This document shows, one piece after another, positions 1 through 64,000 of a DNA stretch of 64,000 bases; position 1 is the first letter of the stretch; each line of letters begins with the position of its first letter. The stretch is from NCBI RefSeq assembly GCF_028416635.1, contig NZ_CP114013.1, positions 1,612,001 to 1,676,000 of the forward strand, read 5' to 3'. This stretch comes from Baekduia alba. GTDB taxonomy: Bacteria > Actinomycetota > Thermoleophilia > Solirubrobacterales > Solirubrobacteraceae. The notes under the pieces are model-generated. The model did not search any database and was not told where the DNA came from. It saw only the letters and a list, made by a program, of their open reading frames with translations. A program made the translations under genes and the position numbers.

Positions 1-66
1 GACCTCCTCGCGCGCCGCGGCGCGAAGACGGGGCTCGAAGGCACCCGCCTGGGGACCGGCAAGTGA
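1..66 (+). CDS. C-terminal end of an upstream gene, possibly a PstA-type permease
   Basis: Frame 1 is open from the window edge and ends at TGA 64-66, leaving 21 residues that finish in the basic, glycine-rich tail RLGTGK. The stop overlaps the GTG start of the next gene (GTGA), so the two are translationally coupled. Because the next gene is a PstB-like ATPase, this is plausibly the end of a phosphate ABC permease, but the visible tail has no diagnostic motif. Confidence 0.5.
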
Positions 67-1031
67 TCATCGACGAGGAGACCAAGGACGTGTCCATCCC
101 GACGGGCGACCCGCGGGCCGAGGGCGCCGCGCTGCCCGAGCGCGCCGCGCCGGTCGTCCCGCCGATCCGCAAGATCGTCGTCGACCGGCACCCGACGGTC
201 GCGCCGGCCGCGGCGGTCACGACGCACCCCGGCGGCTACGCCGGCGTCGGACCGAGCGCAGCGCGCGGCGAGCCCGGACCGGAGCGCATGGCGCTCCAGG
301 GGCTGTCGGTGTTCTACGGCGACAACGAGGCGGTCAAGCAGGTGTCGCTCTCGATCCGGCTGGGCGAGGTCCTGGCCTTGATCGGGCCGTCGGGCTGCGG
401 CAAGACGACGCTGCTGCGGACGCTGAACCGCCTGACCGAGCTGACGCCCGGCGCCGCGCGCGGCGGCACGATCCTGCTCGACGGCATCGACGTCGACGCG
501 CTGGAGGTCACCACGCTGCGCCGCCGCGTGGCGATGGTCTTCCAGCAGCCCAACCCGTTCCCGATGTCGATCTTCGACAACGTGGCCTACGCGCTGCGCG
601 AGCAGTCGCGCAAGCGGCCGGGCCGGCGCGTCGTCGAGCCGCTGGTCGAGGACGCGCTGCGCCGCGCCGGCCTGTGGGACGAGGTCAAGGACAAGCTCGA
701 CGCGCCCGCGCTGCGCCTGTCCGGCGGCCAGCAGCAGCGCCTGTGCATCGCGCGCGCCATCGCGACGCGGCCCGAGGTCCTGCTGATGGACGAGCCGTGC
801 TCGGCGCTGGATCCGCGCTCGACCGCGGTCATCGAGCAGCTGATCGGCGAGCTGCGCACCGACCTGGCCATCGTGATCGTCACCCACAACATGCAGCAGG
901 CCCGGCGCGTGGGGGACAAGGTCGCGTTCATGTACCTGGGCGACCTGGTGGAGTACGGCCCGGCCGAGCAGATCTTCGACGCGCCGCAGGCGCAGCGCAC
1001 GCGCGACTACGTGCGCGGGGCGTTCGGGTGA
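63..1031 (+). CDS. pstB: PstB-like phosphate ABC transporter ATPase (first copy)
   Basis: This 322-aa ATP-binding subunit probably powers phosphate import. An Ala/Pro-rich N-terminal extension of about 75 residues precedes a complete ABC domain. The domain has Walker [10 protein letters not shown], a PstB-type Q-loop ([15 protein letters not shown]), the signature LSGGQQQR, Walker [12 protein letters not shown] and the H-loop THNMQQA. PstB proteins are usually about 250-270 aa, so the extension is extra. The GTG start overlaps the upstream stop, and its own TGA overlaps the next GTG. A second, canonical pstB lies at 7667-8569, so the genome has at least two Pst-type ATPases. The substrate is inferred from family motifs. 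Confidence 0.85.
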
Positions 1032-1789
1032 TCCGTGTTGTCTCGTCGTGCGCGGTGCTCGGCACGGCGACGGTCGTGCTGACCGGCTGCCTCGGCGTCG
1101 AGACGACGCCGGAGAAGAGCGCCGCGAAGGCGGCGAAGGCCGCCAACACCGTCGCCCATCAGAAGGGCGTCACGGTCGGCAAGGCCAACGCCTCGATCAA
1201 GGTGGAGGACGCGGTCGTCGTCCAGGATCCCAACGGCGTCGCGGCCGTCGTGCGCGTCAAGAACACCGGCCCCACGCAGGCGTCGCTGCCGGTGGGCATC
1301 ACCGTCACCGACGCCAGGGGAAGGAAGCTGTACGCCAACGACGTCCCCGGCCTCGACCCGTCGCTGACCTCGCTGCCGGTGCTCGCGGCCGGCGAGGAGG
1401 TCGACTGGGTCAACAACCAGATCCTGGTCGCCGGCCGGGCGGCGAAGGTCGCGGCGGTCGTCGGCGCGGCCAAGGGCAACGCGCCGGGCGCGCTGCCCAA
1501 GATCGCGCTGGCCGGCATCGCCGCCGGCCAGGACGAGGACGGCTTCTACGCGAAGGGGACGATCCGCAACGAGTCCTCTGTCGCGCAGCAGCGCATCGTG
1601 ATCACCTGCGTCGCGCGCGACGGCGACCGGGTGACCGCCGCGGGTCGCGCGGTCATCGACCGCCTCGAGCCCGCCAAGGACCTCAAGAAGCCCACGACCT
1701 TCACCGTCTTCTTCATCGGCGACCCGAAGCAGGCCAGGCTGGCCTGCGCCGCGCCGCCGACCGTCCTCGAGGAAGGAGGAGCCAAGTGA
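1028..1789 (+). CDS. Lipoprotein with FxLYD/BsuPI-like domain, unknown function
   Basis: A 253-aa exported lipoprotein. The GTG start overlaps the preceding stop (GTGA) and gives a good signal peptide ending in the lipobox LTGC near residue 20. Two beta-rich segments follow. One (about residues 58-100) reads like the conserved frame of FxLYD-type extracellular domains: VVRVKNTGP, then VTVTD-like strands, then GEEVDWV. A similar segment follows near 160-190 ([12 protein letters not shown]). The ATPase and zinc-ribbon genes on either side form an operon with it. The surface location is well supported; the function is unknown. Confidence 0.7.
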
Positions 1790-2442
1790 CCCCTGACGTG
1801 CACCGACCGCAGCTCGGTCAACCGGACGCGCCGTGCCGCACCTGCGGCGCGCCGCTGGCCGCCGACCAGCGCTACTGCCTGCAGTGCGGCAACCGCCGCG
1901 CCGAGGCGCGCCTGCCGTTCCTGGACATCCTGGCCTCGCAGGTGCCGCACGCCTCGGCGGCCGCTGCCGCGCAGGCCACGACCAAGACCACGTCGCGCGG
2001 CGTCTTCGGCCGCATGAGCACGAACGCGGCGGCCGTCGCCGGCGTCGCGTGCCTCGTCCTCGCGCTCGGCGTCGGCGTCCTGATCGGCGGCATCGGCCAC
2101 GACGACACCGCCGGCGCCGCGCCCCAGATCATCACCGTCGGCGGCGCGGCACCGGCCGCGGCGGTGGCGCCCGCGGCGACCAGCGTCGCGCCCGCGCCGA
2201 CCGCGACGACGCCGGACGCCAAGACGACGACGACGCCGAAGGCCGCGAAGAAGGACAAGCCCGCGCGCGCCAGCAAGACCACCAACAACGACGTCAAGGA
2301 CCTCGACAAGACCTCCGGCACCGACTACTCCAAGAAGTCGGCGAAGCTCCCCAAGCAGCTCGGCACCGGCGGGAAGGCGCCGCCGAAGGACACGAGCGGC
2401 ACGAAGATCGGCGGCGGCAGCGACGTCGAGGAACTCGGATAG
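1786..2442 (+). CDS. Zinc-ribbon membrane protein, unknown function
   Basis: A 218-aa protein started by GTG at 1786, overlapping the previous stop and preceded by a strong ribosome site (ggaaggagga, 1771-1780). The N-terminus carries a double-CxxC zinc ribbon (CRTCGAPL...CLQCGNR, about residues 17-37). One transmembrane helix follows near residues 80-102. The long Ala/Thr/Pro/Lys-rich C-terminal half looks disordered and ends in a Gly/Asp tail. The topology suggests a cytoplasmic zinc ribbon and an extracellular low-complexity stalk. It is the third gene of the pstB-lipoprotein-ribbon operon. No specific role can be assigned. Confidence 0.65.
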   Translation: MTPDVHRPQLGQPDAPCRTCGAPLAADQRYCLQCGNRRAEARLPFLDILASQVPHASAAAAAQATTKTTSRGVFGRMSTNAAAVAGVACLVLALGVGVLIGGIGHDDTAGAAPQIITVGGAAPAAAVAPAATSVAPAPTATTPDAKTTTTPKAAKKDKPARASKTTNNDVKDLDKTSGTDYSKKSAKLPKQLGTGGKAPPKDTSGTKIGGGSDVEELG

Positions 2443-2448
2443 GACGAC

Positions 2449-2859
2449 ATGAGCACCCCGGACATCCACGCCGAGCTGCACCGCCGGCGCTACGAGCTGG
2501 CCGAGAAGGTCGCGACCCTGCACTGGGACCTCGGCGGCCTGACCTACGAGATGGCGATCCGCGACCACTTCCGTCTCGACGTCCTGGTTCGCAAGGCGGC
2601 CGAGCTGCAGGAGGCCGACGCCGAGCTCGGCGAGGTCGAGCGCCTCGTCGCCGACGCCGACCACGGCGTCGGCGGCCAGTGCCGCGCCTGCGGCGCCGTG
2701 CACTCCCGCGGCGCCGCCTACTGCTGGCGCTGCGGCCAGCCGCTCATGCTCCAGGCGCAGTCGACCCTCGTCGGCGCCGCGGTCGTGCCGCCACCGCCGA
2801 ACGCGGCCGATCCGGATCGCTTCGGGCTCCAACAGGGAGCCCGGAGCAACCCGGGCTAA
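2449..2859 (+). CDS. Small helical protein with C-terminal zinc ribbon
   Basis: A 136-aa cytoplasmic protein beginning 6 bases after the preceding stop. Residues 5-70 are charged and probably form helices (AELHRRRYELAEKVATLHWD and the segment after it). A zinc ribbon CRACGAVH...CWRCGQPL lies near residues 80-101, and the tail is short and disordered. The helix-plus-ribbon layout and its position after another zinc-ribbon gene suggest the two products work together, but the partner and function are unknown. Its last bases overlap the convergent CYTH gene by 4 bp. Confidence 0.65.
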   Translation: MSTPDIHAELHRRRYELAEKVATLHWDLGGLTYEMAIRDHFRLDVLVRKAAELQEADAELGEVERLVADADHGVGGQCRACGAVHSRGAAYCWRCGQPLMLQAQSTLVGAAVVPPPPNAADPDRFGLQQGARSNPG

Positions 2860-3320
2860 GGGCGGCCGTGCACGGCGAGCGTCTGGTTGGCGTAGGCCTT
2901 GTCGCCGGTGACCTCGCGGCCTGCCCAGGGCGGCGGCGCGAAGCGCTCGGAGGCCGCCTCGTCGGCGAACTCGACCTCGAGCGTGACGAGGCCGTCGAGC
3001 GCGTCCTCGTAGAGGTCGAGCTCGAAGACGACGCCGGGCGCGTCCTCGCGCGTGTGACGGACCTTGACCAGCCGGCGGCCCTCCGTCAGCGGCCACAGCC
3101 GGTCGAACGCGCCGTCCTCCAACGCCATCTCTTCCTCGACGCGTGACAGCGCGGGGGAGGACTTCACGGTCAGCCGCGCCGCGTCGCCGTCGAAGCGGCG
3201 GACGCGCACCTCGACGTCGTCGGTGATCGCGAGGTAGCCCTGCTCCAGGCGCGACGACGGCCACCGCTCCAGCGTCGACGGCAGCGTCCGGACCAACCAC
3301 TTGCGCTCGATCTCCGCCAT
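2856..3320 (-). CDS. CYTH domain protein, probable inorganic triphosphatase
   Basis: A 154-aa protein made entirely of a CYTH domain. It has the N-terminal ExExK signature (EIERKWLV, residues 3-10), several R/K-bearing strands (VRVRRFDG, LTVKSS, KVRHTR) and acidic metal-binding strands (FELDLYED, TLEVEF). CYTH enzymes hydrolyse triphosphates such as tripolyphosphate or thiamine triphosphate using a metal-lined beta-barrel. Its place beside the phosphate genes fits a polyphosphate or tripolyphosphate role, which is an inference. It is read leftward, downstream of the DUF47 gene with a 28-bp gap. Confidence 0.8.
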   Translation of the reverse strand: MAEIERKWLVRTLPSTLERWPSSRLEQGYLAITDDVEVRVRRFDGDAARLTVKSSPALSRVEEEMALEDGAFDRLWPLTEGRRLVKVRHTREDAPGVVFELDLYEDALDGLVTLEVEFADEAASERFAPPPWAGREVTGDKAYANQTLAVHGRP

Positions 3321-3348
3321 GCGCCGGAGTCTCGCCGATCCGGCGGGC

Positions 3349-3978
3349 TCAGCGGCGGTTCTTGCGCTTCAGCGAGATGCCCTCGAGCACGTGGGCGACC
3401 TTCTCGCAGGCGTCCACGCTCTGCTCGAGCGTCTCGAAGATGTCCTTCCAGCGGATCACGACCATCGGGTCGATGCCGTTGGCGAAGAGCGACGCGACCG
3501 CGTCGCGGCTCAGGCGGTCGCCCTCGTTCTCCAGGCGGTGGATCTCGACCAGGTGCGGCGCGATCTCGGCGCCGGAGCGCAGGCAGCGCAAGGCCTGGGC
3601 GACCTGCTCGCCCGCGCCGACGAGGACGTCGGCAATCAGGTTCGCCTGCTCCATCGGCGCCTCGACGGCGTACAGCGACAGCTCGTCGGCGGCCTGCTCG
3701 GCGTAGTCGACGATGTCGTCCAGCGCGGTCGCCAGCACGTGGCCGTCGGCGGGATCGAGCGGCGGCTTGCCGCGGCCGCCGCCGTTGAGGCGATGGATGA
3801 TGTCGTGCGTGATCCGGTCCCCCTCCTGCTCGGAGAGCAGCAGGTCGCGGGCCAGGTCGGAGCGCTCCGGGTACTCCAGGAACAGGTCGCGCAGGAGCAG
3901 CGTCGCGCGCTGGACGTTGCGGCCGGACTCCTCGATCAAGTCGAGGACCATCGTGTCGGTCGTGCGGAACAGCGCCAT
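3349..3978 (-). CDS. DUF47/PhoU-like phosphate transport regulator
   Basis: A 209-aa all-helical protein of the DUF47 (Pit accessory, PhoU-fold) family. Recurrent acidic metal-binding helices are visible: LLLSEQEGDRITHDI, ALDDIVDYAEQAADEL and HRLENEGDRLSRDAV. Such proteins usually accompany Pit permeases; no pit gene lies beside this one. The ATG at 3978 has a hexamer reading TAAGGT on the minus strand (3988-3993) nine bases upstream. The four-copy PHO-box array at 4021-4064 lies in the shared intergenic space, so phosphate control is likely. Confidence 0.85.
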   Translation of the reverse strand: MALFRTTDTMVLDLIEESGRNVQRATLLLRDLFLEYPERSDLARDLLLSEQEGDRITHDIIHRLNGGGRGKPPLDPADGHVLATALDDIVDYAEQAADELSLYAVEAPMEQANLIADVLVGAGEQVAQALRCLRSGAEIAPHLVEIHRLENEGDRLSRDAVASLFANGIDPMVVIRWKDIFETLEQSVDACEKVAHVLEGISLKRKNRR

Positions 3979-3987
3979 CCCTCACCG

Positions 3988-3993
3988 ACCTTA
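3988..3993 (-). promoter_or_regulatory. Candidate -10 element of the DUF47 gene
   Basis: The minus strand reads TAAGGT with nine bases between it and the ATG at 3978. This predicts a leaderless or very short-leader mRNA. The PHO-box array starts 28 bp further upstream. Confidence 0.35.
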
Positions 3994-4020
3994 ACCGCGT
4001 TCGCGCCCTGCGCCCCGCGC

Positions 4021-4064
4021 CTTCACAGGTCGTTTACATGGGGTTCACCGGACGGTCACCGGCG
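4021..4064 (+). promoter_or_regulatory. PHO-box array of four tandem 11-bp repeats
   Basis: Four consecutive 11-mers can be read without gaps: CTTCACAGGTC, GTTTACATGGG, GTTCACCGGAC and GGTCACCGGCG. They match the 11-bp direct-repeat units (G-T/G-TCAC type) bound by PhoP/PhoB regulators in Streptomyces. The array sits in the 115-bp gap between the divergent DUF47 gene and the orphan regulator gene at 4094, so it could control both. Confidence 0.75.
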
Positions 4065-4093
4065 CGGCGCTCCCGCGCGGAAGCCTGATCGCG

Positions 4094-4453
4094 ATGGAGG
4101 CTGCGCAGTCAGACGATGTGCTGTTCGCCGGAGAGCTGGAGATCCGGCCGGGCGACGGGCTGGTGCTCGCCGCCGGGCGTGCGCTCACGCTCTCGGTCCG
4201 GGAGTTCGGGTTGCTGGTCGCCCTCGTGCGGCGCTCGGGGCGCATCGTGTCCCGCGGCGACTTGTACACGTTGGTGTGGCACGCGGAGCTGCGTGACGGC
4301 GATCGCTCGATCGACGTGTACGTGCACAAGCTGCGCGTGAAGCTCGAGACGGCCCTGCCGTCGTGGGCGTTCATCCACACCCATGTCGGCTTCGGCTACC
4401 GGTTCTCACCCGAAGCTTCACACGTCTTTCACAACTCGACCACACCGCGATAA
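4094..4453 (+). CDS. Orphan PhoB/OmpR-type DNA-binding domain without receiver
   Basis: A 119-aa protein consisting only of an OmpR/PhoB-type winged helix (about residues 8-109). It has the recognition region GDRSIDVYVHKLRVKLE and the terminal wing FIHTHVGFGYRF. These closely resemble GDRSVDVFVRKLRQKLE and YIHTHFGVGYRF in the response regulator encoded at 9365-10219, so the two are paralogous. There is no receiver domain or membrane segment. It lies between a four-repeat PHO box and pstS, and the pstS PHO box overlaps its last codons. It may bind PHO boxes without phosphorylation, as a competitor or constitutive activator; that is inference. Confidence 0.8.
   Translation: MEAAQSDDVLFAGELEIRPGDGLVLAAGRALTLSVREFGLLVALVRRSGRIVSRGDLYTLVWHAELRDGDRSIDVYVHKLRVKLETALPSWAFIHTHVGFGYRFSPEASHVFHNSTTPR
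4416..4437 (+). promoter_or_regulatory. PHO box of pstS
   Basis: Two adjacent 11-mers, CTTCACACGTC and TTTCACAACTC, are followed by a weaker third unit GACCACACCGC (4438-4448) and a GATAAC hexamer at 4449-4454. The pstS start lies at 4511. The box overlaps the 3' end of the orphan regulator gene. Confidence 0.65.
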
Positions 4454-4510
4454 CAGGATGTGGTCGTTGCCGCTTCACCCTGCCGGGCGACAACGAATCT
4501 AGGAGCAACC

Positions 4511-5620
4511 GTGAAGTCCCGAATCCTTCCCGCCGCGTTCGCGGCCGCCGCTCTGGCCACCGGCCTCGCGGCCTGCGGCAGCAGCGACGACGACAGCTCG
4601 ACCAACAGCTCGGCCTCGGGCTCGGACGCCCAGGCGGCGGTCACCGCGACGCTCAACGGCGCGGGGTCGACGTTCGCCGCCCCGATCTACCAGCAGGTCG
4701 GGTCCGACCTGAAGGGCAAGGGACTGACGATCAACTACCAGGGCGTGGGCTCGGGCGCCGGCGTGTCGCAGTTCGCGGCCGGCACGGTCGACTTCGCGGG
4801 CTCCGACCCGGCGCTGACCGACGACGACACGGCCAGCATCAAGAAGGGCGAGCCGGTCCAGATCCCATTTGCGCTCGGCGCGATCACGGCGTCCTACAAG
4901 CTCGGCGGCGTCGACTCCGGGCTGAAGCTCGACGGCTCGACGCTCGCGAACATCTACCTCGGGAAGATCACCTCCTGGGACGACGCCGCGATCAAGGGCC
5001 AGAACCCGGACGTGCAGCTGCCGTCGACGAAGATCACCGTCGTCCACCGCTCGGACTCCTCGGGCACGACGAAGGGCTTCACGCAGTTCCTGGCCAACTA
5101 CTCGCCGGCGTGGAAGAGCGGCCCGGGTGTCGACAAGGACATCAAGTGGCCGACCGGCACCGGCGCCAAGGGCAACGACGGCGTCGCCGCCGCAGTCAAG
5201 CAGACCGACGGCGCCATCGGCTACGTCGAGCAGGCCTACGCCCTGCAGAACGGCTTCACCTTCGCCGACGTCAAGAACAAGTCGGGCAAGTACATCGCCC
5301 CGACGCTGGAGTCGACCTCGGCCGCCGCCGAGGGCATCGAGATCCCGGCCGACCTCGGCGTCTCGACGATCGACGCGCCCGGCGCGAGCGCCTACCCGAT
5401 CGTCTCCCAGACGTTCGCGATCGCCTACAAGGACGCCTGCAAGGCCGGGCTGGACAAGAACAAGGCCACGGGCCTGAAGACGTTCTTCAACTACCTCATC
5501 AACGACGGCCAGGACACCATCAAGAAGCTGTCCTACGCGCCGATCCCCGACAGCCTCAAGACCAAGGACCAGGCGGCCGTCGACGCGATGCAGTGCAACG
5601 GCGCCGCGATCACGAGCTGA
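4511..5620 (+). CDS. pstS: Phosphate-binding lipoprotein PstS
   Basis: A 369-aa high-affinity phosphate-binding lipoprotein. The GTG at 4511 follows an AGGAG ribosome site (4501-4505) and gives a signal peptide with lipobox LAAC at about residue 20. A Ser/Asp linker precedes the binding fold, which shows the family motifs NGAGSTFAAPIYQQ, YQGVGSGAGV, FAGSDPAL, HRSDSSGTTKGFTQFL and the late segment AIGYVEQAYAL. These are the residues that grip phosphate in PstS. It is the first gene of the pst operon, with a PHO box upstream. Its TGA overlaps the first 18-codon micro-ORF instead of leading straight into pstC. Confidence 0.95.
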   Translation: MKSRILPAAFAAAALATGLAACGSSDDDSSTNSSASGSDAQAAVTATLNGAGSTFAAPIYQQVGSDLKGKGLTINYQGVGSGAGVSQFAAGTVDFAGSDPALTDDDTASIKKGEPVQIPFALGAITASYKLGGVDSGLKLDGSTLANIYLGKITSWDDAAIKGQNPDVQLPSTKITVVHRSDSSGTTKGFTQFLANYSPAWKSGPGVDKDIKWPTGTGAKGNDGVAAAVKQTDGAIGYVEQAYALQNGFTFADVKNKSGKYIAPTLESTSAAAEGIEIPADLGVSTIDAPGASAYPIVSQTFAIAYKDACKAGLDKNKATGLKTFFNYLINDGQDTIKKLSYAPIPDSLKTKDQAAVDAMQCNGAAITS

Positions 5621-5676
5621 TGACGCAGACGGAGAAGATGACGGTTGTCGAAGTGATCGCCGAGATCGGGAGCTGA
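5620..5676 (+). CDS. 18-aa micro-ORF, copy 1
   Basis: ATG at 5620 overlaps the pstS stop codon by one base (TGATG). It encodes MTQTEKMTVVEVIAEIGS and stops at 5674-5676, which overlaps the next ATG. The peptide has no signal sequence or membrane segment. Residues 8-16 are hydrophobic with two acidic residues and could form a short amphipathic element. Coding is supported by perfect stop/start coupling on both sides, but translation is unproven. Confidence 0.5.
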   Translation: MTQTEKMTVVEVIAEIGS

Positions 5677-5732
5677 TGACGCGGACGGAGAAGATGACGG
5701 TTGTCGAAGTGATCGCCGAGATCGGGAGCTGA
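5676..5732 (+). CDS. 18-aa micro-ORF, copy 2
   Basis: Second copy of the tandem micro-ORF, coupled at both ends by TGATG. It differs from copy 1 only by Gln3 to Arg. The cgggagc motif ending copy 1 lies just before this ATG and could help ribosomes restart. Because the period is 56 bp, this copy is in a different frame from copies 1 and 3. Confidence 0.5.
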   Translation: MTRTEKMTVVEVIAEIGS

Positions 5733-5788
5733 TGACGCAGACGGAGAAGATGACGGTTGTCGAAGCGATCGCCGAGATCGGGAGCTGA
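5732..5788 (+). CDS. 18-aa micro-ORF, copy 3
   Basis: Third copy, differing from copy 1 by Val12 to Ala. Its TGA (5786-5788) overlaps the ATG of pstC. This makes an unbroken chain of coupled ORFs from pstS through three micro-ORFs to pstC. A change in copy number would leave the pstC frame intact. Confidence 0.5.
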   Translation: MTQTEKMTVVEAIAEIGS

Positions 5789-6798
5789 TGGCGACCGCCA
5801 CCCCTGACGTCAGCACCGGCGGCCGCTCCATCCTGGAGCGGTCGCCGTCGGCGCGTCGCGCGGATCCGATCTTCCGCGGGACGCTGATGACGCTCGCCGC
5901 GTTGATCCTGGCGCTGATCGCGTTCTTCTTCGTCTACCTCATCAACAAGGCGCAGCCGGCGCTCAGCCACCAGGGCGTCTTCTCGTTCCTGTTCACGAAC
6001 GACTGGAACCCGTCCAAGGCGATCTACGGCGCGTGGCCGCTGGTCGTCGGGACGCTCGTCACCGCGGCCATCGCGCTGGTCATCGGCGTGCCGATCGCCG
6101 TGGCGACCGCGCTGTTCATCACCGAGCTGGCGCCGCGCCGCGTGCGCTCGCCGCTGGTCATCCTGGTGGAGCTGCTCGCCGCGGTCCCGTCGGTCGTCTA
6201 CGGCCTGTGGGGGATCTTCGTCCTGATCCCGAAGCTCAAGCCGGCCGAGCAGTGGTTCGCGGACACCTTCAGCTTCCTGCCGTTCATCGGCGGCAACGTC
6301 GCCGGCCCCAACTACTTCGTCGCCGGCCTGATCCTGGCGATCATGATCCTGCCGATCGTCTCCGCGATCTCGCGCGAGGTGATCTCGACGGTGCCGTCCG
6401 ATCTCAAGGAGGCGTCGCTCGCGCTGGGCGCGACGCGCTGGGAGATGATCCGGATGGCCGTGCTGCCGTACTCGCGCTCGGGCATCACCGGCGCCGCGAT
6501 GCTCGGCCTGGGCCGCGCCATCGGCGAGACGATCGCGGTGACGCTGGTCATCGGCAACTCGCCGACCATCGGCAAGCAGATCTTCGACCAGGGCTACACC
6601 CTGGCCGCGGTCATCGCCAACGAGTTCGGCGAGGCCGCCAACGACAAGGTCCACGCGGGCGCGCTGTTCGCCGCGGGCCTCGTGCTGTTCGTCCTGACGC
6701 TGCTGATCAACGCCTTGGCGCGCGGGCTCGTCCGCCGCGCCGAGAAGTCGGCCCGCCCACCCACCAAGGTCAAGGCCGTGCCCGGGGGTGTCGCATGA
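5788..6798 (+). CDS. pstC: Phosphate ABC transporter permease PstC
   Basis: A 336-aa inner permease subunit with six predicted membrane helices, the first near residues 32-55 after a polar N-terminus. It shows the family segments [39 protein letters not shown] (the EAA loop contacting PstB) and [20 protein letters not shown]. It pairs with PstA to form the phosphate channel. The ATG overlaps the stop of the third micro-ORF, whose cgggagc serves as the nearest ribosome site. Its own TGA overlaps pstA (ATGA). Confidence 0.95.
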
Positions 6799-7667
6799 GC
6801 GCCGTCAGCGCGCTGGGCCCGCTCAACGGGCGGCGCAAGGCCACCGACAAGATCATGCGCGGGGTGCTGGCGGTCGGCACGGTCATCGCGCTGATCCCGC
6901 TCGTGCTGGTCATCTACTACCTGCTGAGCAAGGGCCTCGGCGCGTGGTCGCTCGACTTCTTCACCAAGGATCCGACCGGCAACTTCCTCGGCGACCAGGG
7001 CGGCGTGAAGAGCGCGCTGCTCGGGACGATCGAGATGGTGGCGTTGGCCTCGCTCATCGCGATCCCGGTCGGGTGGGGCGTCGCGCTCTACCTGGTGGAG
7101 TACGGCCGGACCGGGCGCTTCGCCGCGACCGTCCGCTACTTCGTCGACGTCATGACCGGCGTGCCGTCGATCGTCTTCGGCCTCTTCATCTACGTGACGC
7201 TCGTGCTCAGCGGCTGGGGCGGATCGTCCTTCGCCGGTTGGAAGGGCTCCGTCGCCCTGGCGCTGCTGATGCTGCCGGTCGTCACCCGCTCGGCGGAAGT
7301 GGTCCTCCTGCTCGTGCCCGACCCGCTGCGCGAGGCCGCGCTGGCGCTGGGCACCCCGCGCTGGCGCGTGACGCTGAAGATCGTCCTGCCGACTGCGCTG
7401 CCCGGCCTGGTCACCGGCTCCCTGCTGGCCGTCGCGCGCGCCGCGGGGGAGACCGCGCCGCTGCTGTTCACGGCGACGATCGTCAACGGCACCACGTTCA
7501 ACCTGAGCGACCGCATGAACTCGCTCCCGGTCCAGATCTACACGGACGTGGGATCGCCCAACGACCAGCTCGTCCAGCGCGCGTGGGGCGCGGCGCTCGC
7601 GCTCGTGACCCTGATCCTCCTCACGACCCTCATCGCGCGGCTCGTGTCGCGCAGGAGCCGACTCTGA
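6795..7667 (+). CDS. pstA: Phosphate ABC transporter permease PstA
   Basis: A 290-aa permease, partner of PstC. Six hydrophobic helices begin near residue 25. Characteristic motifs are [16 protein letters not shown], the EAA loop [19 protein letters not shown], and [15 protein letters not shown]. The ATG at 6795 overlaps the pstC stop, and the TGA overlaps the pstB ATG (TGATG). The length and order are standard for pstSCAB operons. Confidence 0.95.
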
Positions 7668-8569
7668 TGAGCGACACGACCCCGGAAACGACCACCATGA
7701 CCGACGACGCTCGCACCTCCTCCGATGGGTCAGCCGGCGCGCCGCGCGCGCCGCTCCCCTCGCGCGGAGGGGCGACGGTCGCGGCGGCCCGGCCCGCGGC
7801 CACGGTCGCGCAGGCGGCCCCGGGCATCTCGGTGACGTCGCTGCAGGCCTTCTACGGCGCGGCGCACGCGATCAAGGACGTGTCCATCGAGTACGCGCCC
7901 AACCGCGTGACCGCGATGATCGGGCCGTCGGGCTCGGGCAAGTCCACCGTGTTGCGCTGCCTGAACCGCATGCACGAGGAGATCCCGGGCGCGCGCGCCG
8001 AGGGCACGGTCATGCTCGACGCCGACGACATCTACGGGCCGTCGGTCGACGTCGTCGCGGTGCGCCGGGCGGTCGGCATGGTCTTCCAGAAGCCCAACCC
8101 GTTCCCCACCATGTCGATCTTCGACAACGTCGCGGCCGGGCTCAAGCTCAACGGCATCAAGGGCGTCGACCTCAAGGAGCGCGTCGAGCAGTCGCTGCGC
8201 GGCGCCTCGCTGTGGGAGGAGGTCAAGGACCGCCTGAGCGAGCCCGGGATCGGGCTGTCGGGCGGCCAGCAGCAGCGCCTGTGCATCGCGCGGACGATCG
8301 CCGTCCAGCCGCAGGTCATCCTGATGGACGAGCCGTGCTCCGCGCTGGACCCGATCGCGACGCTGAAGATCGAGGAGCTGATCGAGGACCTCAAGCAGCG
8401 CTTCACGATCATCATCGTCACGCACAACATGCAGCAGGCCGCGCGCGTGGCCGACACGACGGCCTTCTTCCTGGCCGGCGAGCTGATCGAGCACGCGCCG
8501 ACCGACCAGGTGTTCACCAACCCTTCCGACTCCCGGACCGAGGAGTACGTCACCGGGAAGTTCGGCTGA
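7667..8569 (+). CDS. pstB: Phosphate ABC transporter ATPase PstB (operon copy)
   Basis: A 300-aa ATPase with an unusual Ala/Thr/Pro-rich N-terminal extension of about 48 residues before the ABC domain. It has Walker [10 protein letters not shown], the PstB Q-loop [17 protein letters not shown], signature LSGGQQQR, Walker [12 protein letters not shown] and the H-loop [10 protein letters not shown]. It energises PstCA. The ATG overlaps the pstA stop, and the gene is coupled to phoU by TGATG. It parallels the ATPase at 63-1031, which also has an N-terminal extension. Confidence 0.95.
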
Positions 8570-9267
8570 TGGCCGGCCCCGGAGCGACCCGCCAGCACTT
8601 CGCCGACGAGCTGCGGCGCGTCGAGGCCCAGGGCCTCGGCGGCCTCGACCTCGTCGTCGGGCAGATGGACAAGGTGCTCGAGGCGCTGGAGCACCAGGAC
8701 GTCGAGCTCGCCGCGATGGTCATCGGCAACGACGACTTAATCGACGGGCGCTACCTCGAGGTCCATCAGGAGCTGCTGTCGCTGTTCGCGCTCCAGGCCC
8801 CGGTCGCCGGTGACCTGCGGGTCGTGGCGGCGCTGCTGCACGTCATGAAGAACATCGAGCGCATGGGCGACCAGTGCGTGAACATCGCCAAGACGATCCC
8901 GCTGACGGGCCACGAGCCGCCGGTCCGCGAGGAGGTCCTGGAGCGCATCCTGAAGATGGGGCGCATGGCCCGGACCGAGGTCACGCAGTGCAAGGCGGCG
9001 TTCGCGAGCCGCGACGTCGACCTCGCCGAGGACCTGGTCCGCCAGGACCGCGAGATCAACCTGCTCAACCGCGAGATCTTCCAGCTCGCGATCGACGTGG
9101 GCACGGACTCGGACACGCGCGAGTGGGCGATGCACATGGTGATGGTCGCCCGCGCGATCGAGCGGATCGGCGACAACGCCGTGGACGTGGGGGAGCAGAC
9201 CGCGTTCGTGGTGACGGGGCTGTTCCGGGAGTTCTCGGACTCCTCGCACCCGCGGCCGCTCGTGTGA
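8569..9267 (+). CDS. phoU: Phosphate signalling regulator PhoU
   Basis: A 232-aa all-helical protein of two PhoU three-helix bundles with metal-binding helices. The motifs are VVAALLHVMKNIERMGDQCVNIA in the first bundle and MVMVARAIERIGDNAVDVGEQ in the second. PhoU links Pst transport to inhibition of the phosphate two-component response. It is the last gene of the coupled pst operon, with its start overlapping the pstB stop. No PhoR-type kinase gene is present in the window. Confidence 0.93.
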   Translation: MAGPGATRQHFADELRRVEAQGLGGLDLVVGQMDKVLEALEHQDVELAAMVIGNDDLIDGRYLEVHQELLSLFALQAPVAGDLRVVAALLHVMKNIERMGDQCVNIAKTIPLTGHEPPVREEVLERILKMGRMARTEVTQCKAAFASRDVDLAEDLVRQDREINLLNREIFQLAIDVGTDSDTREWAMHMVMVARAIERIGDNAVDVGEQTAFVVTGLFREFSDSSHPRPLV

Positions 9268-9287
9268 TCCGCGACGAGCGCCTGTCC

Positions 9288-9309
9288 GGCTTGTGAAAAT
9301 GTCGTGACC
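9288..9309 (-). promoter_or_regulatory. PHO box upstream of the response regulator, reverse orientation
   Basis: Read on the minus strand, two adjacent 11-mers appear: GGTCACGACAT (9309-9299) and TTTCACAAGCC (9298-9288). Their TCAC cores are 11 bp apart, as in Streptomyces PHO boxes. They lie about 40 bp upstream of the -10-like TAGACT of the regulator gene, suggesting autoregulation. Confidence 0.5.
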
Positions 9310-9348
9310 CTGGGCTGGATTTCCGGGCCAGCCGTCGAGGAGTGCGTC

Positions 9349-9354
9349 TAGACT
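9349..9354 (+). promoter_or_regulatory. Candidate -10 element of the response regulator gene
   Basis: TAGACT ends ten bases before the ATG at 9365, predicting a leaderless or very short-leader transcript. Confidence 0.4.
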
Positions 9355-9364
9355 GCCGGTCGAG

Positions 9365-10219
9365 ATGACGACGGAACGAGGCACGTCGGCTCAGCCCCTG
9401 CGGCTGGCCGTGATCGACACCGACTCGGGCTTCCTCCAGGTTCTGGACAAGCGGCTCGAGCGCCTTGGCTGGGAGCATCGGACGCTGGCCTCCGCCGTTC
9501 CGGTCGACACCATCGTGGCGATGCGCCTGAGCGCCCTGGTCGTGGACCTGGCGACGCTCGGCCCGTCGGGCTGGGACTACCTGCACCGCGTCTGCTCGGA
9601 GCTGCCGGGCCTGGGCGTGGTCGTCTGCACGGGGCAGTCGACGGTCGCCCAGCGCGTCCGCGGGCTGCGGCTCGGCGCCGACGACTGGCTGTCGAAGCCG
9701 TGCCATCCGGAGGAGCTGATCGCGCGGGTCGAGGCGGTCGTGCGCCGGCGCAGGCGGTCGGACGCGCGCTCTGAGCGCCGGCCGGTGGCCGCCGGGGAGC
9801 TGGAGATCCGGTCGGATCGCTTCCAGGCGTTCGTCGACGGTCGCTCGGTCGATCTGACGCGCCGCGAGTTCGAGCTGATCGAGCTGCTGGCCGGGTCCGA
9901 GGGCCGGGTCCTCGAGCGCGAGGAGATCTACCAGCGCGTGTGGGGCTACGCGATGGCGCGTGGCGATCGCAGCGTGGACGTGTTCGTGCGCAAGCTGCGC
10001 CAGAAGCTGGAGCGGGCGTCGCCGGAGTGGCGCTACATCCACACGCACTTCGGCGTCGGCTACCGCTTCGCGGCCGAGCCGGTCGAGGGCAGCGAGATCG
10101 CCGGGCGCGAGGCCGCCGCGGCGGTCGCCGAGCCCGCCGACGGTCCCGCGCCCGCGACGCTGCTGGGCATGGACGACGACGCCGGGCTCGCCGCCGAGCT
10201 GCGCGCGCTGACGTCCTAG
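9365..10219 (+). CDS. PhoB/PhoP-type response regulator
   Basis: A 284-aa two-domain regulator. The receiver spans about residues 13-125, with acidic residues at D18/D20 (VIDTDSG), the likely phosphoacceptor D61 (ALVVDLATLG), a switch Thr (VVCTGQS) and the conserved Lys in LSKPCHPEEL. The OmpR/PhoB winged helix spans about 140-240 and ends YIHTHFGVGYRF. A low-complexity acidic tail of about 45 residues follows. Its position after phoU, with a PHO box upstream, supports a phosphate role. No partner kinase is adjacent. RegX3 or another OmpR-family role is possible. Confidence 0.85.
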   Translation: MTTERGTSAQPLRLAVIDTDSGFLQVLDKRLERLGWEHRTLASAVPVDTIVAMRLSALVVDLATLGPSGWDYLHRVCSELPGLGVVVCTGQSTVAQRVRGLRLGADDWLSKPCHPEELIARVEAVVRRRRRSDARSERRPVAAGELEIRSDRFQAFVDGRSVDLTRREFELIELLAGSEGRVLEREEIYQRVWGYAMARGDRSVDVFVRKLRQKLERASPEWRYIHTHFGVGYRFAAEPVEGSEIAGREAAAAVAEPADGPAPATLLGMDDDAGLAAELRALTS

Positions 10220-10228
10220 CGCAGCGAG

Positions 10229-10234
10229 TACTCT
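10229..10234 (+). promoter_or_regulatory. Candidate -10 element of the 119-aa membrane protein gene
   Basis: TACTCT ends ten bases before the GTG start at 10245 and fits the TAnnnT pattern seen before several starts in this window. Confidence 0.35.
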
Positions 10235-10244
10235 TGGCGGCGTC

Positions 10245-10604
10245 GTGAACAAGACGCTGCGCAACGTCCTGATCATCGTCGCGGCCGCCGCGGCGGTCGC
10301 GTTCCTGCCGGGCGGCGGAGACACCGCCCAGCTGATCTCCGCCCTGCTGGGCATCGGGATCACCGTCATCTTCGTCCTGCTCGGGATCCGCTTCTACCGC
10401 GAGAACCGCGTGGCGATCTTCTCCCTGGGCGACAAGCACCGCGGACTCCTGTACGGGGCCCTGGGCGCGATCGTCCTGGCCCTGGCGGGCCGCGCGAAGC
10501 TGCTCGACACCGGCCTCGGCTCGCTCGTGTTCGTGTTGCTGCTGGCCGGCGCGATCGGCGCGCTGTACGCGGTGTGGCAGCACCACCGGGCGTACGGGTA
10601 CTGA
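10245..10604 (+). CDS. Small integral membrane protein, unknown function
   Basis: A 119-aa protein with four hydrophobic segments near residues 5-24, 27-46, 66-82 and 90-109. A basic loop (RFYRENRVAIFSLGDKHR) lies between the second and third. The GTG start follows the phosphate response regulator by 25 bp and has its own -10-like hexamer. No family is recognised. The GC-rich third positions agree with real coding. Confidence 0.65.
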   Translation: MNKTLRNVLIIVAAAAAVAFLPGGGDTAQLISALLGIGITVIFVLLGIRFYRENRVAIFSLGDKHRGLLYGALGAIVLALAGRAKLLDTGLGSLVFVLLLAGAIGALYAVWQHHRAYGY

Positions 10605-10863
10605 CGCGGGGCGGCGCTGGTCGTCGCGATTGAGGCGGGCGGGCAGTCTTGCGAGGCTGCGCGATGGCCTTCTGATGTTCCGTGGGCCACCGCCGCGGGA
10701 CCTCGGCCCCGTTTGCTCTGGACCGCTTCGCGTTGACGGTCCGACCGCTCGAACCTGTCGACTGAGTTTCCCACACCGCTATAGGTTCTTGATATATGGT
10801 GCGCACCGCGTATGGCCGCGGGGGCAGAGACATCATCGAACACGTCAAGAATGGTCAGATGCC

Positions 10864-12081
10864 GTGAGCGTGCCTGACTGGACCCCTCCTCCCGCCCCTG
10901 ATTGGGATCAGATCCATGCCGGCCTAAAGGACGCGATTGGCGAGGCGTTCGAGGCAGTCGTTGAGTGGGAGTGGCAGCCGGTTGACGTTTCGCTGGACGA
11001 GCCACATCCGTTCGCTTCCGAGCGGCTTGGCCGATCTCCGGCTCCGGTCCGCCAGGGCTGGAAGCCGCGCAATCAGACCAGCGCAGTCAGATGCGGGTGG
11101 GACGAGGCAGGCCGGTTGCGCGTTGCTCGTCGTTTCGTCGACGGCAAGCGCGACGTCGTTCCCTCCGACGACAAGATCTTGACCTTTCACTTCTGTGAGG
11201 CCGGAGACCATCTCGACGTCTATCGGATGCCTCGTCCGGACGGTACCGTTCCCGAAGAGCTACGCACGCTGGTTCGGCGCTCGGTGGACGGCGGGCGGCT
11301 ATGCGGCCTGACGACGTGGTGGCCGGAGCGCTTCTCGAGCCAGCCGTTGTGGGTTCGTGAGTGCTACGAGTACAACCCCGATGGGTCGGTTGACACCGTC
11401 GTCGCTCAGCGCGACCTCGGTGGCGATCATCTGGGTGTAGTCCGGCATGGCGAACCCCAGCGTCGCGTGATTCGCATGGAGGGGGTGCGGGACGCCACCG
11501 GCGGCTTGATCTCGCTTCACCGGCAGGAATTCTCTGAAAGCGGCGAGCCCTCAACCGGGCGCGAACTCCTTTGGCAACGTACAGACGCGGACGAGTTGCG
11601 CGCAGCCGAGCAGGTGATAGTCGAGCAACTTCCCGAGGCAATCCGGGCGTGGGTCGAGCGCTCAGCGCCAGATGAGCCGGCGTACTGCCTCTGTGTGCTG
11701 TACGGCAGCACCTGGGGTCCCTCCCTCGGCATCGGCACGACAGCCGAGCTTCAAGGTTGGGGCGAAGCGAGTGCATCCGATCGAATGGACCGGATGTGGA
11801 ATCCGGCTGAGTTTCGGTGCTTCGACCCGGAGCCAATGGAGCTCAACACCGGCGCGTTGGCGGATGCCTATCGAGTGACCGCCCGCAGTTGGGGTTCGAG
11901 GACACCTGAGAAGATTCGCGCGGCGTGCCTTAGTGTTGCGAGATATCTCCGCGAACTGACGTTGCCCTTATCGTCCGCCAAATCGTTTGTTGTCTATGCC
12001 ACTGATCTCGAGCTCGTCGATCTTGACGCGAACTTCCGTAAGCTCGGCGCGACGGGCGTGCGGCGGGTCATCGAGAAGTAG
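10864..12081 (+). CDS. Unrecognised 405-aa protein with lower GC composition
   Basis: Chosen start GTG 10864 (SVPDWTPPPAPDWDQ); the open frame extends further upstream but without convincing coding. Tryptophan- and acid-rich stretches alternate with phrases such as GWDEAGRLRVARRFVDG and ECYEYNPDGSVDTVV, which loosely resemble repeated beta-strand wrap motifs. There is no signal peptide or membrane helix. Codon third positions use many A/T bases (aaatcg, gaattc, ttgttg) compared with neighbours, and the upstream region is AT-rich (ttgatatatgg near 10789-10799). This points to acquisition by transfer. The function is unknown. Confidence 0.65.
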   Translation: MSVPDWTPPPAPDWDQIHAGLKDAIGEAFEAVVEWEWQPVDVSLDEPHPFASERLGRSPAPVRQGWKPRNQTSAVRCGWDEAGRLRVARRFVDGKRDVVPSDDKILTFHFCEAGDHLDVYRMPRPDGTVPEELRTLVRRSVDGGRLCGLTTWWPERFSSQPLWVRECYEYNPDGSVDTVVAQRDLGGDHLGVVRHGEPQRRVIRMEGVRDATGGLISLHRQEFSESGEPSTGRELLWQRTDADELRAAEQVIVEQLPEAIRAWVERSAPDEPAYCLCVLYGSTWGPSLGIGTTAELQGWGEASASDRMDRMWNPAEFRCFDPEPMELNTGALADAYRVTARSWGSRTPEKIRAACLSVARYLRELTLPLSSAKSFVVYATDLELVDLDANFRKLGATGVRRVIEK

Positions 12082-12242
12082 CCTGCGTTTCCAATCTCGG
12101 TGATCCGATTTTGGCCGGCATCTCCGGATCGTCGGGCCTCCCTGACGAGGACCATGGGTCGCCGACTTGCTATTGATGCTGCGGCGCGCTCATTGGTGGG
12201 TGTCTCATAATCGCCGCCTGCTCGCATGCTCCGTGGTTCTCA

Positions 12243-13127
12243 GTGCACATGTTCGTGGCTACGGGTGATCTCGGTGGGCAGGGTCACGGAAGCCTGGCGA
12301 CACTGGCGTGCGCGCTGATTGGGCTCGTGCTGGCCTTGATAAGGCGACGGTTCGTTGCACCGGTGATGGTCATCGCGCTGGCAGCAGCGCTGGCATCTGC
12401 TTACCAAACGCCGGGAACGGTGGCCAGCAGTCACGGTGGTCAGGTCGATGTGGCCTGGGGTGCGATGGGTGGTCATCGCAGCAGCGGCTCTCACGATGGG
12501 CCCCGCGTTCGCGCTGTGACGGAGCTGGCGCAGCTGGAGCCCGCGTGCACCCTGATCGCCGAGCTCGAGTGGGTCGTCGAGGTGCTCGACCGCGGTGGCG
12601 TCGTCCCGGTGCCGGTCGCGCGTATGCTCATCGAGGTCGCCGACGAGCCGGAGCGGCTCGGGCGGTTCGCGACCGCGGTGCGGCCGAGCCAGCTCGACGA
12701 GCTGTTGGATGGTCTTGCCGCAGGGGCACCGGCTGAGGTCGATCGGGCGCGTGCACGGGCGGTCGCGCAGGAGCTGCATGACGTCGCCGACGAGCCTGTC
12801 GCCGCGCTGGCGGCGGACGCGCGCTTACGTCTGGACGCGGTGTGCTCGGCGCTCGTGGCGGCGATGGGTCACGAGCCACCGACCGCGCCGGACGACACGA
12901 GCGAGGTCGAGCTCGTCGTGGTCCTAGCGCCCGGGATGGGTGTCGACGAGGCGCAGCGACTGGCGGATGCGGTAGAGGCGCATCTTGGACCCACCGGCGA
13001 GCTCGTCGGATACGAGTTCCATGCCGAGTCCCGTCGGCTGGTGCTGTCCGTCGGCGGGGTTGCAGAGGACACGCTGAAGGCAGCGGTGCTGCCACTGCTC
13101 GCCCACGCAGGTGACGGTCAAGGCTGA
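12243..13127 (+). CDS. Hypothetical protein, possibly with two N-terminal membrane helices
   Basis: A 294-aa open frame. Residues 18-34 and 39-54 are hydrophobic (ACALIGLVLALI, PVMVIALAAALASAY). The rest is soluble, helical and acidic (AELEWVVEVLDRGG, VAQELHDVADEPVAALAADARLRLDAV). A final alpha/beta segment holds ELVVVLAPGMGVDEAQ and RRLVLSVGGVAEDTLKAAVLP. Codon bias is weak before about 12518 and strong after it, so the true start may be the GTG at 12518, leaving a soluble protein of about 200 aa. No family is recognised. Confidence 0.5.
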   Translation: MHMFVATGDLGGQGHGSLATLACALIGLVLALIRRRFVAPVMVIALAAALASAYQTPGTVASSHGGQVDVAWGAMGGHRSSGSHDGPRVRAVTELAQLEPACTLIAELEWVVEVLDRGGVVPVPVARMLIEVADEPERLGRFATAVRPSQLDELLDGLAAGAPAEVDRARARAVAQELHDVADEPVAALAADARLRLDAVCSALVAAMGHEPPTAPDDTSEVELVVVLAPGMGVDEAQRLADAVEAHLGPTGELVGYEFHAESRRLVLSVGGVAEDTLKAAVLPLLAHAGDGQG

Positions 13128-13137
13128 CCCGAGATCT

Positions 13138-13165
13138 AGGCGCGCCTTAATGGCGGTGCGCGCCT
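13138..13165 (+). terminator. Inverted repeat, possible terminator
   Basis: AGGCGCGC and GCGCGCCT form a perfect 8-bp stem around a 12-base loop, 11 bp after the stop of the preceding gene. There is no T-run, so it is a candidate factor-assisted terminator. Confidence 0.45.
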
Positions 13166-13202
13166 CCGCTGATTCGTTGCAATTGCGCGTAGAGCGGTAA
13201 CG

Positions 13203-13218
13203 GGCTCGGGCGCGAGCC
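13203..13218 (+). promoter_or_regulatory. Hairpin just upstream of the TadE-like gene
   Basis: GGCTCG and CGAGCC form a perfect 6-bp stem with a 4-base loop, ending nine bases before the ATG at 13228. It could affect initiation or act as an operator. The function is unknown. Confidence 0.3.
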
Positions 13219-13227
13219 TTCGCGCCC

Positions 13228-13572
13228 ATGTGGACGGCGACGGCGCGCGGAGAAGATGGGCAGGCCACGGTCGAGTTGGTGGCCTTGCTGCCGGCGCTGG
13301 TCGCGATCGCGCTGCTGGGGTGGCAGGCGCTGGTGGCCGGAGAGGCGTGGTGGTTGGCGGGCGCGGCCGCGCGGGACGCGGCGCGGGCGCAGGCGCTGGG
13401 GACGGATCCGGCGAGTGCGGCGCGCTCGGTGCTGCCGGAAGGTCTGCGCTCGGGCCTGCGCGTGTCGGATGCCGACCCGGGCGTGGTCGTGCGCGTGCAG
13501 ATCCCGGCGGTCTTCGCGGGCTTGCGGTTCGGCTCCGTGACGGCGCGCGCGTCGATGGAGCGGCAGTCGTGA
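13228..13572 (+). CDS. TadE-like pilus-type protein
   Basis: A 114-aa protein with the TadE pattern: a short charged head, then GQATVELVALLPALVAIALLGWQALVAG (shown here only as a GQ-x-x-VE motif followed by one membrane helix, about residues 11-35), then an Ala-rich helical and beta exported part. TadE/TadG proteins are minor pseudopilins of Flp (type IVc) pili. It starts a four-gene coupled cluster. No tadA, tadB, tadC or cpaF machinery is seen in the window, so the assembly system must be elsewhere or absent. Confidence 0.75.
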   Translation: MWTATARGEDGQATVELVALLPALVAIALLGWQALVAGEAWWLAGAAARDAARAQALGTDPASAARSVLPEGLRSGLRVSDADPGVVVRVQIPAVFAGLRFGSVTARASMERQS

Positions 13573-13904
13573 TCCGCGAGGACCGCGGGCAGTCGTCGAT
13601 CGAGCTGGTGGGCATGGTTCCGCTCGTGGTCGTGGTGGTCCTCGTGGCCGCGCAGTTCCTGGCCGCGGGTGCGGCCCGCACCGTCGCCTCGTCGGCGGCG
13701 GAGGCGGGCGCGATGGCGATCGTCCAGGGCGGCGATCCTGCGGCGGCGGCGAGCGCCGCGGTTCCCGGCTGGACCCACGCCCGCCTCGCGGTCCGCGTCA
13801 CCGGGCGTCACGTGCGCGTCCGCGCGACGCCGGCGACCGTGCTCCCGCTGCTGCCCGGGACGCTCGCCTCGACGGCCACCGCCGACGCGGGGCCGGCGTC
13901 GTGA
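13569..13904 (+). CDS. Second TadE-like pilus-type protein
   Basis: A 111-aa protein started by GTG 13569, overlapping the previous stop. The head EDRGQSSIELVGMVP plus a hydrophobic run (about residues 12-36) repeats the TadE pattern of its neighbour. A small Ala/Val-rich exported domain follows. It is probably a minor pseudopilin that pairs with the preceding product. It overlaps the next gene by GTGA. Confidence 0.7.
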   Translation: MIREDRGQSSIELVGMVPLVVVVVLVAAQFLAAGAARTVASSAAEAGAMAIVQGGDPAAAASAAVPGWTHARLAVRVTGRHVRVRATPATVLPLLPGTLASTATADAGPAS

Positions 13905-14566
13905 GCGCCGTGGTGCTCGCGCGCCTGCGCGACCTGTTCGTCGCGCCGACCGCCGACCTGCCGGCGACGCAGGTGGCCGAGCGGGCGGTGCCGTCGACGC
14001 TGGCCGTGCTGGCGGCGGGCGCGGACGGGGCGGTGGCGGGCTCCGCGCTGGCGCTCGCGGCGGCCGCGGCGCTGCGGGCGCGCTGCGCGGTGGTGTGCGT
14101 CTGGTCGGGGGCGACGACGCCGCCGCGCCCAGGGCTCGCGTCCGCGGCGACGCGTCGGACCGCCGATCGCCTCGGTGCGCGCGGGCTCGTCGTCGCCGCG
14201 CGGGGCCGGCTGGTCACCGTCGCGCTCCCCGCCGCGGACGGCGAGGCGCGCGCCGCGGCCGAGCGGGCGCTGGCGGCCGCCGGCGACGCGCCGGTCGTGA
14301 TCGTCATCGCGGGTGCGCGGCCACCGGCGCTCGACCCGTTGCTCGCCGCAGTCGACCGCATCGTGATCGTGCCCCCGCCCGACGCGCCGTCCGGCCTCGA
14401 GGCGCTCGCGGTCGACGCCGCCGCCCACCTGGGCCGCTCGACCGCGATCCTGCGACTGCCCCGCACCGGCACGACCGCCAACCACCTCCTCGCCGGCACC
14501 GGCCTGGTCCTCGGGCCGTCGCTGCGCGCCGCCGCGACCTCGGCGCTGGAGGGCGGCCATGGCTGA
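13901..14566 (+). CDS. Ala-rich protein of the TadE/TadG cluster, unknown function
   Basis: A 221-aa protein with alternating hydrophobic beta strands and Ala-rich helices. Examples are VPSTLAVLAAGADGAVAGSALAL, RARCAVVCVWSG, APVVIVIAGARPPALDPLL and DRIVIVPPPDAPSGLEALAVD. The layout suggests a Rossmann-like or ParA/CpaE-like fold, but there is no intact Walker A motif, so ATPase activity is doubtful. Both ends overlap neighbouring genes, placing it firmly in the TadE-TadG operon. The role is unknown; a degenerate CpaE-like localisation factor is one possibility. Confidence 0.55.
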   Translation: MSAVVLARLRDLFVAPTADLPATQVAERAVPSTLAVLAAGADGAVAGSALALAAAAALRARCAVVCVWSGATTPPRPGLASAATRRTADRLGARGLVVAARGRLVTVALPAADGEARAAAERALAAAGDAPVVIVIAGARPPALDPLLAAVDRIVIVPPPDAPSGLEALAVDAAAHLGRSTAILRLPRTGTTANHLLAGTGLVLGPSLRAAATSALEGGHG

Positions 14567-15854
14567 GCGCGGGGACGACGGCCAGGCGATGGTCGTGTTG
14601 TTGGGGGTGATGGTGCTCGTCATCGTCCTGGCCTCGCTGCTCGGCGCGTTCGCGGCGGGGATCGGCGCGCATCAGGAGCGGCGGGGCGCGGCGGATCTCG
14701 CGGCGCTCGCCGGCGCCGAGGCGATGCGCGTCGCGCAGCCGCGGCTGTTCGAGCCGGCGCGGCTCGACGACGGCGTGGTCAACCCGCGGCATCTCGAACG
14801 GGCGGCGTACCTCGCGCTGGCGCGGAGGATCGCGGTCGTCACGGCGCGGCGGAACGGCGCGCGCACCATCGCCGTCGCGTTCCCCGACGCGTCCGCGCTC
14901 GCTCCGACACGGATCGCCGTGACGATCCGCGACCCGCTCCACGTTGCAGGAAGGACCCTCACAACTCCGGCGCGCGCCGTCGCCGAGATCACGCCGGTCA
15001 CGCTGCCCACGGCCGGCGGCGACCTCGGCGGCGAGTACCGCGGTCCGCTCGCCCAGCGCCAGGGCAAGCGGATGCGGCCGGACGTCGCGCTCGCGTTCGA
15101 CAGGATGAGCGCCGCCGCCCGCGCCGACGGCGTCGGCCTCATCGTCACCAGCGCGTTCCGGACCAACGCCGAGCAGGCCGCGCTCTTCGCCGCCCATCCG
15201 GACCCGAAGTGGGTCGCGCCGCCCGGCCAGTCGCTGCACCGGCTGGGAACGGAGCTCGACCTGGGTCCGGACGGCGCCTACGGCTGGCTGGCCGCGCACG
15301 CGAAGCGCTTCGGCTTCGTCCAGCGGTACGCGTGGGAGCCGTGGCACTACGGCTACGTCCGCGCGGCCGGCTCGCGCAGCGTCGGCTACGGGCCGGGCGA
15401 CGGCCGCAGCGGCCTGCCCGCGTTCGTCCCCGCGCGCTGGGCGCCGGCGATCTCGCGCGCGTCGCAGCGCTGGAACGTCGGCGCCGCGCTCCTAGCCGCC
15501 CAGCTGTTCCAGGAGTCGCACTTCAACCCCTTCGCGATCTCACCCGCCGGCGCCCAGGGCATCGCCCAGTTCATGCCCGGCACCGCCAAGGACTACAACT
15601 TGTCCGACCCTTTCGACGGCACCGCCGCGATCCTCGCCCAGGCCCACCTCATGCACGACCTGCTCGCCCAGTTCGGCTCGGTCCCCCTCGCCCTCGCCGC
15701 CTACAACGCCGGCCCCATCCCGGTATCCCGCTGCGGCTGCATCCCGCCGATCCCCGAGACGGTCGAGTATGTCGCCACCATCCTCGGCCTCCTCGGCGGC
15801 GCCGGCGACCCGGCGGCGACGGGGACCGGCCTGAAGGTGCGGCTGGTCGCGTGA
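14559..15854 (+). CDS. TadG-like anchor fused to VanY D,D-peptidase and lytic transglycosylase
   Basis: A 431-aa three-part protein. Residues 1-60 resemble TadG: DDGQAMVV, a membrane helix at about 12-37, then HQERRGAADLAALAGAEAM. A LAS/VanY-type D,D-carboxypeptidase follows (about 150-272), with SAFR at 198-201 and metal ligands H227 and D234 in SLHRLGTELD, plus H263 in WHYGYV. A lytic transglycosylase SLT domain (about 285-410) has catalytic E319 (QESHFNPFAI), the GAQGIAQFMPGTA motif and AYNAGP. It would cut both peptide and glycan of peptidoglycan at a pilus-like anchor. The ATG overlaps the previous gene. No frameshift is visible between the parts. Confidence 0.85.
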   Translation: MAERGDDGQAMVVLLGVMVLVIVLASLLGAFAAGIGAHQERRGAADLAALAGAEAMRVAQPRLFEPARLDDGVVNPRHLERAAYLALARRIAVVTARRNGARTIAVAFPDASALAPTRIAVTIRDPLHVAGRTLTTPARAVAEITPVTLPTAGGDLGGEYRGPLAQRQGKRMRPDVALAFDRMSAAARADGVGLIVTSAFRTNAEQAALFAAHPDPKWVAPPGQSLHRLGTELDLGPDGAYGWLAAHAKRFGFVQRYAWEPWHYGYVRAAGSRSVGYGPGDGRSGLPAFVPARWAPAISRASQRWNVGAALLAAQLFQESHFNPFAISPAGAQGIAQFMPGTAKDYNLSDPFDGTAAILAQAHLMHDLLAQFGSVPLALAAYNAGPIPVSRCGCIPPIPETVEYVATILGLLGGAGDPAATGTGLKVRLVA

Positions 15855-15900
15855 CGCGCCCGGCGCGCCCCGCCCGCCCGGCAGAACTCAACATCTCCTA

Positions 15901-15915
15901 ACGTGTAGCCCACGT
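15901..15915 (+). promoter_or_regulatory. Short inverted repeat before the acyltransferase gene
   Basis: ACGTG and CACGT flank a 5-base spacer in the 165-bp gap between the fusion gene and the acyltransferase. It may be an operator or a weak hairpin. No other feature is visible in this gap. Confidence 0.25.
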
Positions 15916-16019
15916 GCCCTCGGGTACGAGAACGGACAGCGGCTGATCGCGTGACGGCGCCCGGCGTCTGCCCAGAGCGTTCTTCGCCGCTTCTCAAGTT
16001 CGTGACCGACCGTCTGCAC

Positions 16020-17426
16020 ATGCCCACGGCCGAGCCGACCACCGCCCGCGCCGCCCGCGCGCAGCATGCCGCTGCCCCCGCGCGCCATCACGGCGTCGCA
16101 AACGACGCCGCGCCCGCCGGCGCCACCGAGGACCCCGCGGTCGCGCCCGCCGGCACGACCGAGGACCCCGCGGTCGCGCCCGCCGGCGTCACCGAGGAGC
16201 CCGCGGTCCCGCCCGCCGCCGGCGGCGGCGCCGCGCCCCGCCAGCGCCTGGACTCCCTCGACGGGATCCGCGGCCTCGCCGCGCTCGGCGTCCTGGTCCT
16301 CCACGTGTGGATGTTCAGCTACGGCGACAGCCACCGGCCGCCGAAGGGCCTGCTCGACTTCACGCTCGGCGAGCTGCGCCTCGGCGTCCAGGTGTTCTTC
16401 GTCCTCTCGGGCTTCCTGATCTTCCGCCCGTTCGTCGCCGCCGCCCTCGACGGCGCCCGACGCGGCCCGAGCCTGGCGCGTTACGCGATCCGCCGCGCCG
16501 CGCGGATCCTGCCCGGCTACTGGGTGGCGCTGATCGCGTCGTTCTTCCTGCTGCGCCACCTCGACCATCCGATGCAGATCGACCCGGCGCTCCTGCCGGT
16601 CTTCCTCGTCTTCGCCCAGAACCACTTCGAGGAGACGATCAGGCACCTGGACCCGCCGATGTGGACGCTCGCGATCGAGGTGTCGTTCTACGCGACGCTC
16701 CCGCTCGCCGGCCTCGCGGCGCTCAAGCTGGGTGCCCATCGCGTGCGCCTCCTCGCGCTCACGCTGACGATCGTCGCCGCGGGGGTCGTCTCCACCATCC
16801 TGGCCTACACCCACCACTGGCCGCAGACGCTGAGCACCTCGCTGCTCCCGCACCTCGTCGAGTTCGGCGCCGGCATGACCGTCGCGGTCCTGCTCCACGG
16901 CCGCCGGCTCAGCGCGCGCCAGGCCGCGCCGCTCGTCCTGGCCGGCCTCGCCGTCGTCGTCGCCAACTCGTGGTGGCACGCGACCGGCGTCAGCACGAAG
17001 GAGATCCGCAGCCTCGTCGGCGACGCGCCGGGCATCGCCGGCATCGCGATGGTCATCGCGACGCTCGTCGCCGGTCCGTGGCGCGCGACGCTCCTCGCGC
17101 GGGGCCCCGCGAAGTGGCTCGGCACGATCTCCTACGGCGTCTACCTCTTCCACTTCCCGGTGATCGTCGGCCTCCGCATGACCGGCCACTGGCCCGAGGG
17201 CGACGTCCTGGGCCGCCAGCTGCTGACCGTCATGGCCATCACGCTGCCGGCCGCGACGCTCAGCTGGTTCCTGGTGGAGAAGCCGGCGATCGCCTGGGCG
17301 CGCCGCGTGACCGGCGGCGGCCGCCGGCGCGCCGCCCGGGCGCCGCAGCCGCAGCCCAAGCGCCAGCGCACCGGCGAGTCGCCCGCGCTGCGCCCGCAGC
17401 CCGCGGGCGCCGACACCTACAACTAA
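16020..17426 (+). CDS. Acyltransferase family 3 membrane protein (OafA/YrhL type)
   Basis: A 468-aa integral membrane O-acyltransferase. Residues 1-75 form a cytoplasmic low-complexity head containing three 11-residue repeats (APAGxTEDPAV). The catalytic domain begins RLDSLDGIRGLAALGVLVLHVW, with the conserved family Arg and the putative catalytic His of LHVW. About ten membrane helices follow, with the family segments FFVLSGFLIFRPF, RRAARILPGYWVAL and MWTLAIEVSFY. Such enzymes acylate sugars of polysaccharides or lipids. Upstream in-frame GTG codons at 15951 and 16002 are alternative starts. The basic Pro-rich tail is cytoplasmic. Confidence 0.88.
   Translation: MPTAEPTTARAARAQHAAAPARHHGVANDAAPAGATEDPAVAPAGTTEDPAVAPAGVTEEPAVPPAAGGGAAPRQRLDSLDGIRGLAALGVLVLHVWMFSYGDSHRPPKGLLDFTLGELRLGVQVFFVLSGFLIFRPFVAAALDGARRGPSLARYAIRRAARILPGYWVALIASFFLLRHLDHPMQIDPALLPVFLVFAQNHFEETIRHLDPPMWTLAIEVSFYATLPLAGLAALKLGAHRVRLLALTLTIVAAGVVSTILAYTHHWPQTLSTSLLPHLVEFGAGMTVAVLLHGRRLSARQAAPLVLAGLAVVVANSWWHATGVSTKEIRSLVGDAPGIAGIAMVIATLVAGPWRATLLARGPAKWLGTISYGVYLFHFPVIVGLRMTGHWPEGDVLGRQLLTVMAITLPAATLSWFLVEKPAIAWARRVTGGGRRRAARAPQPQPKRQRTGESPALRPQPAGADTYN
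16110..16208 (+). repeat. Three 33-bp in-frame tandem repeats
   Basis: Three units at 16110-16142, 16143-16175 and 16176-16208, each encoding A-P-A-G-x-T-E-D/E-P-A-V in the acyltransferase head. Copies differ at one variable codon and a few bases. The period is a multiple of three, so copy number can change without breaking the gene. Confidence 0.85.
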
Positions 17427-17430
17427 CTCG

Positions 17431-18729
17431 TCACCGCTCGACGATCGCGACGACGCCCTGGCCGCCGGCCGCGCAGACCGAGATCAGCGCGCGGCCCGAG
17501 CCCTTCTCGGCCAGCAGCTTCGCCGCCGTCGCCAGGATCCGGCCGCCGGTCGCGGCGAACGGATGGCCCGCGGCGAGCGACGAGCCGTTGACGTTCAGCT
17601 TGGAGCGGTCGATCGAGCCCAAAGGCCCGCCCAGGCCCAGGTGCGAGCGGCAGAAGTCCGCGTCCTCCCACGCCGCCAGCGTCGCCAGGACCTGCGACGC
17701 GAACGCCTCGTGGATCTCGTAGAAGTCGAAGTCGTCCAACCCCAAGCCGGCGCGCGCGAGCATCTTCGGCACCGCGTACACCGGGGCCATCAACAACCCC
17801 TCGTCGCCGTGGACGTAGGAGACCGCCGACGTCTGCGCCTCCACGAGGTGCGCCAGGACCGGGATCCGGCGCTCCTCCGCCCACGCGTCGGTCGACAGCA
17901 GCACGCACGACGCGCCGTCCGACAGCGGCGTCGAGTTGCCGGCGGTCATCGTGGCGCCGTCCTCGCGCGCGCCGAACACCGGCTTGAGCCTCGCCAGCTT
18001 CTCGACCGTCGAGTCCGGCCGGAGGTTCTGGTCGCGCGACAACCCGAGGTAGGGCGTGACCAGGTCGTCGAAGAACCCGCGGTCGTAGGCGGCGGCCAGG
18101 CGCTGGTGCGACAGCGCGGTCAGCTCGTCCTGCGCCTCGCGCGTGATCCCCCACTTGCGCGCCGTCACCGCGGCGTGCTCGCCCATCGACAGGCCGGTGC
18201 GCGGCTCCGCGTTGCGCGGGACGTCCGGCGCCAGGTGCGACGGCCGGACGTGCGCGAGGAGCTTCACGCGCTCCGCCGCCGACTTCGTCGCGTTGACCTT
18301 CACCAACAGCCGACGCAGGTCGTCGTTGACGCCGAGCGGCGCGTCGCTGGTGGTGTCGACGCCGCCGGCGATCGCCACGTCGATCTGCCCCAGCGCGATC
18401 TTGTTGGAGGCCAGCACGGCCGCCTGGATCCCGGTGTCGCACGCCTGCTGGACGTCGTAGGCCGCCGTGGCATCGGACAGCGCGCTGCCCATCACGCACT
18501 CGCGGATGAGGTTGAAGTCGCGGGCGTGCTTGAGCACGGCGCCGCCGACGACCTCGTCGACGGCTTCGCCCGCCAGGCCGAAGCGGGCGACGAGCCCGTC
18601 CAGGGCGCTGGTGAACATGTCCTGGTTGGAGGCCTGCGCGTAGGGTCCGTTGGACCGCGCGAACGGGATGCGGTTGCCGCCGAGGATCGCGGCGGGGGCG
18701 GGGCGGGAGCTCTTCTTGGGCTGGGGCAT
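17431..18729 (-). CDS. Acetyl-CoA acetyltransferase / thiolase (FadA2-like)
   Basis: A 432-aa thiolase that would cleave or form 3-ketoacyl-CoA. The nucleophile C97 lies in YDVQQACDTG. The active-site His is in IHEAFASQ, followed by NVNGSSLAAGHPFAATGGR, and the second Cys is in SVCAAGGQG. The N-terminus PAAILGGNRIPFARSNGPYA resembles FadI/FadA2-type enzymes. It diverges from fabG4-like and MaoC-like genes, matching the M. tuberculosis neighbourhood Rv0241c-Rv0242c-Rv0243 (htdX, fabG4, fadA2). It is convergent with the acyltransferase gene. Confidence 0.93.
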   Translation of the reverse strand: MPQPKKSSRPAPAAILGGNRIPFARSNGPYAQASNQDMFTSALDGLVARFGLAGEAVDEVVGGAVLKHARDFNLIRECVMGSALSDATAAYDVQQACDTGIQAAVLASNKIALGQIDVAIAGGVDTTSDAPLGVNDDLRRLLVKVNATKSAAERVKLLAHVRPSHLAPDVPRNAEPRTGLSMGEHAAVTARKWGITREAQDELTALSHQRLAAAYDRGFFDDLVTPYLGLSRDQNLRPDSTVEKLARLKPVFGAREDGATMTAGNSTPLSDGASCVLLSTDAWAEERRIPVLAHLVEAQTSAVSYVHGDEGLLMAPVYAVPKMLARAGLGLDDFDFYEIHEAFASQVLATLAAWEDADFCRSHLGLGGPLGSIDRSKLNVNGSSLAAGHPFAATGGRILATAAKLLAEKGSGRALISVCAAGGQGVVAIVER

Positions 18730-18730
18730 G

Positions 18731-18750
18731 GTGACATCAAAGAATGTAAC
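18731..18750. promoter_or_regulatory. Inverted repeat operator between thiolase and FabG4 genes
   Basis: GTGACAT and ATGTAAC are near-perfect inverted arms (6 of 7) around CAAAGA, filling most of the 29-bp gap between the divergent start codons. A TAACAT hexamer (18747-18752) ends six bases before the FabG4 GTG. A repressor bound here would block both genes. A TetR-type regulator is plausible, but none is adjacent. Confidence 0.5.
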
Positions 18751-18758
18751 ATCGAACC

Positions 18759-20111
18759 GTGTCGCAAGCCGCCGATAGATACCAACGCCTCTCGTCCACG
18801 CCGCCCGGCCGCTTCCTCGTCGGGCGCTTCGGCCTCCCCGAGTCGACGCCGCTGCGCCGCTACGAGGCGGGCCAGCCGCTGCTCGCCGGACCCGCCGTCG
18901 TCGGCGGCGCGCCCGAGCACCGCCTGCTCTCCACGGTCGAGCGCGTGCTCGAGGCCACCAACAGCACGGCGCTCGCGCCAGACGCCGTCACCGACACCAC
19001 CAAGATCGCCGCCGCGGTCTTCGACGCGTCCGGGATCACGAGCTCCGACGACCTCGCCAAGCTGCGCGAGTTCTTCTCGCCGATCATCAGCCGGATCGGC
19101 GCGAGCGGCCGGCTGGTCGTCCTCGGCACGCCGCCCGAGCACGCCGCCGACCGACGCCATCATGTCGCTCAGCGCGCGCTCGAGGGCTTCGTCCGCTCGG
19201 CGGCCAAGGAGCTGCGCCACGGCGCGACGGGCAACCTCGTCTACGTCGCCCCGGGCGGCGAGGACGACCTGGAGTCGACGCTGCGCTTCCTCCTCGGGTC
19301 CAAGTCGGCGTACGTGTCGGGCCAGGTGATCCGGGTCGCCAGCGGCGAGTCGTCGACGCCCCGGGACTGGGACAAGCCGCAGGCCGGCCGCGTCGTCGCG
19401 GTCACCGGCGCCTCGCGCGGCATCGGCGCCGCGATCGCCCAGACGCTCGCGCGCGACGGCGCCCACGTCATCGCCATCGACATCCCGCAGCAGGGCGAGG
19501 ATCTTGCCTCCGTCGCGAACGCGATCGGCGGCGCGACGCTCGCGCTCGACGTCACCGCGGCCGACGCGCCCGCCGCGCTCGCCGCCTACCTCCAGGAGCG
19601 CCACGGCACCGTCGACGTCGTCGTCCACAACGCCGGCATCACGCGCGACCGGACGCTCGCGCGCATGAAGCCCGAGCGCTGGGACGCGGTCCTCGACGTG
19701 AACCTCTCCGCCCAGGAGCGGCTCAACGAGGCGCTCCTGCTCGGCGACCTGATCGGCGACGGCGGCCGCATCGTCACGGTCTCCTCGATCGGCGGCATCG
19801 CCGGCAACCGCGGGCAGACGAACTACGGCGCGTCGAAGGCGGGCGTGATCGGGATCGTCGAGACGCTCGCGCCCGAGCTCGCCCAGCGCGGCGCGACGAT
19901 CAACGCGGTCGCGCCCGGCTTCATCGAGACGCAGATGACGGCCGCGATGCCGCTGTTCGTCCGCGAGGGCGGGCGCCGGATGAACTCGCTCGCCCAGGGC
20001 GGCCTGCCGATCGACGTGGCCGAGACGATCGCCTGGTTCGCCAGCCCGGCGTCCGGCGGCGTCAACGGCAACGTCGTGCGCGTGTGCGGCCAGTCGCTGA
20101 TCGGAGCGTAG
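18759..20111 (+). CDS. fabG4: High-molecular-weight 3-oxoacyl-ACP/CoA reductase (FabG4-like)
   Basis: A 450-aa NADPH/NADH-dependent ketoreductase of the two-domain FabG4 type. An N-terminal degenerate Rossmann domain (about residues 40-205) lacks the usual glycine motif. A full SDR domain follows, with TGASRGIG (about 217-224), HNAGITRD, the catalytic Ser of TVSSIGG and the YGASKAG Tyr/Lys pair. Ordinary FabG is about 250 aa; this length and two-domain form match mycobacterial FabG4 (Rv0242c). The GTG start has a TAACAT hexamer six bases upstream. It is followed after 4 bp by the MaoC-type gene. Confidence 0.9.
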   Translation: MSQAADRYQRLSSTPPGRFLVGRFGLPESTPLRRYEAGQPLLAGPAVVGGAPEHRLLSTVERVLEATNSTALAPDAVTDTTKIAAAVFDASGITSSDDLAKLREFFSPIISRIGASGRLVVLGTPPEHAADRRHHVAQRALEGFVRSAAKELRHGATGNLVYVAPGGEDDLESTLRFLLGSKSAYVSGQVIRVASGESSTPRDWDKPQAGRVVAVTGASRGIGAAIAQTLARDGAHVIAIDIPQQGEDLASVANAIGGATLALDVTAADAPAALAAYLQERHGTVDVVVHNAGITRDRTLARMKPERWDAVLDVNLSAQERLNEALLLGDLIGDGGRIVTVSSIGGIAGNRGQTNYGASKAGVIGIVETLAPELAQRGATINAVAPGFIETQMTAAMPLFVREGGRRMNSLAQGGLPIDVAETIAWFASPASGGVNGNVVRVCGQSLIGA

Positions 20112-20115
20112 GACG

Positions 20116-21012
20116 ATGACAACTCGGACGCTCGACGGCGCGCCGTCGGCCGCGACGCTCTACCCGCGCGCCGTCGCCGGCTCCTACGCGCTGCCGCTGC
20201 TGCGCAAGGTCCCGGTCATCGGCCCGAGCGCGGCCAAGGGCCTGCCGGACCTCGCCTTCGCGTTGCAAGACGTACAACTCGACGCGGGCCACGTCGCCGA
20301 CTACGCGCGCGTCTGCGGCTTCGACCTGCGCGACGCGGTGCCGCCGACCTACCTCCACGTCCTCGCGTTCCCGCTGGCGATGCGCCTGATGACCGACGGC
20401 GCGTTCCCGTTCGGCGTGCTCGGCCTCGTGCACGTCGAGAACCGGATCGAGCACATGCGGCCGGTGACGGTGGGGGAGACGCCGTCGTTCACCGTGCACG
20501 CGCAGGATCTGCGTGACCACCCGCGCGGCCGGCAGTTCGACGTCGTCGCGGTCGCGACGGTCGACGGCGAGCGGGTCTGGGAAGGGCGCTCGACGTACCT
20601 TCGGCGTGGCGGCGGATCGTCCGCGAGCAGGGACGACAACACGACCAAGCGCGACGCGCCGCCCGCGTCCGAGGCGATCTGGAAGGTCCCGGCCGACATC
20701 GGCCGCCGCTACGGCGCCGTCTCCGGCGACCGCAACCCGATCCACCTGCACAACCTCAGCGCCAAGGTCTTCGGCATGCCCCGCGCGATCGCCCACGGGA
20801 TGTGGCTCAAGGCCCGCACGCTCGCCGCGCTCCAGCCCGAGCTGCCGGCCGCCTTCGCCGTCGAGGTGCGCTTCAAGAAGCCCGTCCTCCTGCCGGCGAC
20901 CGTCGGCTTCTCGACGACGACGACGCCGCAGCCGGACGGCACCGGCCGCGCCTTCGCCGTCCACGACGCCAAGCGCGGCATCCCGCACCTGGACGGTCGG
21001 ATCAGCGCCTGA
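20116..21012 (+). CDS. MaoC-like 3-hydroxyacyl dehydratase (HtdX-like)
   Basis: A 298-aa double-hotdog dehydratase. The N-terminal hotdog (about 1-160) is degenerate. The C-terminal half carries the hydratase-2 motif GDRNPIHLHNLSAKVFGMPR followed by AIAHGMW, including the catalytic Asp and His. It would hydrate or dehydrate the product of the adjacent FabG4-like reductase. With the divergent thiolase, the cluster covers three successive fatty-acid elongation or beta-oxidation steps. The ATG lies 4 bp after the fabG4 stop, so the two are cotranscribed. Confidence 0.9.
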   Translation: MTTRTLDGAPSAATLYPRAVAGSYALPLLRKVPVIGPSAAKGLPDLAFALQDVQLDAGHVADYARVCGFDLRDAVPPTYLHVLAFPLAMRLMTDGAFPFGVLGLVHVENRIEHMRPVTVGETPSFTVHAQDLRDHPRGRQFDVVAVATVDGERVWEGRSTYLRRGGGSSASRDDNTTKRDAPPASEAIWKVPADIGRRYGAVSGDRNPIHLHNLSAKVFGMPRAIAHGMWLKARTLAALQPELPAAFAVEVRFKKPVLLPATVGFSTTTTPQPDGTGRAFAVHDAKRGIPHLDGRISA

Positions 21013-21069
21013 GCAGAACATTGCCGCGTGGCTGTTGACGTGGCGACCCCGGCGCGGGACGGTGCGCCT

Positions 21070-21156
21070 ATGCCGCACCCGCTCCTCGTCGTCCTGCTCG
21101 CCGTGCTGGTGCTCGGGCTCGTCGTGGTGCAGACGGCGTTGGCCGGCGTCCTATAG
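21070..21156 (+). CDS. Possible 28-aa single-helix membrane peptide
   Basis: A short frame encoding a short MPHP head and one long hydrophobic run (LLVVLLAVLVLGLVVVQ) before TAG at 21154. Nearly all codon third positions are G or C, as in real genes here. Without homologues to compare it stays tentative. Its end overlaps the convergent small ORF by 6 bp. Confidence 0.3.
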   Translation: MPHPLLVVLLAVLVLGLVVVQTALAGVL

Positions 21157-21318
21157 GACCGCGCCGCGCAGCATCGGCCGTCCCAGCCCGAAGCCCTGCG
21201 CCGCGTCGCAGCCCAGCGGCCGGACGACCGCGAGGCAGCCGGCCGCGGCCGCGGCCGCGGCCACGATCCCGGCCAGCAGCGCCACCAGCCACTGCAGGCG
21301 TCGCGTCCGCGAGGTCAC
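21151..21318 (-). CDS. Possible 55-aa membrane protein
   Basis: The GTG at 21318 (TSRTRRLQWLVALLAGIV) gives a basic head, one membrane helix at about residues 9-30 and a short outside tail with two cysteines. A longer start at 21345 is possible. It sits in the gap between the MaoC-like gene and the MFS gene, convergent with another tiny hydrophobic ORF. No family is recognised. Confidence 0.35.
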   Translation of the reverse strand: MTSRTRRLQWLVALLAGIVAAAAAAAGCLAVVRPLGCDAAQGFGLGRPMLRGAVL

Positions 21319-21451
21319 CGCGTCCGTGCCGCGAACATCCTCCACGCGCGAGAGATTCGGCGGCGAGCGGGAACGGTCTCATCCCCGACCGGGGTATTTC
21401 GGGCACCCCGGTCGGAGGACGGACGCTGGTTCTGGGCGCCGGTGCCCCGGA

Positions 21452-22894
21452 TCAGACGGTCTCGAGGACCAGCTCGGCGTCGCGGGCGTCGACCGCGGCG
21501 TCGTCGGTCGCGTCGGGCGCGACGTAGCCCGCCGGCGTGCGCAGCAGGAACCAGCACGCGGCGGCGCCCACGGCGCAGAGGGCGAAGCACACCCACAGCG
21601 CGTTGTGCATCCCGTCGACGAACGCCTGCGGGTCGGCCGCGCCGAGCGAGGCCCCCGTCGGGATCAGCGCGCCGAGCGCCGCGACGCCGACGGCGATGCC
21701 CGCTTGGCGGAACGTGTCGTTGACGCCGGCGGCGAGGCCGCTCTGATGCTGTGGGACGCTGCCCAGGGCGAAGTTGCTCACCGCCGGGTTGAACAGGCCG
21801 GTGCCGATCATCGCGACGATCGAGCCGGGCAGGCCGATGGCCCACGACGAGTCGACCTGCGCGAGCGTCATCAGCGCCATGCCGATCGCGACCAGCGCAA
21901 GGCCGACGCTGACCATCGCACGACCGCTCACGCGCTCGCCCATGGCGCTCGTGCCGCCCGCGACGAAGAACATGAGCACGGTGCCGGGCAGGTAGACCAA
22001 CCCGGCCTCGATCGCGCTCAGGCCGAGGATCTGCTGGAGGTAGAGCGTGATGTAGAAGAACACCGCGAAGAACGACGCGGAGATCGCGAACGCGCCGACC
22101 TGCGCGCCGGTGAAGCGCCCGTCGCGGAACAGCCCGAGCGGCAACATGGGGTCCTTGACCCGCGCCTCGACGGCCAGGAAGGCGGCCAGCAGGACGCCGG
22201 CGCTCGCGAGCTCGGCCACGATCTGCGTCGAGCCCCAGCCCTCTTCGTTGCCGCGCAGCAGCGCGAGGATCAGCAGGAACAGGCCGCCGGTGAGCGTGAG
22301 CAGGCCGGCGACGTCGACCCGGCGGGCCACGGCGTCGCGCGACTCGGCGACGTAGGCGCGCGTGATCCACAGGCACGCCAGGCCGAGCGGGATGTTGATG
22401 AGGAAGATCGCGCGCCAGCCGAAGCCGCTGGTCAGGGCGCCGCCGACGAGCGGGCCGACGGCGAAGGCGGCGCCGATCGTCGCGCCGTAGGCGGCCAGGG
22501 CGCCGACGCGCTCCTTGATGTCCGGGAACGCGTTGGCCAGCAGGGCCAGCGACACGGCGAACATGACGGCGGCGCCGATGCCCTGCACGACGCGGGCGAT
22601 GTTGAGGAACTCGATGCTGCCGGCCAGCGCGCACAGCAGCGACGCGCCGGTGAAGAGCGCGAGGCCGAAGGTGAAGAGGCGACGACGGCCGAAGCGGTCG
22701 GCCAGCGAGCCGGCCGTGAGCACGACGGAGGCGAGGGCCAGCGTGTAGGCGTCGACGATCCACTGCAGGCCGTGCAGGCCCGTGTGGAGGTCGCCGGCGA
22801 TGTCGGAGAGCGCGGTGTTGACGACCGCGATGTCGAGCATGAGCATCGCGGTCGCGACGCAGACGACGATCAGGGTCCAGCGTTGGGTTGGCAC
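21452..22894 (-). CDS. MFS exporter, DHA2 (EmrB/QacA) family
   Basis: A 480-aa drug:proton antiporter with 14 predicted helices. The family motifs are LDIAVVNTALSDIAGDL (motif D1, helix 1), GSLADRFGRRRLF (motif A) and motif C in the fifth helix (AAFAVGPLVGGALTSGFGWR). GTG 22894 was chosen because it lies about 11 bases after AAGGA and starts the protein just before helix 1. Such pumps export antibiotics, dyes or lipids; the substrate is unknown. It lies 134 bp downstream of the molybdopterin oxidoreductase on the same strand. Confidence 0.92.
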   Translation of the reverse strand: MPTQRWTLIVVCVATAMLMLDIAVVNTALSDIAGDLHTGLHGLQWIVDAYTLALASVVLTAGSLADRFGRRRLFTFGLALFTGASLLCALAGSIEFLNIARVVQGIGAAVMFAVSLALLANAFPDIKERVGALAAYGATIGAAFAVGPLVGGALTSGFGWRAIFLINIPLGLACLWITRAYVAESRDAVARRVDVAGLLTLTGGLFLLILALLRGNEEGWGSTQIVAELASAGVLLAAFLAVEARVKDPMLPLGLFRDGRFTGAQVGAFAISASFFAVFFYITLYLQQILGLSAIEAGLVYLPGTVLMFFVAGGTSAMGERVSGRAMVSVGLALVAIGMALMTLAQVDSSWAIGLPGSIVAMIGTGLFNPAVSNFALGSVPQHQSGLAAGVNDTFRQAGIAVGVAALGALIPTGASLGAADPQAFVDGMHNALWVCFALCAVGAAACWFLLRTPAGYVAPDATDDAAVDARDAELVLETV

Positions 22895-22971
22895 TGTTGG
22901 GGGAGTCCTTCGTGAGAGCAGGGGGAGCGAGGTCGATGGACAACGTGCCGTGGGCGGCAGGTGTGAGACAT

Positions 22972-22985
22972 CGGGGGAACCCCCG
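22972..22985. promoter_or_regulatory. 14-bp near-palindrome between the oxidoreductase and MFS genes
   Basis: CGGGGG and CCCCCG flank AA in the 134-bp gap between the two genes. It may be an operator or a compact hairpin attenuator. Nothing else is visible in the gap except GAAGGACT, part of the MFS ribosome site, and its inverted copy near 22994. Confidence 0.3.
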
Positions 22986-23028
22986 GTCGTGAAGGACTGG
23001 CCTGCTGGCCGAACCGGCGCAGGTGCGG

Positions 23029-25281
23029 TTATCCGGCCGCCGCGAGCGGCTGCGCGCCCAGCGCGGCCGCGTCGACCGGGCTGACCGTCACGGGGATGCC
23101 GTTGAGCACGGCCGTCCCGGTCAGCGGCTCGACCTCGGCCTCGTCGGTCAGGATGTTCGAGTTGACGCCCGCGTGGGCGCGGGCGACGGCCATGTCGGCG
23201 CCGTCGCGGTCGTGGCCCCAGCCGTGCGGCAGCGAGACGACGCCGGGCCGGATGTCGTCGGTGACCTCGACCGGCGCGGTCACGGTCCCGACGCGCGAGC
23301 TGATCGTCGCTTGGCCGCCGTCGGCGAGCCGCAGGCGGGCGGCGTCGTCGGGGTGCACGTGCAGCGTGCAGCGCTCCGGCCCGCGCACCAGCAGCGGCAG
23401 GTTGTGCATCCAGGAGTTGTTCGAGCGCAGGTCGCGGCGCCCGATGAGGACGATGCCGTCGCGCGGCTCCTCCAGCGCCGCGTGCAGCCGCGCGACGTCG
23501 GCGACGAGCGCGGGCGGCGCCAGCTCGACCTTCCCGCTCGGCGTGCGCAGCACCTCGGGCAGGCGCGGCGCCAGCGCGCCGAGGTCGATCCCGTGCGGCT
23601 TGGCCTCCAGGTCGGCGAGCGTCAGCGCGTACGGGCCGGTGCGCAGCATCAGGTCGATCAGGCGCGACGAGCCGACGCGCGGCGCCAGCTCGGCCAGCGC
23701 GTCGTCGACGTCGCGGCCGTGCCACGGAGAGTGCGCGTCGCCGACCTCGCGACCGATCGCGGCGCGCGCGATGAGCTCGTCGATCGCCGCGACGTCGGCG
23801 TCCGGGCCCTGGCCGGTGACGACGCCGACCAGGCGCAGCACGGTCTCCCACTCGTCGGGCAGCCCGGCCGGGCGCTCCAGCACGGGCGGGGAGTAGTTGG
23901 CGTAGTTGCGGATCGCGAAGCCCTGGAAGACGAAGTCGAAGTGCGCCTTCTCCAGCGGCGAGGGCGACGGGAGGATGACGTCGGCGTGGCGCGTCGTCTC
24001 GTTGACGTAGATGTCGATCGACACCATGAAGTCGAGGTCGTCCAGCGCCGCGGCCAGGCGGTCGCTGTTCGGCGTCGAGAGCACCGGGTTGCCCGCGACG
24101 GTGATCAGCGCGCGGACCTGGCCCTCGCCGGGCGTGTCGATCTCCTCGGCCAGGCACGCGACCGGCAGCTCGCCGAACGTCTCGCCCAGGCCGCGGACGC
24201 GGGAGGTCCAGCGGCCGAACTTCGCGCCGCGGCCGCGGCCCGGCTCGCCCTTGGTGTTCGCCAGGCCGGCGGAGGGCAGCGGGAACATCGCGCCGCCCGG
24301 GCGGTCGAGGTTGCCGGTGACGACGTTGAGGACGTCGATCAGCCACGAGGCGGTCGTGCCGAACGCCTGCGTCGTCGTGCCGATGCGACCGTAGGCGACG
24401 GCCGAGGGCGCCGCCGCGAAGTCGCGGGCGACCGCGCGGATCGCGTCGGCGTCGAGGCCGCAGGCGTCCGCGACGGCCTCGGGCGGGAAGTCGACGGCCA
24501 GCGCCCGCACCTCGTCGAGGCCCGCGACGTGGTCGGCGGCGCCGGCGAGCGCGTCCAGCCGCTCGTCGAAGATCACGTGCAGCAGCGCCATCACCAGCAG
24601 CGCGTCGGTCCCCGGCCGGATCGCGAGGTGCACGTCGGCCTCCGCCGCGCTGCGCGAGCGTCGCGGGTCGACCACGACGAGCGTCCCGCCGCGGGCCCGG
24701 ATGGCGCGCAGCCGCCCGCGGGCGTCGGGCGCGGTCATCAGCGAGCCGTTGGACGCCAACGGGTTCGCGCCGAGGCAGAGCAGGTAGTCGGTGCGGTCCA
24801 GGTCGGGGATCGCGACCGTCGTCCCGGTGCCGAACATCAGCGCCGAGGCCGCCTGCTTGGGGTACTGGTCGACGGTGCTGGCCGAGAACACGTTCTTGGT
24901 CCCGATGGCCTTCAACAACGCCTTGCCGTAGAGCAGGAAGCCGAGCGAGTGCGCCGCCGGGTTGCCGATGTAGGCGGCGACCGCGTCCTTGCCGCCGCGC
25001 TCCACGACCGCGGGCAGCCGGTCGGCGATCAGCGCGAACGCCGCGTCCCACGACGCCGGCGCGAACGACCCGTCGGCCTGCCGGATCAGCGGCGTGCGCA
25101 CGCGGTCGGGGTCGTCGTGGAGCTCCTTGATCGACACGCCCTTGGGGCACAGGAAGCCGTGCGAGAAGACGTCGTCGGCGTCGCCGCGCACCTTCGTCAC
25201 GGTGTGCGCGCCCGCGTCGACCTCGAGCGCGAGGCCGCAGGTCGCTTCGCAGAGGGGACAGGTCCGGAAGGCGACGGTCAT
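23029..25281 (-). CDS. Molybdopterin oxidoreductase with 4Fe-4S cluster
   Basis: A 750-aa catalytic subunit of the DMSO-reductase/formate-dehydrogenase superfamily. The N-terminal [4Fe-4S] ligands are C8, C11, C15 (CPLCEATC) and C45 (CPKG). Molybdopterin segments follow: LLCLGANPLASNGS, VVDPRRSRSA, TVAGNPVLSTPN, ADVILPSPSPLEKAHFDF and the C-terminal molydop-binding domain with RRDLRSNNSWMHNLP and VSLPHGWGH. There is no twin-Arg signal, so it is cytoplasmic. No electron-transfer subunit or Fdh maturation gene is adjacent. The substrate is unknown. AAGCTA at 25288-25293 gives a minus-strand TAGCTT six bases before the ATG. Confidence 0.9.
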   Translation of the reverse strand: MTVAFRTCPLCEATCGLALEVDAGAHTVTKVRGDADDVFSHGFLCPKGVSIKELHDDPDRVRTPLIRQADGSFAPASWDAAFALIADRLPAVVERGGKDAVAAYIGNPAAHSLGFLLYGKALLKAIGTKNVFSASTVDQYPKQAASALMFGTGTTVAIPDLDRTDYLLCLGANPLASNGSLMTAPDARGRLRAIRARGGTLVVVDPRRSRSAAEADVHLAIRPGTDALLVMALLHVIFDERLDALAGAADHVAGLDEVRALAVDFPPEAVADACGLDADAIRAVARDFAAAPSAVAYGRIGTTTQAFGTTASWLIDVLNVVTGNLDRPGGAMFPLPSAGLANTKGEPGRGRGAKFGRWTSRVRGLGETFGELPVACLAEEIDTPGEGQVRALITVAGNPVLSTPNSDRLAAALDDLDFMVSIDIYVNETTRHADVILPSPSPLEKAHFDFVFQGFAIRNYANYSPPVLERPAGLPDEWETVLRLVGVVTGQGPDADVAAIDELIARAAIGREVGDAHSPWHGRDVDDALAELAPRVGSSRLIDLMLRTGPYALTLADLEAKPHGIDLGALAPRLPEVLRTPSGKVELAPPALVADVARLHAALEEPRDGIVLIGRRDLRSNNSWMHNLPLLVRGPERCTLHVHPDDAARLRLADGGQATISSRVGTVTAPVEVTDDIRPGVVSLPHGWGHDRDGADMAVARAHAGVNSNILTDEAEVEPLTGTAVLNGIPVTVSPVDAAALGAQPLAAAG

Positions 25282-25287
25282 GGGCGA

Positions 25288-25293
25288 AAGCTA
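25288..25293 (-). promoter_or_regulatory. Candidate -10 element of the molybdopterin oxidoreductase gene
   Basis: The minus strand reads TAGCTT with six bases between it and the ATG at 25281, as expected for a leaderless transcript. Confidence 0.35.
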
Positions 25294-25349
25294 CTCGGAC
25301 ACTCGTCCACCACCAACATCCCCACCTCAACGCGAACGCGCGCCGACCG

Positions 25350-26774
25350 ATGCCACAGAGAGCCATGGAGGCAAAGCACGCAACGGACTGCGCGCCCTGG
25401 AAGGAAGGCATCGACCCCGTCGATGCCCGTTCCGTCGCCGGCGCCATTGACGATCTGGCCGAGTTCCCGGTCCTGGATGCCACGGTGCTCCGCGTCATCG
25501 CCCTGTGCGATGACCAGGACTCCACGGCCGCCGACCTGGTCGACGCGCTGGAGCAGGACGCGACCTTCGCGGCCAACCTGCTGCGGTTCGCGAACTCCGC
25601 GGCCCGCGCGCACCCGATCCGCGCGAAGACGATCCGCCAGGCCGTGATGCTCGTCGGCCGGCGCGCGCTGCGCCGCCTCGCGCTCGAGGCCGCCACGTTC
25701 CGCTTCCTGGAGCGCTCCAGGGGCAACGGCCGCGCCTCCTGCGGCCAGCTCCACCTGCACGCGATCACCGTCGCGATCGGCGCCGCCGCGGCCGCCGAGG
25801 AGGCCCGCATCCCGGGCGACACGGTGCACCTGGCCGGCCTGCTGCACGACGTCGGCAAGCTCGTCCTGCCGGAGGTCTTCGGCGAGGCGGCCTGCGACGC
25901 GATGGCCCGCGAGTTCCCGGCCGGCGCCGAGCGCGTCCTGGCCGAGCGCGAGCGCTTCGGCATCGACCACGCCCAGTGCGGCGCGCTGCTGGCCGAGCGC
26001 TGGGGCCTGCCGGCCGAGGTCGCGTCGATCATCGCCTGGCACCACGGCGGCCCGACCGGGGTCGGCGCGCCCAACGCCGAGGTCGCGTGCGTGCAGCTCG
26101 CCGACAACGTCGCCGGCATGCTGCACGGCACCGAGGCCGACCACGCGCTGCTCGAGGTCGCCATGGACCGCCTGCAGCTGACCGCCGACGTCCTCGACGT
26201 CCTGGCCGAGCAGATCGCCAACCCCGAGCAGCGGACCGGCGAGAACGGCCGGCTGGCGCAGCGCGTCGCCGAGCTGGAGCGGCTGTCGCAGACCGACGAC
26301 CTGACCGGGTTGGCCAACCGCCGTCACTGGCTGCAGACCACCCGCATCGCGCTGATCGAGAATCGCGGCGGCGCGATCCTCATCTGCGACATCGACAACT
26401 TCAAGGCCGTCAACGAGCGCCACGGCATGGCCGCCGGCGACCTCGTCCTGGCCGAGATCGGCCGCATCCTCGCGGTGCACGGCCACGCCGGCCGCCTGGG
26501 CGGTGACGAGTTCGCCCTGCTGGTCCCCGGCAACCTCGAGGAGGCCGTGCAGGCCGCGCAGCGGATCATGGCCCAGGTGAGCGAGGTCTTCGAGGCCGGC
26601 AGCGGCCCCAAGGTCGACCTGTCGCTGGGCTGCGCCGCCGCGCCGACGCACGGCGACGAGCTGGCCGACCTGCTCGAGGCCGCCGACGTCGCGCTGCTGG
26701 ACGCCAAGCGGGCCGGCCGGTCGCGGGCGATGATCGCCGGGGCCGAGCTCCGCCCCGACGACGTCGTGGCGTAG
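25350..26774 (+). CDS. HDOD-GGDEF signalling protein, probable diguanylate cyclase
   Basis: A 474-aa cytoplasmic protein. An HDOD domain (about residues 30-230) contains the HD-like LLHDVGKLVLPE segment and WHHGG. A short coiled region (LAQRVAELERLSQTDDLTGLANRR) then leads into a GGDEF domain with an intact GGDEF at 384-388. The cyclase should therefore make c-di-GMP. The RxxD inhibitory site normally five residues before GGDEF is absent (HGHAGRL), so product inhibition may be missing. ATG 25365 is an alternative start. No partner gene is obvious. Confidence 0.9.
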   Translation: MPQRAMEAKHATDCAPWKEGIDPVDARSVAGAIDDLAEFPVLDATVLRVIALCDDQDSTAADLVDALEQDATFAANLLRFANSAARAHPIRAKTIRQAVMLVGRRALRRLALEAATFRFLERSRGNGRASCGQLHLHAITVAIGAAAAAEEARIPGDTVHLAGLLHDVGKLVLPEVFGEAACDAMAREFPAGAERVLAERERFGIDHAQCGALLAERWGLPAEVASIIAWHHGGPTGVGAPNAEVACVQLADNVAGMLHGTEADHALLEVAMDRLQLTADVLDVLAEQIANPEQRTGENGRLAQRVAELERLSQTDDLTGLANRRHWLQTTRIALIENRGGAILICDIDNFKAVNERHGMAAGDLVLAEIGRILAVHGHAGRLGGDEFALLVPGNLEEAVQAAQRIMAQVSEVFEAGSGPKVDLSLGCAAAPTHGDELADLLEAADVALLDAKRAGRSRAMIAGAELRPDDVVA

Positions 26775-26777
26775 GCG

Positions 26778-27188
26778 CTACGCCGTCGCGCGCGCCTTGG
26801 GGAACAGGAGGCGGGCCATCACGGCCGTGTCCATGTACTCGCGTACGGCGACGATGAGCCCGTCGCGGAACTCGAAGATCGCCAGGTAGTCGTTCTTGTA
26901 GGCCTCGCCGCGCACGGTCGTGGCCTCGACCGTCCACTCCAGGACCGCCGCGTCCTCGTCGGCGACGACCGCGTGCGTGGTCAGCGTGAACGTGCCGGGG
27001 GCGAACTGCGACATGACCGAGCCGAGGAAGTCGCCGAGGATCGCGTCGCGGCCCTCCCAGGTCTTCGAGACGGGCAGGTCGCCGGGCAGCCACCACGTCG
27101 CGTCGGGGTGGAACGCGGCCGTGAGGGCGTCCTCGTCGACGGCCTCGATGGCCTTCAGGTAGTTGTCCATGGCGGCTCGCGTGGTCAT
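26778..27188 (-). CDS. SnoaL-like (NTF2-fold) protein
   Basis: A 136-aa protein of the SnoaL/ketosteroid-isomerase-like fold. Its parts are the helix DNYLKAIEAVDEDALTAAF, then HPDATWWLPGDLP, the WEGRDAIL turn, and strands ending in YLAIFEFRDGLIVAVREYMD. Members include polyketide cyclases, isomerases and many binding proteins. The MTTRAAMDNY start at 27188 was chosen over a longer N-terminus with poor codon use. It diverges from a LysR regulator, its probable controller. The substrate is unknown. Confidence 0.82.
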   Translation of the reverse strand: MTTRAAMDNYLKAIEAVDEDALTAAFHPDATWWLPGDLPVSKTWEGRDAILGDFLGSVMSQFAPGTFTLTTHAVVADEDAAVLEWTVEATTVRGEAYKNDYLAIFEFRDGLIVAVREYMDTAVMARLLFPKARATA

Positions 27189-27259
27189 GGTGGGCAGCCT
27201 TCCGCGCCGCCGCGGGTCGCACCAAGAGCACCTGGTTCTGCCGCGGTGCCGATCCGGCA

Positions 27260-27265
27260 TACCAT
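27260..27265 (+). promoter_or_regulatory. Candidate -10 element of the LysR gene
   Basis: TACCAT ends nine bases before the ATG at 27275, in the 86-bp divergent gap with the SnoaL-like gene. ACCA and TGGT arms eight bases apart near 27221-27236 might be part of the LysR binding site. Confidence 0.35.
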
Positions 27266-27274
27266 CGCTGCTCC

Positions 27275-28183
27275 ATGCTCGACCGCAGGCTCCTCTACTT
27301 CCTGGCGGTGGCTCGCGAGGGCTCGTTCAGCCGTGCGGCCGACGTCCTGCACGTGGCCCAGCCCGCGGTCTCCCGGCAGGTCGCGCTGCTGGAGGCCGAG
27401 GTCGGCGTGCGCCTGCTGGAGCGCTCGTCGGCGGGCGTGGTGCCGACCGACGCCGGCCAACGGCTGCTGGAACGTGGCGCGGCGCTGGAGCGCGAGGCGA
27501 CGGCGCTGCACGAGGAGCTGCGCGCGTTCGGGGTCGGACACCGGGGGCGGGTCGCGCTCGGGTACTCGACGTCGCTGGGCTACGGGACCGCGCCGCTGCT
27601 GATCGAGGGGCTGCGGCGTCGGCTGCCCGCGGTCGAGGTGCATCCGCGGCTGCTGCCGACGCCGGAGCTGGGCCGCGCGGTGCGCGAGGGCACCTTGGAC
27701 CTGGCGCTCGTGCGGTCGGCGGGGCAGGTCCACGGCGTCGACGCCGAGGTGCTCCGGCGCGAGCGGCTGGGCGTGCTGCTGGTCGCCGACGACCCGCTGG
27801 CCGCGAGCGACATGGTGGACTTGGCCGCGCTGGCCGACCAGACGATCTCGCTGCACGACCGCGCGGCCAACCCGGGGCACTACGACCTCGTCGTGGGCGC
27901 GTGCCGCGCGGCGGGCTTCGAGCCGCGGCTGCTGCACGTCGGCACGCCGTTCGACCCGTCCTACGGCGCGCTGATCGAGGGCGGCGCGGTGTCGCTGGCC
28001 GGCGAGTCCTCGCAGGTCGGGACGCCGGCGCCGTTGGTGTGGCGGCCGCTGCGCGACGCACCCCGCGTGCCGATCAGCCTGCTGCGGCGCGGTACGCCGG
28101 ACGATGGCGACGGCGCGGTCGTCGCGCGGGCGGTCGAGGCGCTGCGCGCCGAGGCGGTCGCGCAGGGCTGGACGGCGCCGTGA
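27275..28183 (+). CDS. LysR-family transcriptional regulator
   Basis: A 302-aa regulator with the standard N-terminal winged helix (LLYFLAVAREGSFSRAADVLHVAQPAVSRQVALLE shown by its AQPAVSRQ recognition helix, about residues 27-36). A linker helix and a periplasmic-binding-like effector domain (about 90-295) follow. It reads away from the SnoaL-like gene, the classic arrangement for a LysR activator and its target. The TGA overlaps the next gene's GTG, so the zinc-finger-like protein downstream is cotranscribed. The inducer is unknown. Confidence 0.9.
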   Translation: MLDRRLLYFLAVAREGSFSRAADVLHVAQPAVSRQVALLEAEVGVRLLERSSAGVVPTDAGQRLLERGAALEREATALHEELRAFGVGHRGRVALGYSTSLGYGTAPLLIEGLRRRLPAVEVHPRLLPTPELGRAVREGTLDLALVRSAGQVHGVDAEVLRRERLGVLLVADDPLAASDMVDLAALADQTISLHDRAANPGHYDLVVGACRAAGFEPRLLHVGTPFDPSYGALIEGGAVSLAGESSQVGTPAPLVWRPLRDAPRVPISLLRRGTPDDGDGAVVARAVEALRAEAVAQGWTAP

Positions 28184-28464
28184 GCCGCGGGCTGGTCGCC
28201 GCGCCGTGGTACGAGCTGCGGCGCGCGCAGTCCACCAAGCCGTCGACCTACACGTGCCCGTTCTGCCCGCGCAAGCTGCCGGCGTTCAGCGAGCACGTCC
28301 TGATCCGGCCCGTGGGCCAGGGCGAGGGACGGCGTCACGCGCATCTGGCCTGCGTGCAGCGCGCCCGGGCCGCGGGGCGGCTCCCGTCGCGCGACGAGTG
28401 GCAGGCCACCCAGCCGCGCCGGCGGGGCCTGCTGGCCCGGCTCTTGCGCCGCACGGCAGGATGA
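28180..28464 (+). CDS. Small zinc-binding protein, unknown function
   Basis: A 94-aa basic protein whose GTG start overlaps the LysR stop. A CPFC pair (about residues 26-29) and an H-x-H-L-A-C cluster (about 57-62) form a likely zinc site. The C-terminus is Arg-rich ([17 protein letters not shown]), which suggests nucleic acid or membrane-surface contact. Its stop overlaps the next ATG (ATGA). No function is recognised. Confidence 0.65.
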   Translation: MSRGLVAAPWYELRRAQSTKPSTYTCPFCPRKLPAFSEHVLIRPVGQGEGRRHAHLACVQRARAAGRLPSRDEWQATQPRRRGLLARLLRRTAG

Positions 28465-29144
28465 TCGGCATGGACGACGTCCCGCTCGTGGCCATGCGCC
28501 GGTCGCTGCACGCCCTCGCCGAGGGCGTGGTCAGCCCGCTGCGCGTGCAGGCGACCGGGAACGAGATCGCGCTTCAGGTCCGGCCCGAGGGCTTCGGCAC
28601 GCCGGACCTGCCCGGCGGCGGCTGGGTCGGCACCGCCGGCACGCAGCTCGTGCGCGTCGGGGCCGACGGCGACGCGAAGGCGATCGCCATCACCTCGCTG
28701 CGCGCGGCGGCGCGCTTCGTCGGCCTCGACGAGGCGGCGGCCGCGGCGCTGCCCGACGACACGCTGGAGGTCCACGCCGGCGCCGCGCTGATCCTGGCCG
28801 ACGTGTGGGCCAACGGCGACGAGGCGCTGCGCGGGCTCCTGGACGGCGCCTCGCCGGCCGACGAGCCGGCGCCGATCAACCTCTGGCCCGAGCACTTCGA
28901 CATCGCGACCGAGCTCGGCGCCGGCGAGACCCGCGCGACCTACGGCATCTCCCCGGGCGACGACGACCACACCGAGCCCTACGCCTACGTCGCGCCGTGG
29001 ACCGCGCCCGCCGAGACCGGCTCCGCGACCTTCTGGAACGCCCACGGCTTCACGGGCGCCGAGCGCCCCGCCGAGGACGCCGACGAGATCCTGGCGTTCT
29101 TCCGCGCCGCGCGGGAGCTGCTCACAGCAGGTGGCGGCGGGTGA
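28461..29144 (+). CDS. Hypothetical 227-aa protein
   Basis: A soluble alpha/beta protein starting [10 protein letters not shown], coupled to the preceding gene. It contains conserved-looking segments [33 protein letters not shown] and [13 protein letters not shown], which recur in actinobacterial proteins of unknown function. There is no signal peptide, membrane helix or known catalytic motif. It overlaps the convergent recQ gene by 23 bp. Confidence 0.65.
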
Positions 29145-30750
29145 CGATCTCCTCGGAGAGCGTCTTGTAGCCCACGCGGTCGAAGACGACCGTCACGACT
29201 CCGTCCTCGACGTGCTGGACGGCGCCGTCGCCGAAGGTGGGGTGGTGCACGCGGTCGCCGACGGCGAAGGGCTCGTCGGCGCCGAGGAGGTCGGAGGGCA
29301 GGCCGTGGCCGGCGTCGCAGTTGTCGCAGTTGCCGCACGGCGGCTGGAAGACCTCGCCGAAGTACCCCAACAACAGCGCGCGGCGGCAGGTCTCGTGCTC
29401 GGCGTAGCCGCGCATCATCTCGACGCGCGAGCGCTCGAACTGCTCGCGATCGACCTCGCTCGCGGCCGCGCTCTCGACGCCGGTCGCCAGGTCGACGCCC
29501 TCGACGCTCGACACGACGCCGTCGTCGCCGACGACGACCACGCCGGCGTCCTGGAGGCGGTGCAGCGCGGTCGCGGCGCGCGACCGCGACATCCCGAGCT
29601 CCACGCGCAGCGCGCCCGCGTCGACCGGCCGGCCCGCGGCCTGGACCACGCGCGCGACGCGCTCGAGCGTCGCCTGGTCGATCTTGCCGGAGGCGAAGAA
29701 GCGCCGGCGCCCGAGGTCCTCCGGGCGGTAGTACAGCCGCGCGATCGCCGGGCCGCCGTCGCGCCCCGCGCGGCCCAGCTCCTGGAAGTAGGCGTCCAAC
29801 GACTCGCTGACGTCGAGGTGGAAGACGAACCGCACGTCGGGCTTGTCGACGCCCATGCCGAAGGCGATCGTGGCGACCATCACGTCCACGTCGCCGTCCG
29901 GCGCCATGAACGCCTCCTGCGCCGCGTCGCGCGCCTTCGCGCTCATGCCGCCGTGGTAGGCCGTCGCCCGGACGCCGCGCGCGGCCAGCGCGCCGGCGAG
30001 CTCCTCGGCGCCCTTCTGCGTCGCGGCGTAGGCGATCCCGGTCGCGCCGGCGCCCGCGGCGACGACGTCCTCGATCAGCGCCCGCTCCTTGCCCTCGCCC
30101 TCGTGGAAGCGCCGGACGCCGAGCCAGATGTTGGGCCGGTCGAAGCCCTTGACGATGACGTCCGGGTCGCGCAGCCGCAGGACGCGGACGATCTCCTCGC
30201 GCACCGGCGCCGCCGCGGTCGCCGTCAGGGCCAGGATCGGCGGCCGTCCGAGGGCTTCGGCGGCCGCGCCCAGCTCCAGGTACTCCGGGCGGAAGTCGTG
30301 GCCCCACTGGGACACGCAGTGCGCCTCGTCGACCACGAACAGCGACGGCCCGGCCGCGCGCAGCCGCGCCAGCGTGTCGGCGTTGGCCAGCTGCTCCGGG
30401 GCCAGCAGGACGAACTCGGTCGCGCCCGACGCCAGCCCCGCGAACACCGCCTCGCGCGCCGTGTGCGACAGCGTCGAGTTCAGCTCCGCCGCGACGCCGC
30501 CCTCGGCCTGTGCGACCTGGTCGCGCTGCAGCGCGATCAGCGGCGAGACCACCACCGTCGGCCCGTCCCGGAAGTACCCCGCGAGCTGGTAGATCGCCGA
30601 CTTGCCCGACCCCGTCGCCATGACGACCAGCGCGTCGCGCCCGTCCAGCGCCGCCTCGATGCCCTCCAACTGCCCCGGACGCAGGTGCGCGTGGTGCAGC
30701 TCCCGCTGCGCCGCGGCCTCGATCTCGTCTTCGCTGGGGTGCATGGACAC
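29122..30750 (-). CDS. recQ: RecQ-type DNA helicase with C-terminal Tudor-like domain
   Basis: A 542-aa ATP-dependent 3'-5' helicase for repair. It has Walker A ATGSGKS (45-51), DEAH (141-144) followed by the RecQ aromatic-rich loop [13 protein letters not shown], motif [12 protein letters not shown] and the RecQ zinc site (C, then CGNCDNC). The usual HRDC domain is missing. The last 50 residues ([15 protein letters not shown] through [14 protein letters not shown]) resemble the C-terminal Tudor domain by which PcrA/UvrD binds RNA polymerase. GTG 30750 was used; ATG 30744 is an alternative. It diverges from uvrC. Confidence 0.9.
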
Positions 30751-30758
30751 GGGTAAGC

Positions 30759-30776
30759 CTCGGCCGAGCCTATCCT
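30759..30776. promoter_or_regulatory. Divergent recQ/uvrC promoter with palindrome
   Basis: A perfect palindrome CTCGGCCGAG (30759-30768) overlaps two opposed hexamers: TATCCT (30771-30776, plus strand), nine bases before the uvrC ATG, and TAGGCT on the minus strand (30772-30767), towards recQ. The two DNA-repair genes probably share control. Confidence 0.4.
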
Positions 30777-30785
30777 CGAACGGGC

Positions 30786-32684
30786 ATGGCCTCCGTCCCC
30801 CAGTCCGAAGGGCGCAAGACGCGCCTGGCCGACCAGCGCAAGAAGCTCCCCGACGCCCCCGGCGTCTACCTGTTCCACGATGACAAGGGCAAGGTCATCT
30901 ACGTGGGCAAGGCCAAGTCCATCAAGAAGCGGATCGCCAGCCACTTCTCCAACCCGGTGACGCGCGGCGCGCACCAGATGGTGGACTCGATCGACTCCGT
31001 CGACTTCGTCGTCGTGGAGTCCGAGACCGAGGCGCTGCTCGTCGAGCAGAACTTCATCAAGCAGTACCAGCCGCGCTTCAACATCCGGCTGCGCGACGAC
31101 AAGTCCTATCCCTACATCGCGATCTCGATGGACGAGCCGTTCCCGCGGGTCTACTTCACCCGCGAGCGGCACCGCAAGACGCGCCTGTACTTCGGCCCCT
31201 ACAGCTCCGCCAAGCGCACGCGCTCGACGCTGGAGACGCTGGGCAAGGTCTTCCAGTACCGCTCCTGCAACGGCGCGGAGCCGGGCCGGCGCTCCGGCTC
31301 GCCGTGCCTCGACTACTACATCAAGCGCTGCGGGGCGCCCTGCGTCGACTACGGCGTGACGCGCGAGCAGTACATGGAGTCGATCGACGGCGTCCGCGCG
31401 TTCCTGTCAGGCCGCTACCGCGAGATCGAGCACGACCTCGAGACGCGGATGAACGGCGCCGCGGCCAAGCAGGAGTACGAGCAGGCGGCGTTGGAGCGCA
31501 ACCGCCTCGCCGCGGTCCGCTCGCTGCTGCAGCGCCAGCGCGTCGCCAACGACGCGAACGGGACGGTCGACGTCGTCGCCATCGCGGTCGACGGCACCGA
31601 CGCCAACGCCCAGGTCTTCCAGCTGCGCGACGGCGTCCTCAGCGACCGCCAGTCGTTCTACCTCGACAACATCCAGGAAGGCGGGGTGGGGGAGGTCGCG
31701 CAGGAGTTCCTGTTGCAGTACTACGGCGAGGCGACCGTGATCCCGCCGCAGGTCATCGTCCAGGGCGCGGTGGAGGACCTGGAGCCGCTGGCCGAGCTGC
31801 TGACCGAGCGCCGCGGCGCGAACGTCGAGGTCCGCGCCGCCGAGCGCGGCGACAAGGCTCGCCTGCTGGACCTCGCCGAGCGCAACGCGCGCCTGGCGCT
31901 CGACCAGGAGCGCCTGAAGGCCGAGCGCTCGCGCCAGCAGCGCGTCGTGGCGCTCGACGACCTGCAGGCCGAGCTGGCGCTCGACGCGCTCCCGCTGCGG
32001 ATCGAGTGCTTCGACATCTCCAACCTGATGGGGACGCACACGGTCGCGTCGATGGTCGTCTTCGAGGGCGGCGCGCCGAAGAAGGCCGACTACCGGCGCT
32101 TCACGATCCGCGGCGGCGAGGAGGGCGTCCCGGACGACTTCGCCTCGATGAGCGAGGTGCTCGGCCGCCGGCTGGCCAGCTGGGAGCGCCAGCAGGACCT
32201 CTCGCCGCACGACGCGGACCGCAACGAGTCGTTCGCGACGCTGCCCAACCTGATCGTGATCGACGGCGGCAAGGGCCAGCTGAGCGCCGGCGTCGAGGCG
32301 CTGCGCGGCTTCCTGGACCGTGGCGTCGCGGTCGTCTCGCTGGCCAAGCGGATCGAGGAGGTCTTCGTCCCCGGCCGTCCGGAGCCGATCGTCCTGCCCC
32401 ACGACACGCCCGCGCTCCAGCTCCTGCAGCGCGTCCGCGACGAGGCGCACCGCTTCGCGATCACGCACCACCGGACGCGGCGCGACCGCGCGATGACGGC
32501 GTCGGTCCTCGACGACCTGCCGGGGATCGGCGAGGGGCGCAAGCGTGCGTTGTTGAACCACTTCGGCTCGCCCGACGCGGTGCTGGAGGCGACGCGCGAG
32601 CAGCTCGAGGCCGTCCCCGGCCTGCCGGGCAAGACCGCGCGCGACCTGTACACCTTCCTGCACCGCACGCGGACGGGGCGCTGA
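30786..32684 (+). CDS. uvrC: Excinuclease ABC subunit UvrC
   Basis: A 632-aa nuclease of nucleotide excision repair that makes both incisions around a lesion. A GIY-YIG domain ([18 protein letters not shown], about residues 27-44) is followed by the cysteine-containing linker, a UVR helix pair ([15 protein letters not shown]), an RNase-H-like endonuclease ([32 protein letters not shown]) and paired HhH motifs ([16 protein letters not shown]). The length is normal. In many actinobacteria uvrC sits directly beside rapZ-yvcK-whiA-gap; here rapZ is about 8.6 kb further on. Confidence 0.97.
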
Positions 32685-33605
32685 GTGGCCGCCGAGCGCC
32701 TCGCCGTCATCGGCGCGCCGTCCAGCGCCGGCGCCTACGCCCCGGGCCAGGAGCTGGCGCCGGCGGCGTTCCGCGACGCGGGGCTGATCGCGGCGCTGCG
32801 CGCCGAGGGCTGGGCGCAGGTCGAGGACGTCGGCGACGTCCCGGGCGCGCGCTGGGCGCCGGACCCCGAGGACCCGCTGGCCGCGAACGTCGCGGAGGCG
32901 GCGAGGGTGGCGGGCAAGGTCTCGGGCGCGGTGCGCGGCGCGCTGGGGGATGGCGCCGAGCGCGCGCTGATCCTCGGCGGCGACTGCACGGTCGGCATCG
33001 GCGCGGTCGCCGGCGTCGCGGACCGCGGCCGGGTCGGGTTGGTGTACTTGGACCTGCATGCGGACCTCAACGTCCCCGAGGCGACCGACGACGGCGCGCT
33101 GGACTGGATGGGCGTCGCGCACCTGCTGGCGCTCGACGGCGCGCGGGCGCCGCTGCGAGATGTAGGTCTACGGACGCCGCTGCTGAGCGGCGCCGACGTC
33201 GCGCTCGTCGGCTTCGACCCCGATCACGCGACGGCGTTCGAGCTGGCGGCGATCGCCGAGCACGGGCTGGCGCACGAGTCGATCGCGGCGCTGGCCTGCG
33301 ATCCGGCGGCCGCCGCGCGGCGCGCGCTCGCGGCGCTGGGCGACTGCGACGTGCTCGCCGTCCACCTCGACGTCGACGTGGTGGACTTCCTCGACCTGCC
33401 GCTGTCGGAGAACACCGAGCGCGACGGCGGCGTGACGCTGGACGCCGCGCTGGCGGCGCTGGCCGTCGCGGTGGCCGACCCGCGCTGCGCCACGATCACG
33501 GTGACCGAGGTCAACCCGGACCACGGCGCGGCGGACGGGACGACGCTGAAGACGCTCGTCGGCGGGCTGGCCGCGGCGCTCGCGCCGCCGCCCGCCGCGG
33601 CTTAG
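32685..33605 (+). CDS. Arginase/agmatinase-family metallohydrolase
   Basis: A 306-aa ureohydrolase-fold protein. The metal motifs are GGDCTV (normally GGDHS), DLHADLN (the D-x-H-x-D type) and HLDVDVVDF (S-x-D-x-D type), with a late TEVNP segment. Replacement of the first His ligand by Cys may alter metal use or activity; some family members carry such variants. The GTG follows the uvrC stop with no gap, so the two are cotranscribed. The substrate could be arginine, agmatine, formimino-glutamate or another guanidino compound. Confidence 0.85.
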   Translation: MAAERLAVIGAPSSAGAYAPGQELAPAAFRDAGLIAALRAEGWAQVEDVGDVPGARWAPDPEDPLAANVAEAARVAGKVSGAVRGALGDGAERALILGGDCTVGIGAVAGVADRGRVGLVYLDLHADLNVPEATDDGALDWMGVAHLLALDGARAPLRDVGLRTPLLSGADVALVGFDPDHATAFELAAIAEHGLAHESIAALACDPAAAARRALAALGDCDVLAVHLDVDVVDFLDLPLSENTERDGGVTLDAALAALAVAVADPRCATITVTEVNPDHGAADGTTLKTLVGGLAAALAPPPAAA

Positions 33606-34255
33606 GTGGTGCCGGTGGTGGTGGTGCCGCCGGCGCGCGGGCGCTGCGGGAGCTTGGACTGGCAGGCCTTGAACGCGGCCTGGACCTGGGGATCGGTCTG
33701 CTTGAGGTTGCGCAGGGCGTTGAAGCCGTCGGCGACCCTGACGTCGAGGCCCCGGTCCTCGAGGCAGGTCAGGTACGGCGTGTAGGCCTTGATGTCCATG
33801 CGCGGCCGGGTGCCGTTGCCGCCGCCTCCGTAGCCGCCGCGGCCGCCGCCCGGGCCGGCGCCCGGGCCGGCGCCCTGCGGGCGGTACTTGGCGCAGGCCT
33901 GCATGGCCTTCTGGAACTTGGGGTTGTTGGCGGCGCCGCCGGGCGCGCCCCCGCCGCCGCCCGGAAAGCCGCCCTGCGGCGGCGTGCCGTCGGTGGTCGT
34001 GGGCGGCGTGGCGCTGCTGGCACTCGGCAGCCCGCCCTGGCCGTTGCGGCGGTCGGGCAGCGTCACGCCGTTGTCCTTCAGGCACTGCTGGAACTTCTGG
34101 AAGTCCGCGTCGCGCGTCCCGCCCTGCTGGCCGGCGCTCGCGCTCCCGTCGCCGGTCGTCGACGACGAGCTGCTGTCGGAGCTGCCGCACGCGACGAGCG
34201 CGAGCGACGCGCCGGCGACGGCGAGGGCGGACAGGGGCGTGGCGAGGCGGGACAT
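33602..34255 (-). CDS. Cysteine-containing lipoprotein, unknown function
   Basis: A 217-aa lipoprotein with signal peptide and lipobox LVAC near residue 23, then a Ser/Thr linker. Repeated short motifs carry single cysteines (FQQCLKDNGVTLP, MQACAKYRP, YLTCLEDRGLDV, FKACQSKLP), separated by Gly/Pro-rich, low-complexity stretches. These could form disulfides outside the cell. It diverges from the MacA-MacB-like operon with a shared near-palindrome upstream, suggesting a joint function. No enzymatic motif is seen. Confidence 0.7.
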   Translation of the reverse strand: MSRLATPLSALAVAGASLALVACGSSDSSSSSTTGDGSASAGQQGGTRDADFQKFQQCLKDNGVTLPDRRNGQGGLPSASSATPPTTTDGTPPQGGFPGGGGGAPGGAANNPKFQKAMQACAKYRPQGAGPGAGPGGGRGGYGGGGNGTRPRMDIKAYTPYLTCLEDRGLDVRVADGFNALRNLKQTDPQVQAAFKACQSKLPQRPRAGGTTTTGTT

Positions 34256-34319
34256 GGCGAGCAGTGAGCCGCAGGAACCGAAACGCCGGCCAAGCGGGGC
34301 CGAAGAAGTGCGTAAGTCA

Positions 34320-34341
34320 CGGTTCTTCGGCCGGAGAACCG
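34320..34341. promoter_or_regulatory. 22-bp near-palindrome in the lipoprotein/MacA divergent region
   Basis: CGGTTCT (34320-34326) and AGAACCG (34335-34341) are perfect 7-bp inverted arms around TCGGCCGG, making an almost complete 22-bp dyad with two mismatched positions. A related half-site GGTTCTTCGAC occurs at 34376-34386. It is probably a regulator site controlling the divergent lipoprotein and efflux genes. Confidence 0.45.
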
Positions 34342-34420
34342 CCTTGGTCCTGACGTGGCGGACCGCGGGGCGTCGGGTTCTTCGACTTTTCTCGCACTCC
34401 GCTTAGAGACTGCTCACGGG

Positions 34421-36033
34421 ATGGGCCGAAGCTGGCGTCGTATGCCCCGGCCGTCTCGTCGTCATCTGATCCCGCTCAACCTCGGCCTCGGCGCCCTCGC
34501 CGCCGGCGGGGTGGTCGTCGCGGTCGTCATGGTCGGCCCCGAGACCTCGGCGCAGACCGCGCAGCAGCGCGTCGTGACGGTGTCCAAGGGCGTGGTGCAG
34601 TCGACGGTGTCGGGCAGCGGCAACCTCTCGCCGGCCAACACCATCACGATGAGCTTCGGCGCCTCGGGCAAGGTGACCAAGGTGTACGTGAAGGCCGGCC
34701 AGCACGTCACCGAGGGCCAACTGCTGGCGCGGATCGACCCGTCGTCGGCCGAGGTCGACCTCGCCGACGCCGACGCGACGCTGTCCGCGGCGCAGGACAC
34801 GCTGGAGGACATCGAGTCGGGGACGACGACCACGACGACCGCCTCGACGAAGACCGCGACGACGGCGAGCGCGACGACCGCGAGCGTCAAGGCGGTCGCG
34901 GCCCAGGCGACGAGCGCGGTGCCGGCGACCACGACGGCGCCGCAGAGCACCGCGACGACGCCGACCACGACCACGACCACGACACCGGCGCCGACCAAGA
35001 CGACCCCGACCACCACGACGCCGGCGGCGGGCGGCGGGTCGGGGGCGAGCGGCTCGCGCACGTCGTCGTCCTCGGGCTCCGGCGCGTCGGGCTCGTCCTC
35101 GTCCGGCGGGTCCTCCGGCTCCGGCTCCTCCGGCGGCTCCGGCTCCACGATGAGCGAGGCGTCCGCGGCCGCCGCCGTCAAGAGCGCGCAGCTCGCCGTC
35201 GACAACGCCCAGGACGCGCTCACGGCCACCGCGCTGCGCGCCCCCGCGTCGGCGACCGTCGCCTCGGTCGACGGCGCCGTCGGCGACCAGGTCAGCGCCG
35301 GCTCGTCGGGCTCGTCGGCCGGCGCGTCGACCTCCTCGGGCTCCGGCGCGAGCGGCGGCACGGGCGGCGCCGGCACCGGCGGCGCGTCGTCGACCGGCAG
35401 CACGTCGTCGTCCTCCTCGTCCGGCTTCATCACCCTCACCCAGCTCAGCCGGATGCACCTCGAGGTCAGCCTCTCCGAGTCCGACATCAACTCGGTCAAG
35501 GTCGGCCAGCAGGCGACGGTCACGATCAACGCGGCGTCCGGCGAGGAGGTCGCGGGCAAGGTCATCGACATCGGCGTCCTGTCCTCGTCCTCGTCCTCCA
35601 GCGGGACGGCGAGCGCCGTCTCCTACCCGGTGACGATCGCGCTGACCCAGACGACCAAGGGCCTGCGCTCCGGCATGAGCGCGACCGCGGAGATCGTGAC
35701 GTCGCAGGCGTCCGGCGTCGTCGTCCCGACGCAGGCGATCCAGGGCTCGTCGGTGACCGTCGTCAAGAACGGCAAGCGCTCCGCGCAGCGCGTCCAGACC
35801 GGCGTCGCGGGCGACACGTCGACGCAGGTCATCAGCGGGCTCGCCGCGGGCGACCAGGTCGTCGTCACCTCGCAGAGCGCGTCGGCCGGCGCGAGCGCGA
35901 CCGGCAGCGGCGCTGCGCGGACCGGCCGCACGGGCGTGGGCGGCGGGTTGTCCGGAGCGGCGGGAGGCTTCGGCGGCGGCGGGTTGTCGGGCGGCGGCGC
36001 GCCGCCCGGCGGCTTCGCCGGCGGAGGCGGTCG

Positions 36034-36037
<4 letters not shown>
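34421..36037 (+). CDS. MacA/HlyD-like membrane fusion protein with low-complexity linkers
   Basis: A 538-aa adaptor for the downstream MacB-type ABC transporter. It has an N-terminal membrane anchor (about residues 20-42), a first lipoyl/barrel half (VVQSTVSGSGNLSP, GQHVTEGQLLARIDP), and a matching second half (ALRAPASATVASVDGAVGDQV), then a beta-barrel (SLSESDINSVKVGQQATVTI) and C-terminal domain. Where Gram-negative MacA has a long alpha-hairpin there are Thr/Ser/Gly-rich linkers (about 135-245 and 292-335). The Gly-rich tail is long. ATG 34442 is an alternative start. The TGA overlaps the ATPase GTG. Confidence 0.88.
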
Positions 36038-36767
<730 letters not shown>

Positions 36768-36771
<4 letters not shown>

Positions 36772-37997
36772 CGCTCGCCGAGACGGTGCGCATCGCGCTC
36801 GGCGGCATCGTCGCCAACAAGCTGCGATCCGGCCTGACGATCCTCGGGATGACGATCGGCGTCGCGTCGGTGATCGTCCTGGTCGCGGTCGGCAACGGCT
36901 CCAAGCAGCAGGTGCAGGCCGGGATCCAGGCGCTGGGCTCCAACGTCCTGCTCGTCCAGGCCGGCGGCGCGCGCGGCGGGCCGGGCGCGTTCGGCGGTGG
37001 CGGTGGGTCGTCGATCACGCTCACGCAGGGCGACGCGACCGCGCTCCAGGACCCGTTCAACGCGCCGGACGTCAAGTCGGCGTCACCGGTGGTGGCCGCG
37101 TCGTCGACCACGCTGGTCGCGGGCTCGCTGAGCTATGCGTCGTCGGTCACCGGCACGACGCCGGCCTACGCGACCGCGCGCAACTACGAGGTCGCGTCGG
37201 GCGCGATGTTCACCGCCGCCGACGTCAAGCACCACGACCGCGTCGTCGTCCTGGGCCCGACGGTCGTCGAGAACCTGTTCAGCGGGGCCGACCCGGTCGG
37301 CCAGACGATCAAGATGGGCGGGTCGAGCTTCACGGTCGTCGGCGTGACCAAGGCCAAGGGGTCGAACGGCACGACCGACCAGGACGACGTCGTCTTCGCG
37401 CCGCTGACCGCCGTGCAGGACGCGCTGAGCGGCTACGGGTCGATCAACCAGATCGTCGTCCAGGCCAAGTCGGAGCAGGCGCTGAACGCCGCGCAGGCCG
37501 AGGTGACGTCGATCCTCGACACGCGCCACGACATCAGCGCCACCGACACGACGACCGCGCCGTTCCACGTCATCAACCAGGGGTCGATCCTGGAGACGTC
37601 GGACCAGACGACGTCGGTCTTCACGACGCTGCTCGGCGCGGTCGCCGCGATCTCGCTGCTCGTCGGCGGCATCGGCGTGATGAACATCATGTTGGTGTCG
37701 GTGACCGAGCGGACGCGGGAGATCGGCATCCGCAAGGCGATCGGCGCGCGCCGCGCCGACATCCTCTGGCAGTTCCTCGCCGAGGCGGTGCTGGTGTCGA
37801 TGCTCGGCGGGGTCGTGGGCGTCGTGGTCGGCGTGGTCGGGAGCCGGTTCCAGATCGCCGGCGTCCAGCCCGTCATCGCCCTGTACTCGATCCCGTTGTC
37901 CTTCGGCGCGGCCGTCCTGGCCGGCCTCTTCTTCGGCACCTACCCGGCGGGCCGCGCCGCGCGCCTGCGCCCCATCGACGCCCTCCGATTCGAATGA
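36768..37997 (+). CDS. MacB-type FtsX-like permease
   Basis: A 409-aa permease. One helix near residues 20-42 ([20 protein letters not shown]) is followed by a large extracellular MacB core domain (about 45-280) and three C-terminal helices (about 285-400). The family motif [27 protein letters not shown], which couples to the ATPase, lies in the loop before the third helix. It completes a monoderm MacAB-like unit with the two preceding genes and is coupled to the DUF5666 gene by ATGA. Confidence 0.93.
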
Positions 37998-38665
37998 GCG
38001 AGCCCATGAGCCAGCAGCAGCAGCACGACGATCCCGAGGTCGAGTGGTACGACGAGGAGGACGCCCCGGAGGCGCCTGAGGAGGACGCGCTGCCGCGGCG
38101 GCCGCGGCGCCGGTGGGCGACGCCCGCGACGGGCGCGCTGGCGGCGGTCGTGCTGGCGGCCGCCGGGTTCATCGGGGGCGTGCAGGTGCAGAAGCACTCG
38201 GGCGACGGGTCCGGCGGCGGCGCCGGTGCTGGTGCGGGTGCGCGGGCGGGCGGCTTTGCGGCGCGACTGGGGGCGGGTGGCGCTGGTGGCGCCGCCTCCA
38301 GCGCCACGGCCGGCACGGTCGCCAACGTCAAGGGCTCGACGATCTACCTGACGACGAGCGACGGCACCACGGTCAAGATCAAGACCAACGACAACTCGAA
38401 GGTCACGCGCAACGCGTCCAGCAGCGCGGCGGCCATCCACCCGGGCGACACGATCGTGGTGCAGGGCGCCAAGGCGTCGAGCGGGACCGTCACGGCGTCG
38501 TCGATCACGGCGACGGCGAAGGGCGTCTCGGCCTTCGCCGGCCTCGGGAGCGGCGCGGCGCCAGGCGGCGCCGCGGGCGCTTCGGGCTCCGCCGCGGGCT
38601 CCGGGTCGGGCTCGGGCGGGTCGTCGGTCCGGGCGCCGCAGGGCTTCGCGCCGCCGGCCGGCTGA
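37994..38665 (+). CDS. Membrane-anchored DUF5666-like protein
   Basis: A 223-aa protein with an acidic cytoplasmic head, one helix at about residues 44-63 and a Gly/Ala-rich linker. A small beta-barrel-like domain follows (GTVANVKGSTIYLTTSDGT, VKIKTNDNSKVTR, HPGDTIVVQGAKASSGTVTA) of the DUF5666 type. It ends in a Gly/Ser tail. It is the last gene of the MacAB-like operon and may be an extracellular partner of the adaptor. The specific role is unknown. Confidence 0.72.
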   Translation: MSEPMSQQQQHDDPEVEWYDEEDAPEAPEEDALPRRPRRRWATPATGALAAVVLAAAGFIGGVQVQKHSGDGSGGGAGAGAGARAGGFAARLGAGGAGGAASSATAGTVANVKGSTIYLTTSDGTTVKIKTNDNSKVTRNASSSAAAIHPGDTIVVQGAKASSGTVTASSITATAKGVSAFAGLGSGAAPGGAAGASGSAAGSGSGSGGSSVRAPQGFAPPAG

Positions 38666-38707
38666 TCGCGCGACCCAGACCGCGTCGAAGGTCCTTCGCA
38701 CGCCACA

Positions 38708-40336
38708 ATGGGGGCAGTGCCGAACATCGCCGTCACCGGGCACCGCAACCCCGATACGGACTCGATCGCCGCGGCGATCGGGTACGCCGAGCTGCGCGGT
38801 CGCCTGGATCCCGAGAACACGTACGTCCCGGTTCGCCTGGGGGACATCAACAGCCAGACCCGCTGGGTCCTGGACCGCGCGGGCGCGGCCGAGCCGATGT
38901 TCCTGCCGCACATCATGTTGCGCGTCCGCGACGTGATGCAGCAGGACTTCTACGCGGCGGGGATCGACGATCCGGTGCGCGAGGTCGGCCTGACGATGGC
39001 GCAGGACAAGCTCGACGTCGTCCCGATCGTCGACCACGACGGCAAGCTCGTCGGGGTCATGACCGAGCGCGCGCTGGCGCGCCGGTACATCCGCGAGTCG
39101 CGTGAGGCGTCGACGCTGGTCGACGCGCCGACGCGGGTCAGCGCGATCGCGGCGGCGGTGAGCGGGGAGCAGGTCGTCGGCGACGACGTCTCGGTCGCCG
39201 GCCGCGTCTGGGTGTTCGCGATGGCGACCGACTTCCTGGAGTCCGGGATCGGCGAGGGCGACGCGGTGATCATCGGCAACCGCGAAGACGCGCAGGCCCG
39301 GATGATCGAGCGCGGCGTCGCGCTGATGCTGATCTCCAACGGGATCGCGCCGAGCGACGAGATCCTGAAGCTGGCCCGCGAGCACGGGACGGCGGTCGTC
39401 CTGTCGCCGCTGGACTCCTACGTCTGCGGCCGCATGACGACGCTGGCCGCGCCGTGCAGCGCGCTGATGGACACCGATCCGGTGACGGTCCGGGGCAACG
39501 ACCTCCTGGAGGACGTCACCGACACGATCAAGGACGTCTCCTATCGCGCCGCGGTCGCGGTGGACCGGTCGGGGCATCCGATCGGGCTGGTCACGCGCAC
39601 CGACCTGGTCAACCCGAAGCCGCGCGACGTCCTGCTCGTCGACCACGCCGAGCAGGGCCAGTCCGTGCCCGGGATCGAGCAGGCGCACATCGTCGAGATC
39701 CTCGACCACCATCACATCGGCTCGATCGAGACGCGCGTGCCGGTGCGGGCGACGTTCGACCCCGTCGGGTCGACGTCCACGCTGGTCATCGAGCGCTTCC
39801 GCCAGGCCGGCGAGGATCCGACCAAGCCGACGGCGACGGTGCTGCTCGGCGCGATCCTGAGCGACACGGTGATCCTGAACTCGCCGACGACGACCGACCG
39901 CGACCACGTCGCCGTCCGGTACCTGGCGGAGTTCTTGTCGTTGAACGCTGAGGAGTGGGGCCGCGAGATGTTCGAGAGCGGCTCCGACGCGGCGGACGCC
40001 TCGGTCGAGTCGCTGCTGGGGCGCGACTCGAAGGAGTACGAGACCGCCGAAGGGCCCTTGTGCATCGCGCAGGTCGAGACGGCGGGCAAGGTGCTCTCCG
40101 ACCGCCTCGGCGAGCTCCGCGACGCGCTCCAGGCCCAGCACGACAAGAACGGCCACGTCCTGTCGGCGCTGATGGTCACCGACATCCTCGAGAAGCACAC
40201 ACAGCTCCTGGTCGCCGGCGACGTCGCGGCCGCCGAACGGGCCTTCGAGACCCAAGCGGAGAACGGCATCCTCGACCTCCCGGGCGTGATGAGCCGGAAG
40301 AAGCAGGTGGCGCCGCCGCTGTTGGGGGCGTTCTAG
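38708..40336 (+). CDS. ppaC: CBS/DRTGG manganese-dependent inorganic pyrophosphatase
   Basis: A 542-aa family II pyrophosphatase. DHH motifs bind Mn: GHRNPDTDS at the N-terminus and LDHHHIGS later, followed by the DHHA2 domain with SRKKQVAP near the end. Between them are two CBS halves (VRDVMQQDFYAAGIDDPVREV and SALMDTDPVTVRGNDLLEDV) flanking a DRTGG domain. In characterised relatives these bind adenine nucleotides and diadenosine polyphosphates and regulate activity. GTG 38717 (VPNIAVTGH) is an equally good start. It hydrolyses pyrophosphate to drive biosynthesis and feeds phosphate metabolism. Confidence 0.93.
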   Translation: MGAVPNIAVTGHRNPDTDSIAAAIGYAELRGRLDPENTYVPVRLGDINSQTRWVLDRAGAAEPMFLPHIMLRVRDVMQQDFYAAGIDDPVREVGLTMAQDKLDVVPIVDHDGKLVGVMTERALARRYIRESREASTLVDAPTRVSAIAAAVSGEQVVGDDVSVAGRVWVFAMATDFLESGIGEGDAVIIGNREDAQARMIERGVALMLISNGIAPSDEILKLAREHGTAVVLSPLDSYVCGRMTTLAAPCSALMDTDPVTVRGNDLLEDVTDTIKDVSYRAAVAVDRSGHPIGLVTRTDLVNPKPRDVLLVDHAEQGQSVPGIEQAHIVEILDHHHIGSIETRVPVRATFDPVGSTSTLVIERFRQAGEDPTKPTATVLLGAILSDTVILNSPTTTDRDHVAVRYLAEFLSLNAEEWGREMFESGSDAADASVESLLGRDSKEYETAEGPLCIAQVETAGKVLSDRLGELRDALQAQHDKNGHVLSALMVTDILEKHTQLLVAGDVAAAERAFETQAENGILDLPGVMSRKKQVAPPLLGAF

Positions 40337-40367
40337 GCGGTCGCGCCTCGAGCGCGCGGAAAGCGGC

Positions 40368-41201
40368 TCAGGGCGACGCCGCCTCCAGCGCCGGCCAGCC
40401 GACGTCCTTCTCCTTCAGCGCCTCGTCCGCGGCCGCGCCGCCGCGGATCCCGAACAGACGCTTGGCGTACAACAAGTAGGCGACGACGGCGACGTTCAGG
40501 ATGAAGGCCACCACCTTGAACGGCGACACGTGGTTGGTCAGCTCGTAGATCTCGACCGGCAGCAGCGAGGCGGTCACGATCAAGGTGAGGTACTCGGCCC
40601 AGCGCTTGCCCCACCAGAGCCCGACGGCCTCGACGCCCTCGACCAAGGCGTACATGATCGCGATCGCGGCGAAGAGGTGCAGCCGCGAGGAGCGCAGCGA
40701 GAAGAGCTCGTCGACGCGGTGGGTGAGGCCGTGCTCGCTGCCGCTGCCGCTGGCCGACTCGCCCGTGACGTCGGCGACGACGCGCAGCACGACGTCCCGG
40801 AGATCGGCCCGGTTCGCGCTGAACAGCAGGATCGCGATCCCCAGCAGCGCCAGGCCGATGAAGTGCACCGCGCGGTTGATCGCGATCAGCCGCAGCACCA
40901 CCCGATCGCGCAGCGGACGGCCACGGAGCGGCAGCTCGATCTCGTCGCGCTCGGGCGGGACCTCGCGCGTCGCCGGCGGGCGGTCGCCGATCGGCAGCCA
41001 CGAGTCGCACCGCAGGCACCGATGCCACCGCACGTCGTCGATCTCCCGCGCGACCACCGCATCCTCCGGCCGCAGCGCTCGCGCATCCAACCCCACCAGC
41101 TCGTGCCCCGTCAACCCACAGACGAGCAGCTCCCAGTGGAACCTCGGAACGAACCTCCGCGGCTTCTCCCGCCGCACTCCCGGAGCCAGTCGCTCGGTCA
41201 C
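40368..41201 (-). CDS. DUF2127 family membrane protein
   Basis: A 277-aa protein. The N-terminal soluble part has a zinc-ribbon-like C-x2-C pair (RCLRCDSWLP, about residues 61-70) near another cysteine. Four helices of the DUF2127 domain follow (AINRAVHFIGLALLGIAILL; LFAAIAIMYALVEGVEAVGLWWGKRWAEYL; ASLLPVEIYELT; VVAFILNVAVVAYLLYAKRLF). GTG 41201 has a minus-strand TAGGGT (41215-41210) eight bases upstream. The function is unknown. Confidence 0.8.
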   Translation of the reverse strand: MTERLAPGVRREKPRRFVPRFHWELLVCGLTGHELVGLDARALRPEDAVVAREIDDVRWHRCLRCDSWLPIGDRPPATREVPPERDEIELPLRGRPLRDRVVLRLIAINRAVHFIGLALLGIAILLFSANRADLRDVVLRVVADVTGESASGSGSEHGLTHRVDELFSLRSSRLHLFAAIAIMYALVEGVEAVGLWWGKRWAEYLTLIVTASLLPVEIYELTNHVSPFKVVAFILNVAVVAYLLYAKRLFGIRGGAAADEALKEKDVGWPALEAASP

Positions 41202-41209
41202 CGGCCGGG

Positions 41210-41215
41210 ACCCTA
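41210..41215 (-). promoter_or_regulatory. Candidate -10 element of the DUF2127 gene
   Basis: The minus strand reads TAGGGT with eight bases before the GTG at 41201, in the divergent gap with rapZ. Confidence 0.35.
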
Positions 41216-41295
41216 CTTCCGGCCGCGGCCGAGCCCAAGCCCGTCCGGCACACCCGACTTCCGGGTCACGCCGCCCGGCGCGTCATCATGTGCGC

Positions 41296-42207
41296 ATGGC
41301 CGTCGACAGCACGCCGGCACCAGCGACCACGGAGTCCCGCCTCGAAGACCTCGTGGTCATCTCGGGTTTCTCTGGTGCGGGCAAGTCCACCGCGATGGCG
41401 GTGTTCGAGGACGCGGGGTACTTCTGCGTGGACAACCTCCCGCCGGAGATGATCCGGTCGCTCGTGGAGCTGTTCACGCACGAGGGCTCGAAGGTGGAGC
41501 GGGCCGCCGTCGTCTCCGACGTCCGCGGCGGCGAGTTCTTCGAGCCCCTGGAGGGCGTCATCGACGAGCTGCACGCCCGTGAGCTGCCGGCGCGCGTCCT
41601 GTTCCTGGACGCCGACGACCTCACGTTGATGGACCGTTACAAGGAGACCCGCCGCCGCCATCCGCTGGCGCCGGAGTCCTCCATCGCGTCCGGGATCGCC
41701 GCCGAGCGCGCGATGCTCGGCCCGATCAAGGACCGGTCGGACTTCATCATCGACAGCTCCGGCCTCAAGGCGAGCCACCTCCGCCGCCGCATCGCCGACG
41801 AGCTCCTTCCGCGCCACCGCCGCGGCCGCCTCGCGCTCACCTTCCAATCCTTCGGCTTCAAGCACGGCCCGCCGCGCGACGCCGACCTCGTCTTCGACGT
41901 CCGCTTCCTCCCCAACCCGCACTACGTCCCGGACCTGCGACCCAAGACGGGTCTCGAGGCCGAGGTCGTCGCCTACGTCGCGCGCGAGGGCAAGCTGGCC
42001 GAGTTCTACTCGCTGCTCGAGCCTCTGCTCGACTTCCTCGTCCCCCAGTACGAGGAGGAGGGCAAGGCCCACCTCTCGATCGCCATCGGCTGCACCGGCG
42101 GCCGCCACCGCTCCGTCGCGATCACCGAGCACCTCGGCCACCGCTTCGGCGAGCGCGACGACGTCGTCGTGGAGATCGAGCACCGCGACATCGGCCGCCG
42201 CGCTTGA
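41296..42207 (+). CDS. rapZ: RNase adapter / nucleotide-binding protein RapZ (YvcJ)
   Basis: A 303-aa P-loop protein with Walker A GFSGAGKST (about residues 23-31), Walker B-like RVLFLDADD and the conserved C-terminal domain. That domain contains SFGFKHGPPRDADLVFDVRFLPNPHYVPDLR and IGCTGGRHRSV. In Enterobacteria RapZ directs RNase E to small RNAs; in Gram-positives YvcJ binds nucleotides and affects competence and growth. It usually precedes yvcK and whiA; here a VOC gene and gap follow instead. ATG 41296 gives the normal family length. Confidence 0.93.
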   Translation: MAVDSTPAPATTESRLEDLVVISGFSGAGKSTAMAVFEDAGYFCVDNLPPEMIRSLVELFTHEGSKVERAAVVSDVRGGEFFEPLEGVIDELHARELPARVLFLDADDLTLMDRYKETRRRHPLAPESSIASGIAAERAMLGPIKDRSDFIIDSSGLKASHLRRRIADELLPRHRRGRLALTFQSFGFKHGPPRDADLVFDVRFLPNPHYVPDLRPKTGLEAEVVAYVAREGKLAEFYSLLEPLLDFLVPQYEEEGKAHLSIAIGCTGGRHRSVAITEHLGHRFGERDDVVVEIEHRDIGRRA

Positions 42208-42283
42208 AGACGCCAGCCACCGTGCGAGCGAGCCTATGGGCGAGCTCGCGCAGCGAGACGAGCCCGCTGGGCGAGGCTTCGCC

Positions 42284-44850
<2,567 letters not shown>

Positions 44851-44854
<4 letters not shown>

Positions 44855-45608
44855 GCAGAACGCCGCTGATCGCGGGCAACTGGAAGATGAACGGCACGAT
44901 CGCCGAGAGCGAGGACCGCGTCGCGTCGCTGCTGCCGCGCATCGCCACGGCCGAGCACGTCGACGTCGCGGTGTGCGTCCCGTTCACCGCGCTGCAGGCG
45001 GTCGTCGACTCCACGCGCGGCTCGCGCCTGGAGGTCTTCGCCCAGAACATGCACCACGAGCCATCGGGCGCCTTCACCGGCGAGATCTCCGCGCCGATGC
45101 TGACCGAGATCGACGTCCACGGCGTCGTCCTCGGCCACTCCGAGCGCCGCCAGCTGTTCGGCGAGACCGACAAGGTGCTCCAGCTCAAGGTCCCGGCCGC
45201 GATGGACGCGGGGCTGACCGTGATCCTCTGCGTCGGCGAGACCGAGGACGAGCGCGAGAACGGCGACACCGAGCGCCGCCTGCGCCACCAGGTCCAGGAG
45301 GGCCTGGAGAAGGTCCCGGTCGAGCGCCTCGGCGAAGTCGTCGTCGCCTACGAGCCGATCTGGGCGATCGGCACCGGCCAGACCGCGACGGCCGAGCAGG
45401 CCCAAGACGCGCTGGCGTTCGTGCGCGCGCTGGTCGCCGACCGCTCCAAGGAGGCCGCCGAGCACGTCCGCGTCCTCTACGGTGGGTCGATGAAGCCCGA
45501 CAACGCCGCCGAGCTGCTGGCGCTGCCCGACTGCGACGGGGGCCTGATCGGCGGCGCGTCGCTGGACGTCGAGCAGTTCGTGGCGATCATCGACGCCGCG
45601 CCACGCTG

Positions 45609-45609
<1 letters not shown>
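44851..45609 (+). CDS. tpiA: Triosephosphate isomerase
   Basis: A 252-aa TIM barrel that interconverts dihydroxyacetone phosphate and glyceraldehyde-3-phosphate. K12 (GNWKMNG), the catalytic His in LGHSERRQLFGE, the catalytic Glu in VAYEPIWAIGTG and the phosphate loop LYGGSMKPDN are all present. The start overlaps pgk by ATGA, and the stop is linked to gpmI by TGATG. Confidence 0.97.
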
Positions 45610-47120
<1,511 letters not shown>

Positions 47121-47134
47121 CACTCAGGATTTCT

Positions 47135-47156
47135 GCGCCGTAATACACTCCGGCGC
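47135..47156 (+). promoter_or_regulatory. Inverted repeat around a -10-like hexamer before the hybrid kinase
   Basis: GCGCCG and CGGCGC flank ten bases that contain TACACT (47144-47149). The right arm ends three bases before the ATG at 47160. It looks like a promoter covered by an operator, or a terminator hairpin after gpmI doubling as promoter. Confidence 0.4.
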
Positions 47157-47159
47157 ACG

Positions 47160-49817
<2,658 letters not shown>

Positions 49818-49828
49818 AACTGACGACC

Positions 49829-50230
49829 ATGCTCTTCGGCAAGGAACACATCGAACGCTACGAGGCGACCGACGGGGAGGAGGGCCACGACTGGGAGAAC
49901 ACCCAGACGTTGATCCTGACCACCACCGGCGCCAAGTCCGGTGAGGAGCGCAAGGCGCCGCTCATCTACGGCGAGCACGACGGCACCTACCTGATCGTCG
50001 CCTCCAAGGGCGGCGACCCCAAGCCGCCGGCGTGGTACGTCAACCTCCAGAACGATCCGCAGGCCGAGATCCAGGTCTGGGGCGAGAAGTTCCCGGTCAC
50101 GGCGCGCGACGCCACGCCGGAGGAGAAGCCCGAGCTCTGGACGATCATGACCGGCCACTGGCCCGCCTACGACGAGTACCAGACCAAGACCGACCGGGAG
50201 ATCCCGGTCGTGGTCCTGGAACGCGCCTAG
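49829..50230 (+). CDS. Deazaflavin(F420)-dependent nitroreductase-family protein
   Basis: A 133-aa split-beta-barrel protein of the Ddn family. The family core is [20 protein letters not shown], then [20 protein letters not shown] and the helix near DYDEYQ-type residues. Members reduce quinones or nitro compounds with F420H2. It begins 11 bp after the hybrid kinase gene and is probably cotranscribed. Homology to F420 users fits an actinobacterial host. The substrate is unknown. Confidence 0.88.
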
Positions 50231-50238
50231 GCCATCAT

Positions 50239-51660
50239 CTAGGCCTCCGCCCGCGCCGCGGCCGGCTCCCGTGCCGGTCGCAGCACGAGCGCGGCCACGC
50301 CGGCGGCGACCGCCACGCCGCCGGCGGCGAGCGCGAAGCCGAGGTGGTAGCCGCCCAGCAGCGCGTCGGCCGCGGAGTGGCCGGAGCGCCGCAGCGCGCC
50401 CGTGCGCTCGTCGGCGACCGCGCCGACGACCGCCAGGCCGGTGGCGCTGGCGATGTACATGGTCACGTTGACGATGCCCGACGCGACGCCCGCGTCGGCC
50501 GGCGGGACGTCGGCGAGCGCCATCGTCAGGATCGGCACGAACGACAGGCCGGCGCCGAGGCCGATGAGGACCATCGCGGCCAGGACGAGCGGCGCGTAGG
50601 CGACGTCGGCCGACGCGAGCGCCAGCAGGACCAGGCCGCCGAAGGTCGCGGCCATCCCGGCCAGCAGCGTCGCGCGCGGGCCGAAGCGCGCGACGACCTT
50701 CGCGGTCGTGCCGAGCGACAGCGCCGCGACCGTGAGCGTCTGCGGCAGGAACGCCACGCCGGTCGTCAGCGGCCCGAGGCCGCGGGCGCGCTCGAAGTAC
50801 AGGGCGCCGAGGAAGAAGCTCGCGTACAGGCCGACGCCGAGCGCCGCCCGGACCGCGCTGGCGCGCATCAGGCTGCCGATCGCCAGGACGCGACCGGGCA
50901 GGATCGGGTGCTCGATGCGGCGCTCCCAGACGGCGAAGGCCACCAGCAGCGCGATCGACGCGGCGGCGAGGCCGAGCGTCGAGCCCGACAGCCAGCCATG
51001 GTCGGGCGCCTTGACGATCGCGTAGACGCCGAGCATCGTCGCGACGGTCACGAGCGCGGCGCCGAGCAGGTCCATCGTCCCCTCGCCGCGCTGGCCGGTC
51101 TCGGCGACGACGCGCGCGCCGAGCCCGACGGTCGCGATCCCGATCGGCAGGTTGATGAGGAAGATCCAGTGCCAGCTCGCCGCGTCGATCAGCGCCCCGC
51201 CGGCCAGCAGCCCGAGCGAGCCGCCGCCGACCGAGACGAAGATGTAGGCGCTCATCGCGCGGGCGCGCTCGTCGGGGTCCGGGAACTCGACGGTGATCAG
51301 CGCGAGGATCGCGGCGGAGGCCAGCGCGCCGCCCACGCCCTGCAGGAAGCGGGCGGCGACGAGCACGACCTGGCCGTCGGCCGCCGCGCAGGCGGCCGAG
51401 GCGGCGGTGAAGAGCAGCACGCCGGCCAGGAAGACGCGGCGGCGGCCGAACAGGTCGCCGAGCCGGCCGGCGACCAGCAGGAACGACCCGTAGGCGATCA
51501 GGTAGGCGTTGATGACCCAGGTCAGGTCGGCGGGGGAGAAGTGGAGGTCGCGCCCGATGTCGCCGAGCGCGACGTTCACCACCGTCGTGTCGAGGATCAC
51601 CATGAGCTGGGCGAGGAGGACGACGGCCAGGGCGGCGTATCGGCGGTCGATGGAGGTCAT
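50239..51660 (-). CDS. MFS drug exporter, DHA2-type
   Basis: A 473-aa exporter with about 14 helices: ILDTTVVNVALGDIGRDL (motif D1), GRLGDLFGRRRVFLAG (motif A) and a central GGGSLGLLAGGALIDAASWHWIF motif C region. ATG 51660 (MTSIDRRYAALA) was chosen; an upstream in-frame extension runs through the operator DNA and is Thr/Ile-rich with poor codon bias. A divergent MarR gene 74 bp away is its likely repressor. Confidence 0.92.
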   Translation of the reverse strand: MTSIDRRYAALAVVLLAQLMVILDTTVVNVALGDIGRDLHFSPADLTWVINAYLIAYGSFLLVAGRLGDLFGRRRVFLAGVLLFTAASAACAAADGQVVLVAARFLQGVGGALASAAILALITVEFPDPDERARAMSAYIFVSVGGGSLGLLAGGALIDAASWHWIFLINLPIGIATVGLGARVVAETGQRGEGTMDLLGAALVTVATMLGVYAIVKAPDHGWLSGSTLGLAAASIALLVAFAVWERRIEHPILPGRVLAIGSLMRASAVRAALGVGLYASFFLGALYFERARGLGPLTTGVAFLPQTLTVAALSLGTTAKVVARFGPRATLLAGMAATFGGLVLLALASADVAYAPLVLAAMVLIGLGAGLSFVPILTMALADVPPADAGVASGIVNVTMYIASATGLAVVGAVADERTGALRRSGHSAADALLGGYHLGFALAAGGVAVAAGVAALVLRPAREPAAARAEA

Positions 51661-51673
51661 ATGGATCGTCACC

Positions 51674-51720
51674 GTAACAGTGATGATCTTAATTTCAAGG
51701 ACGATCGTCGTCGTTGTTAC
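51674..51720. promoter_or_regulatory. Inverted repeat operator of the MFS/MarR pair
   Basis: GTAACA at 51674-51679 and TGTTAC at 51715-51720 are perfect inverted arms; the similarity extends inward (GTAACA-n2-GA-n-GA-n-ATC type). The spacer is AT-rich (ttaatttcaagg). They lie in the gap between divergent starts, as expected for MarR control. Confidence 0.45.
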
Positions 51721-51733
51721 CATCCCGGCCTCG

Positions 51734-52159
51734 ATGTCCCACGCCACCACGTCCGGGTCGATCGCGCTGCTGATGCGCGTGTCGCGGCGCGCCTACCGGC
51801 TGGTGCGCGCCAACGAGGACGTCCTCGGGATGAAGTTGAAGTCGTTCATCGCGCTGAACTACCTGCGCGAGGAGGACCCCGTCACGCAGCGGGCGCTCGG
51901 CGACACGCTGATGCTCGACGCCAACAACTGCGTCCTGCTGCTCAACGAGCTCGAGGAGCACGACTGGGTCCGGCGCGTGCGCGATCCGACCGACCGCCGG
52001 CGCCACATCGTGCAGATGACGCCGGCCGGCGTGAAGGCGCTGGCGCGGGCCGAGCAGGCGCTCGACACGCTCGAGGACGACGTGCTGACGGGGCTCGACG
52101 ACGGCGATCGCGCGGCGCTGCAAGGCCTGCTCCGCCAGGCTGCCGACGGCTGGGCCTGA
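51734..52159 (+). CDS. MarR-family regulator divergent from MFS exporter
   Basis: A 141-aa winged-helix regulator: the dimerisation helix SIALLMRVSRRAYRL, recognition region TQRALGDTLMLDANNCVLLLNELEEHDWVRR and wing DPTDRRRHIVQMTPAG. It is the standard length for MarR. It lies divergent to an efflux pump with an inverted-repeat operator between them, so it probably represses both until a ligand binds. Confidence 0.9.
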   Translation: MSHATTSGSIALLMRVSRRAYRLVRANEDVLGMKLKSFIALNYLREEDPVTQRALGDTLMLDANNCVLLLNELEEHDWVRRVRDPTDRRRHIVQMTPAGVKALARAEQALDTLEDDVLTGLDDGDRAALQGLLRQAADGWA

Positions 52160-52215
52160 CAACCTCGCCCGCAGGGGTGGCGCACAGCGGTTGTTCGTGC
52201 AACCATGCTGGTCTC

Positions 52216-52722
52216 GTGTCCACCACCACGACTGTTCCGGCCGTAGCGACCGGCGCTCTGGACGATCGCGAGCTGCGCGCCTGGCGCGGCCTGCTGCGCG
52301 TCCACGCCACGCTGTCCAAGGCCCTCGACAACCAGCTCGACCGCGAGCACGACCTCCCGCTGACGTCCTACGAGGTGCTGCTGTACCTCGCCGACGCCGA
52401 GGAGCAGAAGATGCGGATGTGCGACCTCGCGTCGTCCGTGATCCTCAGCCGCAGCGGGCTCACGCGCCTGGTCGACCGCCTCGAGCGCGACGGCCTGCTC
52501 GTCCGCGAGTCCTGCGCCAGCGACGCCCGCGGCGCCTTCGCGAAGCTGACGCCGGCCGGCCGCGAGAAGCTGACCGCCGCCCGCGAGACCCACCTCGCGA
52601 ACGTCCGCGCGCTCTTCCTGGACCACCTCACGCCCGAGGAGCAGGACGTGCTGGGCGATGTGTGGGCACGCGTGCTGCCCGGCGCCGGCGCGGCAGCCGG
52701 CACCGACGACTGCGGCTGCTGA
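52216..52722 (+). CDS. Second MarR-family regulator
   Basis: A 168-aa MarR protein: LRVHATLSKALDNQLDREHDLPLTSYEVLLYLADA (dimerisation and first helices, about residues 24-58), then LASSVILSRSGLTRLVDRLERDGLL and the wing CASDARGAFAKLTPAGREKL. Cysteines lie at the recognition helix end (RESCASD) and in the C-terminal CGC, so redox sensing is possible. GTG 52216 was chosen. Its target is not obvious; it is on the same strand 56 bp after the first MarR. Confidence 0.88.
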   Translation: MSTTTTVPAVATGALDDRELRAWRGLLRVHATLSKALDNQLDREHDLPLTSYEVLLYLADAEEQKMRMCDLASSVILSRSGLTRLVDRLERDGLLVRESCASDARGAFAKLTPAGREKLTAARETHLANVRALFLDHLTPEEQDVLGDVWARVLPGAGAAAGTDDCGC

Positions 52723-52858
52723 GGACGATCTGCGGGCCGCCCGCCCGCGCCTGATGGTCGCCAACGCGCTTCACGTGCTGGCGCACGCCGACGCTGCGCC
52801 GGCGACGTCAGCCACGACCGTGCGGGCCGCAGGATCGCCCTCCCGATGTTCACCGGTC

Positions 52859-52864
52859 TAGAGT
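52859..52864 (+). promoter_or_regulatory. Candidate -10 element of the DUF4097-like gene
   Basis: TAGAGT ends six bases before the GTG at 52871, predicting a leaderless mRNA for the three-gene sensor operon. Confidence 0.4.
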
Positions 52865-52870
52865 TGCGCC

Positions 52871-53608
52871 GTGCCCGGTACGCCCCGCGCCGCTCGCTTC
52901 TCGCCGTGGGGACTTCTCGTCGCCGCGTGCGCGGCGGTGCTCGGCGTGGTCGCGCTCGGGCTGCTGGTGTGGTCGCTGGCGTCCTCGGAGGAGCGCTCGG
53001 TCTCCTACAGCGTCAAGGGCGCGTTGGCGGGTGTGTCGCTGGATCTGGCCGGCGCCGACGTCGAGGTGCTCGGCGGCGGGCGGGCGGTCGCGGTCTCGGT
53101 CAGCCATGTCGACCGCTTCGGCTTCGGCCACGGCCCGACCGCGCAGCGGACGATCGCGTCGGGCATGTTCAACGTCCGCTCGCGCTGCCCGCACACGATC
53201 CTGCACGGGTGCTCGGTGCGTTACCGCGTCGTCGTGCCCGACAACGTCCCGCTGGCGATTCGCACGACGAGCGGCTCGGTGCGCTTCCGCGGCTACCGCG
53301 GATCGGCGAGGATCACCACCGCGCGCGGGGACATCGACATCGCCGGCTTCTGCGGGTTCTCCCTGCAGGCGCGCGCCGACCGCGGCGGCGACATCAGCGC
53401 CACGACCGCGTGCCCGCCGCCGCAGCTGTCGCTGCGCACGACGACCGGCACGGTCCACGCGCGTGTGCCCGGCGGGCGCTACCGGATCGACGCGTCGACG
53501 TCGGGCGGCGAGCCCACGATCCGCGGCGTCACCGCCGACCCCGGCGCGCCGTTCGCGATCCAGGCGCTGAGCGGGTCGGGCGCCGTTAGCGTGGAGCGCG
53601 GGTCGTGA
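52871..53608 (+). CDS. DUF4097-like membrane-anchored beta-strand-rich protein
   Basis: A 245-aa protein with one N-terminal helix (about residues 12-37) and an exported beta-helical part of DUF4097 type. Short strands repeat, as in YRVVVPDNVPLAIRTTSGSVRF, RITTARGDIDIAGF and SLRTTTGTVHARVPGGRYRIDASTSGG. Such proteins often sit beside envelope-stress sensors. The TGA overlaps the GTG of the downstream histidine kinase gene, so it may work with that kinase. Confidence 0.75.
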   Translation: MPGTPRAARFSPWGLLVAACAAVLGVVALGLLVWSLASSEERSVSYSVKGALAGVSLDLAGADVEVLGGGRAVAVSVSHVDRFGFGHGPTAQRTIASGMFNVRSRCPHTILHGCSVRYRVVVPDNVPLAIRTTSGSVRFRGYRGSARITTARGDIDIAGFCGFSLQARADRGGDISATTACPPPQLSLRTTTGTVHARVPGGRYRIDASTSGGEPTIRGVTADPGAPFAIQALSGSGAVSVERGS

Positions 53609-55155
53609 TCGCCGCGCTGGCCCTGCCGCGGCGCGCCGGGCGCGCGACGATGACCGCGGCGTTCATCGGGACGACGGTGCCGATCGCGGTGTTCGGCGTC
53701 GCGGCGCTCCTGGTGGTCGCGGTCGGCGCGCTGCTGTGCCTCGTCGGCGTGGGCCTGCCGCTGCTGCTCGCCGGCGTCGGCGTGTGCCGGCGCGCGGTCC
53801 GGCTGGAGCGCCGCGCCGCCAACCGCTTCCTCGGGGCGCACATCCCGCCGGTCCACATCGGGGTGCGCGCGACGATCGGCGACCCGTGGCGCCGCGCGCG
53901 CGACACGCTGCGCGATCCCGGGCTGCAGCGGCTCATCCTGCGGCTGGCGGTGGCGCCGTTGATGACGGTCGTCGGCGTCGTCGCCGGCTTCGCGCTCGTC
54001 GCGCTGACGGCGTGGCTCGTCAAGCTCGGCGTGGAGGCGGTCGCGGGGCTGGGCGACTTCGACTATGCCGGGCCGGTCGCGTTCGGCCCGGCCGCGGGCA
54101 TCGCGCTCCTCGCGCTGGCGCTGCCCAGCGCGGTGCTGGCGCTCGCGGTGCTCGACGGCCTCAACGACCCGCTGCGCGCGCTGACCTACCGGCTGCTCGT
54201 CCCGCGCGCCGATCTCGGCGCGCCGGTGCGCGAGCTGCTGGCCGAGTCGCTCGGCGACCACTCCGTGGCGATCGCCTACTGGCTGCCGGACCGCGAGATG
54301 TTCGTCGACGAGACCGGTCGCCGCGTCGCCCTGCCGGACCCGGCCTCCGGCCGCACCTGGACCGCGGTCGAGCGCGACGGCCGGCCGGTCGCGGCGATCG
54401 TGCACGACGCGGCGCTGGACACGACGAGCGAGCTCGTGCAGGCCGCGGCGGCCGCGTCCTCGCTGGCGATCGACAACGAGCGCCTGAAGGCCGACCTGCG
54501 CGCACGGGTCGACGAGCTGCGCGTGTCGCGCTTGCGGATCGTCGAGGCGACCGACTCGGCGCGCCGGCGCATCGAGCGCGACCTCCACGACGGCGCCCAG
54601 CAGCAGCTCGTCGCGCTGGCGCTGGAGCTGAGGCTCCTGCGCGGCCGCGTGGGCGACGAGCCCGAGGTCGTCGCGATGGTCGACGGGCTCAGCGAGCGGC
54701 TGGCCAGCGCGCTGGCCGAGCTGCGCGAGCTGGCGCGCGGCATCCACCCGTCGATCCTCAGCGAGCAGGGCCTGGCACCGGCGATCGACGCGCTGGCCGA
54801 CCGCGCGCCGGTCGACGTGCGTGCCGAGGTCAGCGTGGAGGAGCGCCTCGCCGAGCCGGTCGAGGCCGCCGCGTACTTCGTCGTCGCCGAGGCGCTGACC
54901 AACGTCGTCAAGTACGCGCGCGCGTCCGGCGTGGACGTCGCGGTGCGGCGCACGTCCGACGCCGTGCTGGTCGACGTCGCCGACGACGGCGTCGGCGGCG
55001 TGGACGTCGCGGCCGGCAGCGGCCTGCGCGGCCTGCAGGACCGGCTCGCCGCGGTCGACGGCGAGCTGGACATCGAGAGCCCGCCCGGCGGCGGCACGAG
55101 GCTCCGGGCGCGGATCCCGGTGGCGGTCGTGGAGATCGAGGAGACGAGCGCATGA
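53605..55155 (+). CDS. Sensor histidine kinase, NarL/LiaS (HisKA_3) type
   Basis: A 516-aa kinase with about four N-terminal helices (residues 15-60 and 110-190), a GAF/PAS-like region, then HisKA_3 with H328 (ERDLHDGAQQQLVALAL) and a HATPase with VVAEALTNVVKYA, DVADDGVGG and GLRGLQDRL. This class normally phosphorylates LuxR-type response regulators; none is in the window. It overlaps both the DUF4097-like gene and the binding-protein gene, so the three form a coupled unit. Confidence 0.92.
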   Translation: MIAALALPRRAGRATMTAAFIGTTVPIAVFGVAALLVVAVGALLCLVGVGLPLLLAGVGVCRRAVRLERRAANRFLGAHIPPVHIGVRATIGDPWRRARDTLRDPGLQRLILRLAVAPLMTVVGVVAGFALVALTAWLVKLGVEAVAGLGDFDYAGPVAFGPAAGIALLALALPSAVLALAVLDGLNDPLRALTYRLLVPRADLGAPVRELLAESLGDHSVAIAYWLPDREMFVDETGRRVALPDPASGRTWTAVERDGRPVAAIVHDAALDTTSELVQAAAAASSLAIDNERLKADLRARVDELRVSRLRIVEATDSARRRIERDLHDGAQQQLVALALELRLLRGRVGDEPEVVAMVDGLSERLASALAELRELARGIHPSILSEQGLAPAIDALADRAPVDVRAEVSVEERLAEPVEAAAYFVVAEALTNVVKYARASGVDVAVRRTSDAVLVDVADDGVGGVDVAAGSGLRGLQDRLAAVDGELDIESPPGGGTRLRARIPVAVVEIEETSA

Positions 55156-56183
55156 GGCGCGTCGCGTTGTTGATGGTGTCGGTCCTGGTCGGCATGCTGC
55201 TCGCCGGCTGCGGCAGCAAGACCAAGGTCGACGAGGGCCCGGTCACGGTGGCGGGCGGGACGGCGACGACGCCGTCGGGCGGCGCCGAGGCCGGCGCGCC
55301 CGACATGCCCGGCGGGACGCGCGCCGTCCGGATCGCCGTCGTCACCCATGGCCAGGCCTCGAGCCCGTTCTGGGCGATCGTGCGCAACGGCGTCGAGGCC
55401 GCCGGCCGGCAGATGGACGCGGTGATCTCCTACAAGGCGCCCGACGTCTACAGCCTCGACCACATGGTGGGGTTGATCGACCAGGCGGTGGTGTCCAAGC
55501 CCGACGGGTTGGTGGTGTCCTTGCCCGAGCCGGGGCTGGCGCCCGCGGTCCGGCGCGCGGTGAAGGCCGGGATCCCGACCGTCACCATCAACTCGGGCAG
55601 CGACATGTACAAGAAGCTCGGCGTGCTGGCGCACGTCGGCCAGCCCGAGGGCGAGGCGGGCTTCAAGTCCGGTGAGCGGTTGGCCAGGCGGGGCGTGCGG
55701 CGCGCGCTGTGCGTCAACCTCCTGATCCCCAACGTGGGCCTCGACGCGCGCTGCGCCGGCCTGGCGCGGGCGATGCGCGCGGCGGGCGGCCGCTCGACGG
55801 TCGTCCGGATCGACGACCAGTCGCCTTCGGCGCCGCAGGAGATCGCCGCGGCGGTCGCGGACGACAAGGCCGACGGCGTGCTGGCCATGAACTCGCTCAG
55901 CGGCGTCGCGGCGACCAAGGGCCTGGCCGGCGACAGCGGCGTCCTGATCGGCACCTTCGACCTCGGGCCCGACGTGCTGACCGCCGTCAAGGACGGCAAG
56001 CTCGCCTTCGCCGTCGACCAGCAGGCCTACCTCCAGGGCTACCTGCCGGTCGTCCTGCTCGCCGAGCGCGCCCGCTACGGCCTGTTCCCGGCCCAGGGAG
56101 ACGTCATCCCGACCGGCCCGAACTTCGTCACGAAGGGCAACGCGGCGAAGGCCATCCAGCTCTCCTCGCGCTCTATTCGCTGA
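55152..56183 (+). CDS. Ribose-type periplasmic-binding lipoprotein
   Basis: A 343-aa lipoprotein (lipobox LAGC, about residue 20) with a Peripla_BP_4 fold. It shows RIAVVTHGQASSPFWAIVRNGVEAAGRQMDAVI, LVVSLPEPGLAPAVRRAVKAGIPTVTINSG, GVLAMNSLSGVAATKGL and a hinge LAFAVDQQAYLQGYLPVVLL. ABC importer partners are absent. Its ATG overlaps the stop of a histidine kinase gene, so it probably presents a bound ligand (sugar or autoinducer-like) to that kinase. It overlaps the convergent nadK by 11 bp. Confidence 0.9.
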   Translation: MRRVALLMVSVLVGMLLAGCGSKTKVDEGPVTVAGGTATTPSGGAEAGAPDMPGGTRAVRIAVVTHGQASSPFWAIVRNGVEAAGRQMDAVISYKAPDVYSLDHMVGLIDQAVVSKPDGLVVSLPEPGLAPAVRRAVKAGIPTVTINSGSDMYKKLGVLAHVGQPEGEAGFKSGERLARRGVRRALCVNLLIPNVGLDARCAGLARAMRAAGGRSTVVRIDDQSPSAPQEIAAAVADDKADGVLAMNSLSGVAATKGLAGDSGVLIGTFDLGPDVLTAVKDGKLAFAVDQQAYLQGYLPVVLLAERARYGLFPAQGDVIPTGPNFVTKGNAAKAIQLSSRSIR

Positions 56184-57072
56184 GGACGGCGCCCTCGGCA
56201 GCCTCCCGGTCGTCACGGGCCAGCACGCGGGGGCTGTCGGTGATGATGCGGCGGCGGCGCAGGCCGGCGAGGGTGCGCTCGGCGTCGTCGAAGCGCACGA
56301 GCGTCGCGTAGTCCTCGCGCCAGCTCGTCTCGATCGCGTGCGGCTCGAAGTCCTTGATCTGGCCGTCGAACTCGATGCGCGCGCCGCCGTGGCCGCCTTC
56401 GACGGCGATCCGGACGCTGCTGCGGACCCCGACGACGAGCGGCGGCGTCGAGCCGCCGTGCGCGGCCACGGGCGTGATCACGATCGCCTCGGTCCCGGTC
56501 GCGAGGATCGGGCCGCCCGCGGCCATCGTGTAGGCGCTGGAGCCCAGCGGCGTGGCGATCACGACGCCATCGCCCGCGAAGCGGACGTAGAGCTCGCCGT
56601 CGACGTAGACGCCGATGACCACCTGGTTGGCGCCCCGGCGGACGACGACGAGGTCGTTGATCGCGATGTACGGGACCTTGCCGTCGACGCTCACGCCGAC
56701 GCCGGGCAGCGCGCGACGGTGCCAGTCGCCGGCGGCCATCCGGTCCAGCGCGCCTTCGACGTCGTCGGCCGACGTCGCGGTCAGCGCGCCGAGGCTGCCG
56801 CACGCGATCCCGAGCACCGGCTTGGCGTGCGGGGCGGCTGCGTGCAGCGCCGCGAGCGTCGTGCCGTCGCCGCCCAGCGCGACGACCAGGTCGACCGTCG
56901 CGGCGTCGCCCGGCGGCGCGACGACGCGGTCCTGGCCGGCGATCGGGACCTGCACCAGCTCGGCGCCGTGCCGCTGCGTCCAGGCCTCGAGCGCGGCGAG
57001 CGCGCCGAGCAGCGGGCGGTGCGGGTGCACCACCAGCCCGATGCGGTCGATCGGCCCGCCGGCCAGGCTCAT
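56173..57072 (-). CDS. nadK: NAD kinase
   Basis: A 299-aa kinase making NADP from NAD. It has the GGDGT motif (DLVVALGGDGTTLAAL), the NAD-binding loop GIACGSLGALT, AINDLVVVRRG, the GDGVVIATPLGSSAYTMAAGGPI segment and the C-terminal IEFDGQIKDF. ATG 57072 gives the normal family length and overlaps the aldo-keto reductase stop (ATGA). An NADP maker coupled to an NADP-using AKR is functionally sensible. Confidence 0.93.
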   Translation of the reverse strand: MSLAGGPIDRIGLVVHPHRPLLGALAALEAWTQRHGAELVQVPIAGQDRVVAPPGDAATVDLVVALGGDGTTLAALHAAAPHAKPVLGIACGSLGALTATSADDVEGALDRMAAGDWHRRALPGVGVSVDGKVPYIAINDLVVVRRGANQVVIGVYVDGELYVRFAGDGVVIATPLGSSAYTMAAGGPILATGTEAIVITPVAAHGGSTPPLVVGVRSSVRIAVEGGHGGARIEFDGQIKDFEPHAIETSWREDYATLVRFDDAERTLAGLRRRRIITDSPRVLARDDREAAEGAVLSE

Positions 57073-58016
57073 GCGCTGGCCGTCGCGCCGGAGAGCTGGT
57101 CCACCTCGGCCTCGGTCAGCTCGAGGGTGTTGACCGGCAGGAGCTCGTCCAGCTGCTCGACCGTGCGCGCGCTGGCGATGGGGGAGGCCACGTGCGGCTG
57201 CGCGGCCAGCCACGCGAGCGCGACCGCGGCGACCGGCGCGTCGTGCGCGGCCGCGACGGCGTCGAGTGCGTCCAGGATCGCGACCGCGTCCGGGCGCTCC
57301 AGGTACTTCCCCGCAGCGCCGGCGCGCGGCGAGTCGACGGCGTCGCCGTCCGGCCGGTACTTGCCGGTCAGGAAGCCCTTGGCCAGCCCGAAGTACGGGA
57401 CGACCGCGACGTCGTGCTCGGCGACGACCGGCGCCAGCGTGTCCTCGTAGCCGGTGCGCTCGACGAGGTTGTAGTGCGGCTGCAGCGCGACGTAGCGCGG
57501 CAGGCCCTTGCGGTCGGCGAGCGCGAGCGCCTCGGCCAGCCGCGGCGCGGAGTAGTTGGAGGCGCCGATCGCGCGGACCTTGCCGGCGTCGATCAGCTCG
57601 CCGAACGCGGCGAGCGTCTCCTCCAGCGGCGTGTCCTCGTCGTCCTGGTGCGCCCAGTAGAGGTCGATGTGGTCGGTCTGCAGGCGGCGCAGCGACGCGT
57701 CGGCGGCGCCGAGGATCGCGTCGCGGCCCAGGCCCTGGTTGGGCGGCAGCTGCGAGACCTTGGTGGCGACCACGAGGTCGTCGCGCCGGGCCGGGTGCTT
57801 GGCGAGCCAGGTGCCGATGATCGTCTCGGACTCGCCGCCGCCGTTGCCGTCGATCCAGGCCGAGTAGACGTCGGCGGTGTCGACGAAGTTCCCACCGCCG
57901 GCGACGTAGGCGTCGAGGACGGCGTGCGAGGCGGCCTCGTCCACGGTCCAGCCGAACACGTTGGTCCCGAGCGACAGCGTGCTGACGTCCAGGTCGCTGG
58001 CTCCGAGCTTGGTCAT
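57069..58016 (-). CDS. Aldo/keto reductase
   Basis: A 315-aa NADPH-dependent oxidoreductase of the AKR TIM-barrel family. Catalytic Asp and Tyr lie in FVDTADVYSAW, Lys in VVATKVSQLP and His in DLYWAHQDDEDTPLEETL. The C-terminal cofactor region is ASPIASARTVEQLDEL. It resembles YhdN/AKR11-type general reductases. It heads an operon with nadK. The ATG has a minus-strand TAGTTT seven bases upstream inside the AKR/tgt palindrome region. Confidence 0.92.
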   Translation of the reverse strand: MTKLGASDLDVSTLSLGTNVFGWTVDEAASHAVLDAYVAGGGNFVDTADVYSAWIDGNGGGESETIIGTWLAKHPARRDDLVVATKVSQLPPNQGLGRDAILGAADASLRRLQTDHIDLYWAHQDDEDTPLEETLAAFGELIDAGKVRAIGASNYSAPRLAEALALADRKGLPRYVALQPHYNLVERTGYEDTLAPVVAEHDVAVVPYFGLAKGFLTGKYRPDGDAVDSPRAGAAGKYLERPDAVAILDALDAVAAAHDAPVAAVALAWLAAQPHVASPIASARTVEQLDELLPVNTLELTEAEVDQLSGATASA

Positions 58017-58023
58017 GCCCTCG

Positions 58024-58053
58024 AAACTAGCGTGGCGACGCCCACGCTAGGTT
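58024..58053. promoter_or_regulatory. Bidirectional promoter with 9-bp palindrome between AKR and tgt
   Basis: CTAGCGTGG (58027-58035) and CCACGCTAG (58042-58050) are perfect 9-bp inverted arms around CGACGC. Each arm runs into a -10-like hexamer: TAGGTT (58048-58053) nine bases before the tgt ATG, and TAGTTT on the minus strand (58029-58024) seven bases before the AKR ATG. One dimeric regulator could control both. Confidence 0.55.
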
Positions 58054-58062
58054 GACGGGCCG

Positions 58063-59253
58063 ATGGCTTCCCCCTTGGAGATCCTCGCCCGCGACCCCGG
58101 CTCGCTGGCCCGTGCCGGCGTCCTGCGCACCGCCCACGGCGAGATCCGCACGCCCGCGTTCGTCCCGCTGGCCACCAAGGCGACCGTCAAGGGGCTGACG
58201 CCGCAGGAGGTCCGCGACCTCGGCTACGACATGGTGCTGGGCAACACCTATCACCTGTTCCTGGAGCCGGGCCACGAGCGCATCGCCGGGCTCGGCGGCC
58301 TCCACGAGTTCATGCGCTGGGAGCACCCGATCATCACCGACTCGGGCGGCTTCCAGGTGTTCTCGATGGGTCACGGGACCGTGGCCGACGAGATCAAGGG
58401 CCGCGCGTCGCACGGCGGCGCGCGGCACGGCAAGACGCTCGGGATCACCGAGGAGGGCGTCCGCTTCCGGTCCCACATCGACGGCTCGGAGAAGTTCCTG
58501 GCGCCCGAGACCTCGATGGAGATCCAGGCCGCGCTCGGCTCCGACATCGCGCTGGTCTTCGACGAGTGCACGCCCTTCAACGTCAGCAAGGACTACACCG
58601 CGCGCTCGACCGAGCGCACGCACCGCTGGCTCGAGCGCTGCCTGGACTGGCACGACGCCAACGGCCCGGAGGACCAGCTGGTGTACGGGATCGTCCAGGG
58701 CGGCGTCTACGAGGACCTGCGCCAGGAGTCGGCCCGGGTGATCGGCGCCTCGCGCGCCGACGGCATCGCGATCGGCGGCTCGCTCGGCGCCGACAAGCCG
58801 CAGATGTACGAGGTCGTGGAGATGGCGACGTCGGTCCTGCCGGAGGCGCCGCCGCGCCACCTGCTCGGCATCGGCGACATCGACGACCTGATCCGCGGCA
58901 CGGAGCTGGGCATCGACACCTTCGACTGCGCGATGCCGACGCGCCTGGGCCGCCACGGCGTCGCGCTGATCCCGGACCCGGACAAGCGCTGGCGCGTCGA
59001 CCTGACCGCCGGGCGCTTCAAGGACTCCGACGAGCCGATCTACGAGGGCTGCCCGTGCCCGACATGCGCCTACGGCTACACCCGCGGCTACCTGCGCTAC
59101 CTCGTCAACAACCGCGAGCTGACGGGCCTGCGGCTGCTCGTGGTGCACAACCTCGCGTTCGTCCGCCGCACGATGACCCGGATGCGCCAGGCCATCGTCG
59201 ACGGCCGGCTGGCCGCAGAGGCCGCGGCGCTGCGCGGCGGCCTCGCGCCCTAG
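58063..59253 (+). CDS. tgt: Queuine tRNA-ribosyltransferase
   Basis: A 396-aa TIM-barrel enzyme that swaps guanine-34 for a queuine precursor in GUN-anticodon tRNAs. It has the base-binding ITDSGGFQVFSMG, the VYGIVQGGVYEDLRQES loop, the nucleophile region GIDTFDCAMPTRLGRHG and zinc ligands C-x-C-x2-C plus His (GCPCPTCAYGYTRGYLRYL to VHN). The length is normal. No other queuosine genes are nearby. Confidence 0.96.
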   Translation: MASPLEILARDPGSLARAGVLRTAHGEIRTPAFVPLATKATVKGLTPQEVRDLGYDMVLGNTYHLFLEPGHERIAGLGGLHEFMRWEHPIITDSGGFQVFSMGHGTVADEIKGRASHGGARHGKTLGITEEGVRFRSHIDGSEKFLAPETSMEIQAALGSDIALVFDECTPFNVSKDYTARSTERTHRWLERCLDWHDANGPEDQLVYGIVQGGVYEDLRQESARVIGASRADGIAIGGSLGADKPQMYEVVEMATSVLPEAPPRHLLGIGDIDDLIRGTELGIDTFDCAMPTRLGRHGVALIPDPDKRWRVDLTAGRFKDSDEPIYEGCPCPTCAYGYTRGYLRYLVNNRELTGLRLLVVHNLAFVRRTMTRMRQAIVDGRLAAEAAALRGGLAP

Positions 59254-59318
59254 CGCGCCCGCGGTCGGCGTGTCCGATCGCACATGGCGTCCGCGCCGAT
59301 CGGTGAGAGGATGGCCTC

Positions 59319-60662
59319 ATGATCGGGCAGGCCGTCCTCGCGGCGCTGGCTCCGGGCGAGCAGCAGCACCTGCTCGACGCGCGGCAGATGCAGGCGCTGT
59401 CGTTCAGCGTGCACATCCCGCTCGTGTGCTTCGGCACGGCGTTCCCGGCCATGATCCTGTTCGCGGAGTGGCTGTCGCATCGGACCGGCGACGCCGAGCT
59501 GCGGCGCCTGGCCCGGCGCTGGTCGCGCGTGATGGTCGCGCTGTTCGCCGTCGGCGTGATCACCGGCACGATCCTCAGCTTCGAGATGGGGCTGCTGTGG
59601 CCGGCGTTCACGGCGACGTTCGGCTCGGTCTTCGGCCTCGGCTTCGCGATCGAGGGCTTCTCGTTCTTCCTCGAGGCGATCTTCATCGGGATCTACGTCT
59701 ACGGCTGGGACCGGCTGTCGCCGCGGCTGCACATGCTCAGCGCGGTCCCGATCATCCTCACGGGCTTCACCGGCTCGTTCATGGTGATCGCGGTCAACGC
59801 CTGGATGAACCACCCGTCGGGCTTCCATCTGGTCGGCGGCCAGGTGATCGACGTCCACCCGTGGCGGGCGCTGTTCGACAACCCGTACTTCTGGCACGAG
59901 ATCGCGCACATGTACTTGGCCGGCTACATCGTCACGGGCTTCGTGCTCGCGGCGATCTACGGCTTCGGCTGGCTGCGCGGCCGGCGCGGGCGCTACGAGC
60001 GCGCCGCGCTGGCGATCCCGCTGACGATCGCCGCGCTCGCCGCGCCGGTGCAGATCCTGGTCGGCGACTGGGCGGCGCGCGACGTCGCCGAGTACCAGCC
60101 GACGAAGCTCGCGGCGCTCGAGGGGCTGGGCAGGACCGAGAAGGGCGCGCCGGTCCACATCGCCGGCTGGTACGACGCCGGCCGCGGCGAGGTGCGCTAC
60201 GGCATCCCGATCCCGCACGCGCTGTCGTTCCTGGCCTTCCACCGGTTCAACGCGCAGGTCCAGGGGCTGGACGCCGTCGCGCCGGCGGACCGCCCGCCGG
60301 TCAACGTCACGCGCTTCGCGTTCCAGACGATGGTCGGCATCGGCACGCTGCTCGCGCTGCTCGGCGTCTTCTACCTCGTCGTGCGCGTGCGCTTCAAACG
60401 GCTGCCGGAGACGGTCTGGTTCTACCGCGCGCTCGTGCTCGCCGGGCCGCTGTCGCTCGTCGCGCTGATCGCCGGCTGGGTGACGACCGAGGTCGGGCGC
60501 CAGCCATGGGTCGTCTACGGCTCGATGCGGACGGCCCAGGCCGTGACCGGCGCGGGGCCGATCCCGTACGGCTACGCGACGCTGGTCATCGTCTACCTGG
60601 CGGTCGCGGGCGGCGTGGTGTGGATCCTGCGGCGCCTGGCGCGCGCGGAGCTGGCGGCGTGA
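59319..60662 (+). CDS. cydA: Cytochrome bd oxidase subunit I
   Basis: A 447-aa quinol oxidase subunit with about nine helices. A haem-ligand His is H32 in FSVHIPLVCFG. Other marks are GFAIEGFSFFLEAIFIGIYVYGWDRL, the b558 His near FWHEIAHMYLAGY and the GWVTTEVGRQPW segment. The Q-loop between helices 6 and 7 is short, so it is the S-form of CydA. Ribosome site GAGAGG (59304-59309) precedes the ATG. It overlaps cydB by GTGA. It reduces oxygen at high affinity. Confidence 0.95.
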   Translation: MIGQAVLAALAPGEQQHLLDARQMQALSFSVHIPLVCFGTAFPAMILFAEWLSHRTGDAELRRLARRWSRVMVALFAVGVITGTILSFEMGLLWPAFTATFGSVFGLGFAIEGFSFFLEAIFIGIYVYGWDRLSPRLHMLSAVPIILTGFTGSFMVIAVNAWMNHPSGFHLVGGQVIDVHPWRALFDNPYFWHEIAHMYLAGYIVTGFVLAAIYGFGWLRGRRGRYERAALAIPLTIAALAAPVQILVGDWAARDVAEYQPTKLAALEGLGRTEKGAPVHIAGWYDAGRGEVRYGIPIPHALSFLAFHRFNAQVQGLDAVAPADRPPVNVTRFAFQTMVGIGTLLALLGVFYLVVRVRFKRLPETVWFYRALVLAGPLSLVALIAGWVTTEVGRQPWVVYGSMRTAQAVTGAGPIPYGYATLVIVYLAVAGGVVWILRRLARAELAA

Positions 60663-61900
60663 GCCTCGCCGACGTCCCGATGCTGTTCATCCTCGCGGGC
60701 CTGATCGCCTACGTGGCGCTGGCCGGCCCGGACTTCGGCGCCGCGATCTGGCAGCTCACCGCTGGTCGCGACGAGGACGGCGAGCGGCTGCGCGACCTCG
60801 CCCACGACGCGATGGCGCCGGTGTGGGAGGCCAACCACGTGTGGTTGATCTTCGTCCTGACCGTGATGTGGACGAGCTACCCGGAGGCGTTCGGCTCGAT
60901 CGCCTCGACGCTGTGCATCGCGCTGTTCCTCGCCGGGCTCGGGATCGTCGTGCGCGGCGCGGCCTACGCGCTGCGCTCGGGCGCGAAGGGGCTGCGCGAG
61001 CAGACGCGGATCGACACGCTGTCGGCCGGCTCCTCGATCCTGACCCCGTTCGCGCTGGGCGCCGCGATCGGCGGCGTCGCGTCCGGGCGCGTCCCGGTCG
61101 GCAACGCGGCGGGGGACCTCTGGTCGAGCTGGATCAACCCCACGTCCTTGATCACGGGCGCGATCGCCGTGGCGACCGCCGCCTACCTCGCGGCCGTGTT
61201 CCTCAGCGGCGACGCGGTGCGCCTCGGCCAGCCGGAGCTCGCCGAGCGGTTCCGGCGCCGCGCGCTCGGGTCCGGCGTGCTCGCGGGCGCGCTGGCGGCG
61301 GCCGGCCTCGTCGTCCTGCACGAGGACGCGCGCCGCATCTACGACGGGCTGGTGTCCGGCGACGGGCGCCCGGCGCTGATCGCCTCCGTGCTGGCCGGCG
61401 TCGCGACGCTCGCGCTCGTCGTCGTCCGCCGCTACGAGCCGGCGCGCTACAGCGCCGCGCTGGCGGTCGCCGCGATCGTGATCGGCTGGGCGCTGGCGCA
61501 GCAGCCAATCCTGCTGCCCGGCCTGACGATCCACCAGGCGGCGGCGCCGCACACGACGCTCGTCGCGGTCGTGATCGCGGTGACGGCCGGCGGGCTGATC
61601 GTCTTCCCGTCGCTGGCGCTGCTGTTCCGGTTGACGCTCGGCGGCACGCTGCGCGGCGGCCACGGCGACGAGGGCACCGCCGTGGCGCCGGCCGGCCCGC
61701 CGCCGGCTCGCGCGCTGGTCGACGTCGCGACCCAGGGCCTGCTCGTGCGCGGCGCGCTCGCGTGCCTGGTCGTCGGCTTCGGCTTCCTCTCCGTGCTCGA
61801 CGCCGGCTGGGCGCACGCGATCGGCGTCGCCGCGCTGCTCGGCTTCATCGTGCTCGGCTTCGTCGCCGTGCTGCCGCGCGACCTGCTGGGCGACGCCTGA
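60659..61900 (+). CDS. cydB: Cytochrome bd oxidase subunit II
   Basis: A 413-aa partner of CydA with about ten helices: ALAGPDFGAAIWQL, APVWEANHVWLIFVLTVMWTSYPEAF, GGVASGRVPVGNAAGDLWSSWINPTSLI and HQAAAPHTTL are family segments. GTG 60659 overlaps the cydA stop. The usual cydDC maturation transporter genes do not follow, so they lie elsewhere or are absent. The C-terminus is a final helix (AIGVAALLGFIVLGFVAVL). Confidence 0.94.
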   Translation: MSLADVPMLFILAGLIAYVALAGPDFGAAIWQLTAGRDEDGERLRDLAHDAMAPVWEANHVWLIFVLTVMWTSYPEAFGSIASTLCIALFLAGLGIVVRGAAYALRSGAKGLREQTRIDTLSAGSSILTPFALGAAIGGVASGRVPVGNAAGDLWSSWINPTSLITGAIAVATAAYLAAVFLSGDAVRLGQPELAERFRRRALGSGVLAGALAAAGLVVLHEDARRIYDGLVSGDGRPALIASVLAGVATLALVVVRRYEPARYSAALAVAAIVIGWALAQQPILLPGLTIHQAAAPHTTLVAVVIAVTAGGLIVFPSLALLFRLTLGGTLRGGHGDEGTAVAPAGPPPARALVDVATQGLLVRGALACLVVGFGFLSVLDAGWAHAIGVAALLGFIVLGFVAVLPRDLLGDA

Positions 61901-61965
61901 CCAAGCGGCCAGAAGCGTCGAAAGGCCCTCAAGTGGAGCGGTTATGCGGCCGACCACGCACAGTG

Positions 61966-62442
61966 ATGAGACGACTCGCTGCCTTCACCGCCGCCGTCGC
62001 CCTGCTGGCGACCGCCGCGCCCGTGCCGCTGGCCGGCGCGCAGACGTCCGAGGCGACGTTCAACCACCGCGCCAACGACGCGTGCGCGAGCGCGGGCGCG
62101 AAGATCGAGTCGCTCCCGACGACCGACGCCGACTCGGTCGTCAAGAACTTCCGCGCGACGACGAAGGTCCTCGACGGGCTCGTCAAGCGGCTGAACCGCA
62201 TCGAGGCGCCGAAGGCGTCCAACAAGCAGTACCGCCGCCTCGTCGCGGCGCTGCGCCAGGAGAACGCCCTGCTGGTCCAGGCCCTGGGCCAGGCCCGCGC
62301 GCATCACGTCAGCAAGTCCGCGGACCTGCTGTTCAAGTCGGTCAAGGCCGGCCAGCGCAGCGTGCGGATCGCGACCGACCTCGACCTCACCGAGTGCGCC
62401 CGCGACCGCTACACGGGCGTCACGAACGGCTCGAACGGCTAG
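61966..62442 (+). CDS. Small secreted helical protein, unknown function
   Basis: A 158-aa protein with a clean signal peptide (MRRLAAFTAAVALLATAAPVPLAGAQ, cleaved near residue 26; shown here in parts as RRLAAF and PLAGAQ). The mature part is an all-helical bundle with two cysteines (NDACASAG and LTECARDR) that may pair. Helices carry RATTKVLDGLVKRLNRIEAPK and RRLVAALRQENALLVQALGQ. GTG 61963 is an alternative start. It overlaps the convergent SDR gene by 4 bp. The function is unknown. Confidence 0.7.
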   Translation: MRRLAAFTAAVALLATAAPVPLAGAQTSEATFNHRANDACASAGAKIESLPTTDADSVVKNFRATTKVLDGLVKRLNRIEAPKASNKQYRRLVAALRQENALLVQALGQARAHHVSKSADLLFKSVKAGQRSVRIATDLDLTECARDRYTGVTNGSNG

Positions 62443-63389
62443 GGGAGCTCGGACCCCGACCCGACGCGCGGCAGCTTGCCCTTGGCGGCGGCTGGCCGCG
62501 CGTAGCGCGCGTTGACGTGGGTGCCGGTCGGCGCCCCGTCGCTGGCGTCGCGCTCCGCGGCCTGCGCCGCCTCGATCGCGGCGATGCCGTCCTTCGGCCG
62601 CGCCTGCTGGCCGCGCTCGACCAGCGGCTGCAGGATGCCGCGCAGCTTGATGAGGATCCACGACCAGCGCGGCGCGTAGGTGATCCGCAGCCGGCCGGTC
62701 ACGCCGCGCTCGATCGCGTCGCCCGCGGCGCTGAGCGGGATCGGCTTGGTCATGAAGCTCGGGCTGGCTTCGCGCGACAGCACGGCGGCGGGATGCGCGA
62801 ACGCGTCGCGCACCATGTCGGTGTCGATGAACCCGAAGTAGGCGACGCCGACCTTCGTGCCGGTGTGCGCGAGCTCGGACCGCAGCGCGTCGCCGAACGC
62901 CTCCACGCCGGCCTTGGCCATCGTGTACGGCCCCATGAGCGGCAGGTGCACGACCGCCGACATGGAGGAGATGAGCAGGATGTAGCCCTGGCGCTCGGTG
63001 ACGTGGGCGACCGTGGCCCGGACCGTCCGCCAGACGCCGAGCAGGTTGACCTCGATCACGCGCTCGAAGTCCTCGACCGCCATGCCGGCGACCGTGCCGA
63101 CGTTCGAGACGCCCGCGTTGGCGATGCAGACGTCGATGCCGGCGAAGCGCGCGACCGTGCCGTCCACCGCGGCCGCGAGCTGCTCGGGATCGGTGACGTC
63201 GGCGTGGAAGGCGGCGGCGCGATCGCCGAGCTCGGCGGCGCGGGCGTTCAGCTCGTCGGGCTCCAGCCCCACCAGCGCGACCGACGCGCCACGCGCGTAC
63301 AGGCGCTTGGCGGCCTCGAAGCCGATCCCGCGCGCCGCGCCCGTGATGAACGCGACCTTGCCGTTGACGTCGTACTCCTCGCGAGCCAT
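62439..63389 (-). CDS. Short-chain dehydrogenase/reductase
   Basis: A 316-aa NAD(P)-dependent SDR. It has the cofactor motif TGAARGIG (about residues 16-23), CIANAGVSN, the catalytic Ser of LLISSMSAV and Tyr/Lys of YTMAKAG. A C-terminal extension of about 60 residues (after WSWILIKLRGILQPL) is hydrophobic then polar and may touch the membrane. The ATG at 63389 has a minus-strand TAGGCT six bases upstream. The substrate is unknown; the closest general type is an SDR acting on lipid or steroid-like substrates. Confidence 0.9.
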   Translation of the reverse strand: MAREEYDVNGKVAFITGAARGIGFEAAKRLYARGASVALVGLEPDELNARAAELGDRAAAFHADVTDPEQLAAAVDGTVARFAGIDVCIANAGVSNVGTVAGMAVEDFERVIEVNLLGVWRTVRATVAHVTERQGYILLISSMSAVVHLPLMGPYTMAKAGVEAFGDALRSELAHTGTKVGVAYFGFIDTDMVRDAFAHPAAVLSREASPSFMTKPIPLSAAGDAIERGVTGRLRITYAPRWSWILIKLRGILQPLVERGQQARPKDGIAAIEAAQAAERDASDGAPTGTHVNARYARPAAAKGKLPRVGSGSELP

Positions 63390-63395
63390 CGGCGA

Positions 63396-63401
63396 AGCCT
63401 A
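63396..63401 (-). promoter_or_regulatory. Candidate -10 element of the SDR gene
   Basis: The minus strand reads TAGGCT with six bases before the ATG at 63389, fitting the leaderless pattern. Confidence 0.35.
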
Positions 63402-63430
63402 GGTCACGACCGGCCGGCCGCGCGCCGGCG

Positions 63431-64000
63431 TCAGCGCGTGTTGTCCTGGATCAACGACTTGAGGTCGGTGACGACCTGGTCGGCGTTGTCGTGGACGACC
63501 TCGCGCAGGTGCACGGAGTTGTCGTTGGACGACGTCGCCACGTAGGCCGCGGCGCCCGCGGCGACCAGGATCGCCATCAGGAAGAGGAAGGTGATGAAGC
63601 GCCGGAACGCCCCGCGGCGGCGCTTCTTGCGCGGCCGGGCGGCCGGCGCCTGGGCGCGCTCGCCGCGGGCGCGGGGGGACTCGCGGACCGGCGGGGGCGG
63701 CGCGGGCGCGGCGGGCGGCGGACGGCGCGGCTGGCGGGGCTCGCGCGGGACGACCAGCGGGCCGGTGCTGGGCTCGCCGGCCAGGACCGTGGTCGCCGAG
63801 GTCTCGTCGTCGTAGCCCCCGACCACGTGCGTCGCGTCCCCGTCGGGCCCGATCCCCTTGGCGCCGTCGACCACCGCGACGCGCATCGCGTCGGCGCTCT
63901 CGTAGCGGCGCCGCGGCGTCAGCGCCAGCGCGCGCTCGACCGCGACGCTCAGCGCCGGCGGGATCGACGGGTCGACGTGGTGCAGCGGCGGCGGGACCTC
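63431..64000 (-). CDS. Ser/Thr protein kinase, C-terminal part (runs off the window)
   Basis: The minus-strand frame is open to the window edge; 189 codons are visible. The first residues (DPSIPPALSVAVERALALTP, then RRRYESADAM) are the end of a Hanks-type kinase C-lobe, as in PknB relatives. A cytoplasmic Pro/Arg-rich juxtamembrane stretch, one helix (FITFLFLMAILVAAGAAAYVAT) and a short extracellular tail of about 35 residues follow. There is no PASTA domain, so it differs from PknB. The catalytic motifs lie beyond the window. Confidence 0.85.
   Translation of the reverse strand, partial: EVPPPLHHVDPSIPPALSVAVERALALTPRRRYESADAMRVAVVDGAKGIGPDGDATHVVGGYDDETSATTVLAGEPSTGPLVVPREPRQPRRPPPAAPAPPPPVRESPRARGERAQAPAARPRKKRRRGAFRRFITFLFLMAILVAAGAAAYVATSSNDNSVHLREVVHDNADQVVTDLKSLIQDNTR

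What the first reader, a model, noticed from the sequence alone, without database searches (positions are those of the whole stretch)
4094..4453. Receiver-less PhoB-type DNA-binding protein placed between PHO boxes
The 119-aa protein is just the DNA-binding half of a PhoB-like regulator and is clearly paralogous to the effector of the regulator at 9365-10219. Without a receiver it cannot be switched by phosphorylation. It could compete for or lock PHO boxes, adding feedback not described in standard Pho systems. No PhoR kinase gene is in the window, so signalling here may be unusual.
Basis: inference. Interest (0 to 1): 0.6.

Follow-up and report, generated by a model that had tools for sequence, protein, structure and literature searches.

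The report
Receiver-less phosphate regulator between PHO boxes
A small, evolutionarily conserved DNA-binding protein sits between two phosphate-control switches in an actinobacterium; it lacks the part that lets such regulators be switched by a sensor, and it may work as a brake on phosphate-uptake genes whose main regulator also looks unable to be switched in the usual way.

Summary
ORF 4094-4453 (119 aa) is a lone PhoB/OmpR winged-helix domain, 49% identical to the DNA-binding half of the regulator at 9365-10219. It is no fragment: by score, 36 of 61 sampled genomes of its order carry it (7 of 7 in the genus), and it is under purifying selection. A PHO-type repeat array precedes it in 29 of 30 loci. 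In 24 of 30, the next box (that of pstS here) overlaps its last 11 codons and stop at one fixed position, forcing rare codons.
(1) The partner regulator is itself odd: in 26 of 26 orthologues the metal-binding acid DD2 is non-acidic (kept in 9 of 9 class-level relatives), and no histidine kinase was found in 34 order loci, against 5 of 7 outgroup loci. (2) The lone domain keeps its DNA-contact surfaces, but its polymerase-contact loop is only 54% identical, against 90% in the partner (same 19 genomes).
Best reading: a Pho-regulated PHO-box occupant that competes with the activator, a feedback brake. Rivals: a constitutive amplifier or a cooperative tandem partner. DNA binding and direction of effect are inferred. 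New variant of a known kind.

The parts
4094..4453 (+). receiver-less PhoB/OmpR-type winged-helix protein (P0001, the lone domain)
   Evidence: AlphaFold model mean pLDDT 86.9 with canonical wHTH order, residues 1-4 and 112-116 under 50; PDB fold matches include PrrA and PhoB effector domain 1gxp
4021..4064 (+). four-repeat PHO-type array upstream of the lone-domain gene (CTTCACAGGTC GTTTACATGGG GTTCACCGGAC GGTCACCGGCG)
   Evidence: an array of three or more repeats within about 250 bp upstream in 29 of 30 loci against 62 of 4000 random windows
4416..4459 (+). PHO-type array before pstS, overlapping the last 11 codons and the stop of the lone-domain gene; TAA 4451-4453 lies in the fourth repeat
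   Evidence: first core at -34 from the stop in 24 of 30 loci
4454..4459 (+). possible -10 element of pstS (CAGGAT)
   Evidence: hexamer directly after the stop; CAGGAT or CAGACT in 15 of the 24 loci with the fixed overlap (counted); promoter role inferred
3349..3978 (-). PhoU_div (DUF47) protein, divergent neighbour
   Evidence: PF01865, 63.6 bits; divergent neighbour in 16 of 20 fetched loci (counted)
4511..5620 (+). pstS; start codon GTG 4511 chosen by me from the signal-like N-terminus
   Evidence: TIGR00975 338.7 bits for the ORF 4460-5620
5788..6798 (+). pstC
   Evidence: TIGR02138 330.5 bits
6795..7667 (+). pstA, named by position and similarity only
   Evidence: reading frame located and matched in relatives; no family search run on it
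7667..8569 (+). pstB, named by position and similarity only
   Evidence: reading frame located and matched in relatives; no family search run on it
8569..9267 (+). phoU
   Evidence: PF01895 122.2 bits; TIGR02135 149.4 bits, cut-off 130.25
9293..9308 (-). two-repeat PHO-type site in inverted orientation upstream of the full regulator
   Evidence: one mismatch; a similar inverted motif is visible upstream of the regulator in many of the sequences (looked at, not counted)
9365..10219 (+). full PhoB-type regulator with a degenerate receiver (P0002): D18, D61, T89 and K111 kept, DD2 position is T19

Best explanation
P0001 is an old, working paralogue of the pst-linked PhoB-type regulator that consists of the DNA-binding domain alone. 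It is probably made when the PHO boxes are active, since its own gene has the best-scoring four-repeat array of the locus, and, having no receiver, it could bind DNA as soon as it is made. I think it mainly occupies PHO boxes without recruiting RNA polymerase well, so that it competes with the full regulator P0002 at the pstS box and at its own box: a feedback brake or limiter. Shown by computation: domain content, paralogy, conservation, purifying selection, repeat arrays, coding overlap, retained DNA-contact residues, relaxed polymerase-contact loop. Inferred: that the arrays are regulatory PHO boxes, that P0001 binds them, that it activates poorly, and that the net effect is negative.
For: Lone wHTH domain and fold. 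In 20 loci fetched around it, the full regulator is in the locus in 20, phoU in 20, pst genes in 18. dN 0.037-0.061 against dS 0.39-0.56 (NG86, three same-genus pairs, tail left out). Array score 18 of 20 upstream against 17 of 20 at the pstS box; array upstream in 29 of 30 loci, background 62 of 4000 windows. Equivalents of R193, D196, V197 and R203 kept in 28 of 28, R201 as K or R in 28 of 28. In the same 19 genomes the recognition helix is 81% and the wing 89% identical in the lone domain, the loop 184-192 only 54%, no more than its beta platform (54%); in P0002 orthologues the loop is 90%, far above the beta platform (66%). Extra drop of the loop 0.216, bootstrap over genomes 5-95% 0.09-0.32. 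The G185 equivalent, tied to polymerase contact (passages of PMC3348028), is G in 17 of 28 lone domains against 26 of 26 partners. A PhoB effector without its receiver binds DNA constitutively (passage of PMC4415409 citing Ellison and McCleary 2000).
Against: W184 (28 of 28) and D192 (26 of 28), two of the four polymerase-contact residues, are kept, and V190 is not kept even in the partner. The loop is variable among OmpR/PhoB proteins in general (passage of PMC3960148), so relaxation does not prove loss of activation; alpha-2 of the lone domain is relaxed as well (57% against 88%); the 19 genomes are related, so the bootstrap is generous. R200 is H in 19 of 28 lone domains but R in 26 of 26 partners, so the two may not prefer the same sites. 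By score the gene is missing from 25 of the 61 sampled genomes (many are drafts). No binding or expression data exist.
Confidence: 0.45

Rival explanations
1. Constitutive activator, an amplifier: like an isolated PhoB effector domain, P0001 binds and activates without phosphorylation. Made after the first trigger, it keeps its own gene and pstS on (positive feedback).
For: A PhoB effector without its receiver binds DNA constitutively (passage of PMC4415409). The repeats lie where an activator could sit: about 20 bp between the second pstS repeat and the possible -10 (read by eye). W184 and D192 equivalents are kept.
Against: Loop 184-192 lacks the special conservation it has in the partner (54% against 90%); G185 is relaxed. 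Nothing was seen that would switch such a loop off.
Confidence: 0.27
2. Cooperative tandem partner: P0001 and P0002 sit side by side on the four-repeat arrays, P0001 filling some repeats and P0002 supplying the polymerase contact.
For: The upstream arrays have four repeats in 28 loci and five in 1, more than the two that one dimer needs. Repeats 3-4 of the pstS box are less regular than 1-2. Recognition helices are similar but not identical.
Against: In the own genome multi-repeat arrays also stand before pst2 and a TIM-barrel gene, so the arrays are not special to the lone-domain gene. No interface was modelled or tested.
Confidence: 0.18
3. Decaying duplicate, or an ORF that matters only because it carries the pstS box.
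For: The last 11 codons read as box sequence and the tail is unstructured in the model. By score the gene is missing in 25 of 61 sampled genomes.
Against: Purifying selection on the body without the tail (dN/dS about 0.08-0.16, NG86), 20 invariant columns over 28 sequences, an array of its own in 29 of 30 loci, and a second lone-domain clade.
Confidence: 0.04

Closest known systems
E. coli PhoB effector (DNA-binding) domain, solved as 1gxp
   Same: Same winged-helix fold (Foldseek E 8.9e-07, TMq 0.73); recognition-helix residues R193, V197, R203 kept; 11-bp direct repeats as sites.
   Different: A natural separate gene, not a truncated construct; wing reads THVGFGY where PhoB has TVRGTGY; polymerase-contact loop relaxed.
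Streptomyces PhoP PHO boxes (GTTCACC direct repeats)
   Same: Same repeat core and 11-bp unit (passage of PMC4415409).
   Different: The fourth repeat is mostly GTAAC upstream of the gene, and a box lies inside the end of a regulator gene at a fixed place in 24 of 30 loci.
Pseudo-receiver (atypical) response regulators such as ChxR and HP1043
   Same: Partner P0002 has a non-acidic DD2, the position that is non-acidic in about 80% of pseudo-receivers (passage of PMC12632262).
   Different: P0002 keeps D61, T89 and K111; it sits behind pst-phoU, and its paralogue has no receiver at all.
PhoB-PhoR / PhoP-PhoR two-component Pho systems
   Same: pstSCAB-phoU plus a PhoB-type regulator and PHO-type boxes.
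   Different: No linked kinase found in 34 order loci; in the own genome an outgroup Pho-locus kinase matches 20 places at 27-38% identity, 19 of them starting at residue 157-182 of 413, that is, over the shared catalytic core.

Membership tests
OmpR/PhoB-type winged-helix effector domain (P0001) | Trans_reg_C domain over its cut-off | tested here: met
   71.2 bits against 26.2
OmpR/PhoB-type winged-helix effector domain (P0001) | wHTH fold with N-terminal beta sheet and C-terminal wing | tested here: met
Response regulator (P0001) | receiver domain | tested here: not met
   no PF00072; the array and the start codon lie directly upstream
Phosphorylatable response regulator (P0002) | acidic DD1 and DD2, phospho-acceptor Asp, Thr/Ser, Lys | tested here: not met
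   DD2 non-acidic in 26 of 26 orthologues; DD1, Asp and Lys kept in 26 of 26, Thr/Ser in 24 of 26. Caveat: the next residue is D in 26 of 26 and might stand in as ligand
Pseudo-receiver protein (P0002) | recognised as receiver but lacking at least one of the five active-site residues | tested here: met
   (40.3 bits); definition from passages of PMC12632262
Pseudo-receiver protein (P0002) | activity independent of phosphorylation | not testable with these tools
   needs biochemistry
PHO box regulon (P0001 gene and pstS) | tandem 11-bp direct repeats at the promoter | tested here: met
PHO box regulon (P0001 gene and pstS) | response to phosphate limitation | not testable with these tools
   no expression data
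PhoB-PhoR two-component system | cognate histidine kinase, linked or recognisable in the genome | tested here: inconclusive
   none linked and no full-length match to an outgroup Pho-locus kinase in the own genome, but 26 HisKA matches exist there and an unlinked kinase could serve; the TIGR02966 cut-off passes only 1 of 14 controls, so it says little

The most novel reading that the evidence does not exclude
In this order the Pho response has left the phosphorelay: the linked PhoR was lost, the regulator's receiver lost its metal site, and receiver-less paralogues (two clades, with PHO-type arrays before 29 of 30 and 8 of 14 genes) took over part of the control, so that regulator amounts and box occupancy, perhaps with PhoU or PstB signalling directly to the pseudo-receiver, set pst expression.
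Probability: 0.35. Interest if true: 0.78.

Novelty: new variant of a known kind. Interest (0 to 1): 0.57.

Why it matters
The Pho response is the textbook case of PhoR-to-PhoB phosphate sensing. An actinobacterial order that keeps pst, phoU and PHO-type boxes but shows no linked kinase, a regulator without the receiver's second metal-site acid and a conserved receiver-less paralogue would show how such a circuit can be rewired. It would make testable how phosphate status is passed on without classical phosphotransfer; a recent perspective calls the regulation of pseudo-receivers a central unanswered question (passages of PMC12632262). The frame-locked overlap of a promoter box with the end of the regulator gene is a clean case of dual coding.

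Tried and rejected
Rejected: pseudogene or chance ORF (purifying selection, invariant columns, synteny). Rejected: truncation by an assembly fault (the gene stands behind its own array in 29 of 30 loci of as many genomes). Considered, not supported: spread of this lone-domain type from outside the order. Of 149 class genomes searched, 116 lie outside the order; their best match has 116 bits, against 160-203 bits for the lone domains of the order. Only seven of these places were inspected and all seven have receiver sequence beside the domain (in L120 in another frame); other lone domains outside the order were not looked for.

Led nowhere: genome-wide pattern scans gave only a handful of sites, too few to define a regulon; the TIGR02966 PhoR model cannot decide the kinase question. 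Ten paper searches (two of them found no paper) listed none on a receiver-less PhoB paralogue in a Pho system or on Pho control in this order. I saw titles and starts of abstracts, the library is open-licence only, so this is weak evidence of absence. Of five papers I saw passages only. The scan of genome contigs returned 8 loci, one of them (a Conexibacter MAG) a close relative.

Limits of counts: the lone-domain type was set by score; 30 genomes' best loci were analysed as sequence. L045 and L053 were dropped from alignment A1 (start unclear), leaving 28; rows L043, L044 and L051 begin after the start codon. G008 and G009 hold a second high-scoring place each, not analysed. The 20 loci were fetched because they hold the lone domain, so they say nothing about genomes without it. 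The 19 matched genomes leave out L078 and L081, whose lone domains were not in A1. The tree is quick, SH-aLRT only, with few columns: 47 of 89 inner branches are under 80; L116 falls outside the second clade. The outgroup is small (7 loci, no kinase found in L120 and L129). 'No kinase' rests on tblastn with three queries and four; as positive control the four queries gave the window's hybrid kinase for all four, E 6e-28 to 3e-20. The upstream-array background did not remove true sites.

Full report
What is there. The reading frame 4094-4453 (+) codes for 119 residues. It holds one Pfam domain, the PhoB/OmpR C-terminal winged helix, and no receiver. It is 49% identical over 96 residues to the DNA-binding half of the regulator at 9365-10219. 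An AlphaFold model from 28 sequences has mean pLDDT 86.9, the canonical strand-helix-wing order and a low-confidence tail; the nearest solved folds are PrrA, other OmpR/PhoB domains and the PhoB effector domain with pho box DNA.

Conservation. A protein search of 61 genomes matched in all, but most genomes also match through the full regulator. Taking best E-values up to 4.1e-33 as the lone-domain type, 36 of 61 genomes have it: 7 of 7 in the genus, 23 of 30 others in the family, 6 of 24 in other families of the order; the 25 others have best values of 1.9e-29 or weaker. One same-genus relative lies on a contig titled Conexibacter, placed by NCBI in Solirubrobacterales, Thermoleophilia; the window's genome itself is unnamed. 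Twenty loci around the lone domain were fetched: the full regulator and phoU are in the locus in 20 of 20, pst genes in 18 (not in L078, L079), the divergent PhoU_div neighbour in 16; pstS is recognised by similarity behind the gene in 11, and 7 have an unassigned gap of about 1 kb before pstC. In three (L075, L076, L081) the regulator is divergent and adjacent. In three same-genus pairs dN is 0.037-0.061 and dS 0.39-0.56 (NG86, tail left out).

PHO boxes and the overlap. Four 11-bp repeats (TTCAC-like cores, the last mostly GTAAC) lie upstream of the gene, and a second array lies over its end. With three mismatches allowed, the four-repeat pattern occurs at three places in the 5.86 Mb genome, control zero: these two and one upstream of a xylose-isomerase-like TIM-barrel gene. 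A three-repeat pattern adds the promoter region of a second pst operon just outside the window and one further place, control zero. An array of three or more repeats lies within about 250 bp upstream of the lone-domain gene in 29 of 30 loci (not L057), against 62 of 4000 random windows. In 24 of 30 loci the downstream array's first core begins 34 bases before the stop codon. There the Ser codon is TCA in 24 of 24 and the codon three further on is TTT in 21 of 24 (GTT in 3), although nine window genes use TCA for 2 of 174 Ser and TTT for 1 of 99 Phe. In three same-genus comparisons codons of unchanged residues are identical in 212 of 296 body positions and 38 of 38 tail positions, stop included. 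The tail is thus kept as DNA. L037 has an overlap at another offset; in L059 and L060 the array lies just behind the stop; in L054, L057 and L058 no good array of this kind lies over the end, and L051 scores only 14 of 20. CAGGAT or CAGACT directly after the stop in 15 of the 24 loci could be the -10 of pstS (inference).

Paralogues. A quick tree of DNA-binding domains puts 28 lone domains (SH-aLRT 90), 26 full regulators (94) and 13 of 14 members of a second lone-domain clade (92) in separate groups, inside one group of the order (85), with nine class-level full regulators outside it; many inner branches are unresolved. The duplication looks old. The second clade, seen in 14 loci, has arrays upstream in 8 of 14.

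The partner. In 26 of 26 orthologues of the 9365-10219 regulator the second acid of the metal site (D10 in E. coli PhoB) is T, S, A, G, R or N, while the first acid, the phospho-acceptor Asp and the Lys are kept in 26 of 26 and Thr/Ser in 24 of 26; nine of nine class-level relatives have both acids. The HMMER alignment with PrrA shows the same register. The next residue is Asp in 26 of 26 and might take over as ligand, so loss of the metal site is likely, not shown. The window's receiver scores 40 bits against Pfam, two outgroup receivers 98 and 108. By the definition in passages of PMC12632262 this is a pseudo-receiver. Kinase queries found none in 34 loci of the order, including the first 20 kb of this window, but one beside phoU or the regulator in 5 of 7 outgroup loci; they also find the hybrid kinase elsewhere in this window. 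In the own genome the kinase of L128 matches 20 places at 27-38% identity; 19 start at residue 157-182 of 413 and one at 126 (with a stop inside), whereas the kinases of L127 and L128 match each other over nearly their whole length at 56-58%. An unlinked kinase of another type cannot be excluded; the genome has 26 HisKA matches.

Function. DNA-contact positions are kept in the lone domain (R193, D196, V197, R203 in 28 of 28; R201 as K or R), with H198 as Y in 28 and R200 as H in 19 of 28; which PhoB residues touch DNA is recalled, not from a call. Of the four PhoB residues tied to polymerase contact (passages of PMC3348028), W184 is kept in 28 of 28, D192 in 26, G185 in 17; V190 differs in every group. 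In the same 19 genomes the loop 184-192 is 54% identical in the lone domains and 90% in the partners, the recognition helix 81% and 96%, the wing 89% and 97%, the beta platform 54% and 66%, alpha-2 57% and 88%; the extra drop of the loop is 0.216 (bootstrap 0.09-0.32). So the DNA-facing surface is guarded and the polymerase-facing loop is not. I read this as a DNA-bound competitor, made under PHO-box control, that limits the response. An amplifier is the main rival, because a PhoB effector without its receiver binds constitutively (passage of PMC4415409) and W184 and D192 are kept.

Known or new. All parts are of known kinds. I found no report of a receiver-less paralogue in a Pho system in ten searches of an open-licence library (listings only), which is weak evidence. 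I rate it a new variant of a known kind.

Noticed in passing
window 5602-5790: A 56-bp tandem repeat (3.4 copies, 95% matches) between pstS and pstC; each full unit reads as an 18-codon mini-ORF whose stop and the next start overlap as TGATG. In relatives L062 and L063 the pstS and pstC matches end 2 and 11 bases apart, so the repeat is probably recent.
   Followed up: partly
window 47160-49817: Hybrid histidine kinase (CHASE3, HisKA, HATPase, two receivers, Hpt), not PhoR-like in architecture.
   Followed up: partly
window 9293-9308: Inverted two-repeat PHO-type site before the full regulator; a similar inverted motif is visible upstream of it in many relatives (not counted).
   Followed up: partly
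window 10245-10604: 119-aa hydrophobic protein behind the regulator, no Pfam family; similar frame found in 13 of 20 relatives' loci.
   Followed up: partly
L143 1677-1714 (just outside the window) and window 63-1031: A second pst operon with PHO-type repeats before its substrate-binding gene; its ATP-binding gene lies at the window's left end.
   Followed up: partly
L142 1893-1930: Four-repeat PHO-type array upstream of a xylose-isomerase-like TIM-barrel gene: a possible Pho member of unknown role.
   Followed up: no
L153 about 3720-3757 (-): PHO-type array upstream of a 229-aa reading frame with a hydrophobic N-terminal stretch.
   Followed up: no
L110-L119, L065, L066, L068, L074: Second group of receiver-less PhoB-type proteins in the order, 14 loci; 8 of 14 have PHO-type arrays upstream.
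   Followed up: partly
L069 regulator region: Receiver and DNA-binding parts of the full regulator lie in different frames in this draft genome: assembly error or a real split.
   Followed up: no
L006 (own genome, 5539674-5539895): Another OmpR-type protein whose N-terminal part looks like a degenerate receiver (by eye).
   Followed up: no
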